From Pagrus major (Eukaryota > Chordata > Actinopteri > Spariformes > Sparidae), in assembly GCF_040436345.1 (NCBI RefSeq), contig NC_133221.1:6446663-6510662 (forward strand): 64,000 bases of DNA, given 5' to 3'. Each line of letters starts with the position of its first letter. Within the stretch, counting starts at the first letter, position 1. Positions 1 through 64,000 of the stretch are shown here, piece after piece. The notes below the pieces were generated by a model. The model did no database searches, had not been told where the DNA came from, and saw nothing but the letters and a program-made list of their open reading frames with translations. The position numbers were made by a program, and so were the translations under genes.

Positions 1-2841
1 TTTCTTGGTCTTTACTCAGTCACTTGAAATTGTTCATGTGTGGTATTTGCACACTTCTGCTCTCCACAGATGTTAATGAAAAGGATTGGTGTGTCACCTG
101 CATGCAAAATTAGATTTTGGTATATGTACTGCATGGAATTTCAAAGTCTCAAATCGTGCTATTTTCACACAGATTGAAGTGACTGGACTGCTTAAATCAG
201 GGTAGCTTTCTCTGTAATGTTGGCAACGTATAAATCTGTCTTTTCAGAAAGTGCGAGTAAAAAAAAAATCTAGGTTGTCTTTCTTCAAAGACTTTGAAAG
301 CATCACACTTACTAATACACAGACAGAGGCAGGCGCAGTGAAAGCAAAGGAGGTTAACCGCCACTCCCCACCTCAACAGTGAGAACTAATTAGGAAATGC
401 ATTGTTTTGACAAACATGTATGTGACAGTATCAGATGCACATTAATGTTGTTTTTAGGTAAGTCACAGCTTTCTTGTGATGGAATTTGATTACAAAACTA
501 AACTATTTGATCCATACACTGTGAACAAACACTTGTGACTTAACACTGATCTCATGCAGTTTCTTCCGATCCATGATCTTAAATCCAAGAATATTTGTTT
601 CATTTTTCTCCAAGCATGTAAACACTTATTAAAATATGAATTGACAACAATTCTTTTCATCTAACATCCAATCTGCCCCACAGGGATCTAGTTGTACTGC
701 CAGTTCAAAGAGATTCAAAGTTAGATCACACAATGCGGTTTACAAACGCAATGACTGAAAGATGAAGATATGTGTCATGATGAAGGAGGTTGGAATTCCC
801 AGGATGCAATGGTTTCTCATCCTTTTGTACTGGCCTCTGTAGGCAGGAAACGCTCTAACCCATATCCTCAAATGAGGCCAGTCTGTTAAATTTTCTCCAC
901 CATTGGCAACGCCCATTTCTAAACCCAGAGTTCACTTTTTCAAAACTTTTCACACAATCAGCACAGCAGAAGGTAATGTGGACTAAACTGTAGATCATTT
1001 TTCATGGCTTTGACGCAAAATTATTAAATGACCACATCTTACTCAAACACAATCACCAGTAAAATTCTAATTACATCCATTTTGCAAATTATTACACTAT
1101 TGGAAAAACTGTTAAATGTTCAGAACCTAACATAGCATAACATTTCTGTAAATTAGACTGCAAGTTGCCAGTGGTGGAATGTAACAAAGTACATTCAGTT
1201 TACAAGTACTGTACTTAAAGTGGAAATGGACAACTTTAAACTTTCCCCCTTCCTCGTGTTTCCCTCTAGAATTATTAACAGCGTAAGCAACATGGCTACT
1301 GCTAGCAGCCTGGTTACTGTACAAAGCGAAAAATGAGTGGAGGAGTCCCGATATGACCTAGAAACCTCGATCTCAGTCCAATGAAAACAATCAGTTGTAT
1401 TAACATATAGCCAGGTTCTTACTGATCTAGTAGAAAAAAGGCGAAGGAACAGGCATTGACGCATCACCTGAGTGCTCTCCAACGACTGAATGCCTGTCCG
1501 TTCACTCTTGTTTTACCTCGGTTTCTATCACTGTCCCTCTTCCACAGTTATTCCAGTTGTTCCATCGTTACCCCAGGATAACGACCAGGGAAGACAAGGC
1601 CTCTTTCTGTTTTGGTTGCTCAAACTTAAACCTCTACAGCCATAAAATACCACAAACACGTCAATATAACATTCACCTAAAAATGTCATATACTATTAAA
1701 ACACTGACTTGTAAAACTTTGACTGAAACAAAGGATCTGACTACTCCTTCAACTACTGCATGTTGCTCTAATTTCATCTAAAAAGAAATAAAAGTTGAGT
1801 AGACCAACCACGGCTGAATTTTATTTCAGTGGAGCACCTATCTAGTTGGTGCGAGTATGCTTTTCAATTTCACCCCATTTAGTACTGTAAAAAAGTACAA
1901 ATCTATGGAATGAGTCATTCTCAGTAAACATGGAAAAAGCTGACTCCACAGAGTGCACTCAATCCCACAGAGGAATTGTTTTCCTTATGGAGGTGGAAAG
2001 TTTACGACCCACTGTCCACATGATCAGATATCTATCTTGGGTGTAATGAATGCTGGATGGGTGCAGAAGATTGTGAATGATCATGCATGCTAAAAGATTC
2101 TTGCCTTGGTTTATTGCAGTAGAGAAAATGAGATGAGATGTGAATGAGGACATGTGGCCAAATGCAGACAATAGGATTGCTATACTGTATATCTATATCT
2201 GTAGCTGCCCTATATACAGGGAATCTATACATCGGTGTGCGTATAATGAGTTTTGTTTGGCAATACTGGAATTACCTTAGATTCAGAAAATTAAGCTGAC
2301 GTATATTGCATTAGCATTTCTGATTCATATCTGTAACAAATACTTGCCTAATAGACAGGTGAGATTCTTTCTGTTGAAACAGAATTTCTGTTGCAAAAAC
2401 ATTAAGTCATTTTAGCTACTTCAAAGACAATGCTGGTACAATGCATGCTTCCTGTTGTTAGTGTTTTTAGGTCATCGTGTAATGAGTGACAAAGTTTTAC
2501 TGTTGGGAGACAAGTGTTGTCAGTGTGCTACAAGAGTTGCTTCTGAGATGTTTCGGAAGTGTTTTGGTTGCATAACAGCATTTTGGATGTGAGGATAACT
2601 GTTGTGCTGAGCTTCCTGTTGGTAATGAGAACTGTCTGAGGAGCTTTAAATAAAAGGAGCTGACAGTGTGATATTGCATGAAGAATGTCTTTAGATCTGT
2701 GAGTAATTACACAGAGTTCCTGATCAGTTGAAATAACGATATTTTTTGTTGCAAATCATAATGTACTCATAATGCAACTTCTGATGACGCTTACTTAGGT
2801 CTTCCTTCAATTACTTGAATTCAATGTAGTTACTTTATACA
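1..2841. other. Intergenic DNA, no gene seen
   Basis: No reading frame here looks coding: all are short, without family motifs or a consistent splice pattern. Around 1169-1216 lies a fragment beginning gtggaatgtaacaaagtaca and containing tacaagtactgtacttaaag, the start of a teleost interspersed repeat seen again near 45214 and 55795. The rest is AT-rich and unique as far as I can tell by eye. Confidence 0.6.
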
Positions 2842-2842
2842 C

Positions 2843-3291
2843 CGATCAGCCACAACATTTAAACCACTGACAGGTGATGTAAATAACATTGATCTTGTTA
2901 CAATTCAATGTTCTGCTGGGAAACCTTGGGCCCTGGTCTTCATGTGGGTGGCAATTGACGTACACACCTTCATGGCAACGGCACTCCCCGATGGCACTGC
3001 CCCCCCAGCAGGACAATGCGCCCTCACACACTAAAAAAATTGCCCAAGTGGTAACCTGGCCTCCAAATTCCCCAGATCCCAATCCGATCGAGCATGTGGG
3101 ATGTGCTAGAACAAATCCGATCCATGGAGGCCGCACCCCCCAACATACAGGACCTGAGGATCCCGGTGCCAGACACCACAGGATACCGCCAGAGGTCTTA
3201 TGACCATACCTCGACAGGTCAGAGCTGTTTTGGCTGCACAGGGGGAATCTGGACAATATAACGTAGGTTGTTTTAATGCTGTGGGTGATCA
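2843..3291 (+). mobile_element. Internally deleted Tc1-like DNA transposon
   Basis: The left end (cgatcagccacaacattt) and the right end (gttttaatgctgtgggtgatca) are inverted copies of each other, as in the teleost Tc1-like family whose ends read GATCAGCCATAACATTAAAACC. Between them only the 3' part of the transposase survives. In the plus frame from about 2907 one reads the pieces QQDNAPSHT and PNSPDPNPIEHV, which match the second and third parts of the Tc1/mariner DDE catalytic domain. The N-terminal DNA-binding region and first catalytic Asp are missing, and frameshifts break the tail. It is a dead, non-autonomous copy. The family is confident; exact boundaries are good to a few bases. Confidence 0.85.
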
Positions 3292-6200
3292 CTGTCATGT
3301 TTAAAGTACAGTTTAAAACATACGAAAGCAGCCATCGAGTAAACCTAAAAACACACATCAAAAAGAGTCCTGCACCGGAGCTGTAATGCAATAGTTTACT
3401 GCAACAGTTGCAACTTTTGGTCAGATTAACCAGTGCATCAATTATGCTGTTCTCTACCTTATCCAATCTACACATACATTTATACATAAGGTTCCTTATC
3501 AGTGTCTTACCTGTGGGTGCATTTTTGTGGATAAATGACTTTCATTATACATCTTGTCATACAGAAAAACATCCTCACAGCGTCATTGTAAGCAGCTGTA
3601 AACATCTCTGCACACTGTTCCTTTTATACCAAAGATGAGGGGCTACAGAAATGTCAGAACCATTGAGCACATTTTGAATTTACGTGTGTAAAAAAATAAG
3701 TGTGTTGTTAAGTGCATGATTTTTGAATTTCCATGAATCGTCTATAAATGGTGACCGACATGATTGACCTCACTGCACCACTTTTCCAGGAAATACAAAA
3801 TTTCTACAATTTTTGCATCTAATTGCCCATTCACTAAACCTCTCACCAGAACAGCCATACTTCAATCAAGTGATTATTCAGAAGGCTGAGAGCTCAGCAT
3901 CCATAACCAGGCACACCAGGTCTGTCGAGCCATTTTCTCTACAAGCTAAAGTGAGCTCCGTATGGGCTCTCATAACATCGATATATGTGCTAAATCCAAG
4001 TATGTTTCCCTATAGGACACATCCAAACAGGGTTGTTTTACAGTGAATAACATTTCAATTTGCATTTATGTAATCCTGTAAACACAAGGCCTAACAGACT
4101 CTACCCTGCTATATGTGAACAAATCTGCTGCTTATTCATGTGTCGTCTGCATGGATCATCAGACGATGCTGACTTTCTGCCTGAACATGCAACTTTAGCC
4201 TCAGTCTTGTAGCATGATGTTATGTACTGTATGTTCCCATGAAACAGCTAGTGGAGTGCTATTTGCTTTGGCACAGTTTCCTGTGAAAACAGGCAGCTAG
4301 GGAGGAACTTGTTCAGGATATTGATTGGCGTTATAGCCAATAGCGCTGAATGTGCGTTGCGCCGCCCACCATGCAGTTAGCAGTCTACAGACACTGCCTG
4401 GACTGGCAGCTTCCAGTGAACTTGGTCGAACTGGGACGGCACAACACAGCCCTCTTCTTATCAGGTTTGGCTCTTGGCACCTAGCTTAGCCGTACTGCTA
4501 GCCAAGCGAACCACCTAATGGCAGCTACATTTGGCAGCAGGCAGATATTACTTTGGCAATAAAGCTACCAATATCTGTCCATCAGAAAACTCCATAAATC
4601 ATTATCTCCTTCGTTCCTGTCTTCTGTGGTCAGAGGAGTTCATTGGTAGGCTGCTGGTCAGCGGTAGTTAGCAGCTACTTCAAGCCACAAATAGGCTTAA
4701 CATATCCATCCAAAGTTGAGGGTAAATTAGAAAGTATTTTCTCAATAAAATATGGTCCAACTTCAGACAAATAAGTGAATAAAGTCAAAAAGTTTTTTGT
4801 TTTTCGGAGAGGAGATAAGGTTATGTTTTTGGCCAATAATCTGTGAGGCCCAGTACCCAGAAACACTCCGCTTTGGCAGCATCACTGAAATTAAGAAAGT
4901 GCTAATTAGACCAAAAATTAGCGTATGTGCCGAGTGCCCGATGTGTCATTAATATTTTTGTTGATTTTGTTGAAGACCCCTTTAACTGGGTTCTCACCTT
5001 AAATCAAGTCCCACATTATAAAAGAGTTACCATTAGCTAATTAGCTAAGGCTAGCCAGCTACATTTGATTAGGTCTGCTAGCAACAGTCCTCAATTTAGC
5101 CATTTGTTAGTTTGAATTTGAAGTCTGCTTTTACTTACTTTTGTGTCTTCTTGCGTACCAAAAACCTTGACACTAACCTAATTACTAACAAACTTCTAGT
5201 AATAAATTGGCAACCACCATCTGTTACTAACGAAGGCAACGCTTGGCAAAGAGTCAATAATCATTACTTTACTATTCTGGGCATCAGATCTGAACCATTT
5301 GGGAGTGTAAACAGCTGCTGAAGACCAGCACTGAAAATTTAAACAAAGCTGCATACATGCAATAATTAATTTTGAACTGACCTAGAAGAACATTTGTGTA
5401 GTTTCACTAGAAGGTAGATACAATCGTGTCTAATACCATGACAGAAATAAAAGGGCACAGCAGGAGAGAGGCGGGTAGACCTAGAGAGTAAAACAAGCTG
5501 ACATTTAAAAAAAGCATAATTTGGATTAGATAAAGTGATCAGTTCCACATTCCTTTATAATATAATTTCCATGAAGCTTAAAGCTACATGACAGTTACAG
5601 CTTTAGATACTTCATTAGTGTCACTATCACGCCATCAGTGAAATTCAACACCATCAGTGCTGTTACTTCATAATTCTGACCCCTTTCCAAAATTCTCAGG
5701 AAGTTTCACTTTGCACCACTTTTCTGGCAGTCAAATCAGCTCTCGCAGTACTCTCATTTCATTTAATGAAGCTAGGATCATATTTAAATCTTGCACTGGC
5801 TCATTCTTTAAGCCCACAAAAGAGCTTTAGCTTAACTTTCCCAGTCTCAACCCAGAAAGTCCTCTTGTGTTGATCATTCAAGCCAGGATTTGCTTTTATA
5901 TTTATAGAAAGATTCACCTGCCAGACAGTTCACAGAAGTGTCACAGAAATAGCCCTTTAGGCCAATGTTATGCATTTTACAACCAAAGTATCTGCTAATA
6001 GAATGTGCATGTATTGTATAAAAGCCTGCCAGATCGTTATATTTATTTATTTAAGGGTCAAACATGACCAAACAAATTTCTGCCATGGTTTTTCACGTTC
6101 TCACAGGTGTTACCAGGTTGGTGGGGATTATTTGGAAGAAGGTGATGTCATGAACCTCCATGCACCAATCAATGGCAAAAGAAGTACTCAGATCTTTCAT

Positions 6201-8529
6201 TTAAGGAGCACTGCTAATAAAGTATTATCATAAAAATTATGCAGAATCGCCCATTTCAGAATTATGCAATTAGATTATTCAAGATTCAAGAAACACCCCT
6301 GGTTTATAATTATTGATGCATTAGAGTGTACTTGACTTTAATGTTGCAGATGGTAAATAAATCAAAAATATAAATTATATAAGATGTTATTTACACCCTC
6401 GATGCACTGTCGAGCTTGTGCAACCACTTTGGACGGGCTGCACGCAAACACTTTAAGCTTAGCAGCTACAGTGAGTATTTCAGCTATAAAAAGTGTGTAA
6501 ATAGCATCTTTTCAAATCAATTTGGGATCTTGGGACTTCATTTTTGGGTGAACTTATCCTTTAAGTAAAGAGATTTGTTTATACATGATGTTGCTGAGGG
6601 AATGTGATTGAGATTTTGGGCTATATAAATAAAATTGATTTGATTTGATTTGCTTTGCTTTGCTGACTTTGTTGATTACACAAGATTTCACAACTCTCCT
6701 TCAGCCATCTTCAGCCACAAGAGCCGGATACATGCAGGACACTTTTGTGTGCTTAAATGACAATCAGGGTTTGCTTTTGTTTTCCTGAGCTTCATCTAAT
6801 CAAACCACTTACGATCCGGCTAGACTTAATTGTGCTGCAATATTGTGTTTTCCTCCCCATCGCTTTTTGATGCTATTCTCCTCTGAGCTGGTCGAATGGC
6901 CTAATTGAAAGTATTCAATAGACAATTTGTTGGCAGGATGACACCTGCCTACTGGCTCACGTCAAAGTTACATTTGCCAGTTGGAGCCGCGTGATGCGTT
7001 GAAACCAAAACCAAAGTGAAAACAGCTCGGCACTCACTGAGGTGTTAATAGAAGAGATTGAGCAGCAGGATCAAGGTGAACAACACCCACAGACATCACA
7101 GTGTCAGGTTTTATAATGGGATTCATAAACCACATGAATGAGGATTTAAATGGAATTCAGTAACACAGATGAATGTGTTCGCTATGATTTGATGAACCTT
7201 TCACTGCTCATCCACAGTGCAGATGCTCATTGTGTTTGTGCTCAGGTTTGGACGGCTGTTGACCAGATAGATTTAATTAGGTGGAAAACAGACAAGTCAT
7301 AATTCATTCTTGTTTTCCTCCTTCCTATTTCCCACCATTAATTAAGCTAAGAGTATGTTTTAAAGAAGGGGGGAGAACATGAATGCCAAGGTGATTCAAG
7401 AAATCGCTGAACAGCCTGGTATTGCACTGAAACACAGAAAAATGTCACCCTAAATGACGACTCTAGGAAACCATCTTTCGTGCTGTTATTTGCTGTTGTT
7501 AGACCATAAATTGAAGCTAATTGGGTGACAGTGGCGCTGAGTCGGTGCAACACTAATATGGCTGAAGGATCATTGGTTTAAACATCTACTTGGGGAAAAT
7601 CCTGCCGCAGTTAATGTGAAGCATTCATCCTTCTTCAGTAAATGCCATCAGAGTAACTTCGTTGTGCAATACACAAAACTTTAGATTGGTCTGCTGAAGC
7701 TGCCCAGCGGTCATCGGCTCAGCAAATGTAGTGGGACTGGACCATGGAGGCTGCGGTGCCCTGTGGTGTGTGTGCTTACAAACAAGACTCCCTTACTGAG
7801 GTAAATTGAAATTTGACTCTAACACCTTATTAGCAACAAGACGAAGAGTCTACTAGCAGCTCTGTGAGGCTGTACTGAGGCACAAAGGTGATGTTAGGTT
7901 TTATTCTTCAGAATGCTTTTTAGCAGGTATAATGTTTGCCAGTGTCCACATGTTACTGTAGGTTTGCGTGCCAATGTTTGTTATTTAGCAACATGTACGG
8001 CTGATGGTAGTGTCATTAATTTGGAAGGTTCTGACAAATTTAAATGTTATAATTACCGCTGCCAAGCAAGTAATGTTATTGGTTCAGTGTAATTTGTCGA
8101 TGAAGTCCTCTTGATGTAACGTTAGCTCGCGAGTTAAGTAGCGTTTTGCTAACATTAGCTAACCTAAGATGTGACTATACAATTTGAAATGTCTGTGAAG
8201 GTTCACCCATCCAATCCATGTTGACTGCAGCTAAGCACAGCCATATTTTGAAATAACTCGGCCTTGGAAATATATCATTTATAGTGGTTGTGCTCGGGGA
8301 TTTTCATTGAAGAGTGGACTACTGGCCTCGGTGGAGGTCTGGGTCCTTCTAAGTGTCCTTCTAGTTGTAAAATTGTTACATTTATTTGTGTGTCCACCTG
8401 CCCAGGGACTGCAGATGGAAATTAGCTACTAGATAAATCAAGGACAAAGGATATCTATTCCTTGAGATTAAAAAACATTTTTGTACATGGTCTCTGACGA
8501 ATTAGTGTAATAACCTAAACTGTTGACTG
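3292..8529. other. Intergenic DNA with undated repeat fragments
   Basis: No gene is recognisable. About 6370-6570 ends in a segment (tttttgggtgaacttatcctttaag) that resembles one end of a common teleost element also found near 40840-41320. About 6608-6665 reads ggctatataaataaaattga followed by gattt and gcttt pentamers, a typical tail of teleost repeats. 4300-4900 contains several GCTAGC/TTAGC-rich stretches typical of old mobile DNA but I could not assign a family. The remainder shows nothing I can name. Confidence 0.45.
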
Positions 8530-8930
8530 AAATCACTGGATAACCAAAGAAATTACAGTTATCCTGAGGGGGGCATGAATGTCTGGATAAAACGTCATGG
8601 CACTTGATCGAACAGTTGTCCAGACATTTAATTCAAGGACAAAAAATTTCCCCTCCATGGAGGAAAAGTCAAGGGATCACCAAAGTGACTGCGACTCACT
8701 GTTGGGATCATGAACGTCTGCACCTAATGTCTCGGCAATCCATCCAAGAGTTGTTGAAACATTTCAGTAAAAACTAAAAATGTCATTAGAGGTTGCATTA
8801 GAGGAAAAGTCAGAGGATCACTAACATCATTGGGCTTAATCCTCCTGGGAACATGAATGTCTGTACAAAATCACATGACAACTTATTCTTTAGCTCTTTT
8901 GGACCGTCATTACCCAGGGCCCGGGACAAT
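8530..8930 (-). repeat. Teleost interspersed repeat, 'gaatcctaataactttggtgatc' family
   Basis: On the minus strand this segment reads as two rounds of a motif about gaatcctaatgactttggtg, the CTGACTTTTCCTCTA block and a 'catggattgccatgaa'-like block. The same family appears on the plus strand at 59840-60395. It has no coding capacity. The internal near-duplication (8560-8720 against 8740-8890) is visible directly. Confidence 0.6.
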
Positions 8931-9330
8931 TGACCTGCTGTTTCTCCTCTGTTGGCGGTCCTGTCAAGCGTTTAGATTGCAGAATGCAACCACATGAACA
9001 CCCCTTTACTCACCCTCCCCTTCCAAGTGTGCAGAATAAGGGCGCCCTAGCCTTGCACAGCTCTGGCTGCACCAATTCTCTTACTGGTATAGGGGGAAAT
9101 GCTCAGGCTTGTTCGGATGTCTTTAAACCAATCACAACCGTCTTGGGCAGCACTAAACTTGTTTTCCATGTGGGGAGGCAAGTCCTGGCATTAACTTTAC
9201 TTTAGAGTAACTTGTCTTGCTAGCGACGATGATGATTTTGAAACAGTAATCGCAGGAAGTGGAAGGAAAGGGGAAACAGGCGCCCAATGATGGGCTTCAT
9301 ACCAACAGTCTACATCTGGTAAGCAAGACT

Positions 9331-9650
9331 AGGGGTGCCCAAACTTTTTCCCTAGAAGACCAAAACTAAAACTTAAAACGTGGTGGGACACAGGCCAAAA
9401 GAAAACACCCATTGTATTTTATTGTTAAGATACAAAAAGGTCCTAGGCTCTCTTAATTGATGCAATTCCTGCACAAAGTGTCACTCTGCCCACCATGCTC
9501 AGACTAGAAAAAAAAACTAAAAACATCTGTTGAGCCAAATCGAACACTATGACAGGCCAACTTTGGCCCGCACTTCCCACTTTGGGCAGCTCTGGTGAAG
9601 CAGAACCTAGGGTGGCTGCTAAAAATGCCCTCCCAAGAGCCATTGTTTGG
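9331..9650. repeat. Probable non-autonomous hAT-like repeat
   Basis: The segment begins ggggtgcccaaactttttcc and ends with ggcccgcacttcccactttgggcagctct. The two ends are imperfect inverted copies built on GGGGTGCCCAAA / TTTGGGCAGCTC. A related short fragment (ccagggctgcacaaactggg) lies at 40429-40475. No transposase is present. Family assignment to hAT is inference from end structure. Confidence 0.5.
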
Positions 9651-10422
9651 TTTGTCTGTTCTGGGCTACTGTAGAAACATGGCAGGGCAACATAGCAGCA
9701 ACATGTAGCTATAAAAGGCTGATTCTAAGGTAAGAAAAACACAACGATTCTTAGTTTCATGCGATTATACACAAATGAAAATGTATGAATATTAGATTCC
9801 ATTAGATCCCTCTGAAAAATCCTACACACAGGACCTTTTGACCGCACATCTATTGTGTCTAATATGGTTTAGAAAAATTTCACCGAAGTTTGAAGTGTAA
9901 AGGTCGCATAAGATCCATATAAGAGCACTAATCAGAGACAAATATTTGGTGAGCTTTAGCTGTCCATCACTTCTCAAGAGCAATTGATTCAAACTGTCTC
10001 CCAGCAGTGTGGATGTGTCAGTTTCTTCAAGGTCTTTGCGATGTAACCCACATAAATTTAGGCTTTGGTAATGATATTCATTGAAATATTTGGACGCATT
10101 CTGCCATCTTTCATATGGTAAGTTATGTGGTCTATTGTTCCAAGGTGGATATGGAAATGCATTTCTGAAGTAATATTCTCTGCATATTAGAGGCCACTGA
10201 TTAAAGCAGATAAGTGATGGAAACTTACAAGCCGAGACTCCCCCGCATTTTTGGGGAATTTAAGACGCAGACTTGATGATACATGAGTGAAGGTTTTAAT
10301 TTCCAATTCAGCAAATCATAAATGAAAGATAAACAAATCTTTAAATAAACCACCGGATGTTGGCTCTGGGACACCAATTTGTTTTGAAAGCACTTAGAAG
10401 TCCTGATTGCTGCAGTGATGCT

Positions 10423-10466
10423 GCACACACACACACACACACACACATACATACACACGCACACAG
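10423..10466. repeat. (CA)n microsatellite
   Basis: About 20 CA dinucleotides with a few interruptions (catacatacacacgc). It lies in intergenic DNA and is probably length-polymorphic. Confidence 0.95.
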
Positions 10467-11379
10467 ATGCTCGCTGAGGGATTGGTCCACACAAAGATGT
10501 GTCTTCATCATTCAGATGATTCATACGCTGCCGCAGTGGAATACTGCCTTTATTGTCTTGGCTGATCAACTTGACAGACAGTAATGAAATGAATGACAGA
10601 CGATATCCCTTCATACTGCTCAGCCTCCACAGATTCAGAGTCCCTGTCCACAAGAAGTGAGGGAGTGAAATTCATTACCAACAAATTCATTAGTCTTGAG
10701 AGATCAGTTTTTGGCACGTCTGCAGTTTTTGAGCCCTTTCGTAGCTTCTCTAAATGATCCACATTTGTACAGGTGCACCGCTGCGTTGTGCCACTCACAG
10801 CCCCTGACACATGCTCTTTTCACTGCACTCAATCTTGCTTTGTGCTTTTTAGGCGTCTCTTCTTACCCCCTCATGATACAGCTACTTGACATTCTCCTAT
10901 AATGTGTTTCACAACATCTGTCAGGGCTAAAGATCCTCATATCCTGTCGCATCACTCAGATAGTCAGTAAGATTTTCAAGTGCAGTTGACAAGGGCTTAC
11001 AGGCAGTCCTCTGGTCACAGACTACACAAACAACTAATATCACCATTGATCTATCTGCTGATAAACTGTTCATTAATCCATTTGTTTTTGTTTTTTTAAA
11101 ATACTCATAAATACCACGACAACTTCATGTCAATAAATGTTTAGTCTTGCCAACGGTGCAAAACCAAAAGATATTAATTTTTTCAATTTCAAGAGAGATA
11201 ATCTGCAATTTATTATCAGAATAGGTGCTGTTTATACGTCTCTGCTGATTAATTAGTTGCTAAATAGTTTAATCTCTATCGAAAGACACACACCACATAA
11301 ATCGCTGTTCAAATCCTTTAAGTCTTTACTCCGAGCTGTTCAATGAAGATAGAAATATGGGAACACTGTATAATAGCCA

Positions 11380-11610
11380 TCATTAATGAATGGTAAATTT
11401 GTAGGGAATTAAACTTAACTTAATAGTTATTTCACTGCTAACAAACAATGAAATGCTTATTTATTAACCAATTAATGTTTATAATGCTTGTGTAAATGTG
11501 TAAACATTATTCTGATTGGCGATCATTAAGTTGCAAATGATGTTTATAAATCTTTACAATTGCTTAATAAATGGTTTGCAAAGTAGTTTATTGTTTTTAA
11601 CATAGAAATA
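11380..11610. mobile_element. Half copy of a palindromic AT-rich MITE (family E)
   Basis: The sequence runs aatggtaaatttgtagggaa, then cttaatagttatttcactgc, then acaaacaatgaaatgctt and ends with gcttaataaatggtttgcaa. The same words occur, in both orientations, in the full palindromic copy at 61660-62118. This copy retains one arm and part of the centre. Confidence 0.7.
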
Positions 11611-11627
11611 GTTTTCACATAGCTTTA

Positions 11628-11712
11628 TACTGCTTTTTCACATATTTAGTAATACTCCACAAGACCTGTAAACACTCTTTAATGTGTAAAATTGGTGGAG
11701 CTCCCCTTTAAT
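11628..11712. mobile_element. Right-end fragment of foldback MITE (family A)
   Basis: Only about 80 bases remain: ttcacatatttagtaatact, ccacaagacctgtaaacact and ggtggagctcccctttaa. They match the right arm of the family A copies at 31687, 43309 and 15452. Confidence 0.75.
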
Positions 11713-12639
11713 GATGGTTATTATTAAGTGGCCTATGACAGGTGACGTGTTGCATTGTGCTTTTGTTGAGCAGTGAGATCCCTCCTCACTTGTAACGTCT
11801 GAAAGCTGGCTGCAGACAGAACAGCTGTAAGTGATGAAGAATGGCTGTAGCTACTATGGATTTTTCAAACCGTCTGGGTTGACTCTCCTGACATTTAAGC
11901 TAACGTGCAGAGACAGTGAGCAAACACAATTTTTCACTGTAGCCCCAGTGCTGAAAAATGATGAAGTGTGCACAAACTCTTTGGTGGAGACGTCGAATAC
12001 CAGCGGATCCTGTCTACTACACTTGTACTTTATTGAGAAAGTGAAGGCGGACGTGATCAGAAGTTGGTCTTGGCATATCACACTTTAAACCCAGAGCCCA
12101 AATCATTATCTCTAAGTTAAGTGTGACACTTTGTTTAACAGCATCCTCCAGTCATGCATCTGCATATTTCTGTAATTTCCCCTATATCTCATTCATAATT
12201 CTTCTTCCGGAGCCTTGATTCCAACATGTTTGACGTATTTCTCGTATATTTACAATGTGCAGCTATATCCAATCAACTATAAGAGCTCATCTTGATGCTG
12301 GTTAAAGCTGTTTGATTTCACTGTGAAATTACTGGGGAGACAGAGACACCCTCTGGTGCGTTTCTGCTGCTACTGGCTTACAACAATCAAGAACATCACA
12401 TACAAATGTACATCATTTTCTGACAAATTCAGATTGTGTTCCCGTCATTTTTTTAGCCTAATTTGGACAGTTTATCAGCCGTTATTGAAGTCAAACACTA
12501 ATCAATAAATCATCAGACTCTGGCAGACTGCATCCCGCTGTTACAATTTGGCAACACTGGCTGCTTCAGTGTAAATCGTGCCAATTTCAAAAGAGTTAAT
12601 AATGTTCAATACAACTGCACCGTTGATAAATATCAACAT

Positions 12640-12730
12640 CTGTGTCATCAGAGAAGAAGCAGGGGAGTGAGAGGACAGATAGGAACGAACAGATAAAGAG
12701 ACAGAGAAAGAGAGAGAGGGGGCAGAGAGT
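12640..12730. repeat. Purine-rich (GA)-type simple sequence
   Basis: About 85 bases on the plus strand are almost pure purine (agagacagagaaagagagag and similar). It is low-complexity and has no gene. Confidence 0.7.
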
Positions 12731-13400
12731 AAACAAGGCCATCTGGGAAATAAGGCCAGTCATTTCCATGTGCGCTCCTCTGAGCTGAGGTTTAACAAGC
12801 TGTGCATAAAGACAAGCCTGTGTGGGTGGAGTCCCTCTTAATCATAGCTATGAATGTTCAGCAGGAAACCAACCGGGAGGAGGAACTTGTTAATTGAGAT
12901 CTTGATCCTCCAGAGGTGTCTGCTATAACTTCAAGCTCTCCATTTCTTTTTCTTTTTTTCCCCGATATTTTATTAGCTCATGCAGGCCACACTCGAGGGC
13001 ACAGTTTAATGAGGTTTGTGCATTGTTGATATTTGTGAGAGCCACCAACCAGCCAGCATATATAGAGAATTATCAGGAAAATGGGAAGCAAAGATATTCA
13101 CAGAACAAAATCTAGATCTTTTTACCTGAATTCATTAATCGTGTGCTTTAAGGGCACAGTTTTTGATTCATGGATTCATTTGCTGAATCGCTGCAACAGT
13201 ATGTATGCTAATAAAATACACATATTTTAATCTATCTGGCACCGACATTGTTTATCTACACACTCAGTATTCCACACATGTAACACCAGAGGTGGAAATG
13301 ATTTGCAGATTTTGACTCTGTCATTTGTATCAGATACAAAGATCCTGTTAATGATATAGGCACCATCATAGTGCAACAGCCTGCTACTAGCTCAAACTTT

Positions 13401-13552
13401 AAAGGGTAACTCCGCCAACTTTACACAATCAAGAGTGTTTGCAGGTCTTGCGGAGTACTACTGCATGTGTGAAAAAATTAGTTTAACGCATTTGTGGCTC
13501 CAGAAGAAGATGCATGTAATGTGATAAATTGCCTCCAGTGATTTCACCACTG
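13401..13552. mobile_element. Left-arm fragment of foldback MITE (family A)
   Basis: It begins TTTAAAGGGTAACTCCGCCA and continues through gcaggtcttgcggagtacta, tttgtggctccagaagaaga and gataaattgcctccagtgat. These are the left-arm words of the family A element at 31687. The right arm is absent, so this is a solo arm or a deletion product. Confidence 0.8.
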
Positions 13553-13794
13553 ATTGTATAAAATAGTGGACAGAGCCACCATGACACCACCAATAGGTTT
13601 CTGAAGAGCCAGAATAGAGAGCCGAAGTCATGCCCCGTCCGGTGGAACAGCATGGGACTTTATTTCAGAAATAATAAGTAGGGTAGTGAATGAAGAGACA
13701 AATCATTTTCTGCATTTTTTTTTTATGCAATAATCCAAAATCCAATGTTTGTTTCACAAAACGTGCAGTGATAGACCTTTATCAGAGCTGACGT

Positions 13795-13985
13795 TTTCAA
13801 TGTCAAAGCAGGAAAAGCACAGGTGTGATCAATAATGTTAACGATGGCTCCATTCCTTTAAGTGTCCCAGTAAGTGAGCATGCACGATACTGGATACAAT
13901 AGAAACAAGCTCAACTAAATGGAATAAAGCCATCATTAATGTAAGCAATTGCACCTGTGCTTTTCCTGTTTTGACAAGTCAAAAT
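13795..13985. mobile_element. Short palindromic element around a 50-base loop
   Basis: The left arm (13803-13862: caggaaaagcacaggtgtga and gttaacgatggctccattcc) and the right arm (13915-13975: ggaataaagccatcattaat and gcacctgtgcttttcctgtt) are imperfect inverted copies. Transcribed through, it would fold into a long hairpin. No coding capacity. The family is unnamed here. Confidence 0.65.
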
Positions 13986-14179
13986 GTCCGCTGTGAAAAG
14001 AGTTTATTACGACTCTGTAGTTGTCACTTTCACTTTAAGTCAGTTGATCTTGGCTCACTAGAAATCCTTGCGAGTGTGTGTTAGGAGCCAACTCCTCCTG
14101 TCTTGTTTTAAGTGCCCTCAACTGTTAAATCAGCTGTTGTATTTGCTTTGTGAAGTAGAAAAATACCCAGATCTTCCTT

Positions 14180-15105
14180 TTCCTGAGGCCCATAGAGCAT
14201 GCGCACCACTAGCTTCCGGTGTAGCGCCCGGCTAACTTGGTTAAAATAATTTAATCATGCAGCTCTTCTAGACTTCTAGCTCAAAAAAAATTATCCACCA
14301 TTTTATAGAGGCTTCTTTCACAATGTAAGCTTATGGGAAAAAGTGTTACCTGGTGGTGTAATTACACAGTTTGGCCACTACAAAAACTGGCTTCAAAGCC
14401 TGGCGCTCCTTCTGGGGGCTTGATGCTAACTAACTCCAGGCTAATCGAAACCGGGTGAGGAGGTGGAGCACAGGTGGAGCTGAAGCAAGCCTAGTTACTT
14501 TTACAAGTTTACTGAGTGTGTTCACACATAAAGAGGAGCAAATTTCACCTCATGAGTTTGACTGCGGGTTAATTTGCCCCAAACAGCCACAATACTTAAC
14601 CTTAACTGAACATTAGCTTCAAGCTAGCAGCAAAGTTAGCACTCACCACATACTCTGTTTCTCTCTGCTGTCCTGCAGTGTCTTCTTCTCCATCTCTCCT
14701 CTGTCCAGTCATTACGTATAATACATTTCCCCTCCATTCCGCAGTCACTTTCAGCACTTTTTAATCCCAAAAGTTTAAAAAACAAACTCTATGTCCGCTC
14801 TTCGCCTCCTGGTGTTTTCCTCCAGAAGCTCCGCGCTCTGCCCGCGACTGTCTGCCGGTTAAAGCTCGTTAACAAGAGTCGCTGGTTGATCCACAACACC
14901 TGTCTGTCTCTCCTCCGGTGTGTTAGTCCAGTTAATCACACACTCAGCCGTATTATTTGTCCGATATTTGCATTAAAAATTCTCCAAACGGCATCAACAC
15001 CACAAATAAGTCCGAGGGATCAAGTTCAGTGGCTGTAATGAGAAGCGAGCAGACACCTGTCACTCAAAGCAGCCACGCCCCTAATCATGCATAACTTTAA
15101 ACCTT
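14180..15105. mobile_element. Non-autonomous teleost DNA-element cluster
   Basis: The sequence 14800-15100 is a stretch I associate with a widespread non-autonomous teleost element; telling words are gtgttagtccagttaatcac, ggctgtaatgagaagcgagc and ccacgcccctaatcatgcat. 14200-14460 (gtaattacacagtttggcca and similar) appears to be another part of the same or a nested element. There is no intact protein. Boundaries and family name are uncertain. Confidence 0.5.
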
Positions 15106-15340
<235 letters not shown>

Positions 15341-15399
15341 ACCAAAACTGTATGTAAACATGTTTATTTTTGTTGTAAAGATGGGGCATTTTAACATTG

Positions 15400-16078
15400 A
15401 CTCACTTTTGGAGCCTGTCTCAAGTGGCCATCCAAGGACCTGCAGAGCTAAGTTGCATTGTGGGTAATGTAGGCACCAGATTTGAAAAGGAAGAATAATG
15501 CGTGAAATAAAAGGTGATACCTCTGGTTCTGCTGTATTGATTTTAATCATTTGTTTTTAAACTCTCCATAAATGCTGCGTCCAAATGTCCTCACTTTACC
15601 ACATTCGCAGACTTGCAGACTTTGCGGGCGCGTCCGCGGGAAGTCAGCTAGTCTTGAGGGCCGTCCAAATTCACATTTCATCCAGTCCACAAAGGCCCTT
15701 AAGAGGACTTTCTGCAGACTTCCACATCACGATACAGAAATATGTAGAAGTAAAGGTCATAGAGCTAAGCAAACTGAATTAATTTTTGTAGTCTTACAGA
15801 CTGTCAATCAGCGGCCTATGTTTGCCGCACGCACTCGCAGACTTGATGTGATGAGCGTGAACGCGTCACAGTAAGTACGACTGTATGTTGGACCAGTGGA
15901 CGCCTACATTACCCAAACACAGCCAGTGAGTGATATCACTGGAGGCAATTTATCAGATTACCTGCAGCTTCCTCTGGAGCCACAAAAGGCTTTACGCTAC
16001 GTTTTCACATGTGCAGTAGTACTCCTCAAGACCTGTAAACACACTTTAATGTGTGAAATTGGTGGCGTTACCCTTTAA
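15400..16078. mobile_element. Foldback MITE (family A) split by an insertion
   Basis: A central left piece (15452-15490, gcattgtgggtaatgtaggc) and a right arm (15902-16078, ending aattggtggcgttacccttt) are recognisable from the family A copies. Between them, 15570-15890 is unlike family A and rich in CpG (ttgcgggcgcgtccgcggga), so another sequence has inserted or replaced the centre. The outer left arm is missing; the AT microsatellite lies just upstream. Confidence 0.65.
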
Positions 16079-18150
16079 GTTTAGGCCTACAACTACTTCT
16101 CTCTGCTTGTGTCTATGTCTATCTATTCTAGCATATACATTGTATTCCTGTAAACAGTATTTGCACATAAACGTGAAAAACACTCTGTATATTTACTTTT
16201 TTTGAGTACTTATTGGTCTACTGTTGTTCTCCATATTTAAAATCTCAGCAGCGCAACTGTTTTTATCCATTAATCAGTTGCTTTATCTTTTGTTATGCTT
16301 GTGCAAATTAATCATGTACTACACGTTTTAACATTTTGTAAAGAATCACAAGTCCTGAGTCTAATTTGTGCACAGGAAGTCGTTTTCCTCCCTTTGCTCA
16401 CGAGCTTTTGATCTGCCAACTCCTCTACTCATCAGTTTATCTGAGCCATGTGAGGTTTTGTTAGCTTGCTGAATAATCAGTTACAAAAATAACTGTGTGG
16501 GAAGTGAACTAATTTGTTTAGTTAAAAAAAAGCAAACATTTGGGAGGGCTAAAAGGCATTTGTTACAAACAGTACAATCAGATACATGTCAGAAAGATTT
16601 TAACTTGACTTAAGTATAATTGTGAGGTTCTTCACTTTAGTTCAGAGGTTATTATTGACATGTTTTTGACAGCTGCAGTTACAATCTACGTTTCAGTTTC
16701 ATAGTTTAAACACACATGATAGGGTTATAAAATACAATGCATCCGACTTCTGTGACCCCTTAAAAACAGGTTGTGTCTAGTTTGGGCCCCTTATCATGTT
16801 TAAAATGATAGCAGTTCCAGCAAAGATACAGCTACATAGATGATTTCAACTGTCCAAGACACAAAGAGGTAAAATTAAAACAATATGTCTCGGCCTGACT
16901 CCAAGGTTGAGATCCACTGAGCTAAACCACCTGAGGGTGTGTTAAGTAACTTAAACAAGCTCTACTTTACGTTGATAAATAAGTATTGACAACTTATTAA
17001 TGTATCTAATATTCCAGTCAATGCTCATTGTTCTATAGAACAAATACCTTTTGCTATGACTTGCACTTTTGTAGTGTAGCCTTTTAAATGCAGCACTTTC
17101 ATTTTCATTATTGGTAGAAAGGATTTCAATACTTCTTCCACCACTGGTAAAATCAGTGTAGTAATATATTGGTTGAAATCTTAATTGAAAGTGTCCTGTC
17201 TGTATTCTAAAAGGAATAAAAACAAATTTTCAGTTTGAATTAAAATCTTCGGTCCAAACAAAAGCCCAGACTTGTTTGTCTCAGTCTGTCATAGTTTTTG
17301 TTTCTTTTTAGCTTTCCTAATTATAATACCTTTAGTCTGAGGCATGGCTGAAACAATATTTCCACAGATTAAGAAGACGACACGTAAACACTCTGAAAAT
17401 CTTAGACACATGTAGCTCAGTCACTCCGTCTCTAATCAAAGATTCATTTTCTCTCTTTTTCATTTTGTTTGTTTGTTTGCAGTTTGTAAACATATTGATC
17501 AGTAACAGACGGTACAAATTTTACCAACATGGTTTGATGGGGTTAAGTTGGTAGAAATAATGAAGATATGGATGTATTGTACATATATTGACTTATCGAT
17601 ATATGGACATGACCTCGACCATTTTCACTGACCTTGATATTGCCTGTTGTGTTAACATGCAACTTTTGTTAACGGGAGTCGAGAGTGCATTTTATCCATT
17701 GTTTAGGTTGTGTGGTTGTCATGTTATATTTTGTTAGCACATTATGTTTGTTTCTTGTCTTTCATGTCTGAATACATTGAATAATTAAAAGCTCACTGCT
17801 CTTTGAAGTACTATGCCATTATATTATTATATCAGTGGCAGAAAATGGTCTTAAAATGATAAAAAATATTGTTACAGTCCTTGAAAGGGCAACCACAAAA
17901 GTCTGAATTAAGGTCACTGAATACTTGGAAAGACTTCATGCAAAGACAGCACAGTACACTGATGTGCCAAAGAGAGACATTTACTACATTTCATCCTACC
18001 TGAATGGTAGTCAGAGTGATTTCAGAGATGAGACAAGTTCTTGTAAAATACTACAGTTGTTTTGTTCCTCATTGTTTTTACTTCAGTTTGATCAACAGAG
18101 GGAGAAAAACATTAAATAACAGACCAATTGAAATATGTTGGGATTATGTG
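16079..18150. other. Intergenic DNA, nothing recognised
   Basis: Two kilobases of AT-rich sequence downstream of the PFDN4 3' end. Open frames are short and featureless. I see no repeats beyond poly-T and GTTT runs. Confidence 0.5.
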
Positions 18151-18152
18151 CA

Positions 18153-18158
18153 TTTATT
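18153..18158 (-). terminator. PFDN4: PFDN4 poly(A) signal
   Basis: TTTATT on the plus strand is AATAAA on the coding strand, 234 bases past the stop codon. Cleavage would be expected near 18130-18143. No nearer canonical signal was seen. Confidence 0.6.
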
Positions 18159-18391
18159 TAATCTCCACATCTTTACCTTTGTCGTCCTTGTGAATTTGTT
18201 TGTTTGCCGAGTCTAAACTGAAGACAGATACATCACGTGAGTGTAAAAAGAAGCCAAAAGCTGCAAATCTAAGCCATTCATGCCGTTCGTCCTACTTGAT
18301 GTTTTGTTTGGCAAACGCTCTGTGGATCCGACACGAGAGCAGAAAGAAAAAAAGTCCACGTCGGGGCAGCTGTCAATGTCCATTTCACTGC

Positions 18392-21300
18392 TCAGCTTTC
18401 GTCTGCCTCCAGGTTTATGTTGTTACCAAACTTGGCGTAGAGCTGGACCTTCAGATCACCCAGCACTTGCTGTATCGCTGTCACTCGGTCCTCAAGGCCT
18501 TTGACCTCCTGCTCCAGTGCTTCCTGATCACAGAACATGGAAACTCAAATTACATATCAACCACTACAATATCTACACATGTAGCAGGACATTTCCTTCA
18601 ACAGGTTTTAATACACTGCTCCTACTAGGCGACTCAGAAACTCACACTTTAATGGCAAGTTAAATCAGTATGCATATCAGTCTGCACTTAATTATAATCA
18701 GCAGTTATTTATGGGTTGAAAAGTGAGCCGTTCTCCACATATTTGTCATTCAGTGTGTGTAGCAGACTGCTCCACATCAATCAGTACCGGCCTGCGCAGG
18801 GTGCTTTGTTGGGTGATGAAACAGCAGCAAACACAAGGACAAATAGGAAGATCCTGAAGTGACAGACGGGAGGGACGAGATCTAATCTGAAGTCCCTCGT
18901 GGTCAGTGTCTGCCCTCGCTATGTTTTAGCGGCTATAAAGCCCTGATTCTACCTGGCTCGTTTCCCAAGGTGCACCAAGGAGGATCTCACCCGCCCCTTT
19001 TGTGTCACCTGCCATCTGGCCAAACAATGCCATCAGACTCAGAGGCCTGAGCTTGAACCAGCCTGGGGGGAGGAGTGGTGCTGTTGCCTTTCTGTACAAT
19101 CCCGATGCACTGCTTTGGAAAGTTTCTCACTTCTACAGAGCTCTGGAACAACTATCATTGCACATTAACTTAAAGTCATAGTTCTCCATTTGCTGAGAGT
19201 TTGAGGAGAAGATCGATAGAACGCTCAGAGTCTTGTTGTTGTCACCCTGAGGTTGGCAGGCAACCAGTGGAGACTCCATGAAATCACTACGTCTGATCGA
19301 GTATAGTCCAACATCTAACACTGTGTAAAACCACAACTTCATTCGTCATTTTTACACTTGTTTTTTGTACAAATTAAACAAGATAAAACATGTTAAGGAG
19401 CTCTAAGCGCACTGGTAGGCTGATTTAGTTACCTTTAGACAACGCCAGGCTAGCTGTAGCGAGGCTAACAGGCTGTAGCTTTATAAGTACTGTACAGACA
19501 TAAGAGAGGTATCAACCTTCTCATCTAACTCTTAGCAAGAAAGCAAATTTCCCAAAATGTTGGACAATTTCTTAAAACTATTTAAGAACACATTCTGCAG
19601 CATCAGTAAATATGGTCTGATAATCAGAATGAAAATATTTTTGATACATCTAAACTTTGTGATTCCTGCTGAACAAACACTTGGAAAGCTGCTGAACTTT
19701 CTCTTACAAATTTATATCTGTACGTCGATTGGAACAAATTTGGGCTTTGCGTTGATCATTATATGTTAAATTCTCCTCAACAGTCTTTTAACTCAGTGGG
19801 GTTCTCTCACTGATGATTACAAGTACAAATACTGAAGAGTATTTTAAGGTATTTCAGAAAACCTACCTTTGCAGCCTCCAGCATCTCTTGTGTTTCTTCC
19901 TGCGAGTGGCTGACGAAGACGTTGCCGATTTGATAGGGGATCAATAGAGCGTCGTCGTCTAACATCATAAGGTCATCGCTGGCATCCTGTAAGTTCTGCA
20001 GCGATTTCTGTATGGAGACATAGGCAGACCATTGAAAAGTCTCAATCAGGCCTGTTAACGAAATAGTTTTGATAATTTGGCAGCTGCACTGGTCTTTAGA
20101 CAACATTCAACTACGACTCGTCTGAACAAATTAGGTTTCAGTGGAATCGGTCAGTGTCGATTCAACTTTGCCGCACAATTTTCAAAAGGTAGTAAATTGT
20201 GGCTCTGATGATTTATCACCATTTCCACTGCATTTAATCTTTACAACATTACAGAGTTTCCTTGATCCACTTTAAGTTATTTGTCCATTGTTTAACTCCC
20301 TTTCCAGTGGGAATTAGGAAAGGTGGTTGCAGAAAGACCGAATGTCTTTGTCAGTATTGCTTTTCCTAGAATTTTCATCTTTTAAGTCATTCATTTACAA
20401 CAACACATGAACAACAGAACTGGGGAGCCTACTTCTTATGATCGTCCAGATGTAAATAGATGGAGAGGGCAGGTGGTCACAAATTACAAACAGGATCAAA
20501 TAAAATCCGATCTCAGTGGTTTTAGATTCTCAGTCCATTTAGTCCAGATCCGATAAAACTTTTCTTTTTGCACTCTGAGGGAAAATGATAACTTTTCCAT
20601 AATGTAGATCTCATGTACAATATCAAACCATTCCTCGGTGGTGGGTGGATCTACTTTTAACCATTTTCTTTTTTTTACGTGCTGTCAATAGCATACCGAG
20701 TCATTTTTTGTCATTAATATTCCAATTTTCAAACAATTTATTGCCCATGTACATAGTTTCACATCTGAAAGGAATGTTTACTCTTAATATATTATTTGTA
20801 TGTTTATGGATCTCTTCCCAGTAAGCTCTAATAACCTGGCAACTCCAGAAAATATGAAAGTGACTGACTAGGAGTGCCAGCTGAACTCTTGCCATATGTT
20901 CGACCCCGGTGAGATCCACTGTGGATCCTCCAGCACTTCTTTGAAATCATTCAACAGAAGATCATTTGAATCCTCATGACAGTCAGACTGTTGTGACAGA
21001 CTGCTAGCAACATTATCTTATGTAAGTCAGTTAGTAATCACAGTATCACAGCTGGAGTGAACACAGTTATTGCTCCCATCCACCATGATTGTCCACAACA
21101 GTTCTTGACCACACAGTGAACCTTGAGAGTGTGAGTGTGTGTGTGATGTGACTGCTTACTTACTTTCTTTGCCTCTATTTCATTCTTCAGCTCTGTCACC
21201 CGATTCGTGTTCCTGGCGAATTTATTGATCTTCTGCTGGTCCTCAAACGTCACATTCACATCTTCAACTGCCTGCAAACGGGAGGAAATCGATCAAAATG

Positions 21301-21768
21301 ACATGTAGCTAACATCAGTTGAACCGAACATAGCAACAACAAAAAAAAGCCTGCTGATTAGCTAACATGAGCTAGGAAGCTATGGTCAGTTTGAGCAGCG
21401 TCTGTCAAACAGCACAGGCCCTCGTATTGCTAGTTATGATCCCCATCATCTGCTGCAGTCTCGGGTGTCTCTGTCATCTGGTGTCCGGATAAATCTGGCT
21501 AGCTAGCGCGTTAGCTAGCTAGCTAGCTAGCATGTAGCGGTAGCTTGCTGCCATCACTAACATGAGCTGCACGAGGGTGTGACCACGACTTTAAGCGTTA
21601 AATCTCACTAACACGAGAAGCAACTGTGAGTAATTTTCCCCCCCACGCATTTATCTCAGCCGGTTTTCACTGCAGCCCCACATGAAACAGCAACGAGGTG
21701 GCTCGAAGACGAAATATCATTTCTTGTGATTTTTAACTTACTACAGGTCCCTTCATGGTGGCGGCCAT
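18392..21768 (-). CDS. PFDN4: Prefoldin subunit 4, complete, four exons
   Basis: Prefoldin is a cytosolic hexameric co-chaperone that captures nascent actin and tubulin and hands them to the CCT/TRiC chaperonin; subunit 4 is a beta-type subunit. Coding exons on the minus strand are 21742-21768, 21164-21271, 19867-20007 and 18392-18523. All junctions are phase 0 with GT/AG ends. They join to 135 residues, against 134 in human. Visible signatures are the start MAATMKG, then VEDVNVTFEDQQKINKFARN, the central IPYQIGNVFVSHSQEETQEML and the C-terminus AKFGNNINLEADES. The outer parts (residues about 20-45 and 90-125) are heptad-like coiled-coil helices flanking the beta hairpin. Intron 2 holds an L1 fragment and intron 3 a MITE. 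The gene diverges from BCAS1, whose start is 2.3 kb away. Identity is very secure by recalled family sequence. Confidence 0.97.
19346..19566 (-). mobile_element. Half copy of teleost MITE (family D) in PFDN4 intron 3
   Basis: Words such as gtaggctgatttagttacct, gccaggctagctg, ggtatcaaccttctcatcta and caaatttcccaaaatgttgg match one half of family D, seen also at 35895 and 37169. The other half is absent. Confidence 0.65.
20390..20940 (-). mobile_element. 5'-truncated L1-type LINE, ORF2 C-terminus
   Basis: On the minus strand the translation carries the fragments HIFWSCQVIRAYWEEIHKHT, IPFRCETMYMGN, WLKVDPPTTEEWFDIVHEIY, IMEKLSFSLRVQKEKFYRIW and TKWTE. These are the typical C-terminal end of L1-family ORF2 reverse transcriptases in fish, in the right order. 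The first part is separated from the second by a stop codon near 20701 and a frameshift, so it is inactive. Only about 170 residues remain, the usual 5' truncation. It sits in intron 2 of PFDN4 in the sense orientation of that gene. The stretch from about 20300 to 20440 may be its 3' UTR. Confidence 0.85.
21499..21535. repeat. (GCTA)n tetranucleotide repeat
   Basis: The sequence ggctagctagcgcgttagct followed by further TAGC units forms a perfect palindromic tetranucleotide run in PFDN4 intron 1. Confidence 0.9.
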
Positions 21769-21772
21769 CTTG
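21761..21772 (-). promoter_or_regulatory. PFDN4: TISU/YY1-like element over the PFDN4 start codon
   Basis: Read on the minus strand this is CAAGATGGCCGC, one base from the TISU consensus SAASATGGCGGC and overlapping a YY1-type core. Such elements mark housekeeping genes with very short 5' UTRs and serve both in transcription and in start-codon choice. No TATA box is seen just upstream. The role is inferred from the motif and its exact placement on the ATG. Confidence 0.6.
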
Positions 21773-21799
21773 GCTTCCTCGACTGCACAAAGGCAGAGG

Positions 21800-23060
21800 G
21801 ACTCAACGCGACGATATGACCACACTGCCACCTAGCGGGCAGGAAAGCCTCGAGTTTTTCCTTAAATACAGGTATTAAACCTAATTTAGTCAGTTTTTTT
21901 CCATTTAATAGTTCAATTTGAGTTTTGATCGATCCAACACATGCTTTAAAACCAAATCAGGTAATGTATCATGGCCTCAGATACGACCCTGAACGTGACT
22001 CTGCTTCATACACTCAGCTAACATGTTTTTATCCTTTTTCTCTCCATAAGTGAGAATTCAACCCTGTATAATTATTCATCTCAAGAAAAAAATGTGCAGC
22101 ACTGCTCACAATATGTCAAACTAGTTGTTATATTAAACCGGAACTGCTGCTCTGTAAATATTTCTCCAGCAAACAGTGCTGCACCCAAGATCAAATATTT
22201 GCATAAATTCATCTGCAAAGCTGGAGTTACGTTTAATCTGATTCAGAGCGGCTGCAGAAGCTATAAATGGATCTAATGCCACAACACAGACAGGGGTATA
22301 ACCTTGAGAGATCATTCTGACCTCAGTTTAACCGTCTGATCTGTTATTCCCTCCAACTCGTGGCCTTTTCGTGTTTTTGTCACTAATAAAACTAGTGGGC
22401 TGCCACGCGTTGGTACATCATAAAGAGTTTGCTTGAGGTCTCTCAGCTGCAGGCCCTTTGCATGAAGTCAGAAGTGCACAGTCCCAACCAGGGGGAATCC
22501 AACTCCCACCTCAATGTGCAGGCTATAGGCTACAATCGGGACATTGTGCCCGTGGATTCCAAGCCCTGTCATAATGCATTCGATAAGCGCTGCACATTTA
22601 TAAACACAATTTTTATCTGCAGTCGTTTACGGTGAAACGCAATCAGATCAGTTTGTGCTTCGATTTGCACGAAGAAGCTTAGATTCTTAGAGGCTCCGAA
22701 GAATAAAACTAAATGAGTGTTGAGGAGCTTTTTGTCGGCTCACAAAAGGAACAAATTATCAATAAAGATGTGAGAAACAAAAGAGGGAAGAGATCAGCTG
22801 ATGAACTAAAGTTAGCTTGCCTTTGATCCCTGAACGTCTCAAAGACAGCGTGGAAGTGTTTAAAGACAGCCAAATTGACACGACTCAGTGGGAGCCTTTA
22901 AAGACAGATGATTCAATTACAGAGCTCTTTGTTTGTCCTGATTAACTGTGATAATGGAGCAGATACTCATTCTTTGCAACACAAAAAACGCTTCTTCAAT
23001 GAGATAATATCAAAGCAAAACAGCTGATATTACAAGTCATTATTATCAATAAACTCTGAA
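21800..23060. other. Divergent intergenic interval PFDN4-BCAS1, first part
   Basis: There is no gene in this stretch. In particular I find no trace of cytochrome P450 exons (no heme-binding FxxGxRxCxG motif in any frame), although CYP24A1 lies here in human. A short open frame at 22429-22635 has no family features. Confidence 0.55.
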
Positions 23061-23069
23061 TCTGAATCT

Positions 23070-23397
23070 TTAAAGGGACACTATGTTGTTATGGTGAAAT
23101 TCAATCTGAGAATTTTAATATTTATAATATCAAGGAGGTAATAATACAAATAAGAAATATTTATTTTTTCCATAACTGAATAAACAAGCTGTTCTCAGAG
23201 GGAAATAAGGTCCCCAGAACACTGTTTGAGGCTGGAAAGGTGGCAGGGTCCGCCACATATAAACAAAGTAGAACAGCATGAAATTGTGTTGTTCTTTAAG
23301 GTCAGTTTGTTTATTCAGTTTATTCAGTCATGAAAACAGAGAGAGTTTGTTTATATAGTTTGTTTAGGCATAAAAAAAACTACATAGTGCTCCTTTA
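23070..23397 (+). mobile_element. MITE family B, full copy
   Basis: The ends are inverted: the left reads TAAAGGGACACTATGTTGTT and the right ACTACATAGTGCTCCTTTA. The interior is non-coding and includes gaataaacaagctgttctca, ggtggcagggtccgccacat and gtgttgttctttaaggtcag. Four other copies occur in this window (32448, 44362 reversed, 46546, 55350). About 320 bases. Confidence 0.85.
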
Positions 23398-23816
23398 AAA
23401 AAATCCTTGATCAACATTGATATAAAAGCATCACCTAAATTAAAGTATTGCTGAAAGTTTTCCCTTCAAAACCAAAATAACCAGGTTACTAAGTGCTGAC
23501 ATATTTATTTTTGTTTTGACAGTGTGGAGGTGTGCCAGGCCAATATCCTTAATGCACATCCTGCTACATCCCAGCTACATCTGTCAACAAACACTGCACT
23601 GCACCGCCTTATCATAGTGTGACTGAGTGGAGTGTAACTTCATTCTGATGTCGTCGGGGCATTTTCAGACAAGAGAGATTACCATGAGCTAATCATGTGC
23701 CTTTGCTAAAGGGCACTAACACTGTGTTGGGCGGACGGCGGGCTGTGCACTGGAGGAAATCCAATTGATTACCTGAAAACAGTCCCACCCATTTTTAAAG
23801 CACACATAAAGTAGCC

Positions 23817-23936
23817 TGTTAACAATAGGCTATATACACAGTTGGGCAGGAGCAGCAAATCCATCTCACTGACAGAGTGACATTTTTTTTCTTAAGGAGG
23901 ATATCACTCTCTTGACCTGCGGAGAAGTGTGACAAG
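23817..23936 (+). promoter_or_regulatory. BCAS1: BCAS1 promoter and non-coding exon 1
   Basis: TATATA at 23831-23836 predicts a transcription start near 23860. A non-coding first exon then ends at 23936 in front of GTAAGATA. Immediately before the TATA box is AACAATAG (23821-23828), a good SOX-type site. That would fit a gene expressed in myelinating glia, where SoxE factors act, but this is inference from one motif. The 5' UTR continues in exon 2 from 24060. Confidence 0.55.
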
Positions 23937-24106
23937 GTAAGATATTTGAATGATATGTGAAGTTAAGACAGTTTTGTAATCACATAAAGCAGTTTGTGGT
24001 TATTTTCTGCTTTTAAAACACAGCTAAACAAAAGTATGTTTCTGTTTGATTTCTTTCAGTTGAACCGGAGCTGAACGCCTGTGTCTGTAGGGCTCAACTG
24101 GGAAAA

Positions 24107-26755
24107 ATGGGAAATGAGAATTCCAAGAACAAAGAGGCTACCCAGGTAACATGACAGGAGTTACACAATACACCTGTAATGCCATACACGTAGCTTCTGA
24201 AGCAGGAGCAAGATGCATGTCGAAAAGTCTGTCTTGGACTAAAGGTTTGGATTGTTCAGGGCTATCTCTATTCAAATGTAGCCAACATGGAGCATTATTA
24301 TCATTAGTGTTGTCATGATACTGACATTTCTAACCTTTACACAATACCTTGAAAAATATAAATATTCAATACCATTTTTGACACCACAGGAGAAGATTGA
24401 CACGACTTTGGGGGGAAAACATAATAAGGCTTGTTTAAAGTGTGTTAAGAGCAACAGCATCTTAGTTAATTTACTTTCTGACAAGGTGAGACTAAGGAGA
24501 GCGTAAACTAAAGTATTGATACTCCAAAAAAGTGAAAAAATATTGATATGTATTGATATTTCAATACTTTTGACAACACTAATTGTTAAACTATGTTTTA
24601 TAGAATGGGACGATTCCTGAGAAGCATGAAAATGGATCCGTGAACGTCCTCTCTGCAAACGTCACATCAAATGGATTAGAGATTGATGGTGAGTCAGTGC
24701 TTTTTTTATGTATTCTTGTTGTGAAGTCAAACATGATCATGTTAACTGTAAAATCATTTGGTGGTAATGTGTGATATATAAATCCAAACAGTGTCACTGT
24801 CAAATTCTTTCATTCTGAACCCGAACCTAACGATAAGTGCAGATCCGACTTATTTTAATTGTTCTTTTATGTTGTTGTATCTTGTCTAATGGGAATATAT
24901 CGCATGTCAGATCTTTATATGTCCATGTTGGCTCAGTCCTTTGGACTCTTATAATACTCTGTAAACACAGTGACTCCCAGCTGGATAATGTCTGGAGTCT
25001 TCCAATGTAAACTATAGGCGTAGTCTAAGACATTGATAGAAGCAACTGTTTATCCTGTCACGGTGTGCCTTTGCAGCGACAAGGATTCCCGCTGCCACTC
25101 GAGTTTGTCTAACAGCTAATGTTGACGCTGGAGATAAAGATAATGTCACTTTCTCACGTCGACTGGCCCATATTTACTGGATGATGCATTGCACAACCAT
25201 GCATGGGTTTAATGTTGCATGCATAGTGACAACTGTGAACTTCTTTGGACTTCAGTTTGTCAGTAACATTTGGTGATATCAAGAACATTCACACAGTGTA
25301 ATCTGACCTATAAATGAAAACTAGCAATTCAGGTTTTGTGATAACAGATTTAAATCTCCTATTTTGAGAATAAGTGCAACTATTCTGTTCACATTTCAAG
25401 AAGGGGCTCTTCTTTTTTCGCAGTTAAAGGTGAGACAGTAATCCAGCAGAATGGCGGGACCCCCTCCTTAAACCATTCCACTGAATCAACCGAGCCTGAT
25501 TATGTTGTAGTCGAAACACAGTGTCAACATGTCGAGGCTGCGGTCATTTCCGAAATCCCTGAACCCACCATCCAGAAGGAGGAGGTCAAGAAAAGTAAAG
25601 AGGAAAAAGGTCGTCTTTTCGGCAAGATGTTCAAAAAGAAAGCAGAACCTCCGGCTGATGTCAAGAGTGCTCAAGAAAAAGAGAAGTCAGGTGAAGATCA
25701 GACGGATGCAAGCCCTCCTGCCGCTGATCCACAGCCGGTGAGCGCACTCTTTACTGTATGCTGATTTTTTAATCACACATTAATTTGAACTATACTCTAA
25801 TTTTTTTTTCAAGCAAACAACAGTTAATCAATTCTAACAGATGCTGCCTGCAAAATCCTGATAGAGATCACCTCTGTGCCACAGAGCTTCATTGTTCTTG
25901 TTCTGTCCTGTTGCCAGAAAATCCATTAGATAAGACACTCAGGTCACACTCCCTTCACATTTCCAGAAATTTCATGGTCAGCAGGAGGACATTACCAAGT
26001 AACATATTTGAAATTTCTGTGAAATTAAATCGACTCAAATTGTATTGGAAATTACACCAGTATTATTTATTAATAATATTCAGCTATTTTCCAATAAGCA
26101 GTTAATAAATAACTTGTAATTTCTTGAATACATTTCCAGGAAACTTCCAACTGGTCTGACATTTTAATTTCCAACTTATTTCTGTCCAACATCTGCAGGT
26201 CAGTAAACTGAAGTGCATCTTTTAAACATTTGTATTTATATAATTTGCACCAATTCTTTTGCTCCAAAAATGGCATGATCAGCAGAAGTTAAGAAGAAAT
26301 TATTAGCTATTTATTAAGTGCTTATTGGAAAATAGCTGAATGTTATAATCAAACAATACTAGGATAATTTCCAGTACAATTTGAGGTAATTATTGTGGTA
26401 ATTTGATGTTATTTCAAAGAAATTTCAAGTATGTTGCTTGGTAGTTAGTCTGTAAATGTCCAGACCTGTAAACTGAAGTGTTACCGAGGTTTGAATGTGT
26501 GTTAATATGTGAGTAGAAATAGTCTCCAACACGTGCAGCTGTTTTTTTTAAAGAAAGATTTAGCCTTTTAAAAAAACAAAAAATAAAAAAAACAATATTT
26601 TTGAGCCATTTAAAAAAATGTATATCTTCAGGCTAAGTGCTAAAGACAGGAGGGAAGGGAAGTCAGAAATCCTTGTTGGTTTTTGTCTTTTTATGGGATT
26701 TGTTGACATAGAAAAATACCAGTTTTATCCTTTATGTTTTTACTAATAGTGTATA

Positions 26756-26795
<40 letters not shown>

Positions 26796-29700
26796 CTCTT
26801 AAACAATCTGCCTGCCACTTTTCTGAAGTCACTTGAATTCAGATTAGATTTTCATAGCTGTACATAAACCCTTCCATAAACATATAGCAAAAAAGAGAAA
26901 TAAAAACTTTCTGTAAACATGAAACGATGACATAACTGAGAAACAAACCCCCCTCCAAACATCCTCACATCCCATAATGCACTGCAACACACCAGCCATG
27001 CAAAACACACTACCTGACTTAAAAATATTTAGTCGTTGTTAGCTCAACGACTTCAGATGTGAGTTAAACTGGTTTTGAAGCGTCAGATTTTAATATTAGT
27101 TTCAGCTTCTTTGTGTTTAGTATTGGTCAGGATGATTGAAAAGTGTTACTGTAAATATATGGAGCAGAAAATACATTAAAAAATAAAGCAATCCAATACA
27201 ACAACACAACCAGTTACAGAGTTATATAATTAAAACCTCTGTGACACAACTTAAAAACTGTTTTAAATTAAGTACTTACTGTAGGCATTACAATGTAGAG
27301 GGTTTTTTTTTGTTTGTTTGTTTGTTTGTTTTATTATCTGACTCAGTCACAGTGTGATCAAGCACATGGTTGTCATATGAATCCCGAATTACTGTGCAAC
27401 TATATTTGATCTAAACATGAATGTTTTTTTACGATAAAGGAGTCGGGCTCAAGTAGAGACGAAGCTGCCGCCATGATCGTCGCTGAGCACAGGGAGGACT
27501 GTGAATGTCCATGTCACAAAGCGGAAATGTCAACGCAAACGGACAGAAAGACCGAAGCAGATATTTCAACGCAAACTGGTGAAGACGGTGATGATGATAC
27601 AACCACTAATACCGAGGGCCCAGTGGAAGAGGTTGTCGCAGCACTTGAAGAAGATCAACTAAATGAATCTGTTGTCATCGCTGAAGAAGCTGTTGAAGAG
27701 ACTGCTGATGAGGAACCCCGAAGGGCCCAGACAGCTGGGATCATCATTGAAGAGGTCGTCATGGAGAACAATATATATGAGAATATAGTGTTCAGAGCGG
27801 AGCGGGTGGAAGTTACCGACAATTTTGAAATCACTCACATCCATAGCTACAATCCTGAGGAAGAGAGAGTTCAAGAAACCGAGCCAGAAGTTGCTGCAGA
27901 GCCAGAATCCATTAAAGAGGGTGAAACTGTTGACATTTTTGAGGAAACTGTGACATTGGAGATCTCCAGCCTTCCGAAAGTGGTGGCAGATTGTGTTGAG
28001 GTGGTTTTCGCTGCTTTTTCTGAATCCACTGACTTTGCTGCTGTAAACATGTCGGAGCCAAGTGTGAATGAAGTAATTACCGAAGGCAATAGTGAAGGAG
28101 CCAGAGACATATCAGCTGATGTAGTGCTGATTGAAACCACTGAACCAAAAACTAATTCTGTCACTCCTGAGGCCGAGAAAGCAAATGGTGTTCCCTCCCT
28201 GGACGAAGTGACTACGGTGATGGAAATAACCTCAGAGGTTGTTTGCGAGGAGCCAAATCCTCCAGCTGCACACAAAGAGATGCCTGAAAGAGAACTTTCT
28301 GTCCCTCTTGTGCCTAAAATTATAATTATCGAGAAATCTTGCCATAAAGGGGTCACCGCTGATGAGGCTGTTGCGGTCGAGGATGTATCAGGAATGAGTG
28401 AAGGAGTAATCATTGTGGAGGCTCCTTCCAATGAGCTTATCACCACTGAGGAACTTCCCCAAGATGTTTTAAATACTCCTGTTGATGAAGTCAAGTCTGA
28501 GTCCATTCCGGAGGTTGTTACTTCAGATGAGAAAACTGAGGTTTGCAAAGGTGTGACAGCTGATGAGGGACCAGAAACAGTTGAAGAAGCAGAACCATGG
28601 CCTGTCATTGTCAAAGACGATGCTGAGATGATACCAGAAGCAGCAATTGATGCCCTCTCTCAAGAGCTCGACCTTTGTGCCATCACTCATCAGGAGCCTG
28701 CGGTGGATAATGGCTCCCTGTTGGAAGAAGAGGTCATCGCTGCAACAACTTTTGGGCCCCTTTCTGGAGAACCACAAGCAAATGTTTCCATTCCAGAGGA
28801 GCCAATTGAGACAGCGGCTAAGGAGATGAATGAAGAAGCTGTAATCTCAGAGGAACCTGCAAAAGAGAATCCAAGCCCATGTGAAGAAGAAGCAACCACT
28901 GAGGTGTTGGTGAACATACTAGAATCGGTTGTTGAAGCGATTTCAGAGAGGCTTGTGGTCACTGAAAACATCAATGAGGCATCTGCAGATGTGCCACAGA
29001 TAGACGCTACTGGAGAGTCTGAGCCTTGCGTTTCACTCCAAGAAGAACTTGTCGAGGAGAATGTTGCCCCATCTTTGGCTCCTGTTGAAGAACCAACTGA
29101 TTCCAGTCATGTTATTTCTGAAGAGCCTTTGGAGGAGAGTGTGCGCCCTCTTGAGCCACAAGTGCGAGTGGTAATCCTGAAGACAATTGAAGATGAAGTT
29201 ACAGTGGAGCTAATCCATGAGTCAGATGATTCTGGTGATGTTGTAGCAGCCATTGATGAGAACTCTGAAGAATCTCATATTGCCACTTCAGATGAGACGG
29301 TAGCAGAGTGTGTTGAGGCTGTTCTTGAGACCGTCATAGAGGAAATCATTACAGAAGATGCCATCACTCCTCAGAAGCCTGCAGTAGATAATGGCATTAC
29401 CCTGGAAGAGGAGGTCATTGCTGCAAGACCTTTCGTGCCCCTCTCTGGAGAACGAGAAGCAAACCCTATCATTCCAGAGGAGTCAAGAGAGACGACTGCG
29501 GAGGAGATGAAGGGAGAAGCAACAGAGCCAGAAAGTGTTGAGAAGGACACAAATGTTCAAGCATCATCCAGTGAAGAAGAAGTTACCCAGATTGCTAGTT
29601 CTACTGAACATGTTGTATCTGGAGTATCTGAATATGTTTTGGCACAAGTTGAAACACCCCTAGAAATTCCTATAATCTCAGAGGAACCTGCGGAAGAGAA

Positions 29701-32700
29701 TCCAAGCCCCTGTGAAGAAGATGTAACCACTGAGGTGATGGAGAACATACTAGAATCAGTTGGTGAAGTGAATTCAGGGAAGCTTGTAGTCACTGAAAAC
29801 AAGGTTGAGAAACCTGCAGATGTGCCACAGATGGATGCCACAGGAGAGTCTAAACCTTGCTTTCCAGGCCAAGGAGAACTTCTAGAGGAGAAAGTTACCC
29901 CAGGTCTTGTTGTTCTCAAAGAACCAACTGATTCCAGTCCTGTCATTTCTAGGGAGCCTGTTTTGGAGAATGTGAGCCTTCTTCAGCACCAAGTGCTGGT
30001 CGTAATCCAGAAACATGGAGGTAAAGTTTGTGAATCAGATAACTCCTGTGACGTTTTAGCTGTCGCTGATGAGAACACTGAAGATTCCCATATTGCCATC
30101 TCAGATAAGGCGGTAGCTGAGTGTGTTGAAGCTGTTCTTGAGACCATTGTAGAAGAAATCATTACAGAGGGTGCCATCACTCCTCAGGAGCCTGCACTGG
30201 ATAATGCAATTTGCCTGAAAGAAGAGGTCCTTGCTGCAACACCCTTCATGCCCCTTTCTGGAGAACAAGAATCAAACATTACTATTCCAGAGGAGCCACG
30301 TGAGACAATTGCTGAGAAGATGGATGAAGAAGCTACCAAAGTTTTATCAAATGAAATTACAACAGGGTCAGAAAGTGTTGAGGAAGATACAACTTTTCAA
30401 GAATCATCTACTGAAGGAGGAGTCATCAGGGATGTCAGGTCTGATGAACCAGTTGAAGAAAAAACTGAAGTATCTGAAGATGGTTTGACACAAGCTGAAA
30501 CACCCAAACAAATCCCTGCAATCTCAGAGGAACCTGTAGAAGACAATCCAAGCCCCTGTGGAGAAGATGCAACCACCGAGGTGTTCGAAAACATACTAGA
30601 ATCAGTTGTTGAAGTGTTTTCAGAGAACATAGTTGAGGAACCTGCAGATGTGCCACAAGCAGACGCCATCAGAGAATCTGAGCCTCGTGTTTCATTTCAA
30701 GAAGTCTTGGAGGAGAACGTCACCCCATCTTTGGTTGCTGTAGAAGAACCAGCTGCTATCAGTCATGTATTTTCTGAGGAGCCTGTGGAAGAGAGTGTGA
30801 GCCTTCTTGAGCCACAACGGCTAGTGGTAATCATCGAGACAACTTATGAAGAACTAACAGAGGAGACAATCCAAGAATCATTTAATTATCGTGACATTTT
30901 AGCTGCCGTTGACAAGAACGCTGAAGATTGTCAAAATGCCACTTCAGATGAGTCTGTAGCGGAGTGTTTTGATGCTGTTCTTGAGACCATCGTAGAGGAA
31001 ATCATTACAGAAGATGTTGCGGCTCAGTTTGTGATTTCAGGTGAGGTAGCACCAAAGATCATCACAGAAGGACACACTGAAGAGAAGGTGGACAATATTT
31101 CAGGTGTGAGCTCGACAGGTTCAACACGAAGGGTACAGATGACTGACGATACACCCATCACAAGTACAGACATGGAAACTTTACTTGCTAGGTTGCAGTC
31201 AGCGTGTACGTCCATTGTTGAAGAATCACCGTATAGGCTTGATGGTTTAAACATGTCTTTCCTGGGATGCAGTATTACTGTTACCATTCAGGTGGCCCCA
31301 AAGGAAGAACAGCAGTAAAATGTTGAAGGTACTGTCTGACATAGTTTGTGTTTAGAAAAATATTGGTCTACCTCTTCAGGATATCATGTGTTTAATTGAT
31401 ATGGATTGTGAAATGATTTTTGTTTTATAAAACTGCAGAGTGGATCTTTTTATATAAATATCATCAACACAAAAACCTCAATGTAAAGTATTTAAACATT
31501 TTCCAATAAAATGACAAACGAAAACACTGAAAAATGTTGCGTTCGTGCACGATTTTGTACATGATTTATTCACATTCTTTGGGTCAGTTTTTAGTAGGAA
31601 ATAGTAGTGACTTTAAAAAGAAATATGAAATTTTAGTCAGGCCACACTTGAAAACTGGGTAACAATTTATGTTAGGGAACAATATTAAAGGGTAGCTCCA
31701 CCAATTTCAAAAATTAAAGTGTGTTTTCAGGTCTTAGAGGGTACTTTTGTATATGTAGTAAAATAAAAAAAATTAAAAAAGTAGTATAAAGCTTTTTGTG
31801 GCTCCAGAGGAAGCTGCATGTAATCTGATAAATACCGTCCAGTGATGTCAGTCAAAAAGTTGCATTGTGGGTAATGTAGGCAGAAATGCACTCCTCTAAC
31901 ACTGTTGGACATTGTTGGACAGTTTAAAAACAAATCAAGTGATATCGTCTTTGTTATTCAACACATTCTTCTTACTTTTCAAACCTTCTAGCCTACATTA
32001 CCCACAATGCAATTTGGCTACTGAGTGACATCACTGGAAGCAATTTATCAGATTACATGCAGCTTCCTCTGGCGCCACAAAGGGCTTTATACTACGTTTT
32101 TAACATATGCAATAATACTCCACAAGACCTGTTAACACACTTCAATGTATATAATTGGTAGAGTTACCCTTTAACCATTTACAAGTTGCTTATAAGGCTG
32201 TATATAAATCACATATAAGCTCTGTATTAGGCATTATAAAGTGCTTAGTCATGCCTTATTCTGCATAAACAAATGCTCAAACTACTAAGTTAGATAGTAA
32301 TGTGGGAGGTTGTTGCACATGAACCATAACCCAAAATGGGGAACATATTGAGATAGACAGACTTTATTTAGAGTTATATAGACACTGTTAACCTCGGTAG
32401 TTTTGTGTTTCATTGTGTAACAATGGACAATATTTATTAGGTGCTATTAAAGGGGAACTATGTCGTTTTGGAGAAGAGGTTAAAACCCATAATTTTAATA
32501 TTTACAATATTGATGAGGTAATAATACAAACTCTGAAATATTAGTTATTTCCATGAGCTGTTCTCAGAGGAAAATTAGCTCCCCGGAGCAGGTATGAAGT
32601 ATGACACTGTGTTGTCCTTTAAGGTCAGTTTGTTTGTTCAGTTTATTCAGTCATGAAAACAAAGAGTTTGCTTGTTTAGTTTGTGTGGGCATAAAAATTT

Positions 32701-35700
32701 GTCAATGAAGATCTTTTCTCTAATGATTCCCCAAAACTACATAGTGCTCCTTAAAAGGAGAATAACTATTCTTGTGGTACTGCCGCCTTATAAGGCCCAT
32801 ACAAAGTCTAACAACTTCCTTCCTTATTTAAGAAAAAGTCCTCCTTAAAGTCCTAGGAGTTGTAGAATAAGGCATTAATAAGTGCTTTATAATGACTAAT
32901 AATGAGTCAATATACTACTACTATGCATGCTAGTAATCCAATAGTAAATGGTTAATATGTGTCCCACAATCTAAAGTGTTCTTCTGAAAACTGCAGTAAA
33001 CAGATTCAGTAAAAATGATCTTAAAGTCAGGTTTGCTCATTTTAAAGATATTCACCATCAGGACACAGCAAGGTATTTGAGTTTCCTGACATTTCTCAGG
33101 GCATAACTCTCACACATTGTTGAATATCAATGAGTGAGGGGTGGGACACACACATTAATAAAAGGGTGATTGTTGACAATGCCCCGAGTAGGCAGAGGCA
33201 TGGTTGGAATTGTGCTCCCATCTCAATGCTGCGATTAAGACACTCACTGCTTGCGTATCAGCGCCGCTGCTCTAACATAATTCTCAAAGGCTGATTCTTT
33301 GTGATGGTGTTATAGGAGACAGATAACCTAAAGCAAGAAGCAGAGTCATTACCGGAGCCGGAAAGTGTGACTCCAGGCCAGGGTCCAGAGGAAGAGAAAG
33401 CTCCTGAAACTGAAGACGGAAACAGTGATCCTGCGGACAACCAAGAGGACAGTGACCCAGAAGAGAATCCAGTTATGAACTTCTTCAAAACACTAGTAAG
33501 TGACACGATTTTTAGAAATTAAGTGCGCTTCGTGTGGACTTGATATTTCTAATTGCTTCTCTTGTAAAATCAGATTGCTTGAGTAAACTTAATTGGGAAA
33601 TTGCTGTGATTAACAAGTGCAAGAACAAATCAACTCTTGTTATCTTCAACTATAACTGAAGGAAAACAACTGATTAAACAACAAAAATTAAGTTAATTTG
33701 TGTTCTAATTTTTACTGTAAGCTTCACTGAAGAAAAATGGTAATTTGCCTGATAAAGTTGAGATCACTGATGATAAATTCAGTGACGACGCTGTGTCTAA
33801 ATTTGATTTTGTGTGATTCCTCTTATTCTGCGTTGAGGAATGTGAGTTTAATGGAAGCATCCATAACTAAATCTGCCATTATGACAGAGCCTGATGGAAA
33901 ACCTACGACAAGCAGCTATTGTATTCCCTCATCATCGTGCTGTCTTTTGGACTCATGCTGTTTTAAAGAGTTACCATTGCCCTAGCCCCATGCTAATCAA
34001 GTCTTTGAACATGCGGGAATGTGGTGGCCTATTGTTCAACCCATAGTGTGAGCTCACAAGGGAGGCCTGTGCAGTTGGAAGTTGAGATTTGTGAAGATAG
34101 AGCGAGGGCAGGCCTACGCCATCTCCGGAGCACAATGGCTGTCACAATGACAGCGCATGTACTGTATGTGCTCTGTCAGGGACCTCAGTGTGCACTCTGT
34201 GCCTCGGTTAGCTTATCATAAAGGCCTATGTCTGCATTCATGAAAGGCTTCTGTTTTATCTAAATAATTTAGTTTCTGTTCCTGTTGCATCAGCTATATA
34301 TGCTGATGATTCTCCAGGTTTTACACTGCCAGCCATACAACTTAACATAATACATACAGATTTAACATTTGGAGGATAAGCTTGGTTGTTTTTAATCTTG
34401 TTTTCTGTGCTGCATGAATGAAAGTTGATTGAGAACGGTCATTTTTCCTTCCCTTGTTGCACAGGTGACTCCCACTAAAACAACCAAAAAGGAAACAGCT
34501 ACTCCAGATGCCACAAAAGACCAGGTGAACATATGATCATGAAGCATTACATGACATATAAAACATGATTAATTAATCCTTGTGGGTTTATTTCAAATGG
34601 TTTTCATGTTCTTGTTTGATTTTCCTTCAATACCCAGTTTACTATCATGCATATTTTGGTTTACAAAGCTTTATGAGAGATGTCGGTAATGTTACAGGTT
34701 GATTTTTTAACTAGCTGATAATATATTTATTATATAGTCATAATTTTATATTCCCATTTCTTTTGGGATTTTTAGTTTTTGCAGGTTGCAAGCTGGCATC
34801 CATTCCTGTTCATTTCTGTTTCTGCTTGAACTGAGGCTCCATTTCGTTTTTTAAGATTGCTTTTTGTAGATATTTGTTTGCTTCAGTTTAACTTAATCTC
34901 TAACTGCTTCCTCTTTCTGTTGCCAAATAGTCCCAGAAGGAGGCCCAACCAGCGGCAACTACTACTGTGAGCACATTAAGTGTTTAAATTTGTGTAACAG
35001 TAGCGATATTTGTTTGCTAATGTTGCATTTTACATATTAATTCAGTTTAAATAATTTATAAAGACGAAAACATGATCACTGCTTTGCATTTATAGTATCA
35101 TACCTCACCTCAAATTTCCTTTGTGTATCTTAATGTGTATTTGCTGTTAGAGGAGTCTGTGTGGACAGTTGGTTTTTCCACAGCAAAGCGTTATTTTAAC
35201 ACATGTTCTCTTGAAAAGGTTGCACAAGTGTCGGAGCCGCCTGCAGCACCCAAAGGAATGTCAATCCCACCACCACCTCCTCCGGAGCCGCCGAAAATGG
35301 AAATCAAAGGAGAGCCAGCTGCCAAACCTGTAAAACCCACAGCGAAAGAAGAACCAAAGGCCGCTGCGAAGGAACCCGAGTCCTCAAAAGGAAAATCAAC
35401 CAAAGATGCTCTGAGCAAATTCTTCCGTCCAAAGGTAAATAAACTGCAAACATGGGTGGGATGGTTATTTATGTAGCCTCTCAGTGAGTGCATCTTCCAC
35501 AGTCTTTAAGATATACGTACGAACGTGCTATAGAGTGAAACATACTGTATGTGAATTCGAGGTACTGCTAGGCTTCACGGCATCCAAAGGCAAGGGCGCT
35601 TCAGCAAGCGGAGCCCAGACTGCAGCAGCGGTACAGTAGATTATCGTATCCTCAAACTAACCACGGCTCATCCTGCTACTAACCAAACAAGAGCTGATTA

Positions 35701-38700
35701 GTCTGGAGGTGGAAGAAACTGAACAAAATGCTGTTTAAAAATTGGAACTGCAATTGTGTAGAGTCGTATTTAAACTGGAAAAAAGTCTCATATTACCGCC
35801 AATGTTTCTACCACTGTCCATTTCTCCATGATACATTATATTACCAACATTTAAATTTCATTAGTGATTCATTTAATCACAATACTTTAACTTTCGGGGA
35901 AAAACACTGCCTGCTTGCTTACTTGCCTGGAGTCAGATGAGAAGATCCATACCACTCTTGTGTCTGTGAGCAAAGTTTGGAGCAAAAGTCCGGAGGCGAT
36001 TAGCTTAGCTTAGCATAAAGACTAGAAAAGAGGCAGCGCCTACAACTTATCAGTTTGTTTAATCTATGCTGTCAGTTAATTCTTCTCGATGTTAACAACA
36101 ATTATTCATGAGTTAAGCTCATAGTTTCCTCCTGCTTTCAGTCTTTATGCTAAGCTAAGCTAAGCTAATCACTTCCTGACTTTGGCTCCATACAGACGAG
36201 AGTGGTATTGATCTTCTCGTCTAACTCTCAACAAGATGTCTAACTATTCCTTTAACCAGTTATATATATTAGTCAGCATTCTTTACCATGCTAACATGTT
36301 AAACTCTTCATAATTAAAGCTTTTCCTCTGCTTGTTCTTTCTGTCTTGCTGGCTTCAACTAACAACAAAAACCCCTTCACTGTCCTGCAGACAATCAAGG
36401 AAACACCAAAGCCTGCAGTCGAAGTAGAAGTACAGGTAAACCAGAGAGTACGCTCATTCATCTCAGGAAATGTTGTATAAATGTATTCTAATGTCTTTTA
36501 AGGATGTTCACTACAGCTTTTTCAAATGTCCATCCTAATTTGCATCTCAGAATAAAAAAAGTAGTTTTGCTCTGCAGGAGACACCAGTGGAGGTGCCAGA
36601 ACCAGTTGTAGAAGTCCAGGTAAATCAAAGGAGAGGTCTCACTCTTGGGTGTTTTTCTTTTTCAGGGAGTGGAATAATCATTTGATCTTTATTACAGTGA
36701 ATCACACCTCCAAGTTCTAAGCTACATAGGTTTATTTTTACATGTTCTGATTCATTTGCATCTGCTCAGAGTGAAAAAAGTGTTGAAGCTCATGAGACAG
36801 CCGAGGAGGTGGTGAAGCAAGAGCAGGTAAATGAGCAGGAAGCGCTCGAGGATATTAATTCTTCACGTTCTTCACTCTACAGGCGTCTCTGACATGATGT
36901 TAGAACAGATGTACCAATTATTATGCTGCACCAAATATGACCTTTCATTCATTTCAATTAACACACATGAAATTTGGCATTTGCTGTTTTAAAAAAAAGA
37001 TTTATTTTTTCATGTTTTGATTCATTTTACATTCTATCAGCTATTTCTGTTTGTTTGAGTCAGCCGATGATTTATCGCATTTGAATCAATGGGAAAACAA
37101 GTATGTTTCCTCTCCTGCAGATGGTGGAAGAGGCACCACAGCCAGTAGTAGAAGATGAGGTAAATTAAAAGGACACGTTGGGAAATCTACCGAGAATTAC
37201 ACTAGATTAGAAAATCTAAATCACCCTCATATCTTGCCTGTTAAGTATGAGGCCGGTTAGCCTAGTTTAGCATAAAGACTGGAATCAAGGGGAAACAGCT
37301 AGCCTGGGTAACAAAATCCACCTACCAGCACCTCTAAAGCTCAGCAATAAACATGTTACATTCCATTAAACCACAGCTTTTTTCCCCTTAACTTTCCATT
37401 ATGACTTTGTATTGATTGAAATAACAAAATATAATATGAATTTAATTACTTTTGGACAGAGCCAAGCTAGCTTTCCACCCCCCCGTTTCCACTCTTTATG
37501 CTAAACTAGGCTAACCATCTCCTGCATCATATTTAACAGGTATCAATCTTCTCAGATCTTCTCAGATAAGCATATTTCCCAACGTGTCAAACTATTCCTC
37601 TTCAGGAGAAGAGTCTCACCTTCAATGGAGATACATTTCCTTCCCTATTATCTTTCCTTCTTTTCTTTTTACAGACAATCACTTTCTTTACTTTCTGTGC
37701 ATGATGGTGTGGGCTTCTTTATTCTTACAGGGACCGCTTCTTATCAGACTTGTCTGCCTCCTTTTCTGCTCTGACGCTGGATATTTCCCTTTTACTTCAC
37801 AGCAGCTCCTTCCTACACCCTGTCAGCTTCAATGATGGTCATGCATTTAATGCATAAATAGCTCATGATATGTATTCTCTGCTCTGCTTTCTTTTTTTTT
37901 TGATTAAAGAAGGCGGATCCCTCAAAAGCAGGCACCTTGGAGGCTGCTGCAAAGCCAGAGCCGCCACCCGCTGTTCAGGAAGAAAAGAAACCAGCCTCAA
38001 AATCATCCTTCCTGACTCTCTTCAAGCCTAAAGTAAGGACCTCTTCACCTACGCTTATATGGGTCTTTAGAATATCATACATTAGCGTGAATTGTGGTGA
38101 AAGTAGCGAACAGAAAGTAACAGATTCGTGTGAATTTGAGGAACTGTTAGACCACATGACTACAAAAGTCCAGGCGGCCTCCACAAGTGGAGTTCGGCTC
38201 CTCAGGAGGACAGCTGGAGTGGTAAATACAGAAAAATGACCTCTTGAGATGAGACATCATTAACCAGAGTAATTTCATCAATTACATCTGGAATTAAAAC
38301 CTGCTCTAAGTATTTTTTTTTTTTTTTGTCCATTTGTTAGAATCATAACAAAATACATCAGTGCTTCTGTGGTCATTTCACATAATGTTGCCTTCACTAA
38401 GACACGCTGGATCCTAACAACCAGTCACTTTAATGTCACTTTGACATCTGATGTCATCTCAAAGTCCATCTGAGCACATGAGATATTACAGAAAACAGTG
38501 GAGCTGCCGTAGGACTGAAATAATTCAGTTTTTCATTATGCGTCACAACACTTCCAGGCTGCTGATCCCAAAAAGGCGACCCCCGCCCCAGCTGCAGCAG
38601 CAGAGGCAGCTCAGACAGCCAAAGCCAAGGAGGAACCAAAAGCAGCGGCCAAGTCATCAGAGGCGGCCGCGGATAACAAACCAGCTGCCCCCCAAGCTGG

Positions 38701-39200
38701 AGATGATGCAGCCAGTGTGCCCAAGAAACTGGAGAAGAGGAACTCCATTCACTTGTTCTTTAAAAGTCTGGTAAGGAGATAATCTTTCCCTGCTTCTCAT
38801 TTTGAACAGCCCTGCCTGGTAAATATGGTTGCAGCTTCACCTCCACTAGATGGCAGCAGATACTCAGTGAGTAACTAAAGGTGTGGGGCCCTAATTCACA
38901 GTGCAGTGCACATCATGTTACACATCCTGACAATTGTTTTGCACAGTTAAACTTACAGTTAGGTGGTACTTTTAAGTTAGAAACTGTTCCACACAACTAG
39001 CATTGTAAAAACGAGGCTTCCATGAGATTACGTGGCTTTTTTAAAGAAAAGACTAATGCAGCAGATACTTTAATGAACAAACGTTTATGATTTTTTTTTT
39101 AATTCCCTTTAAATTTCAGGGTCAGAGACGTAACTCTTCAGAGGCCGGGGTCCAGACGGAGCCCGTCACCGTCACTCCAGCAGCTGAGAAGGCCAAATGA
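24107..39200 (+). CDS. BCAS1: BCAS1 (breast carcinoma amplified sequence 1 / NABC1)
   Basis: BCAS1 is a largely disordered cytoplasmic protein; in mammals it marks newly myelinating oligodendrocytes and binds dynein light chains. Coding exons are 24107-24145, 24604-24688, 25424-25737, [27440-31291 optional], 33316-33495, 34465-34524, 34931-34966, 35219-35434, 36391-36435, 36578-36619, 36770-36826, 37121-37159, 37910-38032, 38558-38770 and 39120-39200. Without the giant exon this gives 509 residues. The start MGNENSK resembles the human MGNQMS start (a possible N-myristoylation signal). NPVMNFFKTLVTPTK and the C-terminal HLFFKSLGQRRNSSEAGVQTEP match human BCAS1. Short FF/LF-K motifs recur: LFGKMFKKK, FFKTL, FFRPK, LFKPK, FFKSL, mostly at exon ends. 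All but one junction is phase 0, favouring alternative splicing. VQTEP near the C-terminus is a dynein-light-chain-type motif. Exon borders are by eye; the four short exons at 36.4-37.2 kb could be optional. Confidence 0.9.
25980..26450. mobile_element. Palindromic MITE (family C) in BCAS1 intron
   Basis: The left arm (25985-26115: ggacattaccaagtaacata, gtattggaaattacaccagt, cagctattttccaataagca) and the right arm (26298-26445: gcttattggaaaatagctga, ataatttccagtacaatttg, caagtatgttgcttggtag) are imperfect inverted copies over more than 120 bases. The centre is about 180 bases. No coding capacity. Confidence 0.8.
26753..26796. repeat. (ATA)n microsatellite
   Basis: About 14 ATA units in a BCAS1 intron. 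Confidence 0.95.
27440..31318 (+). CDS. BCAS1: Giant acidic repeat exon inside BCAS1, alternative 3' end
   Basis: One uninterrupted 3.88 kb reading frame follows an acceptor (tttttttacgataaag) and continues in the frame of the preceding BCAS1 exon (phase 0). It opens ESGSSRDEAAA, then a Met in the context GCCGCCATG (27473). It encodes 1,292 residues, extremely rich in Glu, Val, Ile, Thr and Ser. Counting from that Met: a Cys-rich CECPCH at 10-15; STQTD and STQTG at 20-24 and 32-36, which resemble dynein-light-chain sites; then three tandem units from residues 404, 631 and 902. Each unit starts IT(H/P)Q(E/K)PA(V/L)DN and ends EEIITE. A distinct last 70 residues include METLLARLQSACTSIVEESP. 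The frame stops with TAA at 31316, and AATAAA follows at 31505. A CAG|GTGGCC donor at 31291/31292 keeps phase 0 with the next exon (33316), so inclusion as an internal exon is possible. I know no globular domain for it. Confidence 0.85.
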   Translation, partial: ESGSSRDEAAAMIVAEHREDCECPCHKAEMSTQTDRKTEADISTQTGEDGDDDTTTNTEGPVEEVVAALEEDQLNESVVIAEEAVEETADEEPRRAQTAGIIIEEVVMENNIYENIVFRAERVEVTDNFEITHIHSYNPEEERVQETEPEVAAEPESIKEGETVDIFEETVTLEISSLPKVVADCVEVVFAAFSESTDFAAVNMSEPSVNEVITEGNSEGARDISADVVLIETTEPKTNSVTPEAEKANGVPSLDEVTTVMEITSEVVCEEPNPPAAHKEMPERELSVPLVPKIIIIEKSCHKGVTADEAVAVEDVSGMSEGVIIVEAPSNELITTEELPQDVLNTPVDEVKSESIPEVVTSDEKTEVCKGVTADEGPETVEEAEPWPVIVKDDAEMIPEAAIDALSQELDLCAITHQEPAVDNGSLLEEEVIAATTFGPLSGEPQANVSIPEEPIETAAKEMNEEAVISEEPAKENPSPCEEEATTEVLVNILESVVEAISERLVVTENINEASADVPQIDATGESEPCVSLQEELVEENVAPSLAPVEEPTDSSHVISEEPLEESVRPLEPQVRVVILKTIEDEVTVELIHESDDSGDVVAAIDENSEESHIATSDETVAECVEAVLETVIEEIITEDAITPQKPAVDNGITLEEEVIAARPFVPLSGEREANPIIPEESRETTAEEMKGEATEPESVEKDTNVQASSSEEEVTQIASSTEHVVSGVSEYVLAQVETPLEIPIISEEPAEENPSPCEEDVTTEVMENILESVGEVNSGKLVVTENKVEKPADVPQMDATGESKPCFPGQGELLEEKVTPGLVVLKEPTDSSPVISREPVLENVSLLQHQVLVVIQKHGGKVCESDNSCDVLAVADENTEDSHIAISDKAVAECVEAVLETIVEEIITEGAITPQEPALDNAICLKEEVLAATPFMPLSGEQESNITIPEEPRETIAEKMDEEATKVLSNEITTGSESVEEDTTFQESSTEGGVIRDVRSDEPVEEKTEVSEDGLTQAETPKQIPAISEEPVEDNPSPCGEDATTEVFENILESVVEVFSENIVEEPADVPQADAIRESEPRVSFQEVLEENVTPSLVAVEEPAAISHVFSEEPVEESVSLLEPQRLVVIIETTYEELTEETIQESFNYRDILAAVDKNAEDCQNATSDESVAECFDAVLETIVEEIITEDVAAQFVISGEVAPKIITEGHTEEKVDNISGVSSTGSTRRVQMTDDTPITSTDMETLLARLQSACTSIVEESPYRLDGLNMSFLGCSITVTIQVAPKEEQQ
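28682..31018 (+). repeat. Three tandem coding repeats of 227, 271 and about 281 codons
   Basis: Unit starts are 28682, 29363 and 30176, all in frame. Shared landmarks in order are LEEEVIAA / LKEEVLAA, PLSGE, IPEE, ISEEP with NPSPC, TTEV with NILESV, ADVPQ, VSEEP-like blocks, and AECVEAVLET(V/I)(I/V)EEIITE. Unit 1 lacks about 45 codons present in units 2 and 3 between the IPEE block and ISEEP. A weaker ancestral-looking copy (VADCVEVVF... NEVITEG) lies earlier, near residues 169-208. Confidence 0.9.
31505..31510 (+). terminator. BCAS1: Intronic poly(A) signal after the giant exon
   Basis: AATAAA lies 187 bases after the TAA of the giant exon and about 1.8 kb before the next BCAS1 exon, with T/GT-rich sequence following (tgttgcgttcgtgcacgatt). 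It would allow the giant exon to act as a terminal exon. Confidence 0.55.
31687..32172. mobile_element. Foldback MITE (family A), full copy
   Basis: The left arm begins AAAGGGTAGCTCCACCAATT and the right arm ends ATTGGTAGAGTTACCCTTT. Both arms, about 200 bases each, are inverted copies: tttgtggctccagaggaagc against gcttcctctggcgccacaaa, and gcattgtgggtaatgtaggc against cctacattacccacaatgca. It is flanked by TTAA on both sides, the target used by piggyBac-type elements; that affiliation is inference. Confidence 0.85.
32173..32447. repeat. Fragments of a second AT-rich palindromic repeat
   Basis: Words such as gcttataaggctgtatataa, gcattataaagtgcttagtc and gccttattctgcataaac are the partner arm of 32760-32990 (ggcattaataagtgctttat, ctactactatgcatgctagt). 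The family B copy at 32448-32754 appears to sit between the two arms. Confidence 0.5.
32448..32754 (+). mobile_element. MITE family B copy
   Basis: It starts TAAAGGGGAACTATGTCGTT, TTTTGG and ends CCAAAACTACATAGTGCTCC. The interior matches the copy at 23070, with ggtggcaggg deleted. Confidence 0.85.
32760..32990. repeat. AT-rich interspersed repeat arm
   Basis: It carries ccgccttataaggcccatac, ggcattaataagtgctttat, tatactactactatgcatgc and ccacaatctaaagtgttctt, words of a common teleost palindromic repeat. The matching arm is at 32173-32447. Confidence 0.55.
35895..36255. mobile_element. MITE family D copy in BCAS1 intron
   Basis: The left half has cagatgagaagatccatacc and gattagcttagcttagcata followed by aagactagaa. 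The right half has the inverse: gtctttatgctaagctaagc, gtggtattgatcttctcgtc and aactattcctttaa. The pairing of the halves is directly visible. About 360 bases, non-coding. Confidence 0.75.
37169..37605. mobile_element. MITE family D copy in BCAS1 intron
   Basis: It begins ggacacgttgggaaatctac and ends atttcccaacgtgtcaaact, perfect inverted ends. The interior has tagcataaagactggaatca, aaaatccacctaccagcacc and ggacagagccaagctagctt. It starts only ten bases after the end of the BCAS1 exon at 37159, so the donor of that exon abuts the transposon. Confidence 0.8.
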
Positions 39201-40184
39201 AACCAAAAGCAACACTCACATTTCCCTGTACAGACTCCCCCTCTCTCTCTTCCGTGCTCTTACTCAATCTTTATCTGTCTCTCTCTTTTCTCATCTCCAT
39301 TTCAACTCCCGATGAATAACTGCATTTCTCGTTTTTGTTACGGCTTAAATACCAAGGAAAAGTGACTCAGAGGATAACAGCAAGTGCTACAGAATGAATA
39401 GTGGGCAGGAAGTTGACTAAGTGGTGACTTGAGATGGTTAAACATGAGGTTATTGAGACATATATATATATATATTTTTGGTCATTTAAATGTCTTGACA
39501 AGTATAGCAATGTAAGTGTGAAAACTTTTCTACAGACATTTAATGTGACTTCTCTCCGTTCTTGCAACCTAACACACTGGGCTTCTGCAACAGACAGTAC
39601 GACGCTTCGCTTTTAGCAATTAATTTGTCAAAAACAGTTAAAACACGTCGTCATATAGATTCTATTTTTTACAGTTCATACCAGAGGAATCATGCAGTTG
39701 TAGCAATGCAAAGGTTAATATGAAAATGATAATACTTAAATTTATTTTACATTCAAAATAACGGCTCCTCAAAGCGGTGATAAAAGGAGCACGCCCATAT
39801 AACTAATGGCACTTATAGATTTTTTTAACTTTATGTAAGCTCTATGTAGACTAAAGCACATATACTAAGAGTCATGTATTGGGGCCATAAGGGGAAAATC
39901 ACAATCTTTACTGTTCTGTGGGGAGCTGATTGTAAAAAATGTTCGTGTTAACAAAACGCATCCGAGGTGACAGAATGGTGTCGTTGTGCAAATGTGTCCT
40001 TGTGGTACGTTTTGCCTTGGTCATAAATCACAGTCGATGAGCTTTTAATTTGATTTCAGCACTTTGTGTTCTGTCACTTAATGGACGTCTTATGGTGTTA
40101 GTCGTTTGGCATATGTGCAATTAATACCGTGCTTCTTGTTCGCCTATATGTATGTATGCGTGTAACTTCGGCTATCTTGAAGAC

Positions 40185-40190
40185 AATAAA
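40185..40190 (+). terminator. BCAS1: BCAS1 distal poly(A) signal
   Basis: AATAAA about 985 bases past the final stop codon, followed by a GT-rich stretch (catttgtttgttcttc). The 3' UTR would be 39201 to about 40210. Confidence 0.6.
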
Positions 40191-40294
40191 TATTTCAACA
40201 TTTGTTTGTTCTTCATCAGCGTGGACTACAAGGATGTTGGGAAATGTAATCAAGAGCAACTGCAAGAATATGTGACTCAGCAAGAAAAAGTAAA

Positions 40295-40425
40295 TATGAC
40301 TAGATTAGATTAGATTAGATTCAGTTGTTATTGTGCAGAGTACTGAGAAAAGAAAATACATTTAGCCTCTAATCAGAGGTGCAAAAACCAGTTAAGTGCA
40401 GAGTGATGTGCATGTATATAGACTA
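40295..40425. repeat. Teleost repeat with (GATTA) pentamers
   Basis: It starts with agattagattagattagatt, then cagttgttattgtgcagagt and ctaatcagaggtgcaaa. The pattern is that of a common fish repeat. A short cousin of the 9331 element follows at 40429. Confidence 0.5.
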
Positions 40426-40839
40426 AACCAGGGCTGCACAAACTGGGGCCCCCACAGGCCAACGCTGGCCCACCATAAGGCATGTAACCAGATTATGTAA
40501 TCAGGATACAAACAAAAGGTAACTGTATTCTGGTAAAGTTACAGGAAAGATGTAATTAGATTACAGATATGTTCAGTAGAAAAGGGGATTACTCACAGGA
40601 ATATAATTTTAAAATAAAGAATGATACACTAGTCTGTTGCTTCACGAGTCTCACACGACATCACTCTGTCTTCAGTGAAACCAAATACACAATAAACAAA
40701 AGTCATGTTACTGATATTTGTTTTCTCCTGTCTTTATTTGCACGTTTAGGTTTAAAGTAATCTAAAAGATCCCTCTAATTAATTGTTTTTCATGATCTGA
40801 GCATGACAGGCTGAATCACACTCAGCCAATTAAAGAAAC

Positions 40840-41320
40840 AGTACACATATAAATGAAAATTCAGAAATATCTACTCAACCCTGTGCTGATGGAAAGTTGG
40901 GGGAGTTTCCGAGTCCACAAAAAAATCCTGACAGCAAAACAGCGTTGCTCCTAAACAACTGAAGTAGATGGGTACTTGATTTAAAGTTTAAACCCCCCCC
41001 AAAAAACACACTCACACACTCTGTAGAGCATGTCCAACGTAATCAAGCTTGTGTACCGACTTCAAACAGGGCGCTCGCTAATGCTTTTAGCGTAGAAGCT
41101 ACAGTGAAGATAGCCGCTCAAAAACGGGTGCATCCATAGACTTATTTATGCCAGACGAGCTGTATGGGGCCATTTTATTTATTTTGTTTTTAAATTTTTA
41201 ATTCTTGGGGTTGGTTTTATTACACTTTGAAACAAGTCCCCATCTACTTTACTTGAGTTGTTGAGGAGAGTGCTGCCAATTGAATGAATTTTCATTTTTG
41301 TATGAACTTTTCCTTTAAGG
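40840..41320. mobile_element. Non-autonomous teleost repeat
   Basis: It begins acatataaatgaaaattcag, runs through ctgatggaaagttgggggag and cagcaaaacagcgttgctcc, and ends gaattttcatttttgtatga, acttttcctttaag. The two ends are inverted copies. It has no coding capacity. The segment at 6370-6570 is related at its right end. Confidence 0.6.
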
Positions 41321-43308
41321 GAACCTGGGATCCTGGTACCATTTTGCATTTTAACGATGGGTGCTAGCTATTGCCCTTGGCACGCCATAAAGTTTCAGTT
41401 TTGGCACTTTAACTAAACAATATGAATACCTGGAGATGTGTTCAGTATGAACAAACTTATACACTGCAGGTGTAAGTACAAATAATGACAGTAGTTTGGC
41501 AATATATACAGAATAAACACCCAGAGGCAGAGAGTCATCATGAAATATTTCCACCATTGACATCCAAATCATGTTAATACACACAAGTTAAAGCACCAAC
41601 CCTGTGAGCTAGTAAGTGCAATGTAGGTGTGACCCATGAGTCATAACTTGCAATGTTGGGTGTAGAAGCAAATACGCCTCTGTGCCTCATGACTCTCACT
41701 CCTCTCTGTATTTACTTGTATGGCTGACAGACAAGTGACAGACAGTTATCTGACAGACCTGGTTGCGGTGCAGGCCATCATTCGTAGCTGACAGACACAG
41801 ATGACTGCTGGACATCACCAATGAATACTAATTTAGACATTTTTTAGATTCGAGACACCTTAGAGATAAAAGATGTAAGACAAGATCTAAGGAATTGTAT
41901 ATTTCAGGTAGAGGAAGCCCTCAAATCTTCTTTTACCTTTTTATGATGTAATTTCTATGATGGATAGCAGACTGTGAAGTCTTTGGAAGGATGTGTTTTA
42001 GATAGTAATGTCTGAGACCCACCATTCACCCACCATTAAGTGATGAGTCGCGGCCCCCAGAGGCATAACTCAAACTGCTCCTTTGTTATCAATGAGACAC
42101 ACTCCTCTTGCATTACCCTCCATAATAGGTGTGATCATTTTAAATTGTGCATCAAAGTAATTGCCGTGGCACTGAAGGAGAAAAAGTGAGGTAGTTCTTG
42201 CACCGTATGAGACACGAGGTCCATTGTCTGTCGCTTCCCCCCGAGGGTTGTTTCAAATTAAGATGCAGTGTGAGGTTTTTTGCCAAGTGTATTGCTGGTA
42301 TGTGCGAAGAGCTTCGTGTTCATTACCAAACATTAAATCATGAGAAACACTTAACATTATTTTAAAATGAAAACTTTATATTACCCTCACTGAACCTCCC
42401 CACCACCAGTTCCTGATGCTGTTATGAAGAAATTCACTCAGGCTTTTATGCATCTGGGCGCGAAAAAGAGACGGTGCAGGCAGCGATAACAGCTGCATGT
42501 CCCTACATGCAGGGTGACAGAATTGGAGGCGATTAAAGAAAGGCTTTTTGTGTGTAATTATGAAAGCAATCAAATTTCTGGGACTGGTCAACACCTCCTG
42601 CAGAATAACAGACCAAAATGAGGTGGCTTATTAAAATAAAAACAGAATTTAACAGTGCAAAACGACTGTACACTGCACATGATCTGCTTGACCACCACGT
42701 TGCAGCAGTTCATCCCAGGACAATGAATGTGACTGTGTGAATGCTCTGAGCTCAGAGGGGGTGGAACAAGGGAACAGTGGGTAGGGAGGCCTGACAGGAG
42801 GCCTGCTGTCAGCACTAATGTGCATCACGGCACTGCTCGCCAGTAACAGGTCCGTTCTGTGGGGAAACATCAGGGTGAAACAGCTCCAGGGACCAGTGAG
42901 AGGACAGTTAGCACCGATTCCGATCTGATAGCAAAAACATTGGTGGCAAGCTTGCCTCTGCAGGACAGTTTCATTCACGTTAACAGAGGGTGAATCAGCA
43001 GGTCCTGCAGGCGCCACATGTGTGTGAGGGAGGCATTCTGATGCAGATGCACTCGAGTGATATTTAAGGTTGGTTTGTTTGGGGAGTGTTACATCCTGCT
43101 GGAGGGACAAAAGGCATTAGCAGTCAGATACCAGACATTCTACAAATGACTCGGGCTATTCTGACACTATTCAAAACACTGAAACGTTATTGTCATGTGA
43201 TAAAATATCTGCTTGATGCTCAAATCAAAGATGCGATCACGTTTGACCTCAGTTATAGGAAAACAAGTTATTAAATGAAGTTATTATTGTTAGTAAATTA
43301 AGATGTTT
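41321..43308. other. Intergenic DNA, nothing recognised
   Basis: This is unique-looking sequence between BCAS1 and ZNF217 without gene features. The open frame at 42649-43110 on the minus strand has no recognisable domain and no splice context. I see no repeat with an obvious second copy in the window. Confidence 0.5.
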
Positions 43309-43750
43309 AAAGGGCAACTCCAGATATTTTACACACTACAGTGTGTTTATAGGTTTTGTGAATTATTACTGCATATGTGAAAAAAGTAACATAAAGCCTT
43401 TTGTGGCTCCAGAGGAAGCTGCATGTAATCTGATAAATTGCCACCACGTGACGTCACTTAGCGGTTATGTTGCTTTGTGGTTAATGTAGGCGTCAAGTTT
43501 TGAAAAGCAGTCAACTGATCTAACATTAAACTCCTAAAACACTGTTGGACTCATTATGGACAGTTTTTGGCAGCAAAATCAGAGATGCCACCTTTTTTTC
43601 ATTCTGCCTACATTACCCACAATGCAATGTAGCCCCTGGGTGACACTACTGGGGGCAATTTATCAGATTACATTCAGCTTCCTCAAGTAGTAGCAGTAGT
43701 CCTCCCCATGTAAACGCACTGTAATGTGTACAACTGGTTGAGGCAACTGT
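43309..43750. mobile_element. Foldback MITE (family A), nearly full copy
   Basis: The left arm starts TTTAAAGGGCAACTCCAGAT. The centre has the paired ttaatgtaggcgtcaag and ctacattacccacaatgcaa. The right arm has ggcaatttatcagattacat and ends gtgtacaactggttgaggca, with a degraded right tip. Confidence 0.8.
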
Positions 43751-44361
43751 TCAGTTTAATGCTTCCATTTCCTTTTCTGTAGTTGGGTTGCTTCCTGAAA
43801 AGTTTGTTTACAAGTTACAGAACAGAGGTTAGAGTTAGACATGCCCAGAAAAAGATAACATGCACTGTGCTGCAACAGAAACAGAACAGCAATGGTAAAG
43901 GTGAGTCACAAAGTATTTGTTTAAAAAATGTTCTTGTAGAGCATGGGTTAGTCATGAATCCAGAATACATACACTATTAGGCAAACCTCAGACTCACTGA
44001 TACTTATCTTAAGGACTGGCATGATGAAGTCCATGATCACCCTCTGTAAGACTAGTTAGACTTATTTTGTGTCTGTATACAGAGCAAATCTGTCTAAACT
44101 GAGGTGTGGTAATCCTAATCTGCCAATTTCAAACATTACATATTTATGTGATTATGTTCTTAGACGGTGTAGTTTATGTCTGACAGAGGATTAAGGTCAG
44201 GAGAGTCATTATAGGGAAATGAATTTTTCCTGGTTTTGATGATCAGAGAAGAAAGAGTTAACCAATCTCAAAAAAGTAACAATTGAATTTAACTATAGCA
44301 ATTTTATTTTCTCATGTTTTTTACTTATATATCTTTTTTTTATTATTATTATTTTCCCATA

Positions 44362-44489
44362 ACTGCTGAGCAAATGCTAAATAAACACACTCTCTTTGTT
44401 TTCATGACTGAATAAACTGAATAAACAAACTTACCTTAAAGAACAACACAATTTCATACTGCTTTACTTTGTTTATATGTGCCCCTTTA
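44362..44489 (-). mobile_element. Partial MITE family B copy, reversed
   Basis: Read on the minus strand it gives ttaaggtaagtttgtttatt and tcatgaaaacaaagagagtg, the 3' half of family B. Its upper end (gcccctttaa) abuts the point where the left half would begin. Confidence 0.75.
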
Positions 44490-45213
44490 AGTATTCAACT
44501 CAAACAGGGGCCATACAGACACCGCTGCACCAGCAGCAGAACAAAGAGACTCCCCATCTTTTCTATTTGTCCTCACCGGGGAACCACAAATATGTCAAAC
44601 ATGTGCAGAACTCAGAAAAGGGAATTCTTTTGCCGACCGATAAAAATTTCTCTGACGATCAACAACACAACAGCTGGTTGCGCTGAATAAACATGACTGG
44701 CTTGGGGGGTGAGAGAGGAGATTATATATTATCAGTGTCTTTCAGGAGCGACACCGGGATTATGAAAGAAGCCGGTCTGTGAATCTGGAGGAGAACAATG
44801 CAGTCAGCTGCTCCTGACACGTCAAGACAAAAAGAAGCCACCACAGCCTTCTCCTATTCGCTGATCCAGTTCCTATCAGGCTTGTCTGTCTGCTGAATAC
44901 ATAATCATTCATTCACGCGTTCGGGTTTTTTTTTCTTCAAAGTATGCTACTTTATCTTTAATTAGATTTTATTGGATGGATACATTTATTCTTCTTCTCG
45001 CAAGATCTGGGACGACGAGTTTGCAGGATTTTTGGAAGAGAAATCACATTAGCATGAAGTCAAACAATGGGACCAAGTTAATTAAATCAGTCAGAAGTAA
45101 ACAATGTTTGCCCACTTGTTGCTGTCATTACCACAACAGAGCAGGAATACCAATGAAATAACTGCAATATAATGTATGATTAAGACAAATATTTGTCTTG
45201 TTAAACATAAGCT

Positions 45214-45480
45214 GCTGGTAGAAAGTAACTAAGTACATTTACTCAAGTACGCTTCTTATAATTTTGAAGTACTTCCCATCTAACAGCTGGATGTACCTTA
45301 TAGAAAATCATATAGTAGTATAAGTAGTATAAGTATTCCAATGATAGACTGTAATAATACAACTCACAGAAAGAGACCATCCCGCCCAAATACTTTAATA
45401 CTTTATGTGCATTTTGTTGTACTTTTACTTGTAACAGAGTATAGAGATTAAAGATACAAGTACTCCCACTGCACAGAGTG
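45214..45480. repeat. Teleost 'gtaactaagtacattta' repeat (family G)
   Basis: It opens tggtagaaagtaactaagta, catttactcaagtac and contains actttaatactttatgtgca and cttttacttgtaacagagta. The start resembles that at 1169-1216 and the reversed fragment at 55795-55920. Confidence 0.6.
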
Positions 45481-46545
45481 TGCTTTTTATGATCTCTCTG
45501 CAGTTTCATCATCTCGAGGCATCATACTGCTCCTCCAGATTGATCGCCTTTCACAGAGCCTTTGTGGTCACAGAACAATAGGAAATGAGCGGGAGGCCTC
45601 AATGTGTCACATGTGGTGCCTTTGATTAACATACTAGACTTGTTTGTGTAACAGGATCTCGGGGTGAGGCGAGAATACCAAAAACTGAATCAGAGTGTTT
45701 GCAGGGGGTATAAAAAATGTTTTAATTTCACTGGCAGCACGCGCGAAGTGATTGAGCCTCGCTAATGCAAAACACACACGGGATGTCTTCATTTGCGCCC
45801 AGAGGACACTTTGTTTAACGCGCAGTAGGACAAGATGTGAACCGACGAAATAAACATTTCAAGATAGAAAATGACAGACATGTGATCTCGTTATATGTAT
45901 CACGCTTGTAAACACATTCTTTACTGGTGAAGTCTGCCTGCCAAACCTGCACTTCTGCTTGTGCATTGTGCTGACCTGTTCGGTGGCAGTAATAATCTCA
46001 AAACAACTATTAATATAACAGCAGAGGGCCAAACTGTCTAATAGCCTGTGCAACAGGCAGGATGAGGCGACAACCCAGCCTGATGTTAGAGATTTGGGTT
46101 TTGGCAATGGGTGTCTTCCTTCAGTCTTTGTTCACTGTTCTTTCGCTGGGAGTGGTTTCTGATAAAAGTTTGTTTTTCTTCTTTCTATGAGGCATTGCTG
46201 CCATTCAGGAGAAAGGGTGTGTGTGTGTGTGTGCGTGTGACTCAATCATTGTACGCTGAAATCTACTGAATATCTTCATTGACTGTGGATGTATAGCTTT
46301 AAACTACAACCCGCTGCCTGTTGTCTCCTTTCAGAAGGGTGGAGGAGGGGCTGTTATTTGACTTCACAGCCTGTGGGTGCTACTGTAGGTGATGGTCTCT
46401 ATCTAAAGGAAACATCAGCAGTACCCTATATTGTTACAGGGTTTCTGAGCGTATAGTGAATTCACAGTCATTGTCACGATTTAGTATTATTATTATATAG
46501 CCTGACATACGTTGTAATAGGCAGAAGAAAGCGTCCCCTTCTATT

Positions 46546-46836
46546 TAAAGGGGCATTATGTAGTTTTGGAGAAGACATTCAAACTCTTATTCATTTATAT
46601 TGACAATAGTAACGAGGTGATTACAAGTACGAACTCTGAAATATTTACATTTCATAATTGAATAAACAAGCTGTTCTCAGAGAAGAAAGCTGGAAAAGGT
46701 GGCAGGGTCCGCCAAATATAAACAAAGTAAGTAAAACAATTAAATGAAATGAAAACAAAGAGAGTTTGTTTATTCAGTTTGTTTAGTCAATGAAGACATG
46801 TTATCTTCTTCCCCAAAACTACCTAGTGCACCTTTA
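46546..46836 (+). mobile_element. MITE family B copy
   Basis: It begins TAAAGGGGCATTATGTAGTT, TTGG and ends CCAAAACTACCTAGTGCACC, TTTAA. The interior has aaggtggcagggtccgccaa. Full-length apart from a deletion near 46740. Confidence 0.85.
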
Positions 46837-46990
46837 AGTATATGTTTTAATCAAATGTGAGTTTAGATGACAGTTAATCGAATAATGGGACATAAAAATG
46901 TGTCCATGCTTTCAACGTCGTGAAATAGGAAGAAGGCTGAAATCTCTCATGACTCAACCAACCTGCTTCTGCAAACACCCTCATGCTACT

Positions 46991-47018
46991 GTGAAAAAAA
47001 AAAAAAAAAAAAAAAAAG
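46991..47018. repeat. Poly(A) tract
   Basis: About 26 consecutive A, interrupted by nothing. No retrotransposon body is recognisable in front of it. Confidence 0.9.
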
Positions 47019-47077
47019 TTTGAGGCACCCCTCCCCCATCTCCACATGGTGGCTGATGCGTGACGTGAGAACGTGGA

Positions 47078-47337
47078 ATAAAAGGGCTACACCTCAAGTA
47101 GTGAATCAAAACTGATGTTGCAGTGTGGGGCATGTGGCACCAATCAGAACCGGAGCTGAGCCCATTTCATTTGATATAGATATGCATTATTTTAGACAGG
47201 TAAAGTCGAAGTAAGTTAAAAAAAAAAAAGGGAAAAAAGAAGAAGTTAATATTAGATTTCACTGTGTGGGAGACACACCAGGAGCAAAGCCAACATGACA
47301 GTGACTGAAGAGCGTCAGAACATACCTGTCCACGCAG
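47078..47337 (+). promoter_or_regulatory. Possible upstream alternative first exon of ZNF217
   Basis: ATAAAAG at 47078-47084 is TATA-like and is preceded by a CRE-like TGACGTGA at 47061. An ATG at 47295 (context gccaacATGac) opens a 43-base frame MTVTEERQNIPVHA followed by an excellent donor, GCAG|GTGAGTAT, at 47337. The donor phase (1) equals that of every ZNF217 coding intron. Joined to the acceptor at 50270 it hits a stop at once, acting as a 16-codon upstream frame; joined to 51819 it would stay in frame. Purely inferred. Confidence 0.35.
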
Positions 47338-47439
47338 GTGAGTATCCGGGATGCCTTTAAAAAATACACGATAACTAACTAACTAACTAAATAACTAGCA
47401 TATGTGTTTTTTTTAGAGGTATACTCATAGTTATGTGCT

Positions 47440-48300
47440 CAATCCTTGTCGGGTTATTCGCGACCACGTGACCGCCCTGTGGGTTTTTTTTTTTTGAGGG
47501 GTGCCGTGCACGCGCTCCATCTTCCCTTTGAGAAGCGTTGGGAGAGCGCGCGCCTCGGAGCTCAACAGCTGCACAGTGAGGACGAGTATGGTTCAACATT
47601 CAAACAAATTGAATAGGTGAGCTGACCAGCACCACCAGCACCAGCACCAGCAGAACCAGCAGCACCAGAACCGGCACCACCTCCACCAACAACGCGTTCG
47701 CTGTCGTGAATTTTAAAAAAAGACAAAAGAAGAAGAAGCGACTCCCAGAACAGAAACACTTGAGGTCCAGGTCGCTTTTGTAGTATCCCCCCCCTCCTCC
47801 TCCCTTCCCCTTCACCACCACCACCACCCCGTGTGTCATTATTAATCCGGAAACTCTCAGTTGGTAGGTATTGTTCGGGTGAGTTCCTAAGAAAAGAAAA
47901 AAAGTCGAGACAACAAGACGGTTTGTAGTGTTTTTTTGTTTTGTTTTTTCCGTTAACGTCGTCGTCGGGGAGTCCACGGGCTCAGCAGCAGCAGAACTTC
48001 AGCGACGTTAGTGAAGAAGTGAAGTTTGCTCATCCTCGTTAAAGCTCCGAACAAAACCCCCCCCAAAAAACCAAAATCAATAAGCGAGCAACGTGAGTAC
48101 ACAAGATTTACGCCGAGAAAAGTAACGTTAACTACCCCCCCACAGACACACACACACCCCTCCATCGAGAAGTGACCGTTGTGGGGTCGATGTTAGCTAG
48201 CTGAGTTGTTGTCAGCTAACTATCGTGTTGGTTTGTTGTTGTCGGCGCAGAGAAGAGAAAGCAAAGCCCTCCTCGTGTTCTGCTCGTTATGCACGTATAG
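47440..48300 (+). promoter_or_regulatory. ZNF217: ZNF217 GC-rich promoter region and non-coding exon 1
   Basis: CpG frequency rises sharply here (cgcgctccatcttccctttg, gagagcgcgcgcctcgg, cgttaacgtcgtcgtcgggg) with a CACGTGAC E-box at 47465. A plausible non-coding exon ends at 48092 before GTGAGTAC. No TATA box is obvious in this part, as expected for a CpG promoter. Trinucleotide runs (caccagcaccagcaccagca) at 47620-47690 and CCACCACC at 47815 are part of it. Confidence 0.6.
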
Positions 48301-48360
48301 AAATGTAATAAGCCTCTTGAGTTAATTAGCTGCGAGCTTTTAAATGTGCCTCTGAAAGCA

Positions 48361-48390
<30 letters not shown>
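48361..48390. repeat. (TG)n microsatellite
   Basis: About 14 TG units in ZNF217 intron 1. Confidence 0.95.
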
Positions 48391-48391
<1 letters not shown>

Positions 48392-49578
48392 CTGCCTACA
48401 CCCCAAAACAAGCTAAACAGCACATTGGTAATATTGCAGCATGTGAACTTAAAAGTTGTATTAATGAGGAGAGTTGGGGTGATTTACTGGGAAATGAGTC
48501 GCTTTAACAGTTGGGATTTCCCCTTTTTTTTTTTTTTTTTTTTAATCAACCACATCCACCAGTTGTGCCATTATGTTGATGATGTAATGTGGATTGATTA
48601 GATTACACCACTCAAAGTTAGTCAGGCATGTTGGGATGCTTGAGTTTTTTCCACTGTTGCTTCTGTGACACATCAGCTTTCATTTTGTGTTTTTGTGAAT
48701 ATTTTTAGCCCCCGAAAATAATGCGACACACGTCATTTTGCTTTTATTGCATATGTGCAGCCACATCCCAGTACCCCTAACTGAATTTGAGTGGTGTAAA
48801 CTTTAAAAAAAAACTTCAAAAAAAACTTATAATATAAATACCGAGATGCTACATCAGGCTGCTGTGTGTTTTCACTGTTGGCACAGAGCCTTTTAAAACT
48901 TGCAGATCCAGTCACTCCACTCTTGTCTCAGTCGAGTTGAGTGTCATTTGAATGTCTTTCCAAGAAGTTCATGATACACGCTGAAAGAGCGACTGTGACA
49001 AAAGGAGAAGGAGGTAATTCCAGTGGTCACAAAACAAAAGCAAAACAAAACTCACACCTGGAGCCAGCCACTGTAAAGGTGCGATGTGTGAGTCAACGAG
49101 GCAGCCGAAGGATTGTCGGCTACTGTAACTTGCAACTTAACGTTTCCCTTGGTCGCACTGGTGCGATTTAACAGTTTGTTTTTTTCAACAATTGCGGTTA
49201 TTGCCATTTTTAGACAGAGAAACGTGGGAAACGTGCTCGCACCCTTATTCCTGTTCAGAGTCATTCAAATAACGTGATAAGAAATTAAATTAAAATGTAT
49301 TATTAGGTGCACCTAAATGAAAAAAATGGGTGCAACCAGTGTAAGAAGTTATTCAGGAGCCCACGAGGTGTCTGGCTGTTGTTTATTGTTTTTAGTGCAT
49401 ATGACATTTCTCAAGTTTCATTTTTGTGTTCACAAGCGAAGATAGTTGTAACATGAGAAGTTAAAGATGACCAGAAAAATGCTTAATATTACTTTTAATG
49501 GTTTAATGTAGTAATATTTGAATATATTTATATTCAACTTCAGTTTCTTGTTTTATAATTAATAGTGTCTGATCATTT

Positions 49579-49893
49579 AGGGCTGCACGGTATGGAAAAA
49601 AAATCAAATTGCGATTATTTTTGACAGATAATGGGATTTCGATATGATTCAGAATTAGTGGAAATGCATTTTTGCATCGTAATTTAAATTTTCACTGAAA
49701 AAAAACCCCTGCAATTATATGACAAACACATCTGGAGGACAAGATTTGTAGTCCAGGGGATCTCTGCAGCACTACAGTGTTTCATTATAATGCTGTTTTG
49801 ACTTTTTATCACATAATTGTAGCTTCTTGTGATTTGGATATTGCACTTAGCTTTATTGCTATTTTGATAATAGTACAATTAATTGTGCAGCCC
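49579..49893. mobile_element. hAT-type MITE in ZNF217 intron 1
   Basis: The ends are inverted: AGGGCTGCACGGTATGG on the left and AATTGTGCAGCCCT on the right. The interior is AT-rich with caaattgcgattatttttga. This matches the common vertebrate 'agggctgcac' hAT-derived repeat. No coding capacity. Confidence 0.8.
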
Positions 49894-50307
49894 TTTAATT
49901 TATTGTCATTTTGAAGCAATGTAGTTTACAAACTTATTGTTGTTTTTATCAAAAATGTGAGCTGGAATGACAGTATGAACCTATACATTAAGTTACTATA
50001 TATGAAGTCTGCCAAATGTAGCTGATTTCTCACGGACTGAACTTAACATATATATACTAAGGTATAAATATGTTTTATCAGTGGCCAGAGGAAATGAGAT
50101 GTCTCTGCAGTTGATTGCTAAAAAGATACATTTCCTGTTTCAGTGTAAGGGAAGGCAACTCTCTCTATGTGGTTTATTTTAAACTGATTTTATCTCTGGT
50201 AAGGTTGTAGCTACCTGACTCTGTTTTGTATTCAGCAATGCCTAAAGACACTTTTCCCATTGTTCACAGGTTGGTAGTCATCTGAACCGTGTGAGCAGCA
50301 GAGGACA

Positions 50308-53630
<3,323 letters not shown>

Positions 53631-55109
53631 TGTGGCACCAAGGTAAAAGGCTGCAAACTATTTTGAAGTACATAAAAACAGAGCTTCCTTTTTTTTTTTT
53701 TTGACTTTCAAACCCCGACAGGGATCTTTTGAAAAGTTGTACCATGTACATAAAAAGTATTTCTTTTCCTTCTCTCTAGATTTGAACTGTGCTGCTACCT
53801 TATTTTGGACAACGTCTTGAAAAAGTTTGTTTAATTGTACAGATGGTTCGTGCTCAAAAGATCCCCCTAATTTAATAGCATTTCATTAGACGAACATTTA
53901 TTTGCAATTCAGAGACCTTTGGTGTACATTTGTTTTCTTGTTTGAATGGAAAAGTGCAGATCACCTCTTTCTGAAGATATTCCACTGGTGTGCACTCTGA
54001 TATTTTTTCCACTTGAAACTGTTGCTCAATCCATATTTGACCCACACTAACCTTCAGATATCTGTAAGTGTCTATGACATAACAGTAAAATGTGTATGTG
54101 GGGATTACAAAAATATATATCTGTAAGCTTTCAGTACATAAAAATTGTATTAAGCATAAACGTAAGAAATCTAATTTGTGTGAGAAATTGCTGCTCTGGT
54201 CAATTAACTGCTGGTGTCCAGGCCGCAATTAAGCACTATTCTTGTTTTTTTTTCCTTTTCCAAGGCACTGAAGGGTGTGGGTGTTTTGTCTGTGAATATC
54301 TTGATGGCTTCGGCCCAGTGGTTTACAAACAGGCCACAGTTACAAGTCCTGTGTATTTTTGAATTGGTCTACCTCATTTTGTGCTCTAGACTGTTACGTT
54401 TGTTTAAAGCTGCTGCAGCTATCATGTCAGCTGACTCTCTACACCCAGCCGTCTATCAACGACACAGATGCGTTGAGTTAGAGTATAACTAGATGGACAT
54501 GTGTTGGTCAGGCACCACATGAAGCTCATCTGGTGACAACTGCTGAGGCCATATCGACCCTACGGCGCATGATTGACTGTAACACAATATGGGTTGTGGA
54601 TTTCTTTGATACACTTTGTATTTACAAGCCGAGTTTTAAACACAGAACAGATTTTGTGGTTATTTTTTTTGTCCTTGAGTCTATCATCTGCTTTAGTGGT
54701 GCCTCCACAAGCTGGAAAATGTACCAAATTTCAGAGTTGTATTTGTGTATTAAAAGGTTATGCTGGATTATTTGGAGTACGCATTTTGATCACTATTCAG
54801 GAGTTTGTTTTTATTATGCAGAGTCTTGAAAGTGTCCCAGCTAGTCATCAAGCAACTATTTAGATGTGGTATGACTGTGGTTAGAAAAAAGTACAAAAGC
54901 AGCTATGTTAATAATGGCTCGATTAATTAATTACACACTGTGAACAAGAAGTCTCAGGTTAACTCATCTGTTGTGTAATTGAGTATTTTTGCCACATTGA
55001 AAGGCTTGGGTTAAGTTATTTCTTTTGTTGTTGTTGTTTGATATTCACATTAACGTTTACTTGTGTAAAAATGAAAATATTGTTTGAGATCTGTATGACA
55101 CATTTCAAT

Positions 55110-55115
55110 AATAAA
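55110..55115 (+). terminator. ZNF217: ZNF217 poly(A) signal
   Basis: AATAAA (tcaataataaagtgagagg) about 1.5 kb past the stop codon; the 3' UTR would be 53631 to about 55135, AT- and T-rich and free of repeats. Followed by a T-rich stretch (ttggcattttttgttactcc). Confidence 0.6.
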
Positions 55116-55349
55116 GTGAGAGGCGAAAAAGCTCTTTGGCATTTTTTGTTACTCCATTGTGTTGGCAGCTGACCACCAACAGTCTACCGAGCACAGAATG
55201 AAGATTTAGCTGCAGTTCAAAGCAACAAAATGTAACTTCCTGGGGAAACATAGGTGATTGTTTAGTGTCGTCCTCATGACATGACAAGCATCATGACAGA
55301 GGGAGATATGAAGTTCTTCTGGCAACAATAGGCCACTATCAGGACTACA

Positions 55350-55653
55350 ACTCAGAATTTTAATACTTACAATATTAATGAGGTAATAATACATTTCAGA
55401 AATATTTATTTTCTCCATGACTAAATAAACAAGCTGTTCTCAGAGGAAAACAAGGTTCCCAGAACACGGTTTGAAGCTAGAAAGGTGGCAGGGTCCGCCA
55501 CATATAAACAAAGTAAAACTGTATGAAATTGTGTTGTTCTTTAAGGTCAGTTTCTTTATTCAGTCATGAAAACAAAGAGTTTGTTTATTTAGTTTGGGCA
55601 TAAAAAACAATCTGATTACAATTTCTTCCCCAAAAATACATAGTGCTCCTTTA
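55350..55653 (+). mobile_element. MITE family B copy, left end missing
   Basis: It starts inside the family (cagaattttaatacttacaa) and keeps the interior gaataaacaagctgttctca-type segment, ggtggcagggtccgccacat and the right end CCAAAAATACATAGTGCTCC, TTTAA. It lies about 220 bases past the ZNF217 poly(A) site. Confidence 0.85.
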
Positions 55654-55794
55654 ACATGTACTATATATATATATCGATTATCAGATCCAATAATAAGCAT
55701 TTTTCTGATAATCAGAACCTTTTTCTTTTTTTATCTGATTGCTGAAAAAATGTATTTTAAAATGTCACTTTGGCTCTTGAGCGGCATGTAATCT

Positions 55795-55920
55795 TCAAAG
55801 TAACTAGTAGAGAGGAGTAAAAAGTACAATACTCAATAAAAGTAAAAGTTCCCTTCAAATAGTACAGTACAGTACTTAAGTAAATGTACTGTGCATTCCA
55901 TTACTGCATGCATTCAAATG
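55795..55920 (-). repeat. Reversed fragment of family G repeat
   Basis: agtacagtacagtacttaag followed by taaatgtactgtgcattcca, ttactgcatg is the reverse of the start of the 45214 repeat. Confidence 0.55.
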
Positions 55921-58900
55921 GGACAAACCTGTCTATCATTTAAACATCTGCCAGGTATAGATCTCATCAGTGTAGCTGAAAAACTTCTTGGATTGTCCAA
56001 CAAACCACCTACAAATGTAGTACACATAACACAGACTGCATTCTACAAATCTCTTTGTTTATTATTGATGAGGATTCTCATTAGCTTCTGCTGAAGTGGT
56101 TATTAGTCTTCACGGTGTCTGTTAGCACACAAATATACACGGGGCATGATCTATACATTAACAATTATAAAAAGTAACTATGAGAGAAATATGAAAACAC
56201 AGGAACAAAACTAGAATGGCACACAGTTAAGTGCATACCTCCGCCAAGGCCCGACAGTCCCCTTTAATTCGATCAGACCTAATCCAATATAAAGTGAGAA
56301 GAAATTCCTGGATCCGTCCATTAATCAGTGTCTGCACTTAAAATTTAATGGCGTCTATGCTGGGTGGAGGTTTTGTTTTAATCCGTTCTATAGTTTTTGT
56401 GTAATCCTGCCGACAAACCAACCAGCTACCAACAAACTGACACGGCTGAAAACGTAACCTTCTCGTCCCTGGAGCAGGTAATAATTCACCTTTTCCATTT
56501 CAGTTATATCATTACTGGACTGTTCATATGTATGCTATCGCAGTCCCGTGATTATAGTAATAGTAGTAATTTCAGACTAATGCTCCCACCAGCATCCTCA
56601 GTCCCTAACAAGAAACAATTGAGGCTACATGAGCCTCACCTTCATTACAACGAGAATGATTTTTTTTTGCTAAAAGAAATACGGGTCAACATTTTTTGGC
56701 ATGAAAATGTACCATATGTAAAAAATATGTAAGTAGATTTAGATTTGGACTACTGACAAACATGTGGTGTATAGTCCCTTTCCTCGTCAATGACTCAGAT
56801 TGGCCACTAGATGGCAGTATTTACAAAGTCTAAATTAAAGCCTTGTCGGATTATGGTTTCAAAGCCATGCATGTTCAATCTGAATAGCAGACCTATGTAG
56901 TTCAGTTAGTTATGATGCATCTATATATGGTGGACAGGTTGTGAATGAAATTACAGACCTACAGTGGAAAATACAGGAGTGTTTATTAGCCTTGATACAA
57001 TTAGAAACTGTATTTGAAAAAAGCTTGTACTGCTCTCTTTGTTTTTAACACTCACACTAATGATTATGCTATGCCTGTGGTCACACCCTAATTGGTCATG
57101 TCACACAGGTGTTGCCTATCAGCTGTCAAAGGCAACACACCTGGTATGACATCAGCGGTGCGGTTGAAAGTTTCAAACAGAGCCGTGCTGCTTTGTGATT
57201 CCTTGAGCATTTTACGCCTTGAAAAAGCTTCCTGAGAGAAGTTTGGTAATAGCTTCTACATCTGCAAGACATGAGCGCACCATTGTTGAATTTCTCCATA
57301 TCCACACACACACGGAGCAGACTGACAAAACCCATCACAACGGTGCATTCTGTAAACAACAAATTGCAGGGGACAATCTTCAGCACATTGAACACTTTAA
57401 ACTTTGATTCTCTCCCCCCCCTCCCCCTTCCTCCTCCCTTTTTGAGTAGACCACATCTGTTTGCTGTCTGTTCCCCTGGGCCAGCACTGTGTAATCTATT
57501 GCATTAGCTCACATTAGTGCATATCGCCCATGGGCCTTGGTAATCACAAACGCAAAATGAGCATTTCACTTAGCATCACCCTCATATTCCCCCACACTGT
57601 GGCAAACTTAGTGCAAGCGCGTGGCAGAGAGCGCCAAGTCGACAACAGCTTATGACATGCATCCCGTTACTCTCAATCCCCGTGTCCAGGATGCTGCGAG
57701 GGTTTTCGTGTCAAACGGCCCCGTGATAGGCAAAGATACACTTTGTATTTTCTTCTCTGTTTATTTCCCCGTTCTGTATGTTTCTCCTCTGTAATTTGAA
57801 GGCCTCGAGAAGTGCTAAGTTTTGTGCATTTCTGCCAGAAATGTGTCCTGACACTTACCTATGTCTTTATTCCTTGATGAATGGCACTGCAGGCCTCCCT
57901 TTCATTAAACTGCATCATTGCAGGGCACACAGACGCCTAAAATAATGTGTGATTTGATACAGTTACATGGTGGAAGAAAAGATGCATCTCTCAAGAATTT
58001 TCCCTTTTTTAATTATAATTCGAACTTCATTTATTTGACCACATCTTGCATACCATGCTTCATCGTCAGTCATGCACAGAGATTTAAAAAAGGACAACCC
58101 AAGAAATTGTTCATGTCTCATGCATATTCACATGGGATTTCTTATTTTTGTCAAAATGCTTTGGCATGAAACACCTGAGGTCGTCACGGCTCCTTATCGA
58201 GTTTCTTTCATCTCATTAGGTTTCGTGTGATAAGGATTCGCGCAGCAGCCATTTTAGCGCACAATTCAGTACACAAATGGCATTTTATGCTTGCATTGCC
58301 ATCCATTCATCTGCTCAGAGTGTTTGGCTTTAGAAGAGGTTATGTTTAGCTGAAACATTTATCTGTGACTGAAGATGTGCTTAGCAATTCCACCCCTTCC
58401 TCTTTCTCTCCAGTAGTATGACGATCAAATCTCCTACCTCCCTCCCTCCTCGTAAAGTAAACTTCATGTTTTTCTCCATCCCCTTAAGTGCTCTCTCCTC
58501 TTATTTTCAGTCCTTTCATCACTCATAATTGTTGCCTCCAGATTGTCAACTTGCATGAATTAGCAATTGGGCCAACAAAGCGGATACGGTCAATTGTTGA
58601 ATATCCTGTCAGAATTTGAGGCAGAAAGTCTGCTCTGGCTGTGATTGCTCATCATCGTCACCCCATTCCTCTGAGGAAGAGGAGCAATGTAATGGTTCCC
58701 ACAAAAACAGCCCCTGGCCTTAGGAAAGGGATTTGGGTGTCTGGAGACAACAGGGGCCATATGGAGCGGGCTGAGATAGCAAGGCACATGTACAGAATAA
58801 TGGATGACGTGTCATGTTTCATGTTGCTGAGAAGCCATCAAGAGACTTGGTTTGGGGAAATCAAAAGGCTCACATACAGCAAAAGCGACTGTTGGACCAT

Positions 58901-59400
58901 TTAGCATTTTTTGTTTATTTTTGTGTCGGGTGAGTGCTGAACATCGATATAGCCTTGAAGAATGTGTTGTTCTATTTTCAGTGCCTTTGGTCTGCGGAGG
59001 TTATTTGGAAGTAAACAGATGATGATTCTGGTTGGCTGTTAAAGGCTAAAACATGAGATCATAGCAGACAGATTTAACAGCATAACAACGTGTTTCTGAA
59101 AAGAAGCATTTCAGCCGGTCTTCACCAGAAAAATCCTTCATGCAAGGAGCTTATTAAGACACATATTGACGATTAGGCGGCGATCACTAATAATCATCAT
59201 GGGAGCAAAGGCAGCAGAGTTGCTGCAATAAAATGTTTGCACTTAACATTTCTGCAATCCACTGATACTTCCACATTGTCCGTGTCATACATACTGAATT
59301 GACATTTATACAATATGTGTAATATCACGTTCAAATTACATGTTTATGACCTGACTTTCATATTGGGAGGTGGAGGGTGGTGGAATTAAGCGAGAAGACT
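55921..59400. other. Non-coding DNA downstream of ZNF217
   Basis: No gene is seen. Open frames are short and unsupported. From about 57500 to 59350 the sequence is balanced in composition, free of repeats I recognise and contains homeobox- and POU-like words (tgaattagcaattgggc, gcatatcgcccatgggcct). In human the same side of ZNF217 leads to a gene desert before TSHZ2, so regulatory elements would be unsurprising; I cannot show conservation. Confidence 0.45.
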
Positions 59401-59454
59401 GCAAAGCCAGTGACTGCTGTTCGAGACTCGTTTCAACATTTGTAAGCGTGACAC

Positions 59455-59660
59455 CACTGGATATTTTTAAGGAGACCAATTCTTTTTCCAGCTTCCAGAC
59501 AATTTCCAGCTGTGTTTGTGGCAACTAAAAAAACTGATATTTTTGACAGGAAGTCGGGGCATCTCCAGCTCTGTTTGTGGCAACGAACACAGGTGTTTTT
59601 AATGGAAATCCAGACATCTCCAGCTGTGTTTGTGGTGATCAAATGAAGTATTTTAATCCA
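59455..59660. repeat. Minisatellite, about 60-base unit, 3 copies
   Basis: The word tccagctgtgtttgtggcaa (or ctctgtttgtggcaac) recurs at 59505, 59564 and 59619, each followed by a variable segment with atttttgacaggaagtc, gtgtttttaatggaaatcc or aagtattttaatccaaaac. The period is 55-60 bases. Confidence 0.75.
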
Positions 59661-59839
59661 AAACATGATCCTTTTGTAATCCTAGCCATGTGTTTTTTGG
59701 GCCTAAACCTAATCAGAGCAACAGCCACAAGATAAAATTCAAAATTGAACATGAAGAAACGTAAAGTTGCTACATATTGGTGATATTTATAAACATACAT
59801 TGCCGACATTCATTCTGGCAATGGGGTTGCCACTTTGGC

Positions 59840-60395
59840 CCAGACTCAGACATCTCAATAACCATTGAATAGACTGCCATGAATTTTTCATTCACAGTCC
59901 CCAGAGGATGAATCCTAATAACTCTGGTGATCCCCTGACTTTTCCTCCAGTGTCACCAGCAGGTTAAGGTTATGGTTTGTGCTTTTAAATCAAATAACAA
60001 CTATTGCATGGATTAAATTTGGTAAACATTCATGTTCCCTCCAGGATGAATCTTAATAACTCACACCCACATCAGCCTCAGCCGTAATTTGAGTTCAGTG
60101 CCAATTAGCAAACATTAGCATGCTAACACGTTTAAATAAGATGGCGAACACATCTGCTAAACATCACGGTATGATAGCGTTGTCATTGTGAGCATATTAG
60201 CATGCTGATGTTAGCATGACAGCACTGTGAGGCCATCATACATTCATGATCCCCAGAGGATGAATCCTAACAACTTTGGTGATCCTAATAACGAATAACA
60301 ACTATTGCATGGATTGCCATTAGATTAGCATTTAGCTGAAAGCGCTGCTAGGCCTTAGTACACCCTCACAAAGCTATTAGCCTGGCTGTAGACTT
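59840..60395 (+). repeat. Teleost interspersed repeat (same family as 8530)
   Basis: It contains agactgccatgaatttttca, ccccagaggatgaatcctaa, gtgatcccctgacttttcct, attagcatgctaacacg and catgctgatgttagcatgac in the order usual for this abundant fish repeat, then a partial second round at 60240. Confidence 0.7.
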
Positions 60396-61655
60396 ACATA
60401 AATGTAAAAATCATACAGTGAGATAAATAAACCCAAAACATCAATATCAGGTATCCAGGACTCAGTGCATGTTACAGAATGTGAAATCCACTGCTGCTGT
60501 TGACATAAAAACTCATCTGTCCGGAGCGCTCCAGTCAGGGGGGCACTGTATACTTAGTCCCTCCCCCCTCCTATCTGCTCTACCTGCATGTGGAATAAGC
60601 CGAGCACCTCACCTCTGTTTTTCTCCCAGTGTCAGAACTACACTTAAGTGCTGTTTCCGATACCCATGAGTAAGCCCCATAAAAGCTGCCCCATCGCCGC
60701 AGCGTTATTGTTTCTTGCGGATGATTGATTGATGGATGAGGGCTGACACTTCAATGAAGCCATTTTCACTGGCATCTCTATCCGATGATGTGCAGCGTAT
60801 ATTTTCCATCCACGCCTCATTGCTCGCCTGTGTCATTCCTGGAACTTCATTTACACCATGTTCCCTGAAGGACCTTTTTTAGCCCCATCTCCCTTTTTCT
60901 CTCCCTGGCTCCTCTTTTTATCTCCTCTTTTTTTCCATGCCATAAAATAATGCTATTTCTTGTCGACTCTGGAGGGGCCTGGAATCATTTGCAGAGAACG
61001 ATAAAACCAAAGGCATGGAGGGGTTATTTACAGGAAGTGTAACACTGACAGGGTCCCACTGTTCTGCTTTTTTCACTGTCAGATGCCAAGTCCACGCTGA
61101 GACGGGGCAGGGCTGTGATATACATTTCAAACGCGCTCGACGTACACCGCGCGCACACACAATCATTTACTCTTATCTACAAGAGCCAAATAGGGACTTC
61201 CAGCATTGCAGATCCTACCGAGATGTGGTCCAAACATACCAGAAAAACATGTTAAAGTATATTAGTTCAATGACAGTGTGATTGAGGTGCCTTCTCCGAG
61301 ACAATTGCCTGTTTTTGCTCATATGGGGAGCAGATGGTAAGCAGGCATCAGTGCGGCAGGCTTTCTGGGATGACAGCCATGAGATTCCCCCTCAGGTGCC
61401 ATTGGAGCCCCTTTAGAAGGGGAGAGTGATTGGTAGGACATGGCACCTCCTAAGCAACTGTTTTTTCCTGACTTTCCCCGTCTTACAGTTCTCATCAACA
61501 AGATACAGTGCAGCACGTTACGTTCAGTGTCACCTAATTATCTACTTCCTTTTTTTGCAGCTTAGATCAGATGTGGAAAACAGTTTATTTATTACTTATG
61601 ATAAGATGCTTTTCAGGACATATTCCCAGACAGTAGGTTGGCTTTAGTTACACTA
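60396..61655. other. Non-coding DNA, unique by eye
   Basis: No gene recognised. 60660-61330 is evenly composed and repeat-free, with a pyrimidine-rich stretch at 60870-60935. The frames at 60918-61166 (minus) and 61319-61516 (minus) have no family motifs. Confidence 0.45.
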
Positions 61656-62118
61656 ATGGTTAATTCACTGTTAATTAAACGTTAGTTCATAGAAACGAAT
61701 GACGAAATGCTCCATAAAGCATTTATAAAACAATTGTTTATCATAAAGTTGCAGCTGATTATTACAATACTTTGTAAATGGTTAATAAATAACGTGTAGT
61801 TCATCTATAAACATTATCTGGATGGACATTATAGAGCTGCAACTGATGTTTATAAACCTTTACAAATTGCTTAATAAATGGTTTATAAAACATAAAATTC
61901 TTTGTTCTCTTTAGTTTGATTAATTACAAATAAACCATTTATTAAGCTTTTGTAAAGATTTATAAAGATCAGTTGAAACTTCACAACAAACAATCGCTTA
62001 ATAAATGGTTTATAAAGCATTTCATTGTTTGTTAACGGTTAAATAACTATTAAGTAAAGTTAAACTAACCATACATTTACCATTTAGTCACAGTGGTTAT
62101 TCTAAAGTGTTACCTTTG
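61656..62118. mobile_element. Palindromic AT-rich MITE (family E), full copy
   Basis: The right end ttattctaaagtgttacctt is the reverse of a GGTAACACTTTAGAATAA-type start. The arms repeat gcttaataaatggtttataa in both orientations (61870 and 61995 plus, 61932 minus), around a centre near 61900. The partial copy at 11380 shares both ends of one arm. Confidence 0.75.
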
Positions 62119-64000
62119 CTTTAAAAAATATAAACATATATATTGTCTTTGCTGCATTCTGTTTCATCTATAAGAAGTATATAAACAATGAAAAACACAA
62201 AATCAGTTGTTAATAGCTATGAGGACGTCTTTATAAATGTGTTTGTTGTAATCATATACAGTCATAAAACATATAGTCATATATCTTTATGTACATTTAT
62301 AAACAGTTTATGAGCAGATATAATTATTAATAACATATATTATAATCCAGATTCATGAATTTATGAAAACTTTAAACCGATAGTCAGAAATTATAAACAA
62401 TTATAGTTAAAGAAATGTTTAATAATTACTATGAACTTGTTGTAAGCTATTTTAAGTACATCTTTATTTTGAAAATCAATATTTATGAACAATTAAAACC
62501 CTTATTAACACGTGTACCCATCTATCCGTCTTTATTTAGAAAAGCTTGCTGTAACTATGAATTACGTTTGAAGCTGTTGGATGTTGATTATTTAAACAAC
62601 AAAGTCAGCATCTAATTTATGTTGATCATATCTGTGTGCTTATCTGAGCCTGGACCAAGAAGCAGGTTGACTTCTGAATAACTTTGCTGAGTGAAACCTG
62701 GAAACTCTCGACAAAACTACAACATGGACTCGTCTAAAAGGGCCCGTTCTGTGCAGGACTTAATCAAATCATCCACATAATCCAGAAAATGTGTAAAGTA
62801 ATGTTGTGTTGAAGAGGTTGTCAACCATTTACTCCCTAAAGTTAAGTGTTCACTGTTGAGCACTTGTGTGAAATTGTTAACTTGACAGCATAGCAGTTCT
62901 TCTTGCATGAATGTTAGATTTTACACAGAACTTGATGGTTTACGATGGAAACATTTCTATTTTATCATGTAAGAACATTATCAGTCAATACTTTTTAATA
63001 TTATGTAAACATACTCATTAAGTATTTATTACTATGATAATGGGGCTTGAATTAAACCATATTTCTAAAAGAAATCCATGAATAACACATTTTTTAAGAT
63101 ATGTGTATTGATTCATAATTATTTTATATTGTGTCGTAAAAGCTTCATGTGCAAATCACTTAAAGGCAACTTTTAAAGTGGCTTAAACATACATTTAGAT
63201 ATGATAACAAGTATATTGTGTTATCAAACATAATTAACTGTAATCAACCAGTGATAAATGTATATTGAGCTGCAGCAAAGAGCAAATACATTAATAAACA
63301 CATACACACCAAAATGTCCTTATATTTGTTTTACAACTGCATTACAGTGTGCTACAAACCATTAATTGTGTGCATACAGCCAATAAATTCTAAATAGAGG
63401 GAGTTAATTTACTCTCCAGACCATAGATGTGATTACAAAGACAAACAGTCTGGTTCCAGGTTTAAGCAGAACTGCCTGTGGGCTATATTAAGTGATGTTA
63501 ATGTGTTATTTTGAGCCTCCACTTTTGTGTGAAAGCATCTGCCTTTCAGCACCTTGAGATCGAAACGTACCCAGTTGTGGACTAAAGGGGGGAAATGAGA
63601 GGACATAATGCACAGTTGAACACATGATGCATTTACTGTGTCGGTGTGTCTACTTGTGTGTGTGTGTGTGTGTGGGCTCGGTGTACTTGACCTTGGCTGC
63701 TGTAGGACATTTTGGTTCATCAGGAAAGATGATTGTTTCCTTTAAAAGATATTAGGAGGTCTGTGTCTAAAGGAAACTGACATGGCTCCCTGCATCCCTG
63801 ATGGTTTCCACTCCGTTTCTTTTATAGTCACTCAATAGGTATGGGAATAGTGTCCCACCTCAGTATTTATACATTAAGCAAGGTCTCCCTCTCTAGAAAC
63901 AAGAGAGGAGCCATCATTGGCCCTAGAGTATAATTTGTCCCTTGTCCACGTTGTCATCCTTTATCAATAATCACCTTGGAGGGGGTGCTGCTCTTGTTCG
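62119..64000. other. Intergenic DNA, nothing recognised
   Basis: AT-rich at 62120-63420 with many TATAAA/TTATAA words but no recognisable gene. A (TG)n run lies at 63653-63674. The final 400 bases show no coding features. Confidence 0.5.

Follow-up and report, generated by a model that had tools for sequence, protein, structure and literature searches.

Does the longest open reading frame in a 64,000-nt stretch of the Pagrus major genome (NC_133221.1, 6,446,663 to 6,510,662; hereafter the window, in which all positions below are counted) encode a protein, and if so, does it belong to the bcas1-like gene in whose intron it lies? The frame extends over 27410-31318 on the plus strand (1,302 codons from stop to stop); counted from an acceptor site at 27440, it consists of 1,292 codons followed by TAA. 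An earlier note on this DNA had described a stop-free frame of 1,290 residues; the frame stands, and its length is corrected here to 1,292 residues plus the stop codon. This giant exon is free of stops in its own frame, whereas the remaining two plus-strand frames contain 62 and 136; codon-position bias is present, and the coding signal starts near 27458 and fades near 31335. When the sequence was resampled 300 times with an order-1 Markov model, no open frame on either strand exceeded 289 codons (mean of the longest, 149), and the probability of 1,292 stop-free codons under the frame's own codon-position composition is about 3e-14, in agreement with the earlier claim that a random frame of this length is essentially impossible. 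The stop-free frame is confirmed as real.

The exon model of the surrounding gene is our own prediction from the sequence, and its numbering counts coding exons. Upstream of the giant exon, it includes exon 1 (MGNENSKNKEATQ; 24107-24145), common to both predicted isoforms, exon 2 (24604-24688) and exon 3 (25424-25737), which contains an FGKMFKKK module and ends in phase 0; downstream are, among others, exon 4 (33316-33495, ending in ENPVMNFFKTL), exon 5 (34465-34524, beginning with VTPTKTT) and the last exon (39120-39200), which bears a VQT motif, all on the plus strand. Without the giant exon, exons 4-14 complete a 14-exon model with a frame of 509 residues. This 509-residue form resembles BCAS1 (NABC1) in its multi-exon structure, its length (roughly 500-600 residues), the MGN start, several FFK-type modules, the C-terminal VQT motif and possibly the neighboring genes, namely, a Prefoldin_2 match on the minus strand upstream of the gene (E 3e-9) and C2H2 zinc fingers encoded within 50278-53412. 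We take the gene to be bcas1 by comparison with the BCAS1 protein, a name that none of the search tools returned, and the neighbors to be presumably PFDN4 (prefoldin) and ZNF217 (zinc finger), as beside BCAS1. Unlike the rest of the gene, the giant exon is excluded from the 509-residue form. Exons 1-3 add up to 438 bases, and therefore the 25737|27440 junction is in phase (phase 0 on both sides), as the earlier note had maintained; its placement of the frame in a BCAS1 intron holds as well, with the flanking exons renumbered from 4 and 5 to 3 and 4. According to PMC9405932, human BCAS1 is 584 residues long, and the extra exons named there, 1.1 and 6.1, comprise 5 and 45 codons.

The giant exon (27440-31318) ends with its own in-frame TAA (31316-31318), and 187 bases past this stop, sequence inspection identified an AATAAA signal (31505-31510, plus strand) followed by a GT-rich stretch. 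Splice sites were scored in bits using weight matrices; the scored donors of the gene are in the range of 1.33 to 6.34 bits, with four donors (about 34525, 35435, 36620 and 37160) left out, as were six acceptors (about 34466, 35220, 36579, 37122, 37912 and 38559) from the acceptor scoring. After position 31000, the best phase-0 donor-like site reaches 0.69 bits. The combination of a TAA of its own, the AATAAA signal and the lack of a good in-phase donor near the end makes this, most likely, an alternative terminal exon; the corresponding explanation, on balance the probable one in our judgment, is that bcas1 yields a 1,438-residue form with an acidic tail, putatively a spacer. These same features speak against a domain inserted into BCAS1 that would triple its size, as had been proposed earlier. 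The acceptor at 27440 is pyrimidine-rich and is the sole positive-scoring AG within 27440-27798. Several observations weigh against a terminal exon: AT-rich DNA often contains AATAAA, the acceptor is of middling strength (30th among the 615 AGs in 25760-33315), donor-like sites occur inside the exon (31041 and 29972), and there is a Kozak-like start at 27467-27476.

The internal donor-like sites bring up a cassette exon, in which a donor inside the frame would join part of it to exon 4, yielding a longer BCAS1 with the normal end, close to the idea of the earlier note. Two phase-0 sites are available, 29972 (3.53 bits) and 29735 (2.2 bits), the former within the range of the scored donors of the gene, and all exons downstream share the same phase in the predicted model. 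However, splicing via 29972 would cut repeat unit 2, yet the coding signal and the stop-free frame continue to the TAA, whereas the strongest site, 31041 (7.31 bits, above every correctly scored donor of the gene), is in phase 1 and, when joined to 33316, runs into a stop within a few codons. We regard such a cassette as unlikely. We give equally little credence to an independent gene of one exon lying within the bcas1 intron, with its own promoter and a start at the ATG in position 27473. The Kozak-like context of this ATG (gccgccATGa) and a frame that runs unbroken to a stop and an AATAAA of its own would fit such a gene, but the phase of the frame agrees with that of exon 3 (a one in three chance), a pyrimidine-rich acceptor is located at its start and, as a weak hint, the coding signal begins approximately 15 bases ahead of the ATG.

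The proposed terminal exon contains three diverged tandem units, at 28661-29347, 29348-30160 and 30161-31027 (plus strand; borders set by us). Members of a 119-base repeat family lie exactly 681 and 813 bases apart, bearing out the earlier description of unit starts at these distances. A stop-free run through three diverged units was reached in 2 of 2000 neutral simulations, and all seven internal gaps between the aligned units are multiples of three; because the unit borders were our choice, this count omits the gaps of 4, 10 and 10 bases with which units start and those of 24 and 24 bases with which units end. With the phase match, the stop-free units and the in-frame gaps, the giant exon looks like a coding one, which supports the earlier view of a coding exon with an acidic tandem-repeat product inside an intron of a BCAS1-like gene. 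The dN/dS ratios between the units (0.585, 0.652 and 0.589) are only weakly below the neutral expectation. Values as low were obtained in 22, 75 and 16 of 400 neutral simulations, respectively, at kappa 2.5, in 13, 29 and 6 of 400 at kappa 1.5, and in 36, 100 and 37 of 400 at kappa 3.5; thus, the constraint at the amino acid level is weak. The earlier argument from in-frame spacing to coding selection holds and gains strength from the absent stops and the in-frame gaps but draws little from dN/dS. These ratios, 0.59 to 0.65 and thus near neutrality, along with the absence of a recognizable domain in the Pfam and PDB searches, would suit a tail that is translated but hardly constrained, a tandem-duplicated open frame tolerated without a specific role; against this stand the three diverged units with no stops and with in-frame gaps only, as well as the low pN/pS in some blocks (0.25 and 0.39, from small counts), and we consider it improbable, on a par with the two preceding alternatives.

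Older repeat copies in tail residues 1-407 were sought and rejected: the scores of this region against units 1, 2 and 3 were reached by 30, 56 and 6 of 300 shuffles, respectively, and that against the C-terminal piece by 30 of 300; the alignment with unit 3 is gapped and of low complexity and was not relied on. The peptide VADCVEVVF at residue 182 resembles a unit-end helix, although at nine residues it is too short to count.

The giant exon is single copy: its sole match in the 785.9-Mb genome is itself (E up to 0.001, 6 scored candidates), and a mobile element with further genomic copies was dismissed on this ground. The product matched no Pfam family at E up to 10 and no PDB entry at E up to 1; among its pieces, repeat unit 1 gave a DUF7556 line at E 0.19, and the others, including the C-terminal 96 residues (31028-31315, plus strand), had no match in the Pfam profile and PDB structure-database searches. 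The neurofilament/MAP-type likeness suggested earlier finds no sequence support in these searches, and membership in that family is rejected for want of a recognizable domain. Pattern searches with the 1,292-aa protein returned 36 matches in a genome contig collection and 5 in viral contigs, none confirmed, and a 24-base exact pattern had no match in the genome contig collection; such collections cannot settle the conservation of a vertebrate gene. Ankyrins and MAP2 contain one very long optional internal exon that encodes a largely disordered scaffold region in nervous tissue. The bcas1 exon is similarly long and is predicted to be optional and to encode a largely disordered region but, unlike those, is apparently terminal and shows no sequence likeness to them in the Pfam and PDB searches.

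The predicted long form (1,438 residues, about 156 kDa) combines 146 shared residues with the 1,292-residue tail and swaps out the last 363 residues of the 509-residue form. The tail carries a net charge of -250 over its 1,292 residues, whereas the 363 residues encoded by exons 4-14 carry -17; with a net charge of -26, the 509-residue form as a whole is acidic too, and therefore the exchange of tails is no simple basic/acidic swap. A pattern search of the tail for [FLMI]F[KRG] modules found none. Structure models of the tail product (mean pLDDT of 43.1 and 42.0) are mostly without confident structure, suggesting that the tail is probably mostly disordered. A motif search identified two tandem TQT (LC8-type) motifs, EMSTQTDR and DISTQTGE (27524-27583, plus strand); two TQT within 20 residues occurred in 19 of 20000 shuffles, and two anywhere in 427 of 20000. 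The arrangement of two near-adjacent Q-centered motifs in a probably disordered region is reminiscent of the LC8 clients ASCIZ and GKAP; unlike sites following the published consensus, [D/S]KX[T/V/I]Q[T/V][D/E], both candidates lack the K, and an acidic residue follows the first one only. Human BCAS1 is reportedly homodimeric and a partner of DYNLL1 (PMC9405932).

A myristoylated start combined with a very long acidic exon is also found in AKAP12/gravin, as would be the case for the long form, given its predicted myristoylation. Helices with hydrophobic spacing recur across the units, e.g., VEAVLETIVEEI, and could in principle make the tail a PKA-anchoring, AKAP-like scaffold that engages the RII docking domain through its series of amphipathic helices. 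However, the RII-helix pattern occurs 8 times versus 4.9 in shuffles (reached by 136 of 1000) and a relaxed pattern 7 times versus 3.6 (reached by 102 of 1000), the helix moments do not exceed the shuffled maxima and, in contrast to AKAP12/gravin, the tail has no AKAP family match; AKAP membership is rejected because the helix pattern is not beyond chance, and we view this scaffold as highly improbable.

Returning to the alternative terminal exon, we infer the use of the 25737|27440 splice from sequence features; together with cleavage after the AATAAA at 31505, it would give the long-form transcript, whereas skipping of the giant exon would give the 509-residue form with its several FFK-type modules. 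The long form would then carry the 146-residue BCAS1 N-terminus (MGN, likely myristoylated, with one FGKMFKKK module) and a polyanionic tail, which the N-terminus may anchor at the inner face of the membrane. The tandem TQT motifs could stand in for the VQT that disappears together with the last exon and bring in LC8 for dimerization, and the charged tail may act as an entropic and electrostatic spacer opposing close membrane apposition, whereas the skipped form would bear MBP-like membrane-adhesive modules. BCAS1 marks oligodendrocytes in the course of making myelin. If the exon is used, a myelin-linked fish gene would exchange the usual end of its protein for a strongly acidic, repetitive, mostly floppy tail, and if fish make the long form, the two forms would constitute a natural experiment on the role of the swapped-out BCAS1 modules that can be tested in fish. 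A bolder scheme, which we deem doubtful, is that bcas1 is related to MBP and encodes its own antagonist, so that the adhesive skipped form is opposed by an LC8-anchored polyanionic brush separating the cytoplasmic leaflets; if true, a single splice/polyadenylation choice would help to decide whether the myelin membrane compacts.

In the titles and abstract beginnings of the matches listed, the BCAS1, fish, myelin and LC8 literature contains no description of a giant BCAS1 exon (full texts may differ), and that on BCAS1 and MBP none of a likeness between the two proteins; a literature search for an MBP peptide in connection with exons returned nothing. Word searches found no mention of BCAS1 or NABC1 in PMC3078936 and none of bcas1 in PMC7837478.

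The 509-residue form contains a module that resembles myelin basic protein and that the predicted long form would lack. This module matches an MBP segment known from research on multiple sclerosis as an immunodominant epitope. The module is split by an intron whose place and phase agree with those in the mbp gene (C17) of the same genome, and the module together with the shared intron place translates into a concrete hypothesis on the origin and job of bcas1.

The giant exon, a proposed alternative terminal exon at 27440-31318 (+), lies within intron 25738-33315 of a gene that, by comparison with the human protein, we take to be BCAS1; the neighbors, a prefoldin gene upstream on the other strand (Prefoldin_2) and C2H2 zinc-finger exons downstream, fit this assignment. 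With exon ends picked by us from AG/GT and open frame, exons 1-3 (24107-24145, 24604-24688 and 25424-25737) encode 146 residues from MGN and end in phase 0, and another eleven, spanning 33316-39200 and each of a length divisible by three, complete a 509-residue protein that skips the giant exon and ends in GVQTEPVTVTPAAEKAK. Hydrophobic-basic modules of the FFK type (FGKMFKKK, NFFKTL, SKFFRPK, LTLFKPK and HLFFKSL) recur in this BCAS1-like protein between 25424 and 38770, four of the five at exon ends.

The giant exon occupies most of the longest open frame of the window, 27410-31318 (+), which spans 1,302 codons; the part that follows the acceptor at 27440 codes for 1,292 residues, hereinafter the tail, and TAA. 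Across 300 Markov resamplings, both strands included, the longest open frame was 289 codons. The GC content at codon positions 1, 2 and 3 is 0.627, 0.380 and 0.365, respectively, a codon-position bias that contrasts with the 0.314-0.355 of the flanking intron, and a log-odds scan in 15-base, individually variable bins places the coding signal between about 27458 and about 31335, near the acceptor and the stop. The opposite strand of the giant exon carries an open frame of 262 codons (27871-28659 (-)), which the codon bias of the exon probably explains. A search of the giant-exon product against its own genome (785.9 Mb) returned a single match, itself; thus, the giant exon does not belong to a repeat family, and no second copy of it is detectable.

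Three tandem units within the giant exon (28661-29347, 29348-30160 and 30161-31027 (+)) show 61-63% protein identity to unit 3, and re-examination recovered the spacing between unit starts reported in the earlier note. The dN/dS values between units (Nei-Gojobori) are 0.585, 0.652 and 0.589, compared to means of 0.82-0.83 in neutral simulations with kappa 2.5; the amino acids are constrained weakly at most because 22, 75 and 16 of 400 neutral runs, respectively, fall at or below the observed values. The frame is better protected than the amino acids: at the same kappa, only 9, 9 and 2 of 400 neutral runs for the unit pairs were free of stops, a three-branch simulation started from the majority ancestor (264 codon columns, of which unit 1 covers 214) led to an expectation of 7.6 stops, with none in 2 of 2000 runs, and all seven internal gaps of the unit DNA alignment, five border gaps being left out, are multiples of three. 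In 25-column blocks, where counts are small throughout, pN/pS ranges from 0.29 to 1.05, plus one value of 4.88 that rests on a single synonymous change; it is 0.25 at ADVPQ.DATGES and 0.39 at the unit-end helix (small counts).

The anatomy of the giant exon is probably that of a terminal exon. Its own stop codon is followed by AATAAA at 31505 and then by a GT-rich stretch. Scored with splice weight matrices, the best phase-0 donor-like site after 31000 reaches 0.69 bits, and the eight bcas1 donors whose ends were set correctly range from 1.33 to 6.34 bits. Other donor-like sites speak against a terminal exon: two in phase 0 in unit 2, at 29972 (3.53 bits) and 29735 (2.2 bits), and one in phase 1 at 31041 (7.31 bits). 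The last, joined to 33316, leads to a stop within a few codons, and beyond the unit-2 sites the coding signal and the open frame continue for more than 1 kb to the TAA; the site at 29972 reduces our confidence in the terminal-exon explanation. The acceptor at 27440 scores 2.16 bits, compared to 1.22 to 8.02 for seven other correctly set acceptors, and ranks 30th among the 615 AGs of 25760-33315; no other AG in 27440-27798 has a positive score. Under the terminal-exon model, the likeliest product, the long form, would comprise 146 + 1,292 = 1,438 residues (155.6 kDa, net charge -259).

The tail is rich in Glu (19%) and Val (12%), with a net charge of -250, and is negative in all 13 hundred-residue blocks. 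Searches of Pfam (E up to 10) and of the PDB (E up to 1) found no family and no relative, respectively. AlphaFold2, run on unit 3 together with units 1 and 2, gave a mean pLDDT of 43.1, block means of 63-67 being confined to residues 251-280, the unit-end helices; the last 176 residues modeled alone gave 42.0, and close to the C-terminus the model shows one helix and two strands (block means 42-57). These low values are compatible with either disorder or a shallow alignment. A PKA-anchoring reading of the tail, when tested, fared no better than chance. Near the tail start, two TQT motifs begin 12 residues apart; two TQT within 20 residues occurred in 19 of 20000 shuffles, and two anywhere in 427. 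PMC3078936 gives TQT as the core of the LC8 motif, and in PMC9405932 human BCAS1 is said to dimerize and to interact with DYNLL1. The last exon of the 509-residue form carries VQT, which is lost from the long form as modeled and which the TQT pair may replace.

The long form as modeled also lacks an MBP-like module and every later FFK-type module. The single Pfam match of the 509-residue protein at E up to 10 is myelin basic protein, PF01669 (E 0.011; 16.8 bits, under the curated cut-off of 22); exon 4 (33316-33495) alone does not match PF01669. Of ten PDB lines for a 36-residue bcas1 piece, four are MBP (2lug, E 0.016; 1ymm, 0.083; 1fv1, 0.2; chimera 3pl6, 0.97) and the remaining six, at E 0.78-1.5, come from unrelated viral proteins; ENPVMNFFKTLVTP and ENPVVHFFKNIVTP are identical at 10 of 14 residues. 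Searched exon by exon across the genome, PF01669 yields nothing in bcas1 and four exon matches, on C16 and C17, taken as two mbp genes. The second exon of each matched pair ends in ENAVVHFFRSF/GTAAGT in C16, where a sequence-pattern search did not find the following exon, and in ENAVVHFFRTI/GTGAGT in C17, where the following exon starts with VSPAPPKS; bcas1 exon 33316-33495 ends in ENPVMNFFKTL/GTAAGT, and the following exon, 34465-34524, starts with VTPTKTT. The phase-0 intron of the bcas1 module thus matches that of the C17 gene in place and phase, and the C16 exon ends at the residue matching the bcas1 exon end. The alignment score with the C17 piece is 49 (reached in 0 of 2000 shuffles; maximum 42) and with the C16 piece 31 (reached in 1 of 2000), counts that overstate the evidence since the pieces were picked after the match was seen; the intron position is a separate check. 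BCAS1 and MBP likely share an exon module, with convergence as the alternative.

The sequence itself establishes the frame, the phases, the stop, the AATAAA signal, the single copy, the charge and, for the long form as modeled, the loss of the modules. We propose beyond this that the 25737/27440 splice is used, that the N-terminus of the long form may be myristoylated and held at the membrane, that LC8 may dimerize it, and that the tail would act as a spacer opposing MBP-like adhesion. We consider the spacer role itself doubtful; the terminal-exon explanation as a whole, with the anatomy as its main claim and the spacer role included, we favor by a little.

Just 3' of the giant exon, a long imperfect, MITE-like palindrome occupies 31685-32174; its arms measure 72, 101 and 34 bases, with 78-85% complementarity. 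Elsewhere in the window, 2883-3203 (+) resembles, by eye, a Tc1/mariner transposase remnant, with Pfam DDE_3 at no better than E 0.32, and a long simple repeat at 15101-15400 appears as Tyr/Ile frames on both strands.
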